Positions 1 to 50,271 of a stretch of DNA of 50,271 bases are shown here, in pieces. The translations under genes were made by a program, and so were the position numbers. Every line of letters starts with the position of its first letter. The stretch's first letter is position 1. The stretch spans positions 1 to 50,271 of the forward strand of contig JAFYBJ010000026.1 of assembly GCA_017540265.1 (NCBI GenBank), in the 5' to 3' direction. The notes under the pieces are model-generated. The model was not told where the DNA came from, searched no databases, and saw only the letters and a list, made by a program, of their open reading frames with translations. Source of the stretch: Lachnospiraceae bacterium (GTDB lineage Bacteria; Bacillota; Clostridia; Lachnospirales; Lachnospiraceae).

Positions 1-19
1 ATCCGGTAGGGGAACAGCC

Positions 20-334
20 GTGAAGGAAAGACATCCTTATTTGTTCTTTATCGCAGCGGTCTGCATTGTACTTATAACTGCCATCATGGCAGGAAACAGG
101 GCAAAGGCCGTATCTCCCGAAGCGGAAGGCTATTATAAATATTACACTTCCGTTTCCGTCGAATACGGAGATACGCTTGAGCAGCTTGCAGTTAGATATA
201 ATAACAGATCCATAAAATCAGACAGTGATTATATCAGTGAGATATGCAAGATCAATTCTTTAGATAACAGGGATAAGATAAAGAGCGGTGAAAGCCTGAT
301 ACTTCCTTATTATTCGGAAACCTTCATCCGTTGA
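20..334 (+). CDS. Small membrane-anchored LysM protein
   Basis: A 104-residue protein starting at GTG, with a purine-rich GGGGAA just upstream. Residues 7-25 form one hydrophobic segment (signal anchor), so the rest should face the cell wall. Residues 43-97 read as a LysM peptidoglycan-binding module, with the typical YGDTLEQLA opening and an IKSGESLILP ending. The size and plan match the YneA class of cell-division inhibitors, which often sit beside lexA. lexA is not in the window, so an SOS role is inference only. The next gene runs convergently and ends 25 bases away. Confidence 0.75.
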   Translation: MKERHPYLFFIAAVCIVLITAIMAGNRAKAVSPEAEGYYKYYTSVSVEYGDTLEQLAVRYNNRSIKSDSDYISEICKINSLDNRDKIKSGESLILPYYSETFIR

Positions 335-358
335 TATAGAGCCGCATGTAAAAAATAA

Positions 359-1420
359 TCATTTTTTAAGCTTCACCATATTGGCAGCCATGCGTTTCTT
401 ATCATCATCCATGGAGGCATAGTGCTTTCTTGTGGTATTTACATCCTTATGGCCGAGCACGGATGCGACCAGATATATGTCGCCGCTTTCCCTGTAAAGG
501 GCAGTGCCGTATGTTGATCGCAGCTTATGCGGCGTGATCTTTTTTAAAGAAGTAACGTATGATGCATATTTTTTAACCAGATTTTCCACAGCCCTTACGG
601 AAATCCTTTTTTTCTGCATGGAAAGGAACAGGGCATTTTCACTTCCGGGAGCAGCTATAAGCTTCATACGTTCATCCATATATTCGGACAGCGCATCATA
701 TACCTCATCTCCGAAGTAAACAGTAGCTTCGTTTCCGCCTTTTCGTACTATGCGTACAGCACCGTTATCAAAATCCACATCCGTTATATCCAGGCCCACA
801 CATTCGGATACACGGATACCGGTCCCAAGCAATAAGGTTACTAAAGCCACATCACGTACAGCGTTTTTTTCATGATATTTAAGTTCATGAGCGCTTGACT
901 GTCCGGAACCGTTTTCAACCACTTCAATAAGCTTTGAAGTCTCATCGGAATCAAGCCTTATGATATTTTTATCATGTATCTTCGGCACATGTACAATGGA
1001 TGCGGGGTTTGATCTGATAAGCTCAGATTCATAATAATAATTATAAAAACTGCGAAGAGATGAGAGTTTCCGCTTCTTACCGCGCTCATCATTTGTATGT
1101 TCCGTTCCGTCTGCGCCTGTATAATACGTCAGATATTGGAGATAGTTTTCGATATCAAATTTTTGAATATCTTCGAGGGCTTTAAGTGGAATATCCTTTA
1201 TATCGTCATATGAAGGCTTTAATACATTTTCATTGATATATCTGAAGAATATTTCAAGATCATATGCATAAGCAACAAGAGTACGGGGAGCTACATGATC
1301 AGTCATTCCATTAAAAAAGATCAGGCAGAATCGGGGGAGAAGTGCTTCAAGTTCCCTTAATTTTAAGATATTCTTTTTTTTAATATCCTCATGATATGAG
1401 TACTTCTTCACATCAGCCAT
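359..1420 (-). CDS. Tyrosine recombinase, XerS/XerC-like
   Basis: A 353-residue site-specific recombinase. The catalytic set is complete: R203 (GTGIRVSE), K227 (VRKGGN), H298 and R301 (HKLR), H324 (GHKDV) and nucleophile Y334. Residues 1-150 form the core-binding helical domain. Length and the N-terminal pattern (LPRFCLIFF, then an SLRSFYNYY block) look closer to the single-recombinase XerS type than to the roughly 300-residue XerC/XerD. The likely job is chromosome dimer resolution. An AGGAG lies 11 bases before the ATG. I found no convincing dif site upstream. An integron- or transposon-type integrase is less likely because the neighbours are core genes. Confidence 0.8.
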   Translation of the reverse strand: MADVKKYSYHEDIKKKNILKLRELEALLPRFCLIFFNGMTDHVAPRTLVAYAYDLEIFFRYINENVLKPSYDDIKDIPLKALEDIQKFDIENYLQYLTYYTGADGTEHTNDERGKKRKLSSLRSFYNYYYESELIRSNPASIVHVPKIHDKNIIRLDSDETSKLIEVVENGSGQSSAHELKYHEKNAVRDVALVTLLLGTGIRVSECVGLDITDVDFDNGAVRIVRKGGNEATVYFGDEVYDALSEYMDERMKLIAAPGSENALFLSMQKKRISVRAVENLVKKYASYVTSLKKITPHKLRSTYGTALYRESGDIYLVASVLGHKDVNTTRKHYASMDDDKKRMAANMVKLKK

Positions 1421-1592
1421 TCTGCCGGTCGCTCCTGTATTAATATTTCTTTGGACGGTAAACCAATAGGCAATCAGATTAACATAAAAATATTATCATC
1501 ATATTCTCTGCAAAGCAAGACGATTTATGGTAATATATAAAAGATTGCGTGTATATTATACTGAGTAAACTTCAAAAAACGGAGGTCATCTC

Positions 1593-2918
1593 GTGAGATT
1601 TAATAATAAAGGAAATAAGTATATTTACTGGGGCCTAACCTTATTTCTCTCCTTAAGTGCGGTCATATTATTTGCTGTTATGATGTTCAATTTTGGCAGC
1701 GTTATCGAAGCACTGGAAAAGATCGTTTCCATCTGTATGCCTCTTATATACGGACTTGTTATTTCATTTCTGCTCAGTCCACTCATCAATAAACTTGAAG
1801 CTTTTATATACAGCAGGAAAAGCAGCAGCAATATCTTTAAGGACAAAAAAACAGGCGAGGATCTGCCTCCTTTAAAACAGAAAAGTATTAAGGGCCGTGT
1901 CAGGGTTCTCTGTATTGCAGTAGTTTATATACTGTTTATTTTCATGATATACTGGTTTTTCTCGCTGGTGATACCTGAAGTTATAAGCAGCATTGAAAAC
2001 ATAACAAAACAGTTCCCTGAATACCGGAGGAATTTTCTTGAATGGTTAAAGCAGGTTCTGGTGAAATATCCGAATCTCGATGATAATGTAAACAGATATC
2101 TTCAGGAAAATGACGGAAAAATAAATACCTGGATATCAGAGCATATACTGGGACGCGCACAGGATGTTATATTAACTCTTTCAACCGGAGTATTTAATAT
2201 TGTAAAAGTTCTTTTCAATCTTATCATGGGGCTTTTGATCTCCATATACCTTATAAGCAGCAAGGAAACCTTTATAGGCCAGTTTAAAAAGACTTTATAT
2301 TCCGTTTTAAAGCGTGAGACCACAAACGCACTCCTTGACAGTGTTCGTTTTGTAAACAATACTTTCTTAGGTTTTTTCGGCGGTAAGATAATTGATTCAT
2401 TCATAATAGGAGTTCTTTGCTTTATACTTACTTCCATCATAGGTACACCTTATGCTGCACTTGTTTCCCTTATAGTGGGTGTTACAAATATTATCCCGTA
2501 TTTCGGGCCTTTTATCGGCGCCATTCCAAGCGCTTTACTTATTCTTATGATCGATCCAAAGCAGTGCCTTTATTTTGTGATAATGATCCTTATACTGCAG
2601 CAGCTTGACGGTAATGTCATAGGGCCCGCGATAATCGGCCAGTCCACCGGGCTTACAGCATTCTGGGTTATATTTGCGATAACAGTCTTTGGCGGTCTCT
2701 GGGGACCTTTGGGTATGCTTGTGGGTGTTCCGCTCTTTGCTGTCATATATACAGGCATCAGATCGTTTGTTGTCATGAAACTTAAAGAGAAGGGGCTTCC
2801 GGAAGGGACTTCTTCATATGTTCGGATCAGCCATATCGATGAGGAAGGTAATTTTGTCGTACTTCCCGAAGAAGAAAAAAAGAGGGCTGTAAAAGAAAAG
2901 AAAAATCAGAAAAACTGA
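1593..2918 (+). CDS. AI-2E family permease (YtvI/PerM-like membrane protein)
   Basis: A 441-residue polytopic membrane protein starting at GTG, with GGAGG eight bases upstream. Hydrophobic helices cluster at roughly residues 10-70, 105-130 and 205-385. The C-terminal block, with the NIIPYFGPFIGAIP motif and the QQLDGNVIGPAIIG loop, is characteristic of the AI-2E exporter family (PF01594). Members have been linked to autoinducer export or Na+/H+ exchange; the substrate here cannot be read from sequence. The tail is basic and cytoplasmic. The radical SAM gene follows after 3 bases, so the two are probably cotranscribed. Confidence 0.88.
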   Translation: MRFNNKGNKYIYWGLTLFLSLSAVILFAVMMFNFGSVIEALEKIVSICMPLIYGLVISFLLSPLINKLEAFIYSRKSSSNIFKDKKTGEDLPPLKQKSIKGRVRVLCIAVVYILFIFMIYWFFSLVIPEVISSIENITKQFPEYRRNFLEWLKQVLVKYPNLDDNVNRYLQENDGKINTWISEHILGRAQDVILTLSTGVFNIVKVLFNLIMGLLISIYLISSKETFIGQFKKTLYSVLKRETTNALLDSVRFVNNTFLGFFGGKIIDSFIIGVLCFILTSIIGTPYAALVSLIVGVTNIIPYFGPFIGAIPSALLILMIDPKQCLYFVIMILILQQLDGNVIGPAIIGQSTGLTAFWVIFAITVFGGLWGPLGMLVGVPLFAVIYTGIRSFVVMKLKEKGLPEGTSSYVRISHIDEEGNFVVLPEEEKKRAVKEKKNQKN

Positions 2919-2921
2919 CAT

Positions 2922-3821
2922 ATGGATATAAATACTTTATCCGGATATTTAAAAAAGCGCTTCGGAGAAAAGATCTACAAATTATCTTTAAGCAGCGGCT
3001 GTACCTGTCCAAACCGTGATGGTTCGGCGGGTTACGGCGGCTGTATTTTTTGTTCGGAAGGGGGTTCGGGAGATTTTGCCCAGCCATTTATGCCGGTAAA
3101 AGAACAGATAAATAACGCAAAAAAACTTGTAGATGATAAATTTCACGGAAAAACATCAGCTAAAGACCGTAAATATATCGCTTATTTCCAGTCATTTACC
3201 AACACCTACGGCGATCCTGATAAATTGTATACAATTTTTAAAGAAGCTGCCATGGAACCTGAGATCGCTGCAGTTTCAATTGCTACAAGACCGGATTGTA
3301 TACAAGATGATATATTGGAAATGCTGCTTAAACTAAAGCAGATCAAGCCTGTATGGATCGAGCTTGGGCTACAGACAGTATCGGATGATACAGCACGTCT
3401 GATAAACCGCTGTTATGAAACGTCCGTATTTGAAAAGACTTATCACAGGCTTAAGGAAAACGGTTTTGAAGTGATAATCCATCTGATATTCGGACTTCCG
3501 GGTGAAAATGAAGAAATGATGTTAAAATCCGTAAGATATGTATCTGATCTGGAACCGCATCCTGACGGAATAAAGCTGCAACTTTTGCATATATTGAAAA
3601 ATACAAAGTTAGCGGAATATTTTGAACAAAATCCGTTTCATATATTATCGCTGGATGAATATACGGATTTATTAATAAAAGCACTTGAGATAATTCCAAA
3701 AGATATCGTTATACACAGACTGACAGGTGACGGACCTAAAAATTTACTGATAGAACCATTGTGGAGTGCGGATAAGAAAAAAGTATTAAATCATATAAAT
3801 AAAGCTATCCGTGATCATTAA
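2922..3821 (+). CDS. TIGR01212-type radical SAM protein (YhcC-like)
   Basis: A 299-residue radical SAM enzyme. The [4Fe-4S] cysteines are C29, C41 and C44 in the CPNRDG...GGCIFC arrangement typical of the YhcC/TIGR01212 family, which differs from the usual CxxxCxxC. TRPDC (around residue 125), ELGLQT and IFGLPGE follow in the expected order along the TIM barrel. The biochemical target of the family is unsettled; a tRNA-modification role has been suggested. The start lies 3 bases after the permease stop with no clear ribosome binding site, suggesting translational coupling. Confidence 0.88.
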   Translation: MDINTLSGYLKKRFGEKIYKLSLSSGCTCPNRDGSAGYGGCIFCSEGGSGDFAQPFMPVKEQINNAKKLVDDKFHGKTSAKDRKYIAYFQSFTNTYGDPDKLYTIFKEAAMEPEIAAVSIATRPDCIQDDILEMLLKLKQIKPVWIELGLQTVSDDTARLINRCYETSVFEKTYHRLKENGFEVIIHLIFGLPGENEEMMLKSVRYVSDLEPHPDGIKLQLLHILKNTKLAEYFEQNPFHILSLDEYTDLLIKALEIIPKDIVIHRLTGDGPKNLLIEPLWSADKKKVLNHINKAIRDH

Positions 3822-3852
3822 GTCATCAGGAGGAGTTGTTACTCTCTATATA

Positions 3853-3888
3853 CAACTATTCGCAAAACGAAAGTTTAACGAATAGTTG
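3853..3888. terminator. Perfect-arm hairpin with GAAA tetraloop between convergent genes
   Basis: The 10-base arms CAACTATTCG (3853-3862) and CGAATAGTTG (3879-3888) pair perfectly. Inside them AAAC-GAAA-GTTT forms a second 4-bp stem capped by a GNRA tetraloop, separated by a 2x2 internal loop. It lies between the two convergent radical SAM genes. No U-tract follows on either strand, so classic Rho-independent termination is uncertain. It may instead be a 3'-end stabiliser or a short repeat. Confidence 0.45.
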
Positions 3889-3905
3889 CAGTGAAAAACA
3901 CGCTA

Positions 3906-5255
3906 TCAGATAACCCCGGATAATTTTTCAGCCAAAAGTCCGATCCTTTCATACGTTACCATACGGCACAGACTGTCCGTGAATTTCCCGTATTTGCGGT
4001 AAAGAAAATTAAACAGGAAATATGCGGGTCTGATCTCTTTTGCTTTTGGGCAACGCCTGATGATATTTTTAAAACTGTATATATCCTTATATATCTTAAG
4101 ATAACCATTGTATAATTCCTGACGCGTCATACCTTTGGGTTTATAGACCACATGCGCAGTATTATACAGGGAAAGGTTCTTTGTAAGTATCCGTCCTTCT
4201 TTGTTCATTCTGTCGTACAAGGCCGTTCCGGGATAAGGTGTAAGAATATGGGAAGTTACCGTCTCTATCCTGTTTTTTACGATCCAGTCCAATGTTGTTT
4301 TAAAGGTTTCTGCCGTATCTCCGTCCAGCCCGAATACGAAGCTTGCATTGATCATTATCCCTCTGTCATGGATAGCCTTTACAGCCCTTTCATAATCCTT
4401 TACATGGTTCTGAACCTTATGCACTCCGTTTACCGATGCAGGGTTGATACTCTCAAATCCGATAAACAGACTCTGGCAGCCTGATCGTTTCATAAGATCA
4501 AGCAGTTCCTCATCAAAAGCTGCATTTATTGAGACCGCAGCGCTCCATTTGATATGCATCGGCTCGATTACATGCAGAAATTTACGTGTCCATTTTGGAT
4601 TTCCGGCAAAATTATCATCAATAAACATGATATGCCTGGTATGGACCGCCCGTATATCGGCAAGAACATCTTTTATCTCACGGTTTATAAACTGACGCTC
4701 TTTCGCACTGTTATAACAAAAATCACATTTGAAGGGACAGCCGCGGCTGGTATGGACCACGTTGCAATACAGGTAATCCCACTTGTTTACAAAGTCGTAC
4801 GCCGGTGATACCAGATCCTTTCCTGTTAGCGGCCGTTCACAGTGATATACCTTTTTAAGACTGCTATTTTTAAAATCTTCTATTATCTGAGGCCAGGTCC
4901 CCTCAGCGGCGCCTACGCAGAATACGTCAAAGGCATCCTTTGGGACCAGATGATAAGCAGTAGTGATATGGATACCGCCTGCGACCACGATACTTCCTTT
5001 TTCACGGAAACGCCTTGCGATCTTTATCGCCCTGGGGAGCGTATCGACGGTTACAGAGATCCCCACGATATCCGGTGTATCTTCATATCGTATGCGTCCT
5101 ATATTTTCATTTTCCAGTTCGACCCTGTTTTCATCCCGTAACAGATTAACGATAGTAAGCAGGCCAAGAGGCGGAGCCATATGCAGTTTTATTCCGGTAT
5201 CCATAGGCCGGCGTAACATCTTAGGCTGGATAAGCTTAATATACAGACGTTTCAT
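3906..5255 (-). CDS. B12-binding-type radical SAM protein, target unknown
   Basis: A protein of about 449 residues. Counting from the upstream in-frame ATG at 5264, residues 1-140 resemble a cobalamin-binding Rossmann fold (PPLGLLTIVNLL, DIVGISVT, VVAGGIHIT), without an obvious DxHxxG cobalt-ligand motif. C176, C180 and C183 (CPFKCDFC) hold the radical SAM cluster, followed by FIDDNF, GFESI and FVFGLDGD strand motifs. This is the BchE/methyltransferase-like architecture, in which members methylate or rearrange unactivated carbons. I chose the ATG at 5255 because GGGGAG lies 11 bases upstream; the ATG at 5264, which overlaps the previous stop as ATGA, has only 2 bases of spacing. It is coupled to the 99-residue protein before it. 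The substrate is unknown. Confidence 0.82.
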   Translation of the reverse strand: MKRLYIKLIQPKMLRRPMDTGIKLHMAPPLGLLTIVNLLRDENRVELENENIGRIRYEDTPDIVGISVTVDTLPRAIKIARRFREKGSIVVAGGIHITTAYHLVPKDAFDVFCVGAAEGTWPQIIEDFKNSSLKKVYHCERPLTGKDLVSPAYDFVNKWDYLYCNVVHTSRGCPFKCDFCYNSAKERQFINREIKDVLADIRAVHTRHIMFIDDNFAGNPKWTRKFLHVIEPMHIKWSAAVSINAAFDEELLDLMKRSGCQSLFIGFESINPASVNGVHKVQNHVKDYERAVKAIHDRGIMINASFVFGLDGDTAETFKTTLDWIVKNRIETVTSHILTPYPGTALYDRMNKEGRILTKNLSLYNTAHVVYKPKGMTRQELYNGYLKIYKDIYSFKNIIRRCPKAKEIRPAYFLFNFLYRKYGKFTDSLCRMVTYERIGLLAEKLSGVI

Positions 5256-5260
5256 GAAAA

Positions 5261-5560
5261 TCATATCTCCCCGTCGCTTAAGCCATGATTAAGGATCTCG
5301 TTATACTTTGCATTGGCTTCTTCACTTGCTTTCTTTTCACGCCATCTGTCTATATCGCTGCAGATGGCAAGCATCTCATCAACGATGAGCTCTGCGCTCA
5401 CCGGTTTTACATTATAAAGATAGCTCATCATGCGATCCATTGCCTTAGGACTTCCTAACTGCCTTGCTATCTGTTCGCCAAGCTCCTCAGGGAAGCCCAG
5501 ATCCTTTATCGCTAAAATAAGTTTATCCCTGCTTCTTGCCCATTCCATCCTGCTGTCCAT
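5261..5560 (-). CDS. Small helical protein of unknown function
   Basis: A 99-residue protein I cannot assign to a named family. It reads as mainly alpha-helical and charged, with a conserved-looking core around residues 28-75 (LGEQIARQLGSPKAMDRM, then SAELIVDEMLAICSDIDRW). There is no signal peptide, membrane segment or cysteine pair. A GGAG lies about 10 bases before the ATG. Its stop overlaps the next possible start (ATGA) of the radical SAM gene, so the two are translationally coupled; it could be a small partner or substrate-side factor for that enzyme. The hipA-like genes lie 55 bases upstream on the same strand. Confidence 0.6.
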   Translation of the reverse strand: MDSRMEWARSRDKLILAIKDLGFPEELGEQIARQLGSPKAMDRMMSYLYNVKPVSAELIVDEMLAICSDIDRWREKKASEEANAKYNEILNHGLSDGEI

Positions 5561-5615
5561 ATTATCAAATCTCCGCGAAAGTTATAGGAAACGAATTAAC
5601 AGATTATATTTTTCC

Positions 5616-6308
5616 TTATACTCTTATCATATTTTTCGTTATTATTGAACGAATGTATTCCACAGTTTTTTCTTTTATTCCTGTTTTTTCGGCAATTGAA
5701 GTAAAATTATCGATTGAGACACCTACCTCGCTTATAATATCTTTACAGCGTCTTTCTTTAATACCCATTTTTTTGCCGGCTTTAAGCAGATCTGACAGAT
5801 CAAAATCTGTAGTTTTTCCATTTACAGTCATCTGATGTGCCCGTAACCATTTGTTATCCGGATTATATGAAAAAGTGATATCATATGCAGGCGACAGCCT
5901 CCAGGTTCCGCTTTTGTCCATAATAAAGGAAACATTCTTTACGTGATCATCCTGGTTGACCGCCAGGCAGTTAAATACCATCCTGCGATAGAACTGATCT
6001 ATCTCCTTATGAAAAAGCCCTAATTCTTTCATATAGGAAGCGGCCTGCTCGTATCCGCACAGTCCGGCCTCCTGATAACTGATATGTGTGAGCGCGCCCA
6101 GTGATTGCATATGAAGCTTCTTACCGGCCTCTCTGTCAAAACGCTTTGTCATAAAATGATGACAGCCTTCAGAACTGTATATTCTGCATGGACTCATAAT
6201 AATTCCTGCATTCTCAGCCATAAGATAATAAGCATATTCTATCAATGTGTATTCAGGTTTATCTTCAATACCATGATCGCCATTTTTTAAAACATTATCA
6301 AACTTCAT
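5616..6308 (-). CDS. HipA-like toxin kinase, C-terminal part (separate frame)
   Basis: This frame carries the C-terminal kinase lobe of a HipA-type Ser/Thr kinase (HipA_C, PF07804). Counting from the TTG at 6311, the catalytic loop NQDDHVKN spans residues 119-126, with D121 as the expected base and N126 as metal ligand. SPAYD at 140-144 supplies the second metal aspartate. The frame opens at MKFD, the ATP-binding lysine strand, so all kinase residues are present. The ATG at 6308 overlaps the stop of the upstream half as TGATG, with no good ribosome binding site. Upstream in this frame the DNA still reads PGYDYWL, which suggests the two halves were once one gene or are joined by frameshifting. 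Confidence 0.82.
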   Translation of the reverse strand: MKFDNVLKNGDHGIEDKPEYTLIEYAYYLMAENAGIIMSPCRIYSSEGCHHFMTKRFDREAGKKLHMQSLGALTHISYQEAGLCGYEQAASYMKELGLFHKEIDQFYRRMVFNCLAVNQDDHVKNVSFIMDKSGTWRLSPAYDITFSYNPDNKWLRAHQMTVNGKTTDFDLSDLLKAGKKMGIKERRCKDIISEVGVSIDNFTSIAEKTGIKEKTVEYIRSIITKNMIRV

Positions 6309-6913
6309 CAACCAGTAATCATACCCGGGCCAAGCTGCAATTGTCCTGATCTGATCTCATTCGTATCCTCGTTCCAGGCTATTAAAGCTTTAGCCCTTGC
6401 CCCGCCGGCAGATGTTCCTGCCTGTACTAATTGTGAATATGTCAGATTATCAGAAGCGTTTAGGCGTATACTCTCTTTTCCGGATAATACATCTGAAGCA
6501 AAATTAACCATTGAACTGACATTAATTTTCTCATCAATATCATTTATATCCGTGATCGCGGGAACATATTCCAGTGCGCCCATTCCCCGCTTTCCGGTGT
6601 AACAAAGCCTGTCGATCGCAGTAAAATCCGATAATGATCTTCCCATGGACATAAGCCACTGTTCTATGACGGCATTTCCGAATCTATCCGGTAAAGAATC
6701 TGCAACTAAACCCGGCATCCCATAAAAAGGGGTTCCGGTTAAATACGGAAATTCATACACATTTCTTCCAAGCGGCATACGTATCGGCGACAATTCTATT
6801 CCGCTATCAGCAAAATCCCTGTCATATTCAAATGCTGCATAAGCAGCAGAAGGATCCTGATGAATTATGCCTATCCTTGTTCCCCATAAGAATACCTCTG
6901 CTGTATCATTCAA
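6308..6913 (-). CDS. HipA-like toxin kinase, N-terminal part (frame ends early)
   Basis: A 201-residue N-terminal half of a HipA protein: residues 1-100 match the HipA N-subdomain 1 / couple_hipA region, and GTSAGGARAK at 166-175 is the glycine-rich loop typical of the family. The frame stops four residues after LGPG, just before the ATP-binding strand. The start codon is TTG at 6913, overlapping the hipB-like stop, with GGGGTGA a few bases upstream; no earlier ATG is available. Together with the next frame it makes about 432 residues, the normal size of a whole HipA. The split falls at about residue 197, unlike HipBST systems, where the separate HipS protein is only about 100 residues. Confidence 0.82.
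   Translation of the reverse strand: MNDTAEVFLWGTRIGIIHQDPSAAYAAFEYDRDFADSGIELSPIRMPLGRNVYEFPYLTGTPFYGMPGLVADSLPDRFGNAVIEQWLMSMGRSLSDFTAIDRLCYTGKRGMGALEYVPAITDINDIDEKINVSSMVNFASDVLSGKESIRLNASDNLTYSQLVQAGTSAGGARAKALIAWNEDTNEIRSGQLQLGPGMITG
6322..6328 (-). other. CCCGGGT heptamer at the hipA frame break
   Basis: Read on the minus strand, the N-terminal hipA frame is GGC CCG GGT ATG. The heptamer C-CCG-GGT fits the X-XXY-YYZ form of a -1 slippery site. Slipping back one base after decoding CCG GGT continues as TAT GAT TAC TGG TTG ATG AAG, giving GPG-YDYWLMKFD, the sequence expected in an intact HipA. A one-base deletion in the G run or a sequencing error would look identical. I see no obvious strong downstream stimulatory stem. 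Confidence 0.4.
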
Positions 6914-7242
6914 TTCTCATCACCCCATTTAAATCCCTTTTTTCCGGATCTTTTTCCGACTCTTTTAGGTGTGTTCTCTGATCTGTCAAGATAAAAAGCA
7001 GGTCTTTTGGTTTGATCGGGAATAAGATTCTCAATATTATCACCCAGCCCCAATGCCAGCAGGATCTTGAATAAAATGTCAGTATTCACGGCCTCTCCCT
7101 GCTCTAATCGGGATATACTTCTTTTGGAAACGCCTGTTTTATCTGCCAGCTCCTGTTGTGACATTTCTTTGAAAATCCTGTATATTTTTATTTTTTTTCC
7201 TAATTCTTTAATGAGTTCCTCAGAATTGTTATGATCAGCCAT
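6910..7242 (-). CDS. HipB-like XRE-family antitoxin/repressor
   Basis: A 110-residue DNA-binding protein with one helix-turn-helix: SQQELADKTGVSKRSISRLEQG is the recognition unit, followed by a dimerising LFKILLALGLG helix. The C-terminal 35 residues are basic and probably flexible, the part that in HipB-type proteins often contacts the toxin. I took the ATG at 7242; the frame is open up to a TTG at 7285, but those extra codons overlap the likely promoter. The stop overlaps the TTG start of the hipA-like gene by two bases, so antitoxin and toxin are coupled. Autorepression is expected from the family. Confidence 0.8.
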   Translation of the reverse strand: MADHNNSEELIKELGKKIKIYRIFKEMSQQELADKTGVSKRSISRLEQGEAVNTDILFKILLALGLGDNIENLIPDQTKRPAFYLDRSENTPKRVGKRSGKKGFKWGDEN

Positions 7243-7269
7243 ATCCAAACGCCATTCCTGTCCATTTAA

Positions 7270-7284
7270 TGCGTATATATAACG
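7270..7284. promoter_or_regulatory. Possible hipB operator/promoter region
   Basis: A GCGT-N7-ACGC imperfect dyad with an ATATATA centre sits just upstream of the hipB-like gene and overlaps a minus-strand TATATA that could be a -10 box. A weak -35 (TAGACG) lies 17 bases upstream. An autoregulating HipB-type protein would be expected to bind here, but the site is short and is not the classic E. coli TATCC-N8-GGATA operator. Confidence 0.25.
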
Positions 7285-7351
7285 CAACTAGCCAAAACCG
7301 TCTACTTATTTTGTATCAAAATCAACTTTCCCTGTCAAGCCTTACTTCCCC

Positions 7352-8278
7352 TTACTTCTGCTTACTTCTGCCTTTAAGCCTCTCTAACAGTTCCGTAAAA
7401 TATTCCGGCAATTTTGAATCGAAAAAAACATCCTTACCGCTTCCGGGTTCCTTAAAGCCAAGTGTCTTTGCATGCAGCACCTGTCCGTTAACATTTGTGA
7501 AATTTTTTTCTTTTATGCCATATAAGGGATCACCTACTAACGGGTGACCAATGGAAGCCATATGAACCCTTATCTGATGTGTCCTGCCGGTTTCCAGCTT
7601 ACAGGCAATATGCGCATAGCCGTCAAACTGTTCCAGCACTTCATAGTGCGTAACAGCTCTTTTCCCTGAAGGAATACATGCATATTTCATCCTGTCGGAT
7701 GGAGACCTGCCAAGAGCTTTATCGATAGTGCCCGAACTTTCTTTGAAATTCCCGTGCACCAGAGCCTCATATTTACGTTCTATGCTGTGTTCTTTAAGCT
7801 GCGCTGCTATCACTCTGTGGCTCTCATCATTTTTGCATATTATAAGAAGGCCTGTTGTATCCTTATCAATGCGATGTACTATTCCGGGTCTCAGCACTCC
7901 GTTAATGCCGGAAAGATCTTTTGTATGATACATGACGGCATTTACAAGAGTACCTGAAAAATGCCCGGGTGCGGGATGAACTACCATTCCCCGGGCTTTA
8001 TTGATTATCATATAATCATTATTTTCATATACAATATCGATTGGGATATTTTCAGGCGCTATATCCGGAAGAACGGGCTCCGGCAGCTTAAGAAGAAGGT
8101 TATCATCACTGCATAAACTTAAGGAAGGCTTAAAAGCCTTCCCGTTGATCAGCGCATCGCCGTTTTTTATAAGCTTTTGAAGGTAGGTTCTCGAACAGTC
8201 AGGCATAAGCATTGCTAATATCCTGTCTGCCCTCTCGCCTTCATATTCTTCTGAGATTATAAAACTGTATTCCTGCAT
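7352..8278 (-). CDS. RluA-family 23S rRNA pseudouridine synthase (RluD-like)
   Basis: A 308-residue enzyme that isomerises uridines in large-subunit rRNA. Residues 13-60 form an S4 RNA-binding domain. The catalytic motif HRIDKDTTGL spans 135-144 with nucleophile D138. The C-terminal block has GRTHQIRVH, the family's RNA/uracil-binding signature. Length and S4 domain fit RluD or YlyB/YjbO paralogs; which uridines are modified cannot be told. The ATG lies 9 bases after the ilvA stop, placing it at the end of the acpP-rnc-smc-ftsY-ilvA operon. No clear terminator follows. Confidence 0.92.
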   Translation of the reverse strand: MQEYSFIISEEYEGERADRILAMLMPDCSRTYLQKLIKNGDALINGKAFKPSLSLCSDDNLLLKLPEPVLPDIAPENIPIDIVYENNDYMIINKARGMVVHPAPGHFSGTLVNAVMYHTKDLSGINGVLRPGIVHRIDKDTTGLLIICKNDESHRVIAAQLKEHSIERKYEALVHGNFKESSGTIDKALGRSPSDRMKYACIPSGKRAVTHYEVLEQFDGYAHIACKLETGRTHQIRVHMASIGHPLVGDPLYGIKEKNFTNVNGQVLHAKTLGFKEPGSGKDVFFDSKLPEYFTELLERLKGRSKQK

Positions 8279-8287
8279 CTGATGAAA

Positions 8288-9508
8288 TTAAATAAGTGTT
8301 CTGGTCACCTTCGGCTTGTATCCTGTTTTTTCAAGCTCTTCAAGTATCTTTTCCTTATGCTCGGTACCGAAGGCCTCTATTGTGATACGAAGCTCAACAG
8401 CAGATTTCCTGTTGGTAGTAACAAACTGATTGTGCTCAAGTTTAATAACATTTCCGTTCTGTCCCGCTATCACACCTGCCACTCTCTGCAGTTCTCCCGG
8501 CTTATCCGGAAGCAGCACGGATACGGTGAATATACGGTTTCTGAAAATAAGTCCCTGCTGGACCACGGATGACATTGTTATCACATCCATATTTCCGCCG
8601 GAAAGGATTGATACTATCTTTTTACCGCGGACATCAAGATGCTTTAAGGCCGCTACCGTAAGGAGACCTGAATTTTCAACGATCATCTTGTGATTTTCGA
8701 CCATATCAAGAAAGGCAACGATAAGATCTTCATCATCTACAGTGATGATATCATCCAGATTCTTCTGGATATACGGGAATATTTTGCTTCCGGGAGTCTT
8801 TACCGCAGTACCGTCTGCTATGGTATCAACCGTAGGAAGAGTAACAACCTTGCCTTCCTTCATTGATGCCTTCATGCAGGCTGCTCCTGCAGGCTCCACG
8901 CCTATCACCTTTATTCCGGGCTTTAAGAGCTTTGCAAGTGTTGAAACACCGCAGGCAAGTCCGCCGCCGCCTATGGGGACAAGTATCACATCAACAAGCG
9001 GAAGTTCCTTTATTATCTCCATGGCAATGGTACCCTGACCTGTCGCAACCGTCAGATCATCAAAGGGATGGATAAAGGTATATCCGTTCTTTTCTGCCAG
9101 TTCATAAGCCTTTTCGCATGCCTCATCATAAACATCGCCGTAAAGCACCACATCTGCACCGAAATTCTTTGTGCGGTTTACCTTGATGAGCGGCGTGGTT
9201 GTAGGCATCACAATAGTAGCCTTCATGTTCTTTTTCTTTGCGGCATAGGCAACGCCCTGGGCATGATTGCCGGCAGAGGCTGTTATCACACCCTTTGATC
9301 TTTCTTCCTCGCTTAAGGTGCTTGCCTTATAATAAGCGCCTCTTACCTTATATGCGCCGGTAAACTGCATATTCTCCGGCTTAAGGTATACCCTGTTTCC
9401 TGTAAGCGCGCTTAAATGATCACTGTAGATCAGTTTTGTCTCAAGTGTAACTTCCTTTACGATTTCGGAAGCCTCTTCAAATTTTTCAAGTGTCAGCATC
9501 CCGCTCAT
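8288..9508 (-). CDS. ilvA: Threonine ammonia-lyase (threonine dehydratase) with ACT domain
   Basis: A 406-residue PLP enzyme that deaminates L-threonine to 2-oxobutanoate, the entry to isoleucine synthesis or threonine catabolism. K54 in GAYKVRGA is the PLP lysine; SAGNHAQGVA and the GGGGLACG phosphate-binding loop follow. Residues from about 325 onward form a single ACT-type regulatory domain (VLLPDKPGELQRV), the TIGR01127 short form rather than the two-ACT E. coli IlvA. The start at 9508 has AAGGAG nine bases upstream. It overlaps the ftsY 3' end by 23 bases. A longer in-frame reading would only overlap ftsY further. Catabolic (TdcB-like) use cannot be excluded. Confidence 0.9.
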   Translation of the reverse strand: MSGMLTLEKFEEASEIVKEVTLETKLIYSDHLSALTGNRVYLKPENMQFTGAYKVRGAYYKASTLSEEERSKGVITASAGNHAQGVAYAAKKKNMKATIVMPTTTPLIKVNRTKNFGADVVLYGDVYDEACEKAYELAEKNGYTFIHPFDDLTVATGQGTIAMEIIKELPLVDVILVPIGGGGLACGVSTLAKLLKPGIKVIGVEPAGAACMKASMKEGKVVTLPTVDTIADGTAVKTPGSKIFPYIQKNLDDIITVDDEDLIVAFLDMVENHKMIVENSGLLTVAALKHLDVRGKKIVSILSGGNMDVITMSSVVQQGLIFRNRIFTVSVLLPDKPGELQRVAGVIAGQNGNVIKLEHNQFVTTNRKSAVELRITIEAFGTEHKEKILEELEKTGYKPKVTRTLI

Positions 9509-10697
9509 CTTTTTCATCTCCTTCGCTTTTGTTTTCTTCATCATCATTTCTTTCAAAAAGGGCACGCACATAAGCATCGGGATCAAACTTCTGAAGATCG
9601 CTTATATGCTCGCCTACACCTATGTATTTAACGGGAACTTTTAATTTAGCCTGTATTGCCACGGCTATTCCGCCCTTGGCCGTACCATCCATTTTTGTGA
9701 GTATAATACCCGTGAGCTTTGTTACATCATTAAAGTCCTCTGCCTGTCTTAAGGCGTTCTGACCGGTAGTTGCATCAAGCACAATAAGATTTTCCCTGTG
9801 AGCTTCCGGATATTCCCTGTCTATTACCTTATTCATTTTGGAAAGCTCGTTCATCAGGTTCTTTTTATTATTTAATCTTCCTGCCGTATCAACAAGTAAA
9901 ACATCAACACCTCTTGCTTTTGCGGCTGAGACAGCATCAAAGAGGACGCTGGAAGGATCTGCGCCTTCCTTTCCGCCTATAAGAGGAACGCCTGCTCTTT
10001 CGGCCCATATTTTAAGCTGGTCTCCTGCAGCTGCTCTGAAAGTATCTGCGGCAGCAAGCATCACATTTAAGCCTTCACTCTTAAAAGATGATGCAAGTTT
10101 TCCGATCGTAGTTGTCTTTCCTACGCCGTTTACGCCTATCACAAATACAATGGATTTTTTTGTCTCAAGGCTGTAAGCATCCTCCGGCAGCGCCATTGCC
10201 TCCCTGATATCGGCTACTAAAAGCTCCCTGCATTCGGCAGGTCTGACAATACGCTGTTCTTTAACCTGTTCCTTTAAGCGGTCAAGTATCTGCTCCGTAG
10301 TCTCAACGCCAAGGTCACCCATGATGAGTATCTCTTCAAGCTCATCATAAAAATCATCATCTATCTCCTCGGCTCCGTTAAAAACAACATCAAGGTTATA
10401 AACGAAATTATCCCTTGTCTTTGCAAGGCCGGCCTTAAGACGTGCAAAAAATCCCGGCTTTTTTTCCGGCTTCTCCGCAGGTTCAGCAACTTCCTCAGGT
10501 TCAGCAACTTCCTCAGGTTCTGTAACTTCTGAAGGTTCTGTAACTTCTGAAGGTTCTGTAACTTCTGAAGGTTCTGTAACTTCTGAAGGCTGTTCATCTC
10601 CTGCAGGCTCAATCACTTCTGCGGGCTCTATAGCTTCTGCAGGATTTACGATTTCCGCCTCTTCTTTTTTATTTTTTCTCCAGAAAAACAATCCCAT
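9486..10697 (-). CDS. ftsY: Signal recognition particle receptor FtsY
   Basis: A 403-residue SRP receptor GTPase. Residues 1-80 form the acidic A domain, here built largely from six hexapeptide repeats (PSEVTE x4, PEEVAE x2, residues 37-72). The NG domain follows: P-loop GVNGVGKTTT, DTAGRLNNK (G3), TKMDGTAKGG (G4) and the closing GVGEHISDLQ. It docks ribosome-SRP complexes at the membrane. The ATG lies one base after the smc stop. The rnc-smc-ftsY order is the usual Firmicutes arrangement. The repeat tract is the only odd part. Confidence 0.97.
   Translation of the reverse strand: MGLFFWRKNKKEEAEIVNPAEAIEPAEVIEPAGDEQPSEVTEPSEVTEPSEVTEPSEVTEPEEVAEPEEVAEPAEKPEKKPGFFARLKAGLAKTRDNFVYNLDVVFNGAEEIDDDFYDELEEILIMGDLGVETTEQILDRLKEQVKEQRIVRPAECRELLVADIREAMALPEDAYSLETKKSIVFVIGVNGVGKTTTIGKLASSFKSEGLNVMLAAADTFRAAAGDQLKIWAERAGVPLIGGKEGADPSSVLFDAVSAAKARGVDVLLVDTAGRLNNKKNLMNELSKMNKVIDREYPEAHRENLIVLDATTGQNALRQAEDFNDVTKLTGIILTKMDGTAKGGIAVAIQAKLKVPVKYIGVGEHISDLQKFDPDAYVRALFERNDDEENKSEGDEKDERDADT
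10482..10589 (-). repeat. 18-bp coding tandem repeat in ftsY (6 units)
   Basis: Six consecutive 18-base units encode PSEVTE (four nearly identical copies) and PEEVAE (two copies) in the acidic linker of FtsY. Because the unit is a multiple of three, copy-number change by slippage would alter linker length without breaking the frame. Confidence 0.85.
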
Positions 10698-10698
10698 A

Positions 10699-13600
10699 TC
10701 AGTCGTCTAATTCCTCATTTATAAGATTTACGGATACAAGTGTTGAAACACCTTTCTCCTGCATGGTAATACCATAGAGCCTGTCAGCTTTTTCCATGGT
10801 ACCGCGTCTGTGTGTTATTACGATAAACTGCGTATGCTCGGTAAGCTTGTGCAGATACCCTGCATAGCGCCCTACATTGCTCTCGTCTAACGCTGCCTCT
10901 ATCTCATCTAAGAGACAGAAGGGTGAAGGCTTTAAGTTCTGGATGGCAAAGAGCAGCGCTATTGCGGTAAGCGCCTTCTCTCCGCCGGAAAGCTGCATCA
11001 TATTCTGCAGCTTCTTTCCGGGGGGCTCAGCATTTATCATTATGCCCGCTTCAAGAATATCCTCATCTTCAAGCAGTTTTAGTGAAGCATTTCCGCCTCC
11101 GAACAGCTCCTTGAAGACTTTATTGAATTCTTTGCCGATCTCATCGAATTTCTCCGTGAACAGCTCTCTCATGCGGCTGTCAAGTTCTTCTATTATACCC
11201 TTTAATTCTTCCTCCGCTTTTATAAGATCATCATGCTGGGCCTTAAGGAAGGTATAGCGTTCCATCTGGGTCTGGTACTCCTCGATGGCATTGACATTTA
11301 CATCTCCCAGCTTCTTTATCGCATCCTTAAGCGCGTCCTTATCGGTCTTTAACTTTGAAAGATCGGTAAGATCAGGATCCTTTAAGCCCTCTGCTTCATT
11401 CATGGTCAGCTCATATTCGGACCACATATAGCTCTTTAAGCCTTCAAGCTCTTCATCAAGACGTTTCTTCTGCTCGCTTAAACGGAAAGCCTCTTTATCA
11501 AGATCGTTAATATGACCGTTCATATCTTCGCGTCTTCTGATAAAGCTCTTATTCTTTTCGGAAAGCTCTTCACGTTTGGAAGTAAGGGAATCAAGCTTAT
11601 CCTTCGTATCGCTTTCCGCAGTATATGAAGCCTCTATGGTCTTCTTTACCTCTTCGATATTATGAGTTCTGTCTTCTATCGTCTCACCGGCCTTTTTTAT
11701 CGCCTCTTCTGTCTCGGTCTTTTCGGTGCGCCTGCTTTCGATCTCGTTAATTATGCGGTTAACACCGGCCTGTTCGTATTCCTGCTTCTGAATGGCTTTT
11801 TCAAGCGCAACTTCTTTTTCGGTCACTTCCTGATTCTTTGCAAGCTCATCATCCCTTAAAGCCTCGAGTTTTATCTGAAGCTCTTCGATCTCTTTAGTAA
11901 AGCTTTCCTCATCTCTTGCGGAATTCTTAAGATCCTCATCGAGCTTTAAGCTGTTTTCCTTAATATCAACTACCTGTTTCTCGATCTCTGACTGTTCTGC
12001 ATTCAGATCTCCGACACCCTTCTTGGTTTCGTCTATCTTTTCCTGAGCCTTCTGGAGATTTAAGTTTGCAGTGTTCATCTTGATAAACTGAGCCTGTATC
12101 TTTGATTTTGTCTCTTCATTATCAAGCCTTAACTTATTACGCTCTGCTTTTATATCTTCTATCTCTTTTAAGCAAGTGTCGATCTTTTTAAGGGAAGCTT
12201 TTACCTTTTCATCCAGTTCTTCCATCTCCCTGCGTCTTCCCAACAGGTTTGAATTATTCTTAAAACGGCCGCCGCTTATTGCACCTCCGGGGACCAAAAG
12301 CTCTCCGTCAATCGTTACCATCCTTATCCCGTAACGGTATTTCCTGGCAATCTTTAAGGCATTATCCATATTGTCCACTACAAGAATGCGTCCGAGCATG
12401 CTTCGTGCCACATCCCTGTATATCTCTTCCGTGTCAACTATGGTATCGGCAAGACCTATGACGCCGGGTTCATTTAAGGATTCCGGATTCTTAAATTCCT
12501 GAGGGTCCTTTATGGATGTAAGAGGAAGGAATGTAGCTCTTCCGCCCCTTACTTCCTTAAGATAGGAGATCATCTTCTTTGCGGTCTCCTCATCTTCCGT
12601 GACGATATTCTGTATATTTCCGCCAAGAGCGGTCTCTATGGCAGTCTCATATTTCTTTTCTGTCTTGATGATATCCGCAACAACACCTATGATGCCGCTT
12701 ACCTCGGCCTTCTTTTCCATTACCTGCTTGACTGAACCGCCGTAGCCTTCGTATCTTTCGGTAATATTTGCGATGGCATCATAACGGCTCTTGTCTTCAT
12801 GGTAGATCACCTGGGTGTCCCTCAGTTCTTTATCCTTATCAGACAGCTCCGTATGTATTTCTTCAAGACGTTCTTCCGTATGGCTCTGTTTAAGATTAAG
12901 ATCCTCAAGTTCCTTATTTATTTTTTCAAACTCTTCTTTCAGGCCGGCTATTACAGTCCTTTGCTCTTCTTCGTCTGATTTTGCCTGAATGAAACGTGAA
13001 TTGATCTCTGCTTTACGCACCTTTGTGTTTTCAAGCATGGTGTCATAACGTTCCTTTTTGGATCGTGTCTCGGTGCGCATATTGAGAAGTTCGATGATCC
13101 TTGCCTTCTTATCCTCTATTGATGCGTCGATCGAAGAAATATTCTCCTGTATCGCATCAAGCTCTGACTTCTTTGAATCTCTTTCATTTTTTATCGCATC
13201 CAGCTCATCATCTGCAGCGCCCTTATTCTTTGAAAGATCGTCCTTCTCTCTTTCTCTTTCAAGTATTTCGGTATCAAGGGTCTCAAGTCTTTTTTTGTGC
13301 TGCGCTATTGAAGCCTTTGCGGAATTGATCTGTTCCTCAAAGACTTTTATCTCGCCCTCAAGTCTTGTTCTGGCAGAACCTGTATCACTTAAGGAATTTC
13401 TTGTTTCCTCTATCTCTTTATCCAGTTCTTCAAGAGACTTTTCTATCTCCTCATACTCAAGTCTTATATTTTCAAATTCGGCTTTTTCCCTTGAAAGATC
13501 TTCATTAAGGATGGAGAGTTTCTTATCCGTTTCGGCCTTAACGCCTTCTTTTCTGTCCGTTTCTAAAAGGAAATAATTAACATCAAGGCGCTTAAGCTCC

Positions 13601-14259
13601 TCCCTGTTCTTTAAATATTCCCTGGCTTTTGCGGCCTGTTTTTCAAGAGGTCCCACATTGCGCTCAAGTTCGGATAAAATGTCATTTACACGGGTAAGGT
13701 TTAACTTCTCGTGTTCGAGTTTTTTTAATGCCGCATCTTTACGTTTTTTGAATTTAACGATACCTGCAGCTTCATCAAAAAGCTCACGTCTCTCTTCAGG
13801 TTTGCCTGAAAGAATACGGTCGATCTGACCCTGTCCGATTATGGAATATCCTTCCTTACCTATACCGGTATCGTAGAAAAGCTCATTAACGTCCTTTAAA
13901 CGGCAGATGCTTCCGTTTAAGAGATATTCACTTTCGCCGGACCGGTAAAGCTTTCTGGTAACGGTCACCTCATCAAAATCCGTCTGAAGGGAATGATCTG
14001 AATTATCAAGGGTAATGGAAACAGAAGCATAACCCATGGCGGGGCGGGTCTCCGTACCCTGAAAAATAACATCCTGCATGGATGCGCCTCGAAGCTGCTT
14101 TATGCGCTGTTCTCCAAGTACCCATCTTACGGCATCGGCGACATTTGACTTACCTGAACCGTTAGGCCCCACTATGCCCGTGATGCCCTTCTGAAATTCA
14201 AAACGTAATTTATTTGCAAAGGATTTAAATCCGTGTATTTCTATACTCTTTAAATACAT
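10699..14259 (-). CDS. smc: Chromosome segregation protein SMC
   Basis: A 1186-residue condensin ATPase. Walker A GPNGSGKSN lies near residue 32, followed by long coiled coils (about 170-500 and 670-1030) around a hinge near 510-640 (GIIGVVADII ... GGRATFLPL). The C-terminal head has the LSGGEKALTAIA signature and the LLDEIEAALDESNV Walker B. Full length for the family. The ATG follows the rnc stop directly, with CAGGAG inside the last rnc codons as ribosome binding site, so the two are coupled. It works with ScpA/ScpB, which are not in the window. Confidence 0.98.
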   Translation of the reverse strand: MYLKSIEIHGFKSFANKLRFEFQKGITGIVGPNGSGKSNVADAVRWVLGEQRIKQLRGASMQDVIFQGTETRPAMGYASVSITLDNSDHSLQTDFDEVTVTRKLYRSGESEYLLNGSICRLKDVNELFYDTGIGKEGYSIIGQGQIDRILSGKPEERRELFDEAAGIVKFKKRKDAALKKLEHEKLNLTRVNDILSELERNVGPLEKQAAKAREYLKNREELKRLDVNYFLLETDRKEGVKAETDKKLSILNEDLSREKAEFENIRLEYEEIEKSLEELDKEIEETRNSLSDTGSARTRLEGEIKVFEEQINSAKASIAQHKKRLETLDTEILEREREKDDLSKNKGAADDELDAIKNERDSKKSELDAIQENISSIDASIEDKKARIIELLNMRTETRSKKERYDTMLENTKVRKAEINSRFIQAKSDEEEQRTVIAGLKEEFEKINKELEDLNLKQSHTEERLEEIHTELSDKDKELRDTQVIYHEDKSRYDAIANITERYEGYGGSVKQVMEKKAEVSGIIGVVADIIKTEKKYETAIETALGGNIQNIVTEDEETAKKMISYLKEVRGGRATFLPLTSIKDPQEFKNPESLNEPGVIGLADTIVDTEEIYRDVARSMLGRILVVDNMDNALKIARKYRYGIRMVTIDGELLVPGGAISGGRFKNNSNLLGRRREMEELDEKVKASLKKIDTCLKEIEDIKAERNKLRLDNEETKSKIQAQFIKMNTANLNLQKAQEKIDETKKGVGDLNAEQSEIEKQVVDIKENSLKLDEDLKNSARDEESFTKEIEELQIKLEALRDDELAKNQEVTEKEVALEKAIQKQEYEQAGVNRIINEIESRRTEKTETEEAIKKAGETIEDRTHNIEEVKKTIEASYTAESDTKDKLDSLTSKREELSEKNKSFIRRREDMNGHINDLDKEAFRLSEQKKRLDEELEGLKSYMWSEYELTMNEAEGLKDPDLTDLSKLKTDKDALKDAIKKLGDVNVNAIEEYQTQMERYTFLKAQHDDLIKAEEELKGIIEELDSRMRELFTEKFDEIGKEFNKVFKELFGGGNASLKLLEDEDILEAGIMINAEPPGKKLQNMMQLSGGEKALTAIALLFAIQNLKPSPFCLLDEIEAALDESNVGRYAGYLHKLTEHTQFIVITHRRGTMEKADRLYGITMQEKGVSTLVSVNLINEELDD

Positions 14260-14946
14260 CTACATACTCCTGAGTGCAGCTCTTGCCGCATCCTTTTCTG
14301 CATTTTTTCTGTTTGAGCCGGTACCTTCCGATACGGCTTTTCCATCTATAAAAAGGCTTACCGTAAAAGTCTTTTCATGCTCGGGACCGCTCTCGTTTAT
14401 AAGTTTATAAACTATGTCGTTTGAACCTTTTGCCTGTACCTTTTCCTGAAGTGCGGTCTTGGGATCATGCATTGCCAGATGTCCCGCTACATCGTCAAGT
14501 ACTATACTGTTTATCAGCCTGGCTGCCTCATCTTTCCCTCCGTCAAGATAGATGGCACCTATAAGCGCCTCCATTGCATCCGAGGTGATGGAAGGCTTTT
14601 TTCTTCCGCCGCCCTGCTCTTCACCTTTCCCAAGAAATATCAATTCGCCAAGGCCTATCCTTGAAGCGGATATGGATAAGGCTTCCTCGCATACAAGGGA
14701 TGCCCTTAGAGTCGACATTCTGCCTTCGGGCATATCCGGATAATTTGTAAAAATATATTCCGAGCTTATAAGCTCCAAAACCGCATCCCCTAAAAATTCA
14801 AGCCTTTCGTTACAGGCTTTTTTATTTATCTTCTTTTCGTTTGCATAGGATGAATGCGTAAGAGCTTCATTTATAAGCGACTTATCCTTAAAAACATAGC
14901 CGATGCGTTTCTCAAGCTCCGGGATAGCGGTCATTATCTCATTCAT
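14260..14946 (-). CDS. rnc: Ribonuclease III
   Basis: A 228-residue double-strand-specific endoribonuclease that processes rRNA precursors and other duplex RNA. The signature ERLEFLGDAVLE starts at residue 48, and DAMEALIGAIYLDGG (about 118-132) provides the second acidic pair. Residues 155-228 form the dsRNA-binding domain (ALQEKVQAKG ... GTGSNRKNAEKDAA). It overlaps acpP by 8 bases and abuts smc. Confidence 0.97.
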   Translation of the reverse strand: MNEIMTAIPELEKRIGYVFKDKSLINEALTHSSYANEKKINKKACNERLEFLGDAVLELISSEYIFTNYPDMPEGRMSTLRASLVCEEALSISASRIGLGELIFLGKGEEQGGGRKKPSITSDAMEALIGAIYLDGGKDEAARLINSIVLDDVAGHLAMHDPKTALQEKVQAKGSNDIVYKLINESGPEHEKTFTVSLFIDGKAVSEGTGSNRKNAEKDAARAALRSM

Positions 14947-15196
14947 TCCCGTTCTCCTTTTTTTCGGCTACTCTTTTTTTTATGACTGCCAGTGCGTCTC
15001 CTACAGTAAGAAGAGAATCTATATCAGTCTGTTTAAGGTCAATATCCAGCTCATCTTCCACACATTTAAGTATCTGGGCTATATCAATGGAATCCGCCCC
15101 GAGCTCATTTTCAAAAGTGACGCTTACGGATATTTCCTTGCTGTAAACGCGCAGGACCTTCTCTACAGCGCGTTTCAGTACATCATATTCACTCAT
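14939..15196 (-). CDS. acpP: Acyl carrier protein
   Basis: An 85-residue acidic four-helix protein carrying growing acyl chains. The phosphopantetheine attachment site is S36 in ELGADSIDI. In many Clostridia plsX or fabD precedes it; here only rpmF lies upstream, behind a terminator, so acpP probably has its own promoter in 15197-15254 (a TATAAT is present; no clear -35). GAGGGAAAG supplies the ribosome binding site. The lysine/glutamate-rich tail is slightly longer than usual. Confidence 0.92.
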   Translation of the reverse strand: MSEYDVLKRAVEKVLRVYSKEISVSVTFENELGADSIDIAQILKCVEDELDIDLKQTDIDSLLTVGDALAVIKKRVAEKKENGNE

Positions 15197-15254
15197 TCGA
15201 TTCTTTCCCTCATTATAAAAAACAATAACTTAAATATTATATAAAAATGAGCGC

Positions 15255-15287
15255 AAAAAAACAAGCGCACCGCTGATAGCGATGCGC
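15255..15287 (-). terminator. Rho-independent terminator after rpmF
   Basis: Read on the minus strand, GCGCATCGC - TATCA - GCGGTGCGC forms a 9-bp stem (one G-U pair) followed by TTGTTTTTTT. It lies 30 bases after the rpmF stop and before acpP, separating the two transcription units. Confidence 0.88.
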
Positions 15288-15317
15288 TGATTTCTTCATC
15301 TGTTACGGCAGAAAATA

Positions 15318-15497
15318 TTACCCTACGGCAATGATCTCCTTTTTGTTATATGCACCGCAGGCTTTGCAGACACGATGGGGCACCATAAGTGCGCCACACT
15401 TGCTGCATTTCACAAGTGCGGGAGCAGACATTTTCCAGTTTGCTCTCCTCTTGTCACGCCTTGCCCTGGATGATTTATTCTTGGGACAAATAGACAT
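15318..15497 (-). CDS. rpmF: 50S ribosomal protein L32
   Basis: A 59-residue zinc-ribbon ribosomal protein. The basic N-terminus (CPKNKSSRARRDKRRAN) is typical, and CSKCG ... CKACG holds four cysteines for zinc, so this is the zinc-binding (C+) form. The ATG at 15497 is preferred because GGGAGG lies eight bases upstream; the GTG three codons earlier overlaps that site. A consensus promoter lies upstream and a terminator downstream. Confidence 0.96.
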   Translation of the reverse strand: MSICPKNKSSRARRDKRRANWKMSAPALVKCSKCGALMVPHRVCKACGAYNKKEIIAVG

Positions 15498-15535
15498 CTT
15501 TAACACCTCCCGTCCTTAAAAAATCGCACTCGACT

Positions 15536-15565
15536 ATTATATACAGATGTATATATTTTTGTCAA
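15536..15565 (-). promoter_or_regulatory. Consensus sigma-A promoter of rpmF
   Basis: Minus-strand TTGACA (15560-15565), 18-base spacer, TATAAT (15536-15541): both boxes match consensus exactly. It starts 8 bases from the stop codon of the M3 peptidase gene. Confidence 0.88.
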
Positions 15566-15572
15566 CAACAAA

Positions 15573-17705
15573 TCACATACCATTTTGTCCGGTATTTCCT
15601 TCATTTTCTTTTTCCCATTTTTTTAATGCTTTTTTATCCTGCCATATTATTATTCCGGCCATTGTTCCCAACATGGCAACAAAGAAAAATGCCGTAATAC
15701 CGATCAGAACAGCGCAGAATATATATACCATACGAAGATCTTTGCCGGAAAATCCTCCCTGATCATAGTGATCATCATGATCATCATAATCTATATCGGC
15801 GTCATGATCATCATACGTGCCGGGAGTGGGATATAAGGGTTCATCTGTAAATTCTTCATGATCACTGTCCGTGGAATCATAATCTTCATGCCCTTTCTCA
15901 TCGAGCCCGACAGAAACTCTTATATCATCGGCGTACAGATCAAAACGGGGATTTTTTACGGGATTGTTAAGCCCTACATTATCCAGAGTATCCTGAAAGC
16001 TGTCCTTAAACTCTGCATTCACAAGAGCTAAATACAGATCTATTCCCTCGTCCCTGTCCTCAAGTATCCTGTCATACAGCTCATATACTGCAGAAACCGA
16101 TAACGAATAACTGATATAATAAAACGGAGACTGGAAGGTATGCGGTATCTCGGTCCATTCACCGATCTCTCCCTCATTCATATATCCGGCGCTTCCAAGA
16201 TAATAGCTGTTATAATATTTTAAACTTCCGTATTTTTCACAGCAGTCGTAATAATAGCTGTTTAACTCCGATATGGTAAGACCATCTTCGTCCTCATATA
16301 CCATACGCTGGAACTCATCTTCCTTTACTCCTTCCACAGCGGAATAAATAAGGTTGAAGTGGTTGTAAATATTCATTGTATCGCCGAAATTTCCATAGAT
16401 ATCCTCTGCATAATCCTGGAAGAGCAGTTCAAGCCCCTGGGAATGTATCTCTGCAAGATCGAGATTGTTTTTGCTGTAATACCAGGTCTTATCGGACTGA
16501 TAATACATCTGGTTGTAATGACCGAATTCATGTATCAGTGTCCTCATATCGGAGGCATTTCCGTCAGCGCAGTTGTAGAGGAATGGAGCATTATAACCGC
16601 ATACCCCCACGGTAAATCCGCCGGGTGCCTTGTGTTCGCTTACGGATATATCATAAAGCCCGTGCTCTGTCATATAGTCATATGAAAGCATCAGATCCGA
16701 TGAGATCTCGGGGAGATGTTTTTTCAGTTTCTCGAGACATTCATCTTCTGACATCTTCTTCTTTAACATTGCACTTACTTCATCTGCGTGCTCGTTATAT
16801 AAAAGATCATAGAGCTCTTCCGAAAGCGGCACCAGATTTTGTGCTACTCCCTCCCTGTAAGAATCCAGTTCATCGGGAGTATAGTCTCTTTTGTATATCT
16901 TGTCATAAGCATAGTATATATAATTATCATATCCGTAGCTTTTTGCTATTTCATTTCTTATTCCTACAAGCTCAATAAAAAGCTCTGCCTTCTCTTTATT
17001 GCTGGCATTTTCGATCTCGGATAAACCTTCCATATACTGATAGTAATCGATCTTACCGTTACTTACCGCTTTCTCTATCGTCTCTTTATCATATTCGTTT
17101 CCGTCTATTTTGCAGGTATATTTTTTTAAGCTGAGATCATCGTATTTCAGACTGAGCTCTGTTTCCTTCTTCGAAAGCTCCTTCTGTTCATCGGTCATAT
17201 TTTCATATTCAAGTATATCCGCCCATTCTCTGTCATCGTTTACGCGTTCTTTAAGTGCTTCACTGCAGGGGCTTAAAGCAACCGTTTTATACGACTGCAT
17301 TATGATATCACCGCATTCATCCGCAAGGGTACTGTAGTATTTTACTTCCTCATCATATTTGTCATCATCCGCATAAAGGCTTGAATTTATATTTGCAATG
17401 GTATAGTTCCTGTTTAATTCATTTGCGAAATCTTCCATTGCCGTTATCACATCCATTACCGCATCGGAATTTGCAGCATCTGAGGTAAGTTCTCCAAGGC
17501 CTGAGACGATATCCTCAAGCTCAGATTTCTCAACCCTTTTATACTCAAATTCACTGAAAGAAAGATCCGTATGCTCTGCCCTGTCGGTAAGAACACCGTC
17601 ATGAGCACCTGAAGCATAAAGTCTTATATCTTTTTCGGAAATAAAAACCGTAATGACTGTTATAATAGCAAGCAGTGTACGTGTTGCCCTGTTTTTTCGA
17701 AACAT
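15573..17705 (-). CDS. Membrane-anchored M3-family oligoendopeptidase
   Basis: A 710-residue zinc metallopeptidase. HEFGH lies at about residues 392-396, with the third ligand in the following NLDLAEIHSQ segment, as in oligoendopeptidase F (PF01432). Residues 8-24 are hydrophobic (signal peptide or anchor). Near residues 661-692 there is a second strong membrane segment, preceded by an Asp/His-rich stretch (about 630-650). The catalytic domain is therefore probably outside the cell, unlike cytosolic PepF. The cytoplasmic tail is short and basic. It is transcribed alone, divergently from tmcAL. Substrates are presumably short extracellular peptides. Confidence 0.87.
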   Translation of the reverse strand: MFRKNRATRTLLAIITVITVFISEKDIRLYASGAHDGVLTDRAEHTDLSFSEFEYKRVEKSELEDIVSGLGELTSDAANSDAVMDVITAMEDFANELNRNYTIANINSSLYADDDKYDEEVKYYSTLADECGDIIMQSYKTVALSPCSEALKERVNDDREWADILEYENMTDEQKELSKKETELSLKYDDLSLKKYTCKIDGNEYDKETIEKAVSNGKIDYYQYMEGLSEIENASNKEKAELFIELVGIRNEIAKSYGYDNYIYYAYDKIYKRDYTPDELDSYREGVAQNLVPLSEELYDLLYNEHADEVSAMLKKKMSEDECLEKLKKHLPEISSDLMLSYDYMTEHGLYDISVSEHKAPGGFTVGVCGYNAPFLYNCADGNASDMRTLIHEFGHYNQMYYQSDKTWYYSKNNLDLAEIHSQGLELLFQDYAEDIYGNFGDTMNIYNHFNLIYSAVEGVKEDEFQRMVYEDEDGLTISELNSYYYDCCEKYGSLKYYNSYYLGSAGYMNEGEIGEWTEIPHTFQSPFYYISYSLSVSAVYELYDRILEDRDEGIDLYLALVNAEFKDSFQDTLDNVGLNNPVKNPRFDLYADDIRVSVGLDEKGHEDYDSTDSDHEEFTDEPLYPTPGTYDDHDADIDYDDHDDHYDQGGFSGKDLRMVYIFCAVLIGITAFFFVAMLGTMAGIIIWQDKKALKKWEKENEGNTGQNGM

Positions 17706-17788
17706 ATCAAAACCCTCGGTAATATATGATAAAATTATAAAGATTATTTTAACATAATATACAATAATTTGTCATTCAGGGATTATAT

Positions 17789-18922
17789 ATGAAAACATGC
17801 GGCATCATAGCTGAATTTGACCCCTTTCATAACGGTCATAAGATTTTAATCGAATATGCAAAAAAGAAACTTGGGGCAGACAGGGTGATCATCGTAATGA
17901 GCGGCGATCATGTACAGCGGGGGATCCCTGCCTTTACGGATAAATATTCAAGAACGGCTTCCGCCCTAAGCTGCGGCGCGGATCTTGTGCTCGAACATAC
18001 TGTTTTCTTAGCCACGGGAAGCGCGGCATATTTTGCGGACGGCGCGGTTTCATGCCTTGAAAAGACAGGTGTATGCGACATGCTGCTTTTCGGTTCGGAA
18101 ACGGGTGATATAGAAACACTTAAGCAAAAAGCTGCGGCCTCCATTGATATGGCCGAGCTTTCCGCAGATCCCCCTGCTCCGAATGATATTCTGGCAATTG
18201 AATATCTTAAGGCTCTTACGGAAAAAAACAGTTTTATCGAGCCTTTTACAATAAAACGTGACGTTGTTACCCATGACGGAAATAAAGCCGCAGGCAATAT
18301 CTCAAATTCCTCTTTCATAAGGACTAAATATATTGAAAACAGGAGTTTTTCAGGTCTTGAGCGTTATATGCCGGGATCATCCCTGGATCATATGACAAAA
18401 TATCTTGATACCCACCGCCCCATGACCATGCTCTCATATTCGGATCTTATGAAATATGCACTTATGCTCGGATATGAAAAAGGCTACAGCGTTTATTTTG
18501 ATATATATGATGATCTTTCGGATAAGATAAAGAAAAATCTTCCCGGATATGAAAATCTCTCATCCTTTGCCGTTCGTTTAAAATCAAGGGATATAACCTA
18601 TACCCATATATGCAGGGCTCTTCTGCATATTTTGCTGGATATAAAAAAAGATGATGTCAGAAAACTGATAAAAGACCACGGAAGCTGTGCTTATTTAAAG
18701 CCTCTGGGTTTTAGACGTTCATCAGACGACCTTTTAAAAGCCATAAAAGAAAAGGCATCCGTGCCTTTTATCGCAAAGGCTGCGGATGCCGGAAGGATCC
18801 TTGATGAAGAAAGCATGTATTTTTATAAGAAAGATGTATTCGCTTCCGACTTATATGAGATGACAGCCTCTGTATCCGGCTGCTTTGTATCCGATATCGG
18901 GAAAGCGCTTGTTATAGTTTAA
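17789..18922 (+). CDS. tmcAL: tRNA(Met) cytidine acetate ligase (TmcAL/YlbM-like)
   Basis: A 377-residue nucleotidyltransferase-fold protein. [11 protein letters not shown] (H14-x-x-H17) is the nucleotidyltransferase HxGH motif, and MSGDHVQRG and DLVLEHT follow as in the TmcAL (DUF795/YlbM) family. That family uses ATP and acetate to make N4-acetylcytidine at the wobble position of elongator tRNA-Met. Length fits the family. It ends in a 4-base tail-to-tail overlap with the PFL gene (TTAA shared by both stops), leaving no room for a terminator between them. Confidence 0.9.
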
Positions 18923-20283
18923 TTCTTGAAGCTGTGCACCGGTGCGGGGATCCTGCCTTTTCTTCCGATGAATGCGCTGCAGTCGAAAGTGTTCACGGGC
19001 ATCACGGGAGCTCTTCCTAACAGGCCACCGAATTCAACCTGGTCACCGACCGCCTTTCCTGCGGCGGGTATAAGCCTTACAGCTGTTGTCTTCTGGTTTA
19101 CCATGCCGATAGCCATCTCGTCTGCGATTATTCCGGAAATGGATACCGCAGTGGTATCTCCGGGAACTGCTATCATATCAAGTCCCACAGAACATACGCA
19201 GGTCATTGCTTCAAGTTTTTCCAGAGTGAGCGATCCTCTGAGTACAGCATCTATCATCCCCTGGTCTTCACTGACTGGAATGAATGCTCCGGAGAGCCCG
19301 CCTACATAGGATGATGCCATTATGCCGCCTTTTTTTACCTGATCATTTAACATCGCAAGCGCGGCAGTGGTGCCGGGAGCTCCGGCGCTCTCCAAACCGC
19401 ATTCGCAAAGTATATCCGCAACTGAATCCCCGATAGCAGGCGTAGGCGCAAGTGAAAGATCTATGATACCAAAGGGCACACCTAACATCTCGGATGCTTC
19501 TTTTGCCACAAGCTGTCCCACTCTTGTTATCTTAAAAGCTGTCTTTTTAATTGTCTCGCAAAGTACCTCGAAGCTTTCGCCTCTTACCTGCTCAAGCGCT
19601 GTTTTAACAACACCGGGGCCGCTTACACCCACATTTATCACGGCATCCGCTTCCGAAACACCATGGAAAGCTCCTGCCATGAAAGGATTATCATCCGGCG
19701 CATTGCAGAATACAACAAGCTTTGCGCAGCCCATGGAATCATTTTCGGCAGTCATTTCTGCCGTTTCCTTTATGATCTCGCCCATAAGCCTTACGGCATC
19801 CATGTTTATGCCTGTCTTTGTGGAACCGAGATTTACGGAACTGCATACCCTGTCAGTTGAAGCTAGAGCCTCCGGAATGGATCTTATAAGAAGCTCGTCA
19901 GCTGTTGTCATTCCCTTTTGAACCAGAGCGGAAAATCCGCCTATGAAATTAACTCCTGTTTCCTTTGCTGCGGCATCCAGAGTCTTTGCAAACTTTACAA
20001 AGTCCTTTGAAGTCCTGCATGCACCTGCACCGGCTATGGCAGCAGGTGTAACGGATATACGCTTGTTCACTATGGGAATAGCGTACTTTTTCTCTATCTC
20101 TCTGCCTGTCTTTACAAGATCTTTTGCAACTGTCGTTATTTTTTTATAAACCCTGTCACAAAAAACATCTGTATCGGAATCTGCGCAGTCAAGAAGGCTT
20201 ATACCCAGAGTGATGGTCCTTACATCCAGATTTTCCTTCTCGATCATTTTATTGGTCTCAACGACCTCATGAATATTTATCAT
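18919..20283 (-). CDS. PFL family protein (UPF0210/DUF711)
   Basis: A 454-residue protein of the UPF0210 family: [12 protein letters not shown] at the start, [19 protein letters not shown] and a run of glycine-rich strands ([26 protein letters not shown]). Homologs are distantly related to glycyl radical enzyme folds, but no glycyl-radical RVxGY motif is visible and the activity is unknown. It is consistently paired with a small ACT-domain protein, as here (35 bases upstream), suggesting ligand-controlled function. Confidence 0.88.
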
Positions 20284-20318
20284 AAAAACCTCATCAGAAA
20301 AAATATACTGTTATGACA

Positions 20319-20591
20319 TCAGACTCTGTGCATGGAATTGAAGATCTCTTCTCTCTGGCATTTGATCACCACGCCTATCTCCGAACCGATCTGAGCAAGT
20401 TCATCTGATACGGAATCAAAAGATTTTTCCGAACCGTTTAAGTCAACGATCATCATCATGTTAAAGTAATCCTGAACTATGGTCTGGGATATATCAAGAA
20501 TATTGATATTGTTTCCCGCAAGATAGGTACATACTTTTGCGATAATGCCTACGGTATCTTTTCCCACAACTGTTATTATCGTTTTTTCCAT
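20319..20591 (-). CDS. ACT domain protein (UPF0237)
   Basis: A 90-residue protein made of a single ACT domain (ITVVGKDTVGIIAKVCTYLA at the start), the UPF0237 family related to the N-terminal part of GcvR. ACT domains bind small ligands, usually amino acids. I prefer the ATG at 20591, with GAGAGG nine bases upstream; the ATG at 20600 abuts that site. It precedes the PFL gene in a conserved two-gene unit. Confidence 0.88.
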   Translation of the reverse strand: MEKTIITVVGKDTVGIIAKVCTYLAGNNINILDISQTIVQDYFNMMMIVDLNGSEKSFDSVSDELAQIGSEIGVVIKCQREEIFNSMHRV

Positions 20592-20604
20592 TTCCTTCAT
20601 CCTC

Positions 20605-21402
20605 TCATATATCTGTTATCATGCCGGCTTCATCCCTTCCCGAAACATCTATGGGAAAATCATCGCCGTGAAATTCATTTGCACTCATCTCTATCTCGAG
20701 CCTTACTGCCTCAAGCGCAAGCTCCGGCATATTATTCTCCCTGCTCAGATGACTTAAAAAAACATGTTCCATTTTACCGCAGAGTATGGAAGATAAAAGT
20801 CTTCCGCCGGCCTCGTTTGAAAGATGCCCCCTTTTCCCGAGTATGCGCTTCTTTAATTCGTACGGATAAGGCCCGGTCTCGAGCATGCGTATATCATGAT
20901 TAGCCTCTATATATACGATGTTTAACTCTCTTAAAAAATCTATTGTCTGTTCGTTATACTCTCCAAGGTCCGTTATCACGGCAGCTTTCTTATTTCCGGA
21001 GCTGAACCTGTAAGCAACGGGATCTGCCGCATCATGGGAGATGCTCATGGTATCTATCTCCATATCACCTATCAGGAAATGTTCGTCATTCTTTATGGGA
21101 TGAAGAAGCCCTGTATCAAATTCCCCCAGATCCCTTGTGTTTTTTATGCCTTCGATCGTCCCCGGTGTGGCGTATACGGGGACAGGATATTTTCTTAAAA
21201 ATACGCCCAGACCTCCGATATGATCCCTGTGTTCATGGGTTATAAGGATCGCATCCAGATCAGCGGGTGAAACCTCTGCTTTCTTTAAACCGTTTTCAAT
21301 TTTCTTTCTGCTTACGCCTGCATCAACAATGATATGCGTATGATCCGAACCTGCATAGATGGAATTTCCGCTGCTTCCGCTGGCAATACTCATCATTCTC
21401 AT
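20605..21402 (-). CDS. Metallo-beta-lactamase fold hydrolase (WalJ/YycJ-like)
   Basis: A 265-residue MBL-fold protein. THEHRDHIGG (H56, H58, D60, H61) is the metal-binding motif; MSIASGSSGNS at the start and FLSHLSRENN near residue 215 are typical of the WalJ/YycJ group of putative phosphodiesterases. In Bacillus WalJ is linked to cell-wall and DNA-repair phenotypes, but here it is not beside walRK. It sits 6 bases after the FtsA-like gene, with GGGAGG in the end of that gene. Confidence 0.88.
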   Translation of the reverse strand: MRMMSIASGSSGNSIYAGSDHTHIIVDAGVSRKKIENGLKKAEVSPADLDAILITHEHRDHIGGLGVFLRKYPVPVYATPGTIEGIKNTRDLGEFDTGLLHPIKNDEHFLIGDMEIDTMSISHDAADPVAYRFSSGNKKAAVITDLGEYNEQTIDFLRELNIVYIEANHDIRMLETGPYPYELKKRILGKRGHLSNEAGGRLLSSILCGKMEHVFLSHLSRENNMPELALEAVRLEIEMSANEFHGDDFPIDVSGRDEAGMITDI

Positions 21403-21408
21403 GATGTC

Positions 21409-23577
21409 TTATCTTTCCTCCCAACGGACCACTATCTTATCGCCTGTAGAAAGTTCCTGCATATATGCGGCATTTGATCCGTTAAGTGTGGTAACCAGAT
21501 TCCTTCCGCCGGAACTTTTTAAGTCAAAATCTATATGGTCAAAGATATCAACGAAAACATATGAGCTCTTACCTGTAAGTTTTATATCATCCCCGTTTAC
21601 ATTTACTATAAGGGTGCGGGGAAGAACTTTTTCAGTCACTGCTTCTTCATAAGCATCCTCTTTATCGGGATACTCTTCCTCGTCAGGTTCATCATCTTCC
21701 TGTGCTGATACATCGCCCTGACTCATTCGGTCATTATTATCACCAGAGTCAATGGTATTTTTTTTCTCCGGAGCCTCATATACTTCTTCCTTAAGCCCCC
21801 ATTTTATGGAGAAATTATCATAAACCGGCGTATCGTCATCAGCGATCTCATTATTAACCCTTATCTCTGTGCCCTTCTCAAGAATAACATCCATGAATTC
21901 TCTTACTTCTTTAACGGTATAATGATCGCGCATGATTATCTCATCGCCGTCTTCGATATTGTAATATGCTGTTTTTATCTCACCGTTTACTTCGGCAAAT
22001 TTAGGGAGCAGAATGCGGCTGCCGTTTACCGTAACAGGTATGAGGGATTTAAACTCGGGAAGCTCGGCAAGTGTAAGCTCAGCCTTTTTGCCTACCGTGG
22101 ATTCCGTAACCTTTATAACATCATTTGCACGTATCGGAGTATGCATATCCGCAGCCTCTCCGTTTACTATTATAACGGCAGGGTCTCCGGGCTCGCCTCT
22201 CTTTATCGCGCTCTTTCCGTTAATGAAATAATTAAGCGCCGGTCCCCTTTTCGGGAAAAGACCGTCATTGGGGAAATCCGCATGCATGGCGGCATCCACC
22301 ACGGCAAGATTTCCGCTGTCGTATAATTTGATATATTCCTCATTAAAAGTAACATAAATGAAATTTGCACTCTGTTCGTAATAATTCAGACATATGCCCA
22401 CAGGGGTTACAAGCCTTGAATCTTTTTTCACATCATCCTTATAAACTATGCGCCCCATAACCTCTTCACCGCGTACGGCAACACGTTCCGCGATAATGCC
22501 CAGGTGCTCGGAAAGCTTCTTTGTATAACCTTCAATGGTTCCGCCTCCGCCCACAACAAACACGGCACTTACAGGCTTTCCTCCGTTTAACTCTTTAAAC
22601 TTTGCAGCAGCAGCCTCCGCCATTTCGTCGATCTTTCCGTCAAGGAGTTTTAAAACATCCTCCTTTGAAACCTTTTGCGGAAGCCCCATAATATCTTTAT
22701 ATTCCACGGTATCATTTTCCGAGATACCGCACTTTATCTCTTCGGCAGTATTGAAGTCAACCAGATATTCCGAAGATATCGCCTCTGTAAGGCTGTCTCC
22801 GGCTGTAGGGATCATGCCGTAGGCAACCACGCAGCCATCTTTGGTGATGCAGATATCTGAGGTTCCCGCACCCACATCAACGAGTCCTATATTCAACATC
22901 CTGTAGCTTTCGGGTATTGCTACGGATATGGCCGCTATAGGCTCAAGTGTCATGTTGACGACACTAAGCCCCGCGAGTTCCACCGACTTATATAAGCCAT
23001 CCACCACATCGTCCGGAAGAAACGTAGCTATCATGTCACAGCCTATCGACGATGCCTTGTGATTTTCAAGATTACCGATCTGATAGCCGTTTAAATAATA
23101 ACGGATAACAGAATTGCCGACACAGTAAAACTTAAGATCCGTATCATTATCCTTAAGAAACTGTTCATAGGCTTTTTCAACGCCCATAGATGTAAGGGCA
23201 GCCACATCTTCGGCTGTTACTGTCTTTTCACGGTCAAGCTCCCATGTAACATTTATGTTTTCAGTCTTAAGTACGCGTCCTGCGGCAGCTATACAAACAT
23301 CCGTAAGCTTTACGAGGGTTTTTTCCTCGAGCTTGTGCTTAAGAGCTACAATGGAATTGCTGACGGCATTGATATCATGTATCTGTCCGTCAAGCATGGC
23401 CCTGGTGGTATGCTCCCTTGATTCCTGGGCGAGAACATGAAAGATATCGCCCTCCCTGTATCCGACGGTGCCCACTATGCTGCGGGTCCCGATATCAAGG
23501 CCGAAAACAAGTTTTCCCTGTTCCTTTAAGTTTATTACTTTTTCTTTCTTTTCTTCTGTATCAGTCTTTTTTCTCAT
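21409..23577 (-). CDS. FtsA/PilM-like actin-fold ATPase with long C-terminal extension
   Basis: A 722-residue protein. The first 400 or so residues are an FtsA-type actin fold: FGLDIGTRSI (phosphate 1) near residue 29, DVGAGTSDI (phosphate 2) and VVGGGGTIEG (adenosine loop), with an SHS2-like insert between. Normal FtsA is about 420 residues and ends in an amphipathic helix; here about 300 further residues follow, containing beta-rich repeats (VNGEAADMHTPI, VNGSRILLPKF, VNVNGDDIKL) and an acidic linker near 620-650. No ftsZ is nearby. It overlaps coaE by 17 bases. A role in division or envelope assembly is inferred from the fold only. Confidence 0.8.
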   Translation of the reverse strand: MRKKTDTEEKKEKVINLKEQGKLVFGLDIGTRSIVGTVGYREGDIFHVLAQESREHTTRAMLDGQIHDINAVSNSIVALKHKLEEKTLVKLTDVCIAAAGRVLKTENINVTWELDREKTVTAEDVAALTSMGVEKAYEQFLKDNDTDLKFYCVGNSVIRYYLNGYQIGNLENHKASSIGCDMIATFLPDDVVDGLYKSVELAGLSVVNMTLEPIAAISVAIPESYRMLNIGLVDVGAGTSDICITKDGCVVAYGMIPTAGDSLTEAISSEYLVDFNTAEEIKCGISENDTVEYKDIMGLPQKVSKEDVLKLLDGKIDEMAEAAAAKFKELNGGKPVSAVFVVGGGGTIEGYTKKLSEHLGIIAERVAVRGEEVMGRIVYKDDVKKDSRLVTPVGICLNYYEQSANFIYVTFNEEYIKLYDSGNLAVVDAAMHADFPNDGLFPKRGPALNYFINGKSAIKRGEPGDPAVIIVNGEAADMHTPIRANDVIKVTESTVGKKAELTLAELPEFKSLIPVTVNGSRILLPKFAEVNGEIKTAYYNIEDGDEIIMRDHYTVKEVREFMDVILEKGTEIRVNNEIADDDTPVYDNFSIKWGLKEEVYEAPEKKNTIDSGDNNDRMSQGDVSAQEDDEPDEEEYPDKEDAYEEAVTEKVLPRTLIVNVNGDDIKLTGKSSYVFVDIFDHIDFDLKSSGGRNLVTTLNGSNAAYMQELSTGDKIVVRWEER

Positions 23578-24160
23578 TTTTAAGGATCCTGTCGATCTGT
23601 TTCATTGTTGTATATATGGAACCGCTGTTGTCTATCATACGTCTGCAATTATTCTTAAATTCTTCTTCGGAAAGCTGAGAGGCAAAGATATCATCGATCT
23701 TTTCATCACTGTAACCCCTGCTTTCCTTAAGCCTGGATCTGCGTATATCCTCAGGTACATATACATACCAGAGCTCATCGAGTATCTCATCATAGCCCTC
23801 TTCTATAAGAAGAGCCGCTTCAAGGATAAAGTATTCCGTACCGTCTTTTTTCTTTTCATCAAGCTTTAGCCTGATATAATCCTTAACTGCCGGATGGAGT
23901 ATGGAATTAGCCTTTTTTCTTGCTTCTTCATCCGAAAAGATGAGAGATGCAAAGCTTTTCTTATCAAGACGGCCGTCTTTTAAGAGTATCCCTTCCCCGA
24001 AAGTCTTTAAAAGCATATTATAGCAAGGCTGCCCCGGCTCTTCAAGAATATGCACAGCCTCATCCGCCTTTATGCAATATGCCCCGTAATGATCCCTTAA
24101 ATAATCCACCACCGCGGATTTTCCCGAACCGACACCGCCTGTGATGCCAATGCTCTTCAT
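23561..24160 (-). CDS. coaE: Dephospho-CoA kinase
   Basis: A 199-residue P-loop kinase performing the last step of coenzyme A synthesis. GGVGSGKS at residues 7-14 is Walker A; the CoaE-typical ADE (KADEAVH) and LHPAVKDYI motifs follow. It directly follows polA, whose TAA stop shares one base with this ATG (TAATG). Confidence 0.95.
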   Translation of the reverse strand: MKSIGITGGVGSGKSAVVDYLRDHYGAYCIKADEAVHILEEPGQPCYNMLLKTFGEGILLKDGRLDKKSFASLIFSDEEARKKANSILHPAVKDYIRLKLDEKKKDGTEYFILEAALLIEEGYDEILDELWYVYVPEDIRRSRLKESRGYSDEKIDDIFASQLSEEEFKNNCRRMIDNSGSIYTTMKQIDRILKNEKKD

Positions 24161-26775
24161 TATTTCACCTCATACAGATCTGCGCCGCTGTGAGCGGAAA
24201 CGATCAGGGAAACAGGCATATCAGCCGCCTTTTCCATCTCTGTTTTCAATATCTCCAGAACTTTTGTTTCTTCCTCTTTTGGTGCTTCCACTAACAGTTC
24301 GTCGTGGATCTGAAGTATGAGCCTTGATCTTAAACCTTCCGAAAGAAGCCTGTCATAGACCCTTATCATAGCGATCTTTATCACATCAGCCGCAGTTCCC
24401 TGAACGGGAGCGTTCATTGCGACCCTTTCTCCAAACTGCCTTTGCATGAAATTCGAGGACCTAAGCTCAGGTATCGGCCTGCGTCTTCCAAAAGCCGTAA
24501 GGGAATAGCCCTTTTCCTTCGCCTCGGACTTTGCCCTGTCAAGATAAGCCTTTATACCGGGATAGGTTAAGAAATATTCATTTATATAATTTTCGGCTTC
24601 TTTTTTTGTGATGGAAAGATCTTCGCTTAAGCCGAAGGTGGATATACCGTATACAATGCCGAAATTAACGGCCTTTGCATTCCGCCGTTTAAGTTCATCC
24701 ACTTCATCCGCGGGGATATGAAATACTTTAGAGGCAGTTATGGTATGTATATCCTCGCCGCTCTTATAGGCTTCTATCAGATTCTCATCACCTGCAAGAC
24801 TTGCGAGGATCCTTAGCTCTATCTGGGAATAATCGGCATCAACAAAGACAAAACCATCTTTGGGTTTAAACACTTTTCTTATACGTCTTCCAAGCTCATA
24901 ACGCATGGGAATATTCTGGAGATTGGGCTCGGAGGAAGACAGGCGTCCCGTAGCCGTTACACACTGGTTTAATTTTGTATGTATCCGTCCGTCTTCAGAT
25001 ATATAAGATGCCATGGAATCCGTATAGGTGGATTTTAATTTTGCATAAGTCCGGTATTCAAGAATATCCCTGATTATTGGATTTTCGGGAGCAAGCTTTT
25101 CGAGGACATCGGCTGCGGTGGAATATCCGGTCTTTGTTTTCTTGCCGCCCTTAAGTCCCATCTGTTCAAAAAGTATCACGCCCAGCTGTTTTGGCGAATT
25201 GATATTGAATTCCGTACCTGCCTGAAACCATATCCTCTCTTCAAGTGTTTTTATTGTCTTGTCAAGCTCTGAAGAATATGCGGCAAGCTCCTTACTGTCA
25301 GCCCTTATGCCTTCATTTTCCATTCTGAAGAGTACATAAGAAAGAGGAAGCTCCATATTCCTGTAGATGCCGTCCATATTCTGTTCTTTAAGGATACTCT
25401 CAATACGTTTAAACGAATCCAAAAGATACTTGCAGATGAGCGCTTCTCTTTTTTTATATGCATCATTATCTTTTAAATACGCCTCTTTGTCGCTGCATTT
25501 CCCGAAGCTTTCCTCAAAAGACTTTATCATCTTTCCCGAATATGCGCTAATGATATCTTCTGCAGGATATTTTCCCTTAAGGGGATCGATAAGATAAGCT
25601 CCTATTGCAGCGTCTTCAAAGCATGAAACAGCATCCATTGCGCTTAAGTTTTCCTCGTCATAGAAATATCCGTAAATTCCTTTAGCGCTAAGGCAAAGGA
25701 AACGTACACCCTTATCTTTTAATGTTTTTAATCCGGAAATATCAGTAACTGCCGCGGCGTCCTTTTTGCTTTCGTATACGAGGAATTCATTCTCCGAAGG
25801 AAGCACGCTTAAGGAGATCAGTTCACCAACTGTGATGTCTGCAAAAATCTCATCAAAAGATTTTATTTCTGCGGACTGAACTTCCGTAATGGCATCAGCG
25901 GATACCGATGCATCAAAACGGCTTAAATAGCTCTTTAACCCAAGGCGCCTGCATATCATATAAGCTTCCTTTGTAAAAAGTGCGGGCAAAGGCGCATCTT
26001 TGGGACCTGCAGGCAGTTCGCAGTCAGTCTTTATGGTTGCAAGAAAAAGGCTTAGATCCGCAAGGTCTTTATTTTCCTTTAAGCTTTCCCTTATGGATTT
26101 TTTGCTTATTTCTTCCACATTTGCAAAAATATTTTCAAGAGAACCATAGGTTTTTATAAGCTCGACGGCTGTTTTTTCTCCAACCTTCGGCACTCCCGGT
26201 ATATTATCGGAAGCATCCCCCATAAGCGCTTTAAGTTCTATGAACTGCCCCGGGGTAACTCCGTATCTTTCTTTCACATCCGCCGCAAAATAATCCTCTA
26301 TCTCGGTACCGCCGCGTTTGGTCTTGGGGATACGGATCTTTATATTGTCACTGGCTATCTGTAAAAGATCCCTGTCTCCGGAAACAAGTGAAACACTAAG
26401 TCCTTCTCTTTCACCTTCTTTTGCAAGTGTTCCGAGTATGTCATCTGCTTCTATACCTTCTTTGGATATGATCTTAATACCCATGGCCGTAAGCAGATCT
26501 TTTATCAGCGGAACCTGTTCTCTTAAGGCATCCTCCATGGGCTTTCTTGTTCCTTTATAAGCGCTGTAAACCTCATGCCTGAAGGTGGGGGCATGCTCAT
26601 CAAAAGCAACGATCAGATAATCCGGCTTTTCCTCATCCAGTATCTTAAACATGATATTAAGAAAACCGTATACCGCATTGGTATGTATACCCTCCGAATT
26701 TGTAAGCTCCGGAACCCCGAAATATGCTCTGTGCAATATACTGTGACCGTCTATAAGAACAAGTTTTTCTGCCAT
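24160..26775 (-). CDS. polA: DNA polymerase I
   Basis: An 871-residue family A polymerase for Okazaki-fragment maturation and repair. Residues 1-290 form the 5' nuclease (FDEHAPTFRHE, GIEADDILG, GDRDLLQ, GDASDNIPGV). Residues 310-480 occupy the place of the 3'-5' exonuclease but lack the DTE and other acidic metal ligands, so proofreading is probably absent, as in many Firmicutes. The polymerase domain has motif A (VDADYSQIELRI), motif B (RRNAKAVNFGIVYG) and motif C (QIHDELL). Full length. Confidence 0.97.
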   Translation of the reverse strand: MAEKLVLIDGHSILHRAYFGVPELTNSEGIHTNAVYGFLNIMFKILDEEKPDYLIVAFDEHAPTFRHEVYSAYKGTRKPMEDALREQVPLIKDLLTAMGIKIISKEGIEADDILGTLAKEGEREGLSVSLVSGDRDLLQIASDNIKIRIPKTKRGGTEIEDYFAADVKERYGVTPGQFIELKALMGDASDNIPGVPKVGEKTAVELIKTYGSLENIFANVEEISKKSIRESLKENKDLADLSLFLATIKTDCELPAGPKDAPLPALFTKEAYMICRRLGLKSYLSRFDASVSADAITEVQSAEIKSFDEIFADITVGELISLSVLPSENEFLVYESKKDAAAVTDISGLKTLKDKGVRFLCLSAKGIYGYFYDEENLSAMDAVSCFEDAAIGAYLIDPLKGKYPAEDIISAYSGKMIKSFEESFGKCSDKEAYLKDNDAYKKREALICKYLLDSFKRIESILKEQNMDGIYRNMELPLSYVLFRMENEGIRADSKELAAYSSELDKTIKTLEERIWFQAGTEFNINSPKQLGVILFEQMGLKGGKKTKTGYSTAADVLEKLAPENPIIRDILEYRTYAKLKSTYTDSMASYISEDGRIHTKLNQCVTATGRLSSSEPNLQNIPMRYELGRRIRKVFKPKDGFVFVDADYSQIELRILASLAGDENLIEAYKSGEDIHTITASKVFHIPADEVDELKRRNAKAVNFGIVYGISTFGLSEDLSITKKEAENYINEYFLTYPGIKAYLDRAKSEAKEKGYSLTAFGRRRPIPELRSSNFMQRQFGERVAMNAPVQGTAADVIKIAMIRVYDRLLSEGLRSRLILQIHDELLVEAPKEEETKVLEILKTEMEKAADMPVSLIVSAHSGADLYEVK

Positions 26776-26788
26776 AATATCTCCTGTT

Positions 26789-27103
26789 TTATATGAAAAT
26801 AAGCCCTGATAAGAAATAAAAGATCATGAACAGTATCACCACACCTGCCATGCCGTAGAGTGTTCTCAGTATCCCTTCTTTGCGGCACTTCGAAGTTACT
26901 TGCGCAATCATTTTCTCATACTCCGGAAATGCTTCCGTTCCGGCGCGCATGCCGCTTATGAACAGATATCTGCTCTTTAGATCCGCACTGCAGGCTGCGC
27001 AGCCTGATACATGATTAAGAAGCGCCTTAGTCTTCCTGTAATCAAGTTCTCCGTTTATAAAATCCGTGAAATATGTTCTTTGATCCCTGCAGTCAATTAT
27101 CAT
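26789..27103 (-). CDS. Small zinc-finger membrane protein (anti-sigma-like)
   Basis: A 104-residue protein. The NHVSGCAAC segment is an HxxxCxxC motif of the zf-HC2 type found in ZAS anti-sigma factors. It ends in one hydrophobic segment (AGVVILFMIFYFLSGLIFI), so it should be anchored with the zinc finger in the cytoplasm. The ATG at 27103 has GTGAGG nine bases upstream. No sigma factor gene is adjacent; polA follows after 13 bases, so the two may be cotranscribed. The anti-sigma function is inference from the motif and topology. Confidence 0.7.
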   Translation of the reverse strand: MIIDCRDQRTYFTDFINGELDYRKTKALLNHVSGCAACSADLKSRYLFISGMRAGTEAFPEYEKMIAQVTSKCRKEGILRTLYGMAGVVILFMIFYFLSGLIFI

Positions 27104-27168
27104 ATGATAAAACCTCACTGTCAGTATAAGCTCATCTATCTTAAAATTCAAATGCAGATAATTTCTTC

Positions 27169-27197
27169 TTGAGAATAGTTTTCCTTTATGATAGTAT
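27169..27197 (+). promoter_or_regulatory. Probable tRNA-Leu promoter
   Basis: TTGAGA (27169-27174), 17-base spacer, TAGTAT (27192-27197). The expected start near 27204 lies 16 bases before the mature tRNA 5' end. Confidence 0.45.
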
Positions 27198-27219
27198 AAG
27201 GTTGCTTTTGTAAAAGTAT

Positions 27220-27302
27220 GCCGGCGTGTCGGAATGGCAGACGATGCAGACTCAAAATCTGTTGCGGGTAACCGCGTGCGGGTTCAAGTCCCGCTGCCGG
27301 CA
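27220..27302 (+). tRNA. tRNA-Leu (anticodon CAA)
   Basis: An 83-base class II tRNA with a long variable arm. The acceptor stem GCCGGCG pairs with TGCCGGC (one G-U pair), the anticodon loop is CTCAAAA with CAA at 34-36, and the T-loop GGTTCAAGTCC is canonical. CCA is not encoded. Confidence 0.95.
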
Positions 27303-27309
27303 TTTTCCA

Positions 27310-27804
27310 TTATTCCCCCAGAGCAGCATATATACGCTTTATTCTTTCATTTTTTTTGTGCCATATATATTCCAAAGGCCACGGAAGCTCTGTTATATAC
27401 TCTCTGTCGCACAAGGCAAGCTCCATGATCCTTTTACTTAATCCATCAGGATCCTTATATTTCAATACACCGAATCCGGTTTTGATATATTCGGGAATAT
27501 CATGATCTGAGGGGACCATCTCTATGCGCTTAAAGCTTTTCCTCCCGTATTCATTTGTTTCTTCTATGAAGTCATAGCGTTTACCGGCTGAGTAGTCCGG
27601 TTCATTTAAAAGAACTGTCCTGTTTTCCAGAAGGTACGACCAGATCTCATTTTTTATAACATCTTCGGATAAAGGATACAATAACTCCCGCCTTATATCC
27701 GATATCGTCATTTCCATGTCAAACATACGGCGGATGGCTGCCCTTCCGGCAAATTCAATGCTTATATTATTTAGTGCCCTGTTAAATATCTTCCCGTTAT
27801 CCAT
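27310..27804 (-). CDS. Conserved hypothetical protein
   Basis: A 164-residue cytosolic-looking protein that I do not recognise. There is no signal peptide, membrane segment or cysteine cluster. It is mixed alpha/beta and charged, with a tryptophan-rich end (LPWPLEYIWHKKNERI). I prefer the ATG at 27804, with AAGGAAG 11 bases upstream; an ATG eight codons earlier (27828) has no clear ribosome binding site. It stands alone, converging on tRNA-Leu and diverging from the FKBP gene. Confidence 0.65.
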   Translation of the reverse strand: MDNGKIFNRALNNISIEFAGRAAIRRMFDMEMTISDIRRELLYPLSEDVIKNEIWSYLLENRTVLLNEPDYSAGKRYDFIEETNEYGRKSFKRIEMVPSDHDIPEYIKTGFGVLKYKDPDGLSKRIMELALCDREYITELPWPLEYIWHKKNERIKRIYAALGE

Positions 27805-27919
27805 TTCACAAAAATCTTCCTTACGCATAACATCTTATCATAATAAAACCTTTACTGCACTTATCCCTTTTTTATAAGTCTTTATTCTGATATAATAACT
27901 TCCTGTGTGTCTTTATAAC

Positions 27920-27933
27920 ATGATAAGTATCAT
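27920..27933. promoter_or_regulatory. Short dyad upstream of FKBP gene
   Basis: ATGATA-AG-TATCAT, a 6-bp inverted repeat 26 bases before the FKBP start codon and downstream of a plus-strand TATAAT (27891-27896). It could be an operator in the 5' leader; no known binding protein is implied. Confidence 0.25.
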
Positions 27934-27958
27934 CAATTTTTAATGAAATGAGGTTTTT

Positions 27959-29269
27959 ATGTCAGAAGAAATAAAGGAAGAACTGAACAAAGAGGAAAAA
28001 GATGAAACTGTTAAAGAAGAAACAGTTAAAGAAGAAACAGTTAAAGAAGAACAGACAGGCGGTATAAAGCTTTCTACTGCCCTTCTTATAGCGCTTGTTG
28101 CGATCATCATCACAGCCATGATCGTGACAGTTGTGATGAAGCAGAATAAGGAAAATATCACTTCAGGCGATACTAATGCATCAGGATCTTCAAATGAAGG
28201 TTTAAGTACGTCTGAGCTTATCTCTCCCGCTGACAGCGAAGATACATATATTCCTTCCGTTCCTACATCCGAGGAGCTTAATCCCCTTTCGGAGGAAGAG
28301 ATAAAGGAAGGTCTTGGAAACGGAGATCTGCTAAAGCTCACATCATCAAAAGGCACTGCCGTATATTTAAGAAACTATAAAAATACTGAAGCATTTAAGG
28401 CAAGCGTATCCTATGACGAGTCCGATGTGGACGGTCTTATACTCCGGGATGTCTTAAGCAAAAAGGCTGAAGAAAAAGAGCCTGACCACGACGCCGCCGC
28501 CACAAACGATGTGGTGAGCATAAATTATGCAGGAAAGATAGACGGTACCTACTTTGACGGAGGCACTGCTAAAGATCAGATACTGACGATCGGCGCCGGT
28601 GGATATATCCCCGGTTTTGAAGACGGCATAATAGGAATGAAGGAAGGGGAAACAAAGGATATAAACGTGACTTTCCCCGCTAATTACGGTTCTGAAGATC
28701 TTGCGGGAAAGAATGCTGTCTTTACGATCACCTTAAATAAGATAGTAGCAACCCTTTCCTACCCGGAACTTACCGATGAGTTAGCTGTCGAAGCAAGCAA
28801 CGGAAGATTAAAGAACGCAGAAGAATTAAGGAATTATTTCAGGGAAGAGCTCGCAAAGCAGAATATATACAATTTTATGCTTGAAAAGTTCTGTATCGCG
28901 GATATGGACGAACAGGCTGTTATGGATATTTACTTCCCTGTCATAGATGAGTATAAGAGACAGGCCGAGTCCGTAAGCATGGATCTTGCAACTATAGCAA
29001 TGATGTATCAGGGCACAGATTTAAAAACCATGAAAGACAATATAATGAATTCCTCTGCCCAGCAATATGCGTTAATGGAACTCTATGATGCCATCGCGGA
29101 GGATGCAGGACTTACCCCCTCTGATGATGATCTTTTAAAACTTGCAACTGACAACGGTTATTCCGATCTGGAGGCCTTTTATTCAGGAACAGGCACCACG
29201 GAAGAAATTGCAAAACAGTATATTCTTATGGATCAGGTTTTAAATTATCTTTTGAGCCTGACCAAATAA
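27959..29269 (+). CDS. Membrane-anchored FKBP-type peptidyl-prolyl isomerase
   Basis: A 436-residue protein. Residues 1-37 are a highly charged cytoplasmic tail with three TVKEE repeats, and residues 38-60 a single membrane segment. A low-complexity serine-rich linker follows, then an FKBP domain (about 178-262: VVSINYAGKIDGTYFDG, IPGFEDGIIGMKEGETK, FPANYG) and a long helical C-terminal part like that of trigger factor. It is probably an extracytoplasmic folding factor. The ribosome binding site is GAGG. The amino-acid ABC transporter begins 28 bases downstream. Confidence 0.88.
   Translation: MSEEIKEELNKEEKDETVKEETVKEETVKEEQTGGIKLSTALLIALVAIIITAMIVTVVMKQNKENITSGDTNASGSSNEGLSTSELISPADSEDTYIPSVPTSEELNPLSEEEIKEGLGNGDLLKLTSSKGTAVYLRNYKNTEAFKASVSYDESDVDGLILRDVLSKKAEEKEPDHDAAATNDVVSINYAGKIDGTYFDGGTAKDQILTIGAGGYIPGFEDGIIGMKEGETKDINVTFPANYGSEDLAGKNAVFTITLNKIVATLSYPELTDELAVEASNGRLKNAEELRNYFREELAKQNIYNFMLEKFCIADMDEQAVMDIYFPVIDEYKRQAESVSMDLATIAMMYQGTDLKTMKDNIMNSSAQQYALMELYDAIAEDAGLTPSDDDLLKLATDNGYSDLEAFYSGTGTTEEIAKQYILMDQVLNYLLSLTK
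28004..28048 (+). repeat. 15-bp coding tandem repeat (3 units)
   Basis: Three 15-base units (GAAACAGTTAAAGAA, the first with one change) encode the ETVKE repeats in the cytoplasmic tail of the FKBP protein. Confidence 0.85.
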
Positions 29270-29297
29270 AAAATACCAAAAACAAGGAGAGAGAATT

Positions 29298-30128
29298 ATG
29301 AAAAAGAGAATGTTAACACTTATCGCGGCAGCAGTACTTGCTGCTTCAGCCCTTACGGCATGCGGGAATGCAGCGCCCGCGGAAACAGAAGCAGAAAAGA
29401 CAGACTTCGATATCATAAAGGAAAGCGGCCATATGGTCATCGGTATCACCGAATACCAGCCTATGAACTATTATGATGAAAACGGCACGCTTACCGGTTT
29501 TGATACCGAATTTGCCATTGCAGCCTGCGAAAGACTCGGAGTTGAGCCTGAATTCCAGGTAATTGACTGGGATACCAAGGAGACCGAACTTAAGAGCCGT
29601 AATATAGACTGCATCTGGAACGGCCTCACCGTTACCGAAGACCGCAGGGAAAATATGGATTTCACAAACACCTATCTCGCAAACAAGCAGTGCGTTGTAA
29701 TAAACAGTGCAAATAAGGATACTTATACCGACCTTGCTTCCCTTGGTACCGCCATACTCAGCGCCGAATCGGGCTCTGCCGGTGAAACAGCCATAAGCTC
29801 AGCTTCGGAGCTTTCAGGAGCTACCTATACAGCAGCTGCATCCCAGGCTGATGCCCTTCTTTCATTAAATGCTGGAAACTGTGATGCAATTGTTATTGAT
29901 TACACCATGGCTAAGGCAAGCTGCGGCAACGGAGACTATGAGTCTCTTATGATGGTTGAGAATATAGCTCTTGAAGATGAGCTCTATGCGATCGGATTCC
30001 GCAAGGGTTCTGATGCAACAGAGAAAATGAATACGGTAATCGCTGAAATGCAGCAGGATGGCAGTCTTAAGGCTCTGGCAGAGAAATATGAGCTTACAGA
30101 GCTCTATGATGCTGCCCTTTCCGAATAA
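29298..30128 (+). CDS. Polar amino-acid ABC transporter, substrate-binding lipoprotein
   Basis: A 276-residue lipoprotein with a lipobox ending LTAC at C22. The mature part is a family 3 solute-binding protein: GHMVIGITEYQPMNYYDENG, GFDTEFAIAACERLG and DCIWNGLTVTEDR. It delivers a polar amino acid (glutamine, cystine or similar; not resolvable) to the permease. AAGGAGAGAG precedes the ATG. First gene of a three-gene binding protein-permease-ATPase set. Confidence 0.93.
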   Translation: MKKRMLTLIAAAVLAASALTACGNAAPAETEAEKTDFDIIKESGHMVIGITEYQPMNYYDENGTLTGFDTEFAIAACERLGVEPEFQVIDWDTKETELKSRNIDCIWNGLTVTEDRRENMDFTNTYLANKQCVVINSANKDTYTDLASLGTAILSAESGSAGETAISSASELSGATYTAAASQADALLSLNAGNCDAIVIDYTMAKASCGNGDYESLMMVENIALEDELYAIGFRKGSDATEKMNTVIAEMQQDGSLKALAEKYELTELYDAALSE

Positions 30129-30129
30129 G

Positions 30130-30813
30130 ATGCAGGATTTTATAAATGTAACAATTAAACTTGCGGAAGGCTTCGGGACAACGCTTGCACTGTTTTTTCT
30201 CACACTGGTGTTTGCGTTGCCCTTAGCACTCCTGTTTGCGGTTTTATCCAGAAGCCGTTTTAAGCCCGTATCACTTATTATGCGGGCTTTTATCTATATA
30301 ATCAGAGGAACGCCCCTGCTCTTACAGCTTATGATAATCGTCTATCTGCCGGGAATAGTTTTTGGTGCTCCCATAACAAAATGGACGGTATTTCACGGCA
30401 ATGTGCCCCTGTCATATTTCTGCGGCGCATTATTTGCTTTCGTGATCAATTATGCCTGCTATTTTGCCGAGATCTTCAGAGGCGGTATCGAAAATATCCC
30501 CAAAGGCCAGTACGAAGCCTGTGCTGTCCTGGGTATGACAAAGTCCGAAACATTTTTCAGAGTGATACTCTTACAGGTTATAAGAAATATCTTAGCGCCT
30601 ATGGGAAATGAGATTGTTACATTGGTAAAAGATACTGCACTTGCCCGTACGGTAGCGGTAACGGAAATGTTCTTTGCGGCCAGCGAGCTGCTAAGGGTCA
30701 ATTTTATAATCTGGCCCTTATTCTATACCGGTGTCTTCTACCTGCTCTTCTCCGCTTTAGTCACTGCATTTTTCAATGTATGTGAGAAAAAGCTCGGACG
30801 TTATTATAAATGA
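30130..30813 (+). CDS. Polar amino-acid ABC transporter, permease
   Basis: A 227-residue His/Glu/Gln-type (HisMQ) permease with about five membrane helices and the EAA loop QYEACAVLGMTKSETFFRVI, which contacts the ATPase. I took the ATG one base after the lipoprotein stop; no separate ribosome binding site is visible, so coupling to the upstream gene is likely. An earlier in-frame ATG would run into the lipoprotein gene and add non-membrane sequence. Presumably a homodimer. Confidence 0.92.
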   Translation: MQDFINVTIKLAEGFGTTLALFFLTLVFALPLALLFAVLSRSRFKPVSLIMRAFIYIIRGTPLLLQLMIIVYLPGIVFGAPITKWTVFHGNVPLSYFCGALFAFVINYACYFAEIFRGGIENIPKGQYEACAVLGMTKSETFFRVILLQVIRNILAPMGNEIVTLVKDTALARTVAVTEMFFAASELLRVNFIIWPLFYTGVFYLLFSALVTAFFNVCEKKLGRYYK

Positions 30814-30831
30814 CAGAAAATTGAGGTTCTT

Positions 30832-31608
30832 ATGGCTTTACTTAGTGCTAAAGGGATAAAAAAAGATTTTGGAGATACAAAAGTCCTTAAAGGAATAGAC
30901 CTTTCTCTGGATAAGGGTGAGGTTCTTTCCATCATAGGAAGTTCCGGCAGCGGCAAGACCACTCTGCTTCGCTGTCTTAATTTTCTTGAGACTGCCGACG
31001 AGGGTATTATCAGTATAAATGATGATGTGATCTTTGACGGCTCCGATCCCGTATTCCGCACGGAAAAAAGTATACTTAAGGGACGTCTGCATTTCGGAAT
31101 GGTATTCCAGCAGTATAATCTTTTCCCCCAGTACAGCGTAAAAAGGAATCTTACTCTCGCCGCGGAATTAAATCATTTAAGGAACAATAAGAATGCTGAC
31201 AAGAAAAAGCTCCGGGAAGAACTTGATGATAAAGCATCATCCCTGCTTTCAAGGATAGGTCTTGCAGATAAGCAGGACAATTTCCCCTGTGAGCTTTCAG
31301 GCGGCCAGCAGCAGCGTGTTGCTATTGCAAGAGCACTTATGCTCACTCCTGATATACTCTGCTTTGACGAGCCTACAAGCGCTCTCGACCCGGAGCTTAC
31401 AAAGGAAGTTTTAAAGGTGATAAAGGACCTCAAAGACGAAGACACAACCATGATAGTCGTGACCCATGAGATGAATTTTGCAAGGAACGTTTCCGATAAT
31501 GTCATCTTCATGTACAACGGAAAGATAGAAGAACAGGGCTCCCCGGAAGCGATCTTTGACGATCCGAAAAGCCCTGTGCTTAAATCTTTTATTGCAGATG
31601 ATAAATGA
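30832..31608 (+). CDS. Polar amino-acid ABC transporter, ATPase
   Basis: A 258-residue GlnQ-type ATPase: Walker A GSSGSGKTT near residue 36, Q-loop in MVFQQYNLFPQ, signature LSGGQQQR, Walker B ILCFDEPTSALDPE, and a switch histidine in VVTHEM. Its TGA stop abuts the stop of the convergent SH3 gene with no bases between (TGATCA), so no terminator separates them. Confidence 0.95.
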   Translation: MALLSAKGIKKDFGDTKVLKGIDLSLDKGEVLSIIGSSGSGKTTLLRCLNFLETADEGIISINDDVIFDGSDPVFRTEKSILKGRLHFGMVFQQYNLFPQYSVKRNLTLAAELNHLRNNKNADKKKLREELDDKASSLLSRIGLADKQDNFPCELSGGQQQRVAIARALMLTPDILCFDEPTSALDPELTKEVLKVIKDLKDEDTTMIVVTHEMNFARNVSDNVIFMYNGKIEEQGSPEAIFDDPKSPVLKSFIADDK

Positions 31609-32964
31609 TCAGCTTTCTGTATATTCAGCCTTTACGTAAGCTGTCTTACCGTTATACCTGATTCCTATCCATCCGTTCTTTTCTTCTTCTGCCACATCAT
31701 ATTCTTCACCCACAAATGCAGAACCAAGAACTTCTCCGTCTGTGGATGCCGTCGCGCGTATCTTTATGGTCTCTTTTATCCTGATCTTCCCGGATACACT
31801 GCCTGCGCTGTCTCCGCCCTTTAAAAATTCTGTTTTAATATATCCTGTCTGCCCGTTATAATCCACCCTGCTCCAGCCGTTATCCTTTTTCTCAAAGCAG
31901 GTAAGTGAACTGCCTGCATCAACCTGGCCAAGCTTTTCTGAATCTTCACTGTCGGACTTACGTACATTTACCTTTGTTTCGGTAACTACTATAAAGCCCT
32001 TCTGTTCATTTTCTTCATTATTCGCTGAAACGGCAGCATCTGAGCTTACGGCATCGCTTTCACTGACACTTGCAGCTGTCATCTCATCCTCACTTACGCT
32101 TTCGCTCATTGATCTTGCAAGTATCTCACCTACGGAATTCTTTATCAGTTCATTAAGAGAATTCATATATGCCGCAAAATCCGCGTCAGAGTCAAGTATT
32201 TCATTATATTCGTTGTCAACCTTACTGATAAGTGCGGTCACATCATCCTGGGATGAAACCTCTCTTATATAATCCGCTGCCTGCTTTTCAAGAGTGCCGG
32301 TAAATACATATAAGCCGTCATCATCCCTGCAGATAAGTAAGGCAATAAGTCCCGGTGCTGTCTTTTCCCAGTCCTTTAATTTAAGTTCATATACAACAAA
32401 AGCTATATAAGATCCTTCATAGGGGCCGGGTTTTGTATATACTTTGAGATCCCGGTATTCCTGTACGTATATATTCCTTGCCTCTATCTTGGCAGCTTCC
32501 CTGCTTCCAAGGCTGTTTCGTATCGTATTCTTTGCTTTAAGATCCTCTTCCTGTCTTGCTGCAAAATAATCGGTTATAAGTGCTGTTACTTCGGGATATG
32601 CGTCTTCCTTAAGTTCTTCTGTAGTGACCGGTATCGCATCGGATGATACGGCAGGTACATCCTCAGACACGCTCATATCAGCGGAAAGGCTTATTTCTTC
32701 CTCCGGCGCATCCTTGGAAAGGATAGCCCCGATAAGGATTATCAATACAACAATAACCGCACAGGCTGCAACGATCACAGCGGTCCCGGGCCCCTTGCCG
32801 CCATCTGATGACCTTGTATCAGCTTTGGTATCTTCTTTTATGTCTGCTTTTTTATTTTCTTTTATTTCTTCTTCAATTATATCTTCTTCAATTACAGCTT
32901 CTTCAGTTACAGTTTCTTCAGTTACAGTTTCTTCAATATCGCTCTTTATATCTTCGCTTTCCAT
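31609..32964 (-). CDS. Membrane-anchored protein with two SH3b domains
   Basis: A 451-residue protein. Residues 1-60 are an acidic cytoplasmic tail with ETVTE-type repeats; residues 61-83 form one membrane segment. A helical/acidic region follows (about 110-310), then two bacterial SH3 domains at about 322-388 (TKVNVRKSDSEDSEKLG) and 390-451 (KIRATASTDGEVLGSA). SH3b domains usually bind cell-wall peptides. The middle region resembles no named enzyme. The promoter lies inside an inverted repeat upstream. Confidence 0.82.
   Translation of the reverse strand: MESEDIKSDIEETVTEETVTEEAVIEEDIIEEEIKENKKADIKEDTKADTRSSDGGKGPGTAVIVAACAVIVVLIILIGAILSKDAPEEEISLSADMSVSEDVPAVSSDAIPVTTEELKEDAYPEVTALITDYFAARQEEDLKAKNTIRNSLGSREAAKIEARNIYVQEYRDLKVYTKPGPYEGSYIAFVVYELKLKDWEKTAPGLIALLICRDDDGLYVFTGTLEKQAADYIREVSSQDDVTALISKVDNEYNEILDSDADFAAYMNSLNELIKNSVGEILARSMSESVSEDEMTAASVSESDAVSSDAAVSANNEENEQKGFIVVTETKVNVRKSDSEDSEKLGQVDAGSSLTCFEKKDNGWSRVDYNGQTGYIKTEFLKGGDSAGSVSGKIRIKETIKIRATASTDGEVLGSAFVGEEYDVAEEEKNGWIGIRYNGKTAYVKAEYTES
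32876..32935 (-). repeat. 15-bp coding tandem repeat (4 units)
   Basis: Four 15-base units (plus-strand form GTTACAGTTTCTTCA with variants) encode the EETVT/EEDII repeats of the cytoplasmic tail of the SH3b protein. Confidence 0.8.
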
Positions 32965-32984
32965 AAATACCTCACGTTTTTGTT

Positions 32985-33021
32985 AGTATAGAAAACGCAA
33001 TTACCCATGTCGTTTTCTATA
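32985..33021 (-). promoter_or_regulatory. SH3b gene promoter inside an 11-bp inverted repeat
   Basis: TATAGAAAACG (32987-32997) and CGTTTTCTATA (33011-33021) are perfect inverted repeats 13 bases apart. A minus-strand promoter fits within: ACGACA (33008-33013), 17 bases, TATACT (32985-32990). No U-tract follows, so this looks more like an operator than a terminator. It also lies just 3' of tRNA-Arg. Confidence 0.5.
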
Positions 33022-33025
33022 AAAA

Positions 33026-33097
33026 TGCACCCGACAGGAGTCGAACCTGCATTAAAGGCGTCGGAGGCCTTCGTTCTATCCACTAGACTACGGGTGC
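33026..33097 (-). tRNA. tRNA-Arg (anticodon CCG)
   Basis: A 72-base tRNA. Acceptor stem GCACCCG pairs with CGGGTGC; the anticodon stem AAGGC/GCCTT encloses CTCCGAC, giving anticodon CCG; the T-loop GGTTCGACTCC is canonical. The discriminator base is A and CCA is not encoded. Confidence 0.95.
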
Positions 33098-33108
33098 CTG
33101 TAAGATAC

Positions 33109-33132
33109 CCAACGGGCCCTTAAGCCCGTTGG
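33109..33132. other. 9-bp hairpin in the tRNA-Arg 5' leader
   Basis: CCAACGGGC (33109-33117) and GCCCGTTGG (33124-33132) pair perfectly around a 6-base loop. The hairpin ends 12 bases before the mature tRNA 5' end and no U-run follows. It falls within the primary transcript if the promoter at 33150-33178 is used. Confidence 0.6.
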
Positions 33133-33149
33133 ATGACATAACTTTTGAT

Positions 33150-33178
33150 ATGATACCATATAGGGATTAAACTGTCAA
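33150..33178 (-). promoter_or_regulatory. tRNA-Arg promoter overlapping the DUF5688-like stop codon
   Basis: Minus-strand TTGACA (33173-33178), 17-base spacer, TATCAT (33150-33155). The TGA stop of the upstream gene lies inside the -35 box. Confidence 0.75.
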
Positions 33179-34146
33179 AGCGATGTAAACTTAAGCTTTG
33201 CGGCTTGTTTTCTGTCCTCGCCAAGCATGGAAAGCCTCTTATCTGAAGCATCATAACGGTAAACCGAATAGCTTAATATCTCCTCATCGGCCACCTGGGT
33301 ATCATTTACTTCCCTGACCATATTTATAAGCGCTTCCGTATCGGCATTCTCGGCGCTTATCATGATCACCTCATGGATCGAAGACGGTAATATATAAAAA
33401 TCTCCTCCCATAAACCTGCAGCATTTTTCAAGGATCTCCGGATACAGTATGGCGCAGGCCCCTAAGAATCTTCTCTTATTTGAAAGAACATACATTCCTC
33501 TGCTGTCTATACGGCAGGCATCTGAATCTGAGAGCCCGGCTATATCGATTTCCGTACCCTTTGGATCCTCCTCAGAAGAAAACACCTCGTTAACTATAAA
33601 CATGATATCCTGCAGGAATATCCCCAGCTTTTCCTTTGTATTCTTCTTTGCATATTCAAAAAGAGAGTCTTTATCCGTTTTCCAGTTCCCTGCATGTGTA
33701 TTTGTGATAAGTATGGATGCGTTCGTGCTTTCAGAGCTGCTTACCTGGTAATAAAATACAACGGCCATATCCATATACGCGATATAAGGCACATCTTTTA
33801 ACAGTTCACGGTTCATTTCCCTGTTTATCAGTTTAAAAAATATCTTATCCTTCGCCCTGTCAAAATCCATAAAATTACCTGCATCAAAATATGCAACCGG
33901 ATCTTTTATATCGGCCGTTTCAATGATCTTACTGATAATATTTGAAAATATCTCTCCGTTTTCATAGCTTTCATGCAACTCCTCAAGATATATCGCAGGG
34001 CATACATTGCTCCCGTTTTTCTTTATCACAACGCTGCATCGCGCCACACCGTTATTCTTTTTTACTCTTTTAAGCTCTGCTACGCCCGGACCGTAAAAAC
34101 CGTCAAGCGCATCTTTTACATTGTTACAGAATTTTTCATATCTCAT
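33175..34146 (-). CDS. DUF5688-like protein
   Basis: A 323-residue soluble protein resembling the DUF5688 family common in Lachnospiraceae (YEKFCNNVKDALDGFYG at the start, VVIKKNGSNVCPAIYLEELHE, FYILPSSIHEVIMI). Members often occur in several copies per genome and have no assigned function. No catalytic motif, signal or membrane segment is visible. GGAGG precedes the ATG. It stands alone between the efp terminator and tRNA-Arg. Confidence 0.75.
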   Translation of the reverse strand: MRYEKFCNNVKDALDGFYGPGVAELKRVKKNNGVARCSVVIKKNGSNVCPAIYLEELHESYENGEIFSNIISKIIETADIKDPVAYFDAGNFMDFDRAKDKIFFKLINREMNRELLKDVPYIAYMDMAVVFYYQVSSSESTNASILITNTHAGNWKTDKDSLFEYAKKNTKEKLGIFLQDIMFIVNEVFSSEEDPKGTEIDIAGLSDSDACRIDSRGMYVLSNKRRFLGACAILYPEILEKCCRFMGGDFYILPSSIHEVIMISAENADTEALINMVREVNDTQVADEEILSYSVYRYDASDKRLSMLGEDRKQAAKLKFTSL

Positions 34147-34224
34147 ATTTTACCTCCATTGATTTTAAGAAAATTTACGGGATCATATTTTAAAAGAATG
34201 ATCGAATTGAATTAAGATTTATTG

Positions 34225-34278
34225 AAAAAAAGAAATAAAAAACAGACCGGATGATCTGTTCAAAGACTTCCGGTCTGT
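34225..34278 (-). terminator. Rho-independent terminator after efp
   Basis: Minus-strand ACAGACCGGA (34269-34278) pairs with TCCGGTCTGT (34242-34251), 10 perfect base pairs with a 17-base loop, followed by TTTTTATTTC and further T-rich sequence. It lies 25 bases after the efp stop. Confidence 0.9.
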
Positions 34279-34303
34279 CGGTAAATACTTAAAAAAGTTG
34301 AAC

Positions 34304-34861
34304 TTAAACGCGGCTTAAATACTCGCCTGTTCTCGTGTCGATCTTTATCTTGTCACCGATGTTTACGAAGAGAGGCACTGAAACCTGTGCTCCTGTCTCT
34401 ACGGTTGCGGGCTTTGAAGCGCCTGTAGCCGTATCACCCTTGAAGCCGGGCTCGGTATCCGTAACATCAAGCTCAACAAAGAGAGGGGGCTCGATGGCAA
34501 ATACGCTGCCGTTATGTGAGCAGACCTTAACCATCTCATTTTCTTTAACGAACTTTAATGTATCGCCTACGGTAGCCTTATCAAGAGCGATCTGCTCATA
34601 ATTCTCCGTATCCATGAAATTGTAAAGATCTCCGTCAGCATAAAGATACTGCATCTCTTTTCTGTCTATACGAGCCTGCGGGCATTTCTCCGTAGGACGG
34701 AATGTGCGCTCTACTACGCCGCCGTTCTTAATATCCTTAAGCTTGGTGCGTACGAAAGCCGCTCCCTTGCCGGGCTTGACATGCTGGAATTCCACTATCT
34801 GATAAACGCTGTTATCAAGCTCGATGGTCATGCCGTTCCTGAATTCACCTGCAGAAATCAT
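34304..34861 (-). CDS. efp: Elongation factor P
   Basis: A 185-residue three-domain factor that rescues ribosomes stalled at polyproline. The loop VKPGKGAAF places K32 at the usual modified tip position. The two OB-fold domains follow, ending in [14 protein letters not shown], the standard EF-P terminus. AGGAGG precedes the ATG. It has its own promoter after aroK and a strong terminator. Confidence 0.98.
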
Positions 34862-34893
34862 AAAAATATCCTCCTGGATCTGTATTGCTAAAA

Positions 34894-34923
34894 ATGATAC
34901 TCGTCCATTTTACTTTATTTCAA
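34894..34923 (-). promoter_or_regulatory. efp promoter
   Basis: Minus-strand TTGAAA (34918-34923), 18-base spacer, TATCAT (34894-34899), located just past the aroK stop codon, so efp can be expressed apart from the upstream operon. Confidence 0.65.
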
Positions 34924-34926
34924 TCT

Positions 34927-35457
34927 CTATTTCAAGAGAAAATTTTCTATTTCTTTTGCTATGTCATAAGGGTGACGGTCAGAGGTATCTATAACAAGCT
35001 CTGCTCCCGAAGTATAATACGGATCCCTGATGATCAGCATTTCTTTTATCTTCTCATATTTTTCCTGCTCATTTTCCTTTGAAAGCAATGGCCTGCTGTT
35101 GTCGGACTTAAGTCTTTTCATCACGGTATCTGCATCCGCCTTAAGGTAGATCACAAGCCCCAGTCTGTTTAACAGTGTCCTGTTTTCTTCTTTTACAGGC
35201 ATGCCTCCACCGCAGGAAAGTATCCCGTTGAAACCGTTTGCAAGCAGTTTTTCAAGATAAGAAGTTTCAAGCTCTCTGAAATATTCTTCACCTTTTATCT
35301 TAAAGATATCATTAATGCTCATACCTTCGGTCTTTTCTATCTCTGCATCCGAATCCTTAAGCGAAAGACCTGTGAGGGCGGAAAGCTCTTTTCCTACCGT
35401 GCTCTTCCCGCTTCCCATATATCCGGTAAGTATGATATTTCTTTTGTTTATTTCCAT
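34927..35457 (-). CDS. aroK: Shikimate kinase
   Basis: A 176-residue P-loop kinase phosphorylating shikimate at the 3-position. GYMGSGKST at residues 12-20 is Walker A; DSDAEIE binds shikimate and magnesium; LSCGGGMPV is the family's glycine-rich substrate loop; the RPLL lid motif is present. AAAGGAAAG lies just before the ATG, 12 bases after the L,D-transpeptidase stop. Confidence 0.95.
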   Translation of the reverse strand: MEINKRNIILTGYMGSGKSTVGKELSALTGLSLKDSDAEIEKTEGMSINDIFKIKGEEYFRELETSYLEKLLANGFNGILSCGGGMPVKEENRTLLNRLGLVIYLKADADTVMKRLKSDNSRPLLSKENEQEKYEKIKEMLIIRDPYYTSGAELVIDTSDRHPYDIAKEIENFLLK

Positions 35458-35469
35458 TCCGCTTTCCTT

Positions 35470-36339
35470 TCAGTAAACCAATACGGTTGAATATTCAGGA
35501 ACAAAATCATGGATATATTTTGCATCATTTATATCAAGCCTTACACAGCCGTGAGATAAACATTTTCCCAGCCTGCCGTCCTTGATCTTCATTGTTCCGG
35601 GATAGTAAAGTACGGAGTGGAAAAGATAAGTGCTGCCAATAAATCCCGTAAAATAATAGCAGGTATATTCGGATGTGCCAAAAGCCCTGCCCCTGCGCCC
35701 TATACTGAATATACCGGAAGGCGTGCTGTGCTTTACACCTGTAGTGCAAAGACCGGTCTTTACGGCATTCCATTTATCACCGTCTTTAACATAAATGCCG
35801 TAAATATTCGTATATTTATCAACGGCTATGCAGACTCCGGTAGGGCTGGTAAGAGTGCTTACCTTCTCATCCATCACGGCCTGTGCGATCAGATATGGTG
35901 AATCGGGCACGGCAGGAAGAGGCTCCTCATTGACTGCGACGGTTTCATTGACCGTTCCGGTCTGAGCATCTCCCGCAAAGGAAGAAAAGCATATTCCCGC
36001 AGGAACAGACTCACCTGCAGCATTCAGAAGATATACATGATTCTCATATATCCCCTTCTCTCCATTATGTGCTGCCGCATCTACCGCATATATCCATATT
36101 CCCGGAGCAGTCATTACACCCTGACCCATTGTCATATCATCCTGGCCGCCCGAAACCGTCCAGGAATAAAAGAACGGCACCATGCCGTCAGGGACACCGG
36201 CAACCTGTATCATCATTATTCCGGATGACGGTTCCGACGAAACTTCGGTTACGGATATCTCTTCCGCCGCATAGGCTTTAACTGCATTTATCAAGGCAAA
36301 TATCAAAACAAAAATCGGAAGGAATTTTCTCACACGCAT
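35470..36339 (-). CDS. L,D-transpeptidase (YkuD) with N-terminal GBS-Bsp-like repeat
   Basis: A 289-residue secreted enzyme. Residues 5-25 form a signal peptide ending AYAAEE. Residues 28-115 resemble a GBS-Bsp-like repeat (FYSWTVSGGQDDM, HNGEKGIYENHVYL). The YkuD domain ends with the SHGCVRLD active site; the catalytic cysteine is near residue 265. It cross-links peptidoglycan through L,D bonds. The ATG at 36339 overlaps the aroE stop as TGATG; a GTG one codon earlier is also possible. Its place between aroE and aroK is unusual functionally. Confidence 0.9.
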   Translation of the reverse strand: MRVRKFLPIFVLIFALINAVKAYAAEEISVTEVSSEPSSGIMMIQVAGVPDGMVPFFYSWTVSGGQDDMTMGQGVMTAPGIWIYAVDAAAHNGEKGIYENHVYLLNAAGESVPAGICFSSFAGDAQTGTVNETVAVNEEPLPAVPDSPYLIAQAVMDEKVSTLTSPTGVCIAVDKYTNIYGIYVKDGDKWNAVKTGLCTTGVKHSTPSGIFSIGRRGRAFGTSEYTCYYFTGFIGSTYLFHSVLYYPGTMKIKDGRLGKCLSHGCVRLDINDAKYIHDFVPEYSTVLVY

Positions 36340-37238
36340 CACCCTTTCAGCAATCCGGGCATATCTTCTAAAAGCTTATTTATGGTTTCTTCGGAAACTT
36401 TAACTCCTGTCCAGATATTAAAGCTCTTTACACCCTGGTATATAAGCATTTTAAGTCCGTTAACAGCCTTGCCCCCTGCATCTTTTACACATTTCATAAA
36501 CCTTGTTTCAGAAGGATTAAAGATCATATCCATGCCGGCCGATACCCTTTTATAAAAATCTTCATCCGTAATGGCAAGCCCGTCTTCATCCGGATGCATT
36601 CCAAGGCTGGTGCAATGAAGCGCAGTCCACTTATCCTGCTTTCCGGTCTCATCCATTATCTTTATATAATCCTCATCAAGGCCTGAAGCATAAAGCCTTG
36701 TATCCCCCGCTCTGTCTTTAAAATCAGCAATGAGAGCTTCCGCCTTTGCTTTTGTGCGGTTTACAACAAGGATATTGGCGGCGCCAAGCTTAAGACAGCC
36801 TGCTATCACGGCGTTTGAAACCCCTCCGGCTCCTATGATCACGGCATTACCGCCTTTTATATCAATACCTTCCGTAATAAGCGTCTGCATAAAACCGTAT
36901 ACGTCGGTATTATATCCATAGGCCTTTCCGTTATCATATTTAACGGTATTTACAGCGCCGATAGCCTTTGCATCATCATCTATGCCGTCAAGATATTTCA
37001 TCACAGCCTTCTTGTAAGGCGCCGTGACATTATAGCCGAATGCGGAAAGAGCCCTTCCGCCTTCGATCGCTTTTTCAAGCTCATCCTCTTTTACATCAAA
37101 TGCAAAATACGCAAGATCCGTGCCGGTATGCGCAGCAAGACGCCCCTGGAGATAGGGAGAAAGCGTATGTTCCACAGGATGCCCTATAAGACCTGCAAAT
37201 CTTGTAAATGTTCCGATTTCAAGAATATTTTTTTCCAT
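36339..37238 (-). CDS. aroE: Shikimate dehydrogenase
   Basis: A 299-residue NADP-dependent enzyme reducing 3-dehydroshikimate. HPVEHTLSP binds shikimate; NVTAPYKK holds the catalytic lysine; NTVKYDNGKAYGYNTD and GAGGVSNA (dinucleotide loop), then VNRTKAKA, follow. The ATG at 37238 has GAGGGAA about seven bases upstream; an in-frame ATG at 37259 overlaps the yqeG stop as ATGA but lacks that spacing. Confidence 0.94.
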   Translation of the reverse strand: MEKNILEIGTFTRFAGLIGHPVEHTLSPYLQGRLAAHTGTDLAYFAFDVKEDELEKAIEGGRALSAFGYNVTAPYKKAVMKYLDGIDDDAKAIGAVNTVKYDNGKAYGYNTDVYGFMQTLITEGIDIKGGNAVIIGAGGVSNAVIAGCLKLGAANILVVNRTKAKAEALIADFKDRAGDTRLYASGLDEDYIKIMDETGKQDKWTALHCTSLGMHPDEDGLAITDEDFYKRVSAGMDMIFNPSETRFMKCVKDAGGKAVNGLKMLIYQGVKSFNIWTGVKVSEETINKLLEDMPGLLKG

Positions 37239-37255
37239 GATAGTTTCCCTCTTTA

Positions 37256-37771
37256 TCATCCACGTTTTTTTCTGTATTTCAGATACTTAAGTTTCACCGG
37301 ATATTCAAGCATTCTTTTTAAATGTATGTGCGGCGGTTCATAAGGATAAAGCCTGCCTACAAGTATGCTCTTAAGCCCTGCCCTGTTGGCTCCCCAGATA
37401 TCCGTAAAAATCTGGTCTCCGATACATATAAGTTCTTCTTTTTTCAGCCCCGTCTTTTTAAAAGCTTCAAGATAACCGGTCGCCGCAGGCTTTAAGGCTT
37501 TGAATACATACGGGCAGCCAAGGGCATCGGCAAATAATTTAACTCTCGGCTCCTCATTATTCGAAACTATCATAAGCTTAAAGCCCATTTCCTTTAATTC
37601 TTCAATAAGCCTGAATGCTTTTTTGTCTGCGGGAGCATCATGAGGCACAAGCGTATTGTCTATATCAAAGATTATACCTTTGATGCCAAGCTCCTTTAAT
37701 TTTTTAAAATCAATGGAATAAGTGTTTTTCGTATAATAAGACGGATAAAAAATACTTAATAAATCTTTCAT
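37256..37771 (-). CDS. YqeG family HAD-IIIA phosphatase
   Basis: A 171-residue HAD-superfamily hydrolase: motif I FDIDNTLVPHD, motif II VSNNEEPR, a lysine near KALKPAATG, and motif IV GDQIFTDIWGANRAG, the signature of YqeG (TIGR01668), whose plant/cyanobacterial relative GEP4 acts on phosphatidylglycerophosphate. A phospholipid role here is by homology only. Its ATG overlaps the ABC ATPase stop (ATGA). Confidence 0.92.
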   Translation of the reverse strand: MKDLLSIFYPSYYTKNTYSIDFKKLKELGIKGIIFDIDNTLVPHDAPADKKAFRLIEELKEMGFKLMIVSNNEEPRVKLFADALGCPYVFKALKPAATGYLEAFKKTGLKKEELICIGDQIFTDIWGANRAGLKSILVGRLYPYEPPHIHLKRMLEYPVKLKYLKYRKKRG

Positions 37772-38526
37772 GACTGCCGTATCCCTGCGCTTTCAAGCAA
37801 AAGCTTTGTATAAGGATCCTTTGGATCCCTGTATAGTTCCTCTACTTTACCCTGCTCAGCTATCCTGCCTTCCTTTAATATCATCACCCTGTCGCAAAAA
37901 TTATACATCGTCCTCAGATCATGCGAAATAAAAAGTATGGAAAAACCGCGTTCCTCTTTCAGTTTCTTAAGCAGCGCCAAAACCTGTGCCTGTACCGTGA
38001 CATCAAGTGCAGATACCGGTTCGTCCGCGATCAAAAGTCCCGGATCGTTCATAAGAGCAGCTGCAATGCAGATCCTCTGTCTTTGCCCGCCGGAAAGCTC
38101 TGCAGGCTTCCTTTCAAGTAATATCTCCTCAAGGCCCACAGATAAAAGCGAGTCTTTTACTTTCTTTAAACGCTCTTCCCTATCCTTTACACCGGATATC
38201 TTTAGGGGTTCTTCAAGGATGAAACGTATGGTCTTTGCCGGATTGAGTGCGGAGAAAGGATCCTGAAAAACCATCTGCGGGGATTTATCATTTATCGTAA
38301 ATTCACCGCATTGAAGTTCCGTGATCCCAAGCAGAGTCTTTGCAAGCGTGGATTTTCCGCTTCCGCTTTCCCCTGCAAGTCCCAGTATCTCCCCCTGTTT
38401 CATTTCAAAGGAGAGCTCCCTTAACACAGTATGTGTCACTTTACGCCCGTTTCTTTTTTCCGTGAATGAAACCGATATGTTTTCTGCCTTTATCATTATT
38501 TCCGTGCTGGAAGTATTATCTTTCAA
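37768..38526 (-). CDS. Oligopeptide/nickel-type ABC transporter ATPase (OppF-like)
   Basis: A 252-residue ATPase: Walker A GESGSGKST, Q-loop MVFQDPFSALNP, signature LSGGQRQR, Walker B LLIADEPVSALDV, switch histidine in FISHDL. The start is TTG at 38526, supported by GGAGG seven bases upstream inside the previous gene's last codons; the next ATG (38496) has only a weak site. The C-terminal dipeptide-transport extension is short. It pairs with the OppD-like ATPase. Confidence 0.92.
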   Translation of the reverse strand: MKDNTSSTEIMIKAENISVSFTEKRNGRKVTHTVLRELSFEMKQGEILGLAGESGSGKSTLAKTLLGITELQCGEFTINDKSPQMVFQDPFSALNPAKTIRFILEEPLKISGVKDREERLKKVKDSLLSVGLEEILLERKPAELSGGQRQRICIAAALMNDPGLLIADEPVSALDVTVQAQVLALLKKLKEERGFSILFISHDLRTMYNFCDRVMILKEGRIAEQGKVEELYRDPKDPYTKLLLESAGIRQS

Positions 38527-39314
38527 AATCTTACCTCCGGTATGGCTGCCACAAGTTTTTTTGTATATTCTTCGACAGGAGAATCAAATACATCCTTTGT
38601 TTTCCCTTTTTCAACTATGCTGCCGTTTTGCATGACTATGACATTTTCGCTTATCTGCTTCACAAGGCTTAAATCGTGGGAAATGAACAGGATGGCAACC
38701 TTCTGTTTTAAGTTTAATCTAAGCAGAAGCTTTATTATCTGAGCCTGGACGGTAACATCAAGAGCGGTGGTCGGTTCATCAGCTATAAGCAGCTTCGGAT
38801 CAGAAACCATGGCAGATGCGATCATGACCCTCTGTCTCATTCCTCCGGATAATTCGTGGGGATAAGAATGATAGACCCTTTCCGGATCATGAAGTTCCAC
38901 TTTTTCAAGCCAGTCAAGCGCTTTTGCTTTCCGTTCTGCATCGGATAATTCTTTATGATGTATAAAAAGCGGCTCTTCTACCTGCTTTCCTATCCTCATT
39001 GTGGGATTTAATGCCGTCATTGGTTCCTGAAATATAACAGAAAGTTCATCACCCTGAAGTTCCCTAAGCTCACTTCTGGGTATCTTTAACATATCCTTTC
39101 CTTCAAAGATGATCTCACCGAAAGCGTTTAATCTTTTTCTGGGAAGAAGCCCGGCTATGGCCATGGCTGTAAGGGATTTTCCCGATCCGGATTCGCCCAC
39201 GAGCCCTAAGACCTCACCTTCATCCATATCAAAGGATACCTTTTCAACGGCACGTTCCGGAAGCTTATGATCATGGAATTCTATTGTAAGATCTTTTACC
39301 GATAATATCTTCAT
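38523..39314 (-). CDS. Oligopeptide/nickel-type ABC transporter ATPase (OppD-like)
   Basis: A 263-residue ATPase: Walker A GESGSGKS, VIFQEPMTALNPT, signature LSGGMRQRVMIA, Walker B LLIADEPTTALDV, FISHDLSL. It lacks the long C-terminal oligopeptide-transport domain with the Fe-S cysteines seen in full OppD/DppD (about 330 residues), so it is a short form closer to NikD. ATGA overlap with the permease upstream and TTGA overlap with the next ATPase. Confidence 0.92.
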   Translation of the reverse strand: MKILSVKDLTIEFHDHKLPERAVEKVSFDMDEGEVLGLVGESGSGKSLTAMAIAGLLPRKRLNAFGEIIFEGKDMLKIPRSELRELQGDELSVIFQEPMTALNPTMRIGKQVEEPLFIHHKELSDAERKAKALDWLEKVELHDPERVYHSYPHELSGGMRQRVMIASAMVSDPKLLIADEPTTALDVTVQAQIIKLLLRLNLKQKVAILFISHDLSLVKQISENVIVMQNGSIVEKGKTKDVFDSPVEEYTKKLVAAIPEVRF

Positions 39315-40132
39315 TTTTTTTCTGATATCCCTTCAGACAAAAGTGCAAATCCAAGTACCATTAAAGCAATTGAAAGGCCGGTGAAAACAGCATACCAGGG
39401 CGCTGTGAAAAGAAACGCCTGAGCCTCCGAAAGCATACGGCCAAGAGACGCCTCAGGCGGCTGGACACCTATCCCGAGAAAACTTAAACCGGCCTCCGCA
39501 AGCACTGCATTATTAAAGCCTATCATTACCGAACTGATAAGAACCGGCAGTATATTCGGAAGTATATGAACGAACATTATCCTTATATCACCGGCTCCCA
39601 TAAGCTTTGCACCGGCAATATAATCAAGGGATGCCTGCTTTTTAAATTCAGCCCTTACTATCCTTGCAAAGCTTGGAATAAAAGCTATGCCAAGCGCAAG
39701 CACCACATTAAACGCTCCGGGCCCCACCAAAGCTATTATCACCATGGCAAGAAGTATGCTTGGAAAAGCAAAAAGAGCATCATTAAGACGCATAAGGATA
39801 TTATCAAGCTTCCCGCCGTAATATCCGCATACAGCGCCAAGTATCATACCTGCTACGCTGCCCAAAAGTACAGTAAAAAAAGATATAAAAAAGGTATTTT
39901 TGATCCCTTCCATAACCCTGCTGAATATATCCCTGCCGTAATTATCACATCCGAATATATGAGCGGCTCCCGGAGCAGCATTTTTAAGTGCTGCATTCAT
40001 AGCTGTCGAAGGATACGGGGTATAGAAGATACCCGTCACGGCGATCAGAAAAATAACAGCGGTTATGATAAGACCTGCACAGAAATTAAATCCCTTATAT
40101 TTTTCAAATAATTTTTTTACGGTCTTTATCAT
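39311..40132 (-). CDS. Oligopeptide/nickel-type ABC transporter permease (OppC-like)
   Basis: A 273-residue permease with an N-terminal helix (AGLIITAVIFLIAVTGIFYTP), the GCDNYGRDIFSRV periplasmic motif and the EAA loop SLDYIAGAKLMGAGDIRIMF typical of DppC/OppC. The ATG at 40132 overlaps the OppB-like stop (ATGA) with CGAGG about seven bases upstream. Confidence 0.93.
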   Translation of the reverse strand: MIKTVKKLFEKYKGFNFCAGLIITAVIFLIAVTGIFYTPYPSTAMNAALKNAAPGAAHIFGCDNYGRDIFSRVMEGIKNTFFISFFTVLLGSVAGMILGAVCGYYGGKLDNILMRLNDALFAFPSILLAMVIIALVGPGAFNVVLALGIAFIPSFARIVRAEFKKQASLDYIAGAKLMGAGDIRIMFVHILPNILPVLISSVMIGFNNAVLAEAGLSFLGIGVQPPEASLGRMLSEAQAFLFTAPWYAVFTGLSIALMVLGFALLSEGISEKK

Positions 40133-41076
40133 GATTTCAACCTCGGATCTATCTTCTTGCACAGGATGTCGGATAAAAGGTTCATTACCACAACAACCAG
40201 GGCGATAAGCATGATCACAGCCTCAACCACGGGATAATCCCTGTTCTGGATGGAGCTTAAGAGTATTCGTCCGAGCCCCGGTATATTAAAGACCTGCTCT
40301 ATAACTATGGCGCCTGCTATCATATCGGCTACAGACATACTCCAGAATGTAACAAGAGGTATGAGAGCATTCTTAAGCACATGTCTGTACATGACCTGCA
40401 TTGTGGAATTCCCGCGTGAATACGCGGTACGTACGTAATCCTTATCCGCCTCTTCAAGTATGGAACTTCTAAGCAGCTTTACCGACATGGCGCATTTGGG
40501 TAAAGCCACGGCGATCGAAGGAAACAGTATGTAAAATAAAAAGCCCGGCAGATCCTTATCGTACGATACATATCCACCGGGTTTAAAAAGTTTAAGTATC
40601 ATGCCGAAAAACCACGTAAATAATATCCCTGCAAAAAAAGACGGAACGGACATTACAAGCTGGTTTACGACATAAGTAAACCTGTCAAAAAATCTTCCCG
40701 CATATTTTGTCATCAGCACAGCGACCGGTATTGAGACCACCACTGTTATCAGTGTGGAAAAAAGTGTCAGAAATACCGTTACGGGAATCCTGCTTATTAT
40801 CATGCTGCTTACTGTCCTGCCATAGGAAAGACTGATCCCAAAATCCCCCTTAAGGCAGGAAAGCAGCCACGAAAAATATCTGAATATAAACGGCTTATCA
40901 AGCCCCATCTCATGCCTGAGCGCCGCAAGAGCTTCCGGAGTCGCATCCGTTCCGAGCTTTGAAAGCGCGGGATCTCCGGGAATAAGCTCAAATGCGGCAT
41001 ATACGGCAAAAGAGACCAAAAGCAGTGTTAATAAAATAATACCAAGCTTTTTGATTACTGCCTTTAAAAGTGACAT
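40129..41076 (-). CDS. Oligopeptide/nickel-type ABC transporter permease (OppB-like)
   Basis: A 315-residue permease: helix at residues 10-33, ELIPGDPAL, six predicted membrane spans, EAA loop ADKDYVRTAYSRGNSTMQVMY and the C-terminal FNIPGLGRILLSSIQNRDYP motif of the DppB/OppB/NikB family. It starts 6 bases after the binding-protein stop. Confidence 0.93.
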   Translation of the reverse strand: MSLLKAVIKKLGIILLTLLLVSFAVYAAFELIPGDPALSKLGTDATPEALAALRHEMGLDKPFIFRYFSWLLSCLKGDFGISLSYGRTVSSMIISRIPVTVFLTLFSTLITVVVSIPVAVLMTKYAGRFFDRFTYVVNQLVMSVPSFFAGILFTWFFGMILKLFKPGGYVSYDKDLPGFLFYILFPSIAVALPKCAMSVKLLRSSILEEADKDYVRTAYSRGNSTMQVMYRHVLKNALIPLVTFWSMSVADMIAGAIVIEQVFNIPGLGRILLSSIQNRDYPVVEAVIMLIALVVVVMNLLSDILCKKIDPRLKS

Positions 41077-41082
41077 TTATCA

Positions 41083-42597
41083 TCATTCCCCTGTGTAATA
41101 AAGGCTTGCAAAATCCTGGGCATAAAGAGGATAAAACTTATAGCCCGAGAACTTTTTGTTAAGAGCCACAAAACTGGGGAGATCCTGTATATATGCGCTT
41201 GCGGCATGCTCGGAAAGCAGCCTTAAGCATTCTTTATAATATTCTGTCTGGACAGCATCATCAGTCTCTGAAAGAGCGGCAGCAAGAGCTGTATCATAAT
41301 CCGGATCCTTAAAATTCACAAAATTATTGTTGGCATCCGATGCATAACGGTCAAGCAGAGCTCTCGCCGTAAGAGGTGATGCGTCTACGCCTATGACTGT
41401 AGCCTCATAGTTTCTGCCCATATATGTTTCGGAAAGCCATGTATCCCATTCAACAAGCTTTATTTCGGCGGTTACACCTATCTCTTTAAGTTCCTCGACA
41501 ATAACCTCCGCTGTAGCAACATGGGGTGTGTAATTTGAAGGAACGGTGATCGAGAATGAAAATCCGTCGCCATAGCCTGCCTCGTTAAGGAGGGCCTTTG
41601 CCTTTTCCGTATCCTTATTGTAAGTGTCATTAAGCGCCGGATCATAGTATTTTCCAAATGCAGGGAACATTGCAGAACCTATCTCGCTTCCTTTTCCCCC
41701 GGAAACATATGCCATGATCTCTTCAGGATCTATTGCATAGCAAATTGCCTGTCTTACCCTTTCATCTTCAAAGGGACCGAAATCATTATTAAGGTAAAGA
41801 GCCTGAACCAGGTTCATTGCACCCTCTTCGATGTTAAAATCGCTTCCTTCAAGCTCTGCTACCTGTGTATCGCTTAATCTGCAGAACATATCGATAGTGC
41901 CACCCTTAAGCTCCATAACAATAGAATCTGCATTGGATATGATCTTAAGCGTAACATTTTTGATATGTGCCTTTTCGCCCCAGTATTCATCGAAAGCTTC
42001 AAGCTCAACAGATTCCTGAGGTGTATGTGATACGAACTTATACGGTCCTGTTCCGATGACATTTGTCTCAGGATCCGCATTTGATGCAGGCATTATGGCA
42101 TCCGTCATATAGCATAAAAAGTCGGGATCTTCTTTTAAGAGCTTTACATATACTGTGTTCTCATCTTTTTTCTGAATATCAGCGATATTGATGAGAGCCT
42201 CTTCAAGAGGATCGCTTCCGTCTGCACCGGAAAGCCTCTTTAAAGAATAAACCACGTCATCTGCCGTAACAGATGAACCGTCATGAAATTTAACACCGCT
42301 CCTTAAATGGAAGGTGTAGCCCATCCTGTCTTCATCCACGTCATAGCTTTCCGCTATTGCCGGATTAAGCGCTCCGTTTTCATCGTATTTGAGAAGTCCC
42401 TCGTAGACATTGAAAAGGATCTCTTTTGTTCCTGCCGCGCTTACCTTGTGCGGGTCAAGTCCGTCATCGAGATCCTGGGGGATACCTATTGTGATGTGAT
42501 CCTCCGGAGTTTCCGCCGTCTTGCCGCCTGCGCATCCACCCAGTGCAGCAGCCATTGTAACAAACAACGCTGCAAGCAGTACTCTGCCTTTTTTCAT
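41083..42597 (-). CDS. Oligopeptide-type ABC transporter, substrate-binding lipoprotein
   Basis: A 504-residue family 5 solute-binding protein. The lipobox ALGGC places the lipid-bearing cysteine at residue 22. ILFNVYEGLLKYDENG, FHLRSGVKFHDGSSVTADDVVYSLKR and GTGPYKF are family 5 hallmarks. The ligand could be a peptide, nickel chelate or other small molecule. The ATG at 42597 has GGAGG eight bases upstream; earlier in-frame ATGs would push the signal peptide inward. Confidence 0.93.
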   Translation of the reverse strand: MKKGRVLLAALFVTMAAALGGCAGGKTAETPEDHITIGIPQDLDDGLDPHKVSAAGTKEILFNVYEGLLKYDENGALNPAIAESYDVDEDRMGYTFHLRSGVKFHDGSSVTADDVVYSLKRLSGADGSDPLEEALINIADIQKKDENTVYVKLLKEDPDFLCYMTDAIMPASNADPETNVIGTGPYKFVSHTPQESVELEAFDEYWGEKAHIKNVTLKIISNADSIVMELKGGTIDMFCRLSDTQVAELEGSDFNIEEGAMNLVQALYLNNDFGPFEDERVRQAICYAIDPEEIMAYVSGGKGSEIGSAMFPAFGKYYDPALNDTYNKDTEKAKALLNEAGYGDGFSFSITVPSNYTPHVATAEVIVEELKEIGVTAEIKLVEWDTWLSETYMGRNYEATVIGVDASPLTARALLDRYASDANNNFVNFKDPDYDTALAAALSETDDAVQTEYYKECLRLLSEHAASAYIQDLPSFVALNKKFSGYKFYPLYAQDFASLYYTGE

Positions 42598-42623
42598 TGC
42601 TTTTTCCTCCATGTATTTAATTA

Positions 42624-42683
42624 TAAAAATAAAACCGTCTGCCCGGTCGCAGTGGAATTTCATTCCTTTACGCCGGACAGACG
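42624..42683 (-). terminator. tgt terminator overlapping the next promoter
   Basis: Minus-strand CGTCTGTCCGG (42673-42683) pairs with CCGGGCAGACG (42636-42646), 11 bp with one G-U, followed by GTTTTATTTTTA. The loop holds a second small stem GGAAT-GAA-ATTCC. It lies 57 bases past the tgt stop and ends about 26 bases before the lipoprotein start codon. Confidence 0.82.
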
Positions 42684-42684
42684 T

Positions 42685-42713
42685 ATTCTAGTCGTTATGC
42701 AAGATAATTGCAA
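42685..42713 (-). promoter_or_regulatory. Promoter of the oligopeptide-type transporter operon
   Basis: Minus-strand TTGCAA (42708-42713), 17-base spacer, TAGAAT (42685-42690). The expected start, near 42678, falls inside the 5' arm of the terminator just downstream. Confidence 0.6.
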
Positions 42714-42739
42714 GGAGTTTTATTTAAATTTTACGCTTT

Positions 42740-43873
42740 TCAATCCCCTTCTTCCATTGATGCCAGGAGATTCCTCTTAAAAACAGTAAAGCATCCGCAA
42801 TCCAGGGCATCTCTTATTTCTTTCATTAACGTATTGTAGAAATACAGATTATGGAGAACGCACAGCCTCATCCCCAGCATTTCCTTTGCCTTCAAAAGAT
42901 GCCTTATATAAGCTCTTGAATAGCGCCTGCATGAGGGGCAGTTGCAGCCTTCTTCGATCGGAGCATCATCCGCCTCATACTTTGCGTTCATGAGATTTAT
43001 CTTTCCTTTATGCGTATAAAGATGGGCATGCCTTCCGTTCCTTGTGGGATAAACGCAGTCAAAGAAATCCACACCCCTCTCAACCGCTTCCAGTATATTT
43101 GCAGGGGTTCCCACACCCATAAGATATACAGGTTTATCAGACGGCAGATAGGGCACGGTCTCATCCAGTATGTGATACATCTGCTCATGGCTCTCACCCA
43201 CAGCAAGACCGCCTATGGCGTATCCCGGCAGATCGAATTCCCTTATGATCTTTGCATGCTCTATACGGATATCAGGAAAAACAGCACCCTGGTTAATACC
43301 AAATAACAGCTGCTCCTTATTTACCGTATCTTCCATGCTGTTTAAGGCATTGATCTTATCCATGCAGCGCTTCAGCCATCTGGTAGTACGCTCCACGGAG
43401 GGTTTTACATACTCCCTTTCTGCCAGGGCAGGCGGGCATTCATCAAAAGCCATGGCAATTGTGGAGCCTAAGTTTGACTGTATCTGCATACTCTCCTCAG
43501 GTCCCATAAAGATCCTTCTTCCGTCAATATGGGAATTAAAGGTAACGCCTTCCTCCTTTATCTTCCTTAAGCCTGCAAGGGAAAAAACCTGAAAGCCGCC
43601 GGAATCCGTAAGGATAGGCTTATTCCAGCTCATGAACTTATGAAGACCGCCCATGCGCTTGATCAGCTCATCTCCGGGCCGCACATGAAGATGATATGTA
43701 TTGGAGAGCTGCACCTGTGTACCGATATTTTCAAGATCTTCGGTGGATACAGCGCCTTTTATCGCAGCCACTGTTCCCACATTCATAAACACAGGTGTTT
43801 CTATGACGCCATGGACGGTCTCCATACGGGCTCTTTTAGCTCTTCCTTCTTTTATGAGCACTTCATATTTCAT
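42740..43873 (-). CDS. tgt: tRNA-guanine transglycosylase (queuine tRNA-ribosyltransferase)
   Basis: A 377-residue enzyme exchanging guanine-34 of GUN-anticodon tRNAs for a queuosine precursor. TDSGGFQVFSL carries the base-binding aspartate; GGLAVGES and the second aspartate in FDCVYPTRNGRH follow. Near residue 305 the zinc site begins with CNCPSCRRYSRAYIRH and continues to the histidine in LHNLYFY. Full length. AAAGGCGG precedes the ATG. queA or transporter partners are not in the window. Confidence 0.97.
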   Translation of the reverse strand: MKYEVLIKEGRAKRARMETVHGVIETPVFMNVGTVAAIKGAVSTEDLENIGTQVQLSNTYHLHVRPGDELIKRMGGLHKFMSWNKPILTDSGGFQVFSLAGLRKIKEEGVTFNSHIDGRRIFMGPEESMQIQSNLGSTIAMAFDECPPALAEREYVKPSVERTTRWLKRCMDKINALNSMEDTVNKEQLLFGINQGAVFPDIRIEHAKIIREFDLPGYAIGGLAVGESHEQMYHILDETVPYLPSDKPVYLMGVGTPANILEAVERGVDFFDCVYPTRNGRHAHLYTHKGKINLMNAKYEADDAPIEEGCNCPSCRRYSRAYIRHLLKAKEMLGMRLCVLHNLYFYNTLMKEIRDALDCGCFTVFKRNLLASMEEGD

Positions 43874-43905
43874 ATATATGTATCCGCCTTTCGCTTAAAA
43901 ATTTT

Positions 43906-43935
43906 TTAACAGTATATCAGCTTTTCCTGTATAAT
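43906..43935 (+). promoter_or_regulatory. aroC promoter
   Basis: TTAACA (43906-43911), 18-base spacer, TATAAT (43930-43935). Transcription would begin near 43942, immediately before the large palindrome. Confidence 0.65.
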
Positions 43936-43940
43936 TACAA
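43911..43940 (-). promoter_or_regulatory. tgt promoter, overlapping the aroC promoter
   Basis: Minus-strand TTGTAA (43935-43940), 18-base spacer, TATACT (43911-43916). It occupies nearly the same DNA as the divergent aroC promoter, so the two may compete for RNA polymerase. Confidence 0.5.
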
Positions 43941-43944
43941 AAAA

Positions 43945-44045
43945 ATAGGAAGCGACAAAAGTAATTGCGATTTCGCAGCATCAAAAGCCATATGTGCCAG
44001 CATTTTGATGCTGCTCAAATCGCAATTTCTAATGTCGCTTACTAT
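43945..44045. repeat. Long near-perfect palindrome in the aroC leader (MITE-like)
   Basis: Three nested perfect arm pairs: AAGCGACA (43950-43957) with TGTCGCTT (44033-44040); AATTGCGATTT (43963-43973) with AAATCGCAATT (44017-44027); GCAGCATCAAAA (43975-43986) with TTTTGATGCTGC (44003-44014); loop 16 bases. The 95-base core 43948-44042 is flanked by TA on both sides, as in Tc1/IS630-type MITEs. No other copy was noticed in the window. Confidence 0.75.
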
Positions 44046-44066
44046 AAGATCCCAAACATCATATAA

Positions 44067-44077
44067 TAAGCGACAAA
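44067..44077. promoter_or_regulatory. Third copy of the palindrome end, able to pair with its 3' arm
   Basis: TAAGCGACAAA repeats the left end of the palindrome (43950-43959) and is complementary over nine bases to TGTCGCTTA at 44033-44041. It lies 22 bases before the aroC start codon and outside the GAAAGG ribosome binding site. Confidence 0.5.
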
Positions 44078-44098
44078 TGAATTTGAAAGGATAAACAT

Positions 44099-45238
44099 AT
44101 GGCAGGCTCTGTATTTGGAAAAAACTTTACCGTAAGTACCTTTGGAGAATCGCACGGGGCGGCACTGGGCTGTATCATAGACGGCTGCCCTGCAGGGCTT
44201 GAGCTTTCAGAGGATGACATTCAGGAATACCTTGACAGGCGTAAGCCCGGCACCTCTGCAATGACCACAAGCCGTAAAGAAGCGGATAAGGCTGAGATAC
44301 TTTCGGGCGTATATGAGGGCATCACGGAAGGAACACCCATAGCCGTGATCATACGTAATACATCACAGCATTCATCTGATTACGATAATCTTAAAGACAC
44401 CTTCCGTCCGGGACATGCAGACTTATGCTTTTACGAAAAATACGGTACCCGCGATCACAGAGGCGGCGGCAGATCCTCCGGAAGAGAAACTGCCGCAAGG
44501 GTTGCAGCCGGAGCCGTAGCTCAAAAAATACTTAAAGAGCTTGGTATAAATGTTTATGCCGTTACAGCATCCCTGAGAAATATAAAAATGACCTCAGAAG
44601 AACTATCAGCCCTTGATAATACTGCCCTTATATCCGCTCGTGACCGTTCAACCGTCATGCCGGATGAATCAAGAGCAGCTCTTGCAGAAGAAATGATTAA
44701 GAAATACCGTGCAGAAAATGATTCAGCCGGCGGATCCGTATATATAAGAGTAGAAGGCATGCCCGCAGGAATCGGTGAACCCGTTTTTGACAAACTGGAT
44801 GCCATGCTTGCAAAAGCTCTCTTTTCCATAGGCGCGGTAAAAGCCGTTGAAACCGGCGCAGGCATCCATGCGGCAGATTTAAAAGGTTCTGAAAACAATG
44901 ATAATATCCGCATTGATGAGGGACATATATGTTTTGATACAAATAATTCCGGCGGGATCTTAGGTGGTATGTCAAACGGAGACCGTATCGAATTAAGAGC
45001 ATGGTTTAAGCCTACCCCGTCAATATTTAAGCCGCAAAATACAATTAAAAAACTTCCTGACGGAAGCTTTGAAGAAACAGTGCTTTCGATCGAGGGCAGG
45101 CACGATCCTGTTGTGGTGCCCAGAGCCGTGGTGGTATGCGAATGCATGACGGCGATCACCATACTCGATGCTCTTATGAGCAATGTAAATTCCAGAATGG
45201 AAAACTTAAAAAAAATCTATAATAAAAATACGGACTGA
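44099..45238 (+). CDS. aroC: Chorismate synthase
   Basis: A 379-residue FMN-dependent enzyme making chorismate from EPSP. TFGESHG at residues 14-20 and the signatures RPGHADLCFYEKYGTRDHRGGGRSS-type block (split here by length) and MSNGDRIELR are present, with the basic residues that bind FMN and substrate. GAAAGG lies eight bases before the ATG. It is separate from aroE/aroK. The long structured leader is unusual. Its stop codon is part of a terminator palindrome shared with the next gene. Confidence 0.97.
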   Translation: MAGSVFGKNFTVSTFGESHGAALGCIIDGCPAGLELSEDDIQEYLDRRKPGTSAMTTSRKEADKAEILSGVYEGITEGTPIAVIIRNTSQHSSDYDNLKDTFRPGHADLCFYEKYGTRDHRGGGRSSGRETAARVAAGAVAQKILKELGINVYAVTASLRNIKMTSEELSALDNTALISARDRSTVMPDESRAALAEEMIKKYRAENDSAGGSVYIRVEGMPAGIGEPVFDKLDAMLAKALFSIGAVKAVETGAGIHAADLKGSENNDNIRIDEGHICFDTNNSGGILGGMSNGDRIELRAWFKPTPSIFKPQNTIKKLPDGSFEETVLSIEGRHDPVVVPRAVVVCECMTAITILDALMSNVNSRMENLKKIYNKNTD

Positions 45239-45255
45239 AGCCTCAGTCCGTATTT
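45226..45255. terminator. Bidirectional terminator spanning both convergent stop codons
   Basis: AAATACGGACTGA (45226-45238) and TCAGTCCGTATTT (45243-45255) form a perfect 13-bp stem with loop AGCC. The TGA stops of aroC and the lactonase lie within the arms. In the lactonase direction a T-rich tail follows; in the aroC direction the U-run is short (ATTT). Confidence 0.85.
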
Positions 45256-46316
45256 ACTCCGCCGAGCTTGTGGAAAATCACACAGTTTGGCTGGTCTATC
45301 TTTATCTCTTTTGCATTCATTGCAAGTATACCCTTTTCCAGATCCACGAAGAAAAATGTCATGGTATTATTCTCGTGATTTAAACTTACAAGATGCCTGT
45401 TGTCCGGGAACAGCGCCGCATCCTTGGGGTACATGCCGCTTATGGGCAGACACAGTATCTTCGTAAGCTTCCCGCTTTCCGTATCGATCTTAAAAATAGC
45501 CGCTGAATTATCTCCCACGTTTGTGGTGATAAGATAATTATAATCCGAAGAAAGATTAAGCGCAGATGCTGCGGTATCCTCGCTGTGATATTCATTTATC
45601 GTGGGCACTGTCTCTATAAGCTCGAATTCAGGATTCCCGGGCTTTACCTCCTTATAGGAATAAACCGCGATATAGCTCTTTTCTTCATGGATTATATATA
45701 CAAAACGGCCGTCCCTGGATATCTTGATATGTCTGGGGCCCGAATACTGCTCGGCATGGATTATATCCACAAGGCGAAGCTTCCCTGTCTTATGATCAAA
45801 CTCATATACCTTTGTCTGATCGATACCAAGATCTGCCGCCAGAAGATATTTGTTATCCCTTGTCATTTTTACGCAATTGACATGGGGCCTGAAGTTTCTG
45901 TCTATGATGCTACCTATGCCTTTGTGATAGATCTCATCCGTGATCTTTCCAAGGGACCCATCCTCATTTATCTCCATAACGGTTATCTTTCCGTCATGAT
46001 AGCCCGCAACAAAAAGAAAGCGGTCCGTATAATCCGTGGAAAGATAGCACCCTCTCATGCCGTTTATCGAAGCTGCCGATATGGTACCCAGAGTTCCGTC
46101 TTTCTTTATCTCATAAGATTCAACGCCATAATCAGTTATGGAATAAAGAAACTTTCCGTTATGTGATATACACATGTAGGAGGAATTCGAAATGAGTACC
46201 TTTTCCTTCTCCGAAAAGGTCCCCTTTTCAACATCCACATCATATACCCTTATGCCTATCTTATTCCCCTGGGTATAACAGGATACGTATGCAACATATT
46301 TATCCGAAGCACTCAT
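45243..46316 (-). CDS. Lactonase family protein (6-phosphogluconolactonase YbhE/Pgl-like)
   Basis: A 357-residue seven-bladed beta-propeller of the PF10282 lactonase family, with repeating strand motifs SHNGKFLYSI, TDYTDRFLFVAGYHDG, TRDNKYLLAADLG, GPRHIKISRDGRFVYIIHE and SSDYNYLITTN. Relatives hydrolyse 6-phosphogluconolactone, but many act on other lactones. The ATG at 46316 overlaps the citrate synthase stop as TGATG, so the two are coupled. Confidence 0.87.
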   Translation of the reverse strand: MSASDKYVAYVSCYTQGNKIGIRVYDVDVEKGTFSEKEKVLISNSSYMCISHNGKFLYSITDYGVESYEIKKDGTLGTISAASINGMRGCYLSTDYTDRFLFVAGYHDGKITVMEINEDGSLGKITDEIYHKGIGSIIDRNFRPHVNCVKMTRDNKYLLAADLGIDQTKVYEFDHKTGKLRLVDIIHAEQYSGPRHIKISRDGRFVYIIHEEKSYIAVYSYKEVKPGNPEFELIETVPTINEYHSEDTAASALNLSSDYNYLITTNVGDNSAAIFKIDTESGKLTKILCLPISGMYPKDAALFPDNRHLVSLNHENNTMTFFFVDLEKGILAMNAKEIKIDQPNCVIFHKLGGVNTD

Positions 46317-47695
46317 CACCAGAACCTTTCATCGATGGGATAGTATACCTTATGTGTTCCGACATACTTATATGCAGGACGAATGATTTTGTCTTTATTA
46401 ACCAGTTCCTCCAGACGGTGCGCACTCCAGCCGGAAATACGCGCGATGGCAAATATCGGTGTAAAGAGCTCTGCAGGGATCTTAAGCATTGAATATACAA
46501 AGCCGCTGTAGAAATCCACGTTCGCGCACACAGGCTTAAATACCCTTCTGCGTTCTGTTATAAGCTCACTGGATATTCTTTCAACCCTGTCAAAAAGCTC
46601 AAATTCATCCATCTTATCCTTACTCTCGGCAAGCTCTCTTGCAGCTTCCTTAAGCAGAACTTTTCTGGGATCGGAAAGAGTATATACGGCATGTCCCATA
46701 CCATATATAAGACCGGATTTATCAAAAGCTTCCCTGTCAAGGATCTTTGTAAGGTACTCCCTGATGGCATTCTCATCTGTCCAATCGCTTATCGCACTCT
46801 TAAGATCGGAAAACATATGCTGTACTTTAAGATTTGCACCGCCGTGACGGGGCCCTTTTAAGGAAGCGATCGCAGCCGCCATGGCAGAATATGTATCTGT
46901 TCCTGTGGAAGTGACTACATGAGTCGTAAAGGTGGAATTGTTTCCGCCGCCGTGCTCTGCATGGAGTATGAGAGCTGTATCAAGCACCTGTGCTTCAAGC
47001 TCCGTAAATTCACCGTCGGGCCTTAACATATTAAGGATATTTTCGGCTGTCGAATATTCCTTCTTGGGTGTCCTTATCACAAGATTCTTATTTAAGATAA
47101 AATGTCTGTATCCGTGATATGCGTATACACCCATTAAGGGCATCTTGCCTATAAGCTGCAGACACTGACGCAGTACATTCTGCACCTGTGTGTCCTCCGG
47201 ATTATCATCATAGGAATAAAGGCTTAAGATCGCCTTCTGAAGCGAATTCATTACATTACGGCTGGGATTGTGAAGTATCACATCCCTGACGAAATCCGCG
47301 GAAAGCTCCTGGAGATCGGTAAGTATGGCTTTAAATGACTCAAACTGCGTTTTATTCGGCAGATCTCCGAACATAAGAAGATACGTGATCTCCTCAAAGC
47401 CGTAACGTCTTCCTTCCACACCCTTTACAAGATCGTTAATGGAATAACCCTGATAATAAAGGCTACCCTCTGCAGGAACCTTTACTCCGTCAACTACCTT
47501 TGTACCGTTTACATCGGAAATCTCGGTAAGACCCGTGAGCACACCCTTACCGTTGGAATCACGCAAGCCTCTTTTAACATCGTATTCAGTATACAGGCTC
47601 TGATCTATTACGCCTGATACCATACAGTATTTTACGAGTTCATTGAACAGTTCATTCCTGTTCTCTGCCAGTTCCATCATTGAACTTCTAGCCAT
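46316..47695 (-). CDS. gltA: Citrate synthase
   Basis: A 459-residue citrate/2-methylcitrate synthase family enzyme condensing oxaloacetate and acetyl-CoA. HAEHGGGNNSTF and LKGPRHGGAN contain substrate-binding residues, YGMGHAVY the second catalytic histidine, and CANVDFYSGFVY the aspartate-bearing strand. It is longer than the roughly 370-residue Bacillus type, with an extended N-terminus. GGAGG lies before the ATG. No aconitase or isocitrate dehydrogenase is adjacent. Confidence 0.94.
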   Translation of the reverse strand: MARSSMMELAENRNELFNELVKYCMVSGVIDQSLYTEYDVKRGLRDSNGKGVLTGLTEISDVNGTKVVDGVKVPAEGSLYYQGYSINDLVKGVEGRRYGFEEITYLLMFGDLPNKTQFESFKAILTDLQELSADFVRDVILHNPSRNVMNSLQKAILSLYSYDDNPEDTQVQNVLRQCLQLIGKMPLMGVYAYHGYRHFILNKNLVIRTPKKEYSTAENILNMLRPDGEFTELEAQVLDTALILHAEHGGGNNSTFTTHVVTSTGTDTYSAMAAAIASLKGPRHGGANLKVQHMFSDLKSAISDWTDENAIREYLTKILDREAFDKSGLIYGMGHAVYTLSDPRKVLLKEAARELAESKDKMDEFELFDRVERISSELITERRRVFKPVCANVDFYSGFVYSMLKIPAELFTPIFAIARISGWSAHRLEELVNKDKIIRPAYKYVGTHKVYYPIDERFW

Positions 47696-47740
47696 CTTTT
47701 ACCTCCACAAAGAGAAATACAATCATGTAACTTCTCTGAA

Positions 47741-48382
47741 TTATTTATAATTTATATTTGCGGGCTCGATCAGCGAAGCAAAAAGCTGCTCCTTTGTTAC
47801 GCCTCCGTGAAGCATCTTCACAACGATTTTTTCTCTTTTCTTTTGAGAGAATCTTAAGAACCTTCTTATCCATGCGAAAGTATATTCTTCGCCGTATCTG
47901 GCAAGCATTATCAGCCACGTTTCAAGCAAAGTCCTCGTATAAGGATGAAGAAAAGCGGTTATATCGCCGCTCTTATAATATGTATACGGGCATTTGTCGG
48001 TATAGTCCTTACCTTTATATACCTTTGAAGCGGATACACGGTCAATGAACATCTCGGCTATATATCTGTCCGGCATCCTTATAGGCTTCATTTCGGCCTT
48101 TTTGCTGCCCGGGCTTTTTACAAAATCAAGCCAGTATTCAAAATGATGCCTGTTCCGGCCCTTGTGATGAAGCCAGGCCTCCGAATATCCCTTATCCTCT
48201 CTTTCGGCATTATTCGGGGATCTGAAGCCCTGATAATATTTCACGCCGTTTAAGAATTCCACGGGTTCATATTTTGACAGGTCGTGCATAAGCCCCTGCC
48301 GGTACAGCCCGGCTTTAAAGCACCCCCTGCAGACCAGCAGCCTGTGATATGTGATCGTTTTAAAATGACTCCATAAATGCAT
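47741..48382 (-). CDS. DUF5662-like protein (putative metal-dependent, HD-like)
   Basis: A 213-residue soluble protein resembling the DUF5662 family. LMHDLSKYEP near residue 32 and WLHHKGRNRHHFEYW near residue 90 are histidine/aspartate motifs suggesting a metal site of HD-domain type; no activity is established. There is no ribosome binding site before the ATG, and a fitting promoter would start transcription within a base or two of it. Confidence 0.8.
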   Translation of the reverse strand: MHLWSHFKTITYHRLLVCRGCFKAGLYRQGLMHDLSKYEPVEFLNGVKYYQGFRSPNNAEREDKGYSEAWLHHKGRNRHHFEYWLDFVKSPGSKKAEMKPIRMPDRYIAEMFIDRVSASKVYKGKDYTDKCPYTYYKSGDITAFLHPYTRTLLETWLIMLARYGEEYTFAWIRRFLRFSQKKREKIVVKMLHGGVTKEQLFASLIEPANINYK

Positions 48383-48389
48383 GCAACAT

Positions 48390-48418
48390 ATTTTAGCACA
48401 AAAACGCTTGTCTTGAAA
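48390..48418 (-). promoter_or_regulatory. Possible leaderless promoter of the DUF5662-like gene
   Basis: Minus-strand TTTCAA (48413-48418), 17-base spacer, TAAAAT (48390-48395). The predicted start, near 48383, is next to the ATG at 48382. Confidence 0.4.
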
Positions 48419-48436
48419 GCTTTGTTTTAATATACT
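48408..48436 (+). promoter_or_regulatory. Promoter of the DUF1292-like gene
   Basis: TTGTCT (48408-48413), 17-base spacer, TATACT (48431-48436), then AAAAGGAGG before the ATG at 48459. Confidence 0.6.
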
Positions 48437-48458
48437 GAAAAAAAAGGAGGCTTAGATC

Positions 48459-48755
48459 ATGGGTAAAAAAGAAGATAATGATGATGAGATGTATGTTGAT
48501 CTTGAACTTGAAGACGGTAAAGTCACCTGCTCCATTGTTACCATATTTGAATGTGAAGGAAAGGATTATATAGCCCTCCTTCCCCTGGATGACAATATGG
48601 AAAACACGGACGGCGAAGTATGGATATACAGACATAAGGAAGATAAAGACGGAAACCCTTCATGTGAATATATAGATGATGAAGAAGAGTATGAAAAAGC
48701 TTCCGACGCCTTTGATGAATATCTCGACAAAGAGGAATTTGATGAGATAGTTTAA
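48459..48755 (+). CDS. DUF1292-like small acidic protein
   Basis: A 98-residue, strongly acidic protein resembling DUF1292 (YrzB-like), with the usual core VTCSIVTIFECEGKDYIAL followed by LPLDD and an acidic helical tail. Function unknown; relatives in Firmicutes usually sit with yrrK/yrzL, which is not the case here. AAGGAGG lies upstream. Confidence 0.85.
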   Translation: MGKKEDNDDEMYVDLELEDGKVTCSIVTIFECEGKDYIALLPLDDNMENTDGEVWIYRHKEDKDGNPSCEYIDDEEEYEKASDAFDEYLDKEEFDEIV

Positions 48756-48768
48756 AGATATTTACGTT

Positions 48769-48845
48769 GATGTGTACACATCTATCAAAAACCGGCAGAT
48801 TGTATTGTATTTTATACAACTTATTTCGTTATTTGTACCAAATAA
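48769..48845. promoter_or_regulatory. Cluster of three short palindromes
   Basis: GATGTGTACACATC (48769-48782) is a perfect 14-bp palindrome. TTGTAT-TTT-ATACAA (48805-48819) and TTATTTG-TAC-CAAATAA (48829-48845) are inverted repeats with 3-base centres. They fill the AT-rich space after the DUF1292-like gene. They could be operators or 3'-end structures. Confidence 0.45.
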
Positions 48846-48904
48846 AATACACAAAACGCAACAATTCCACTTGTAATTTATGATCATGAGGAGTATTATA
48901 ATTA

Positions 48905-48973
48905 CAGATAGAGAAATTCTATCTCCCCCCTCATAAAGGAAAAGCCGGGTACACCCCGGTTTTTCTTTTTTTT
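48905..48973 (+). ncRNA. Candidate small RNA with C-rich linker
   Basis: After a TATAAT at 48896-48901 (no good -35), the sequence can form a hairpin GATAGA-GAAAT-TCTATC (48907-48923), then a C-rich single-stranded stretch TCCCCCCTCAT, then the terminator hairpin at 48941-48963 with its U-run. This three-part plan is that of C-rich-loop small RNAs of Gram-positives. No start codon with an open frame fits. Alternatively it is just the 3' end of the DUF1292 transcript. Confidence 0.35.
48941..48973 (+). terminator. Rho-independent terminator, possibly bidirectional
   Basis: AAAGCCGGG (48941-48949), loop TACAC, CCCGGTTTT (48955-48963), with further Ts to 48973. On the minus strand the stem is followed by CTTTTCC and lies 27 bases after the helicase stop, so it may serve both directions. 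Confidence 0.82.
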
Positions 48974-48990
48974 ATACAAGTTTTTAAAGA

Positions 48991-50271
48991 TCACAGCAAT
49001 TCCTTAAGGAAGCGGCTTGGCTTTATCCTCTTTTCCGTATCTTTTTTAAGAGTACACAGCACCAGCTTCTCTTTTGCTCTTGTTACCGCAACATAAAACA
49101 CCCTGCGTTCTTCTTCGAGTTCATCCTGTTTGTCGGCTTTTTTCTGCGGTATCACACCCTCCAGCAGATCGGGAAGTATCACCATCCTGTATTCCAGCCC
49201 TTTTGAACTGTGCATGGTAATAAGATTTACGCCGTCTTTTTCCCTGTCGGATACAGCATTCTTTAATTCATCCTCATACAGTTCTATCCATTCATTCCAT
49301 TGTTTGAAAGAATCCATGGGAGCAGCGCTTTGTGCCAGATCATCAAGCTCTGCGATCACTTCATCCCTTGATATCCCCTTATTCTTCCCTTCTTTTATAA
49401 GAAAACTCTCGTACCCCATAGCTTTCCTTATATAATTAACTGCGGCAAAAGGCGGAAGAATACTTATCTTCTTTAAGTCATAAGCTAATTTTTTTATATT
49501 TCTTCTGGAATATGTGCTTATCCCGGGTGAGACTGCCATTTTTTCCAGAGAAATATCGTTACTATCCGGCACATCCGATCTTTTTATATATCTGACTGGC
49601 CGGTTCATAAACTTAAGAAACTCACTCCGGCACCTTTTCCCGGATGCAAAGCATAACATTGCACGTATATCCCTCCCCGCAGGCGTTGAAAAAATACTTA
49701 CAGTTTTCTCACGCATCTTATACGGTATCTTTAAAGCCGATAACTTAGCCGCAAAAACCGAAGCCTGCCTGTTTGTACGTACTATCACCGCAATATCCGA
49801 ATAATCCATAAAACCCGAAGCTTTTTTTATAAGACCGGTAACAGCGCTGCATTCCTCCTCCTTTGTGGCAAATTCAAGACGTATAACATCATTTTCGCCT
49901 GTTCTGCCTGCTTCAAGTTTTTTTTCATATCTGTTCTTATTATGTGCTATAAGTTTTACGGCATCATTAACTATGCCCTTTGTGCTCCTGTAATTATTTT
50001 TTAAACAAACCTTTTTCAGTTCCGGATATTCGGAAGGAAAATCCAGCATAAGCTTCGGGCATGATCCCCTGAAGCCGTATATCGACTGGTCATCGTCTCC
50101 AACGATAAAGATATTCCTTAAAGGTTCCGTAAGAAGCTTTATTACTTCATACTGCATGGGATTTATATCCTGGAATTCATCTATGAGTATATACCTGTAA
50201 CGTTCCCGCCAGATATCGAGTATATCCGGCCTTTTTTCAAATAACTCTTTCGTATAGGCCACCATATCATC
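48991..50271 (-). CDS. UvrD/Rep-type ATP-dependent DNA helicase, C-terminal part
   Basis: At least 426 residues of a superfamily 1A helicase; the N-terminus with Walker A lies beyond the window end. Visible motifs are II (ILIDEFQD), III (GDDDQSIYGFRGS), IV (KNNYRST), V (LITMHSSKGLEYRMVILPD) and VI (VFYVAVTRAKEKL). The protein ends soon after motif VI, so it lacks the long C-terminal tail of PcrA/UvrD and is a compact form. Likely role: unwinding in repair or replication restart. Confidence 0.9.
   Translation of the reverse strand, partial: DDMVAYTKELFEKRPDILDIWRERYRYILIDEFQDINPMQYEVIKLLTEPLRNIFIVGDDDQSIYGFRGSCPKLMLDFPSEYPELKKVCLKNNYRSTKGIVNDAVKLIAHNKNRYEKKLEAGRTGENDVIRLEFATKEEECSAVTGLIKKASGFMDYSDIAVIVRTNRQASVFAAKLSALKIPYKMREKTVSIFSTPAGRDIRAMLCFASGKRCRSEFLKFMNRPVRYIKRSDVPDSNDISLEKMAVSPGISTYSRRNIKKLAYDLKKISILPPFAAVNYIRKAMGYESFLIKEGKNKGISRDEVIAELDDLAQSAAPMDSFKQWNEWIELYEDELKNAVSDREKDGVNLITMHSSKGLEYRMVILPDLLEGVIPQKKADKQDELEEERRVFYVAVTRAKEKLVLCTLKKDTEKRIKPSRFLKELL

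What the first reader, a model, noticed from the sequence alone, without database searches (positions are those of the whole stretch)
6308..6340. hipA split at a CCCGGGT slippery-type heptamer
Seen: the N-terminal HipA frame ends four residues after LGPG, while the -1 frame reads straight through as PGYDYWLMKFD into an intact kinase lobe with all catalytic residues. The switch point is C-CCG-GGT, formally X-XXY-YYZ. Known: HipA is normally one chain of about 430-440 residues, and the two parts sum to that. The split is not where HipBST divides. Inference: programmed -1 frameshifting, translational coupling of two separate halves (TGATG), a recent one-base deletion inactivating the toxin, or a sequencing error. 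The first two would be a new way to set toxin dose.
Basis: partly seen in the sequence, partly recalled or inferred. Interest (0 to 1): 0.72.

Follow-up and report, generated by a model that had tools for sequence, protein, structure and literature searches.

The report
Frameshifted HipA toxin gene
A gut bacterium carries a common toxin-antitoxin gene pair whose toxin gene is cut in two by a shift of reading frame, most likely a recent mutation (or a sequence error) rather than a new way of controlling toxin dose.

Summary
The break is in the sequence as described: on the minus strand a hipA frame (6913-6308) ends in TGA four residues after LGPG, the -1 frame carries the rest of the kinase (to 5616), and C_CCG_GGT (6329-6323) lies in the 46-nt overlap. 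In 80 of 80 kept relatives both parts are in one frame here and 0 of 80 have the heptamer. Recoding lacks support: C_CC.G_GG.U is called a poor frameshifter in E. coli (PMC4066793) and the RNA behind it folds no better than shuffles. The neighbourhood points to decay: of 11 relatives with a close hipB, hipA is intact in 5 and truncated, broken or gone in 6, at differing places. The window's two parts still keep 109 of the 111 invariant positions they cover, so the break is very recent, or an assembly error. A frame-break scan of 385 kb of this draft genome (about 69 kb comparable) found one other candidate, which looks like two separate genes; this mildly favours a real mutation. Ordinary: another case of toxin loss beside a kept antitoxin.

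The parts
6910..7242 (-). hipB: HTH antitoxin, open, ending KGFKWGDEN; its stop overlaps the hipA start (TTGA)
   Evidence: HTH_3 E 8.2e-11; aligned with relatives, tail present
6308..6913 (-). hipA 5' part: N-subdomain 1 (Couple_hipA) and the Gly-rich loop region (TSAGGARAK), 201 aa, stop TGA 6310-6308
   Evidence: invariant loop residues
6323..6329 (-). CCCGGGT heptamer at the frame change, formally X_XXY_YYZ in the first frame
6305..6310 (-). two tandem TGA codons of the first frame; ATG 6308-6306 of the other frame overlaps (TGATG)
5616..6356 (-). hipA 3' part, -1 frame: Lys strand (LMKFD), catalytic NQDDHxKN and PAYD motifs; open frame from behind the TGA at 6359, first start codon TTG 6311
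   Evidence: HipA_C E 1.7e-44; open frame of 246 aa without stop

Best explanation
A hipBA toxin-antitoxin module whose toxin gene has been put out of frame by a recent small indel at a short C/G run. Shown: two frames here, one continuous frame at this site in each of 80 relatives. Inferred: translation from the hipA start ends after the Gly-rich loop, giving a 201-aa fragment with part of the kinase N-lobe; the 3' part is at most reinitiated weakly, so no working kinase is made, while the HTH antitoxin HipB stays intact and may go on as an autorepressor or orphan antitoxin. The loss is tolerated or favoured, as in six close relatives that kept a hipB but lost hipA. The C_CCG_GGT heptamer is what the indel left behind, not a recoding signal.
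For: Of 11 relatives with hipB at least 60% identical to the window's, hipA is intact in 5 and truncated, broken or absent in 6; 14 of 15 more distant hipB loci have intact hipA, the other is cut by its contig end. The two parts keep 109 of 111 covered invariant positions; one change is the TTG start codon, the other E to D. dN to the nearest intact copy (0.118 and 0.110 for the two halves) lies within the range among intact copies, so no amino-acid decay is seen. The W-G-acidic-acidic tail of HipB is present here and in 19 of 19 hipA-intact loci and altered in 2 of 6 hipA-less ones, again fitting a young loss. The frame-break scan of 385 kb of the draft genome gave one other candidate, which looks like two separate genes.
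Against: No reads and no second genome of the species were available, so an error cannot be excluded. The scan could compare only about 69 kb. PMC3711429 expects lone frame changes confirmed by BLASTp to be sequencing errors rather than indel mutations (passage). Lack of further decay is also what an error, or a gene still in use through recoding, would show. In G006 the start of hipB is unlike the others, so not every hipA-less locus keeps a whole hipB. The 3' half of the window has a high first+second to third position branch ratio (0.045; lower in 14 of 16 relatives), which could hint at older relaxation, but third positions are saturated and the 5' half does not show it (0.023).
Confidence: 0.62

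Rival explanations
1. Assembly or consensus error: the organism (or most of its strains) has hipA in one frame and the draft metagenome contig is off by a small indel at the C/G run.
For: The genome is a draft (67 contigs, 72.91% complete); no clear sign of decay in either half; the break sits at a CCCGGG run; PMC3711429 expects lone frame changes validated by BLASTp to be sequencing errors rather than genuine indels (passage).
Against: One other candidate in the comparable part of 385 kb, which looks like two genes; no second split gene seen among the 35 of 40 scanned window ORFs that matched a family (5 had no match); the run is only three C and three G; the one broken gene is of a kind lost in 6 of 11 close relatives.
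Confidence: 0.27
2. Programmed -1 ribosomal frameshifting on C_CCG_GGT makes a small amount of full-length HipA and so sets toxin dose.
For: Heptamer in the right frame inside the overlap; stop just behind it; an AGGA 14 nt upstream (read by eye); both halves conserved. In PMC4066793 C_CC.G_GG.U is not among the three motifs that stayed below threshold with the strongest stimulator.
Against: Site not shared by any of 80 relatives. PMC4066793 calls C_CC.G_GG.U a poor frameshifter in E. coli. Folds starting 3 nt behind the site: z 0.41, 0.44, -0.33 and 1.29. The AGGA lies in conserved Ser-Gly-Gln codons, and 38 of 80 intact relatives have some SD-like tetramer there. One of 8 viral HipA copies (L111) carries in-frame CCCGGGC without a frame change.
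Confidence: 0.04
3. Two coupled genes: the 3' part is translated by stop-start coupling at TGATG and the two chains assemble into a split kinase.
For: ATG overlaps the stop; the 3' part has start codons TTG and ATG in frame and matches HipA_C.
Against: None of 80 relatives is split here; no Shine-Dalgarno-like stretch close before the ATG on reading the sequence by eye; the cut separates the invariant Gly-rich loop from the invariant Lys strand, unlike HipBST, where it lies before the Gly-rich loop.
Confidence: 0.04
4. Phase variation: the run gains and loses a base at high rate, switching HipA on and off.
For: The break is at a short run; in two other hipA-less lineages the hipB tail is altered at a G run (my reading); 5 of 8 viral relatives have CCCGGG in some frame at the site.
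Against: The run here is only CCCGGG, with no tandem repeat, the feature PMC3711429 asks for in this class; 0 of 80 genome relatives have CCCGGG there in any frame.
Confidence: 0.02

Closest known systems
hipBA type II toxin-antitoxin module (HipA Ser/Thr kinase with HTH HipB)
   Same: Gene order, overlapping stop and start, Couple_hipA and HipA_C domains, HipB C-terminal Trp tail, the invariant catalytic residues
   Different: hipA is in two frames; no single chain is encoded
HipBST (split HipA homolog: HipS antitoxin, HipT kinase)
   Same: Two consecutive ORFs cover the length of one HipA, behind a HipB
   Different: HipBST is cut after the roughly 100-aa N-subdomain 1, leaving the Gly-rich loop with the kinase; here the cut comes about 25 residues after the Gly-rich loop, inside the N-lobe
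Degraded toxin genes with retained (orphan) antitoxins, e.g. the parE pseudogene of Caulobacter and frameshifted yacB of Shigella, reviewed in PMC7354431 (passages)
   Same: Toxin put out of action beside an open antitoxin gene
   Different: Other toxin families; here the decay looks very recent
Programmed -1 frameshift genes on X_XXY_YYZ heptamers (IS1 and IS3 families; dnaX recalled)
   Same: Formal heptamer and short overlap before a stop
   Different: No conservation, poor motif, no stimulatory structure found

Membership tests
hipBA (HipA toxin) | HTH antitoxin gene directly upstream | tested here: met
   hipB 7242-6910, HTH_3, overlaps the hipA start
hipBA (HipA toxin) | Couple_hipA and HipA_C domains | tested here: met
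   one on each part
hipBA (HipA toxin) | One continuous chain with Gly-rich loop, Lys, catalytic and Mg-binding motifs | tested here: not met
   motifs present but in two frames
hipBA (HipA toxin) | Kinase activity, neutralised by HipB | not testable with these tools
   needs an assay
HipBST | Cut between N-subdomain 1 and the Gly-rich loop | tested here: not met
   loop residues (G166-K175 in L004 numbering) are in the first part, placed up to 197; the second part starts at 202 from its TTG; HipBST anatomy from passages of PMC8262856 and PMC10627512
Programmed -1 frameshifting | X_XXY_YYZ in the first frame inside the overlap | tested here: met
   but C_CC.G_GG.U is called a poor shifter in PMC4066793
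Programmed -1 frameshifting | Shift site conserved among relatives | tested here: not met
   0 of 80 relatives broken here or with CCCGGGN in frame
Programmed -1 frameshifting | Stimulatory structure downstream | tested here: not met
   z-scores 0.41, 0.44, -0.33, 1.29 for four lengths; pseudoknots not modelled
Programmed -1 frameshifting | Upstream Shine-Dalgarno-like stimulator | tested here: inconclusive
   AGGA 14 nt before the heptamer (read by eye), within conserved SGQ codons; an SD-like tetramer in 38 of 80 intact relatives
Translationally coupled split gene | Split kept in relatives | tested here: not met
   0 of 80
Phase-variable gene | Tandem repeat or long homopolymer at the break | tested here: not met
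   only CCCGGG
Toxin pseudogene with retained antitoxin | Intact relatives, disabling lesion, antitoxin open | tested here: met
   the lesion itself could not be verified on reads

The most novel reading that the evidence does not exclude
A newly arisen recoding switch: after a one-step frame change the lineage kept HipA under selection through rare -1 slippage on C_CCG_GGT (or stop-start coupling), so that full-length toxin is made at trace dose. The conservation of both halves does not exclude it.
Probability: 0.04. Interest if true: 0.7.

Novelty: new member of a known kind. Interest (0 to 1): 0.14.

Why it matters
By itself little: toxin genes of toxin-antitoxin pairs are known to decay. 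It adds a series in one bacterial family in which hipA is lost repeatedly beside a kept hipB (6 of 11 close relatives, plus the window), with the window as the youngest step. It also shows why a formal slippery heptamer at a frame change is weak evidence for recoding. Were recoding shown, it would be a new way to set the dose of a persistence toxin.

Tried and rejected
Programmed frameshifting, coupling, phase variation and HipBST-like division were tested and set aside (see rivals). An alternative genetic code was considered only on general grounds: 45 ORFs of at least 100 aa read by table 11 cover 94% of the window, and no code removes a frame change. A weak start was considered: hipA starts with TTG, but the intact copies G086 and L011 do too, so this is not decay. 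dN/dS was of limited use: dS is saturated or undefined in many pairs. The hipB tree has weak support inside the close clade and one row (G086) was cut wrongly by my script, so its placement is void; its tail was read again. A structure model of an intact relative was asked for and not accepted. A pattern search of viral contigs for the same allele found nothing. The first part alone matched no solved structure at E 0.001. The other frame-break candidate (L181 about 11,067-11,171) is a 491-aa ORF followed by a 212-aa ORF, read by me as two cobalamin genes fused in the one reference (names recalled). One search was a script that found no files under the names I used and gave nothing. Papers listed were not opened apart from the five named in the report.

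Full report
What is there. On the minus strand the window holds hipB (7242-6910) and, overlapping its stop, a hipA frame that starts with TTG at 6913 and ends with two TGA codons at 6310-6305, four residues after LGPG. The rest of HipA lies in the -1 frame, open from behind a TGA at 6359 to the stop ending at 5616. The overlap of the two frames is 46 nt and holds one X_XXY_YYZ heptamer, CCCGGGT at 6329-6323, in register. Pfam finds Couple_hipA on the first part (E 9.8e-19), HipA_C on the second (E 1.7e-44) and HTH_3 on hipB.

How surprising is the heptamer? In 45 ORFs of the window, 131 of 15,648 codon positions carry an in-frame X_XXY_YYZ heptamer; three of these begin CCCGGG, this one included. 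Over the overlap (about 15 codons) the chance of at least one of any kind is roughly 12% (my arithmetic). A small deletion beside a short run also leaves a run at the junction by itself.

Relatives. In 80 of 80 the N and C parts are in one frame across this site, 0 of 80 have CCCGGG there in any frame, and 3 of 80 have some other in-frame heptamer. Away from this site two of the 80 look interrupted (L055, open for 303 aa; L073, open for only 124 codons upstream of the 3' part) and L008 is cut by its contig end (my reading). Eight viral-contig relatives are all in one frame; five of them have CCCGGG in some frame at the site, and one (L111) has CCCGGGC in frame without a frame change. A pattern search for the window's own allele in viral contigs gave 0. 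In the genus, 14 of 35 genomes, the own included, match the second part; besides the own genome only G012 has a full close copy (75%, open for 432 aa), and G016 has a 50-residue piece at 62%.

The locus decays often. With hipB as query I searched the genus (35 genomes) and 397 genomes of the family, and looked behind each hipB scoring above 46 bits: 27 loci with the window. Eleven relatives have hipB at least 60% identical to the window's. In five, hipA is intact (G012, G168, G086, G073, G161). In six it is not: G027 and G024 keep only about 150 residues, G027 with a further frame change; G006 matches only residues 1-28; G246 only 1-20; G016 has none beside hipB; G071 has a frame change between residues 29 and 50 and loses the 3' part after its residue 48. 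G024 and G027 probably share one event: both end alike and are followed by a 434-aa open frame, purA-like on my reading of the G027 sequence. G016 has small relics of a hipA 3' part on another contig (L093). Fifteen more distant hipB loci: 14 are followed by intact hipA and one (G365) is cut by the contig end. In G006 the start of the hipB frame is unlike the others, so the antitoxin there may be damaged too. Loss of the toxin beside a kept hipB is thus common around the window's lineage.

The window's loss is young, if real. Placed separately on an alignment of 19 intact relatives, the two window parts keep 109 of the 111 invariant positions that they cover; the two changes are the start codon (TTG) and one E to D. 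In leave-one-out, seven close intact copies keep 112 of 112 or 113. dN to the nearest intact copy, L004, is 0.118 and 0.110 for the two halves; among 28 pairs of eight intact copies it is 0.107-0.182 and 0.101-0.223. One measure goes the other way: on the terminal branch the ratio of first+second to third position change in the 3' half is 0.045 for the window, and lower in 14 of 16 relatives (L021 is higher, L012 undefined), while the 5' half gives 0.023, low among the others. Third positions are saturated, so I give this little weight. HipB still ends W-G-D-E-N. PMC10627512 (passages) says that a C-terminal Trp of E. coli HipB is placed in a pocket of HipA. W-G followed by two acidic residues is kept in 19 of 19 hipA-intact loci and altered in 2 of 6 hipA-less ones, G071 and G246, at a G run. 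The window therefore looks like a module at the first step of decay.

Mutation or error? The genome is a draft of 1.91 Mb in 67 contigs, 72.91% complete. I scanned 385,400 bases of it against 1,431 ORFs of relatives; about 69 kb had a usable hit. Two candidate breaks came out: hipA, with 47 reference ORFs (the references include 47 loci fetched because they hold hipA), and one supported by a single reference at 41-45% identity, which looks like two neighbouring genes fused in the reference. NCBIfam scans of 40 window ORFs gave a match for 35, among which I saw no second split gene; 5 had no match, and the last ORF (50265-48991) is cut by the contig end. Of the 45 ORFs, three besides the hip genes were not scanned. 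This mildly favours a real mutation over a badly polished contig, but an isolated error stays possible (0.27); PMC3711429 expects lone BLASTp-validated frame changes to be sequencing errors rather than genuine indels (passage).

Recoding. In the systematic E. coli study PMC4066793 (abstract, passages and section 17), C_CC.G_GG.C and C_CC.G_GG.U are called poor frameshifters and are underrepresented in genes; C_CC.G_GG.U is not among the three motifs that stayed below threshold with the strongest stimulator, so some shifting with a strong stimulator is possible. No such stimulator is seen: folds of 80, 65, 50 and 150 nt starting 3 nt behind the heptamer give z 0.41, 0.44, -0.33 and 1.29 (pseudoknots not modelled). 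An AGGA stands 14 nt upstream but belongs to conserved Ser-Gly-Gln codons; 38 of 80 intact relatives have an SD-like tetramer in that stretch. PMC3711429 (passages) asks for a conserved site in programmed shifts and a tandem repeat in phase variation; neither is met.

Split kinase. The invariant Gly-rich loop (G166 to K175 in L004 numbering) is in the first part; W201 is coded in the -1 frame just before its first start codon; K204 and the catalytic N320-N327 and P342-D345 stretches are in the second part. By the phmmer table, residues 25-148 of the second part match 203-336 of E. coli HipA, which would put its Lys3 near the Lys181 that I recall as ATP-binding. The cut is thus inside the kinase N-lobe. 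HipBST is cut earlier, before the Gly-rich loop (passages of PMC8262856 and PMC10627512). I therefore do not file this under HipBST.

Literature. Searches for hipA with frameshift and toxin-antitoxin (25 papers, 15 listed), programmed frameshift with toxin-antitoxin or ribosomal frameshifting (150 papers holding two of three terms, 12 listed) and hipA with pseudogene and hipB (30 papers, 10 listed) listed no title on recoding in hipA; of the papers listed there I looked into PMC3711429 only (passages). PMC7354431 (passages) reviews orphan antitoxins, with a frameshifted yacB and a parE pseudogene as examples. The kind of thing is known.

Verdict. Best reading: recently frameshifted, inactive hipA beside an intact hipB (0.62). 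Error 0.27, programmed frameshifting 0.04, coupled halves 0.04, phase variation 0.02.

Noticed in passing
G071 (L141) and G246 (L140), end of hipB: In two of six relatives without intact hipA the W-G-acidic-acidic tail of HipB is altered at a G run, while 19 of 19 hipA-intact loci keep it: the antitoxin tail may be freed once the toxin is gone.
   Followed up: partly
G027:C22:107212-108003 and G024:C11:60667-61459 (L118, L119): hipB followed by a stump of about 150 residues of hipA and then a 434-aa open frame (purA-like in G027 by my reading); probably one old truncation kept with an open antitoxin gene.
   Followed up: partly
G000:C34:1-585 (L003): A second, different HipA_C protein in the same genome, cut off by the contig start.
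   Followed up: no
L111, viral contig: A HipA relative with in-frame CCCCCCG and CCCGGGC near the same site, without any frame change.
   Followed up: no
L181 (G000:C14) about 11,067-11,171: Two cobalamin-type ORFs (names recalled) separate here but one chain in a relative; the stretch between them reads like a short repeat element (recalled impression, not tested).
   Followed up: partly
L008, L009: Short contigs (3.1 and 3.7 kb) in bins labelled Spirochaetales carry hipA 72-75% identical in the 3' part to this copy, as close as Lachnospiraceae ones; transfer or binning contamination.
   Followed up: no
window 3906-5264 (-): Radical SAM protein downstream of the hip locus, with B12-binding type matches, below the cut-off of each of the 20 NCBIfam models it matched.
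   Followed up: no
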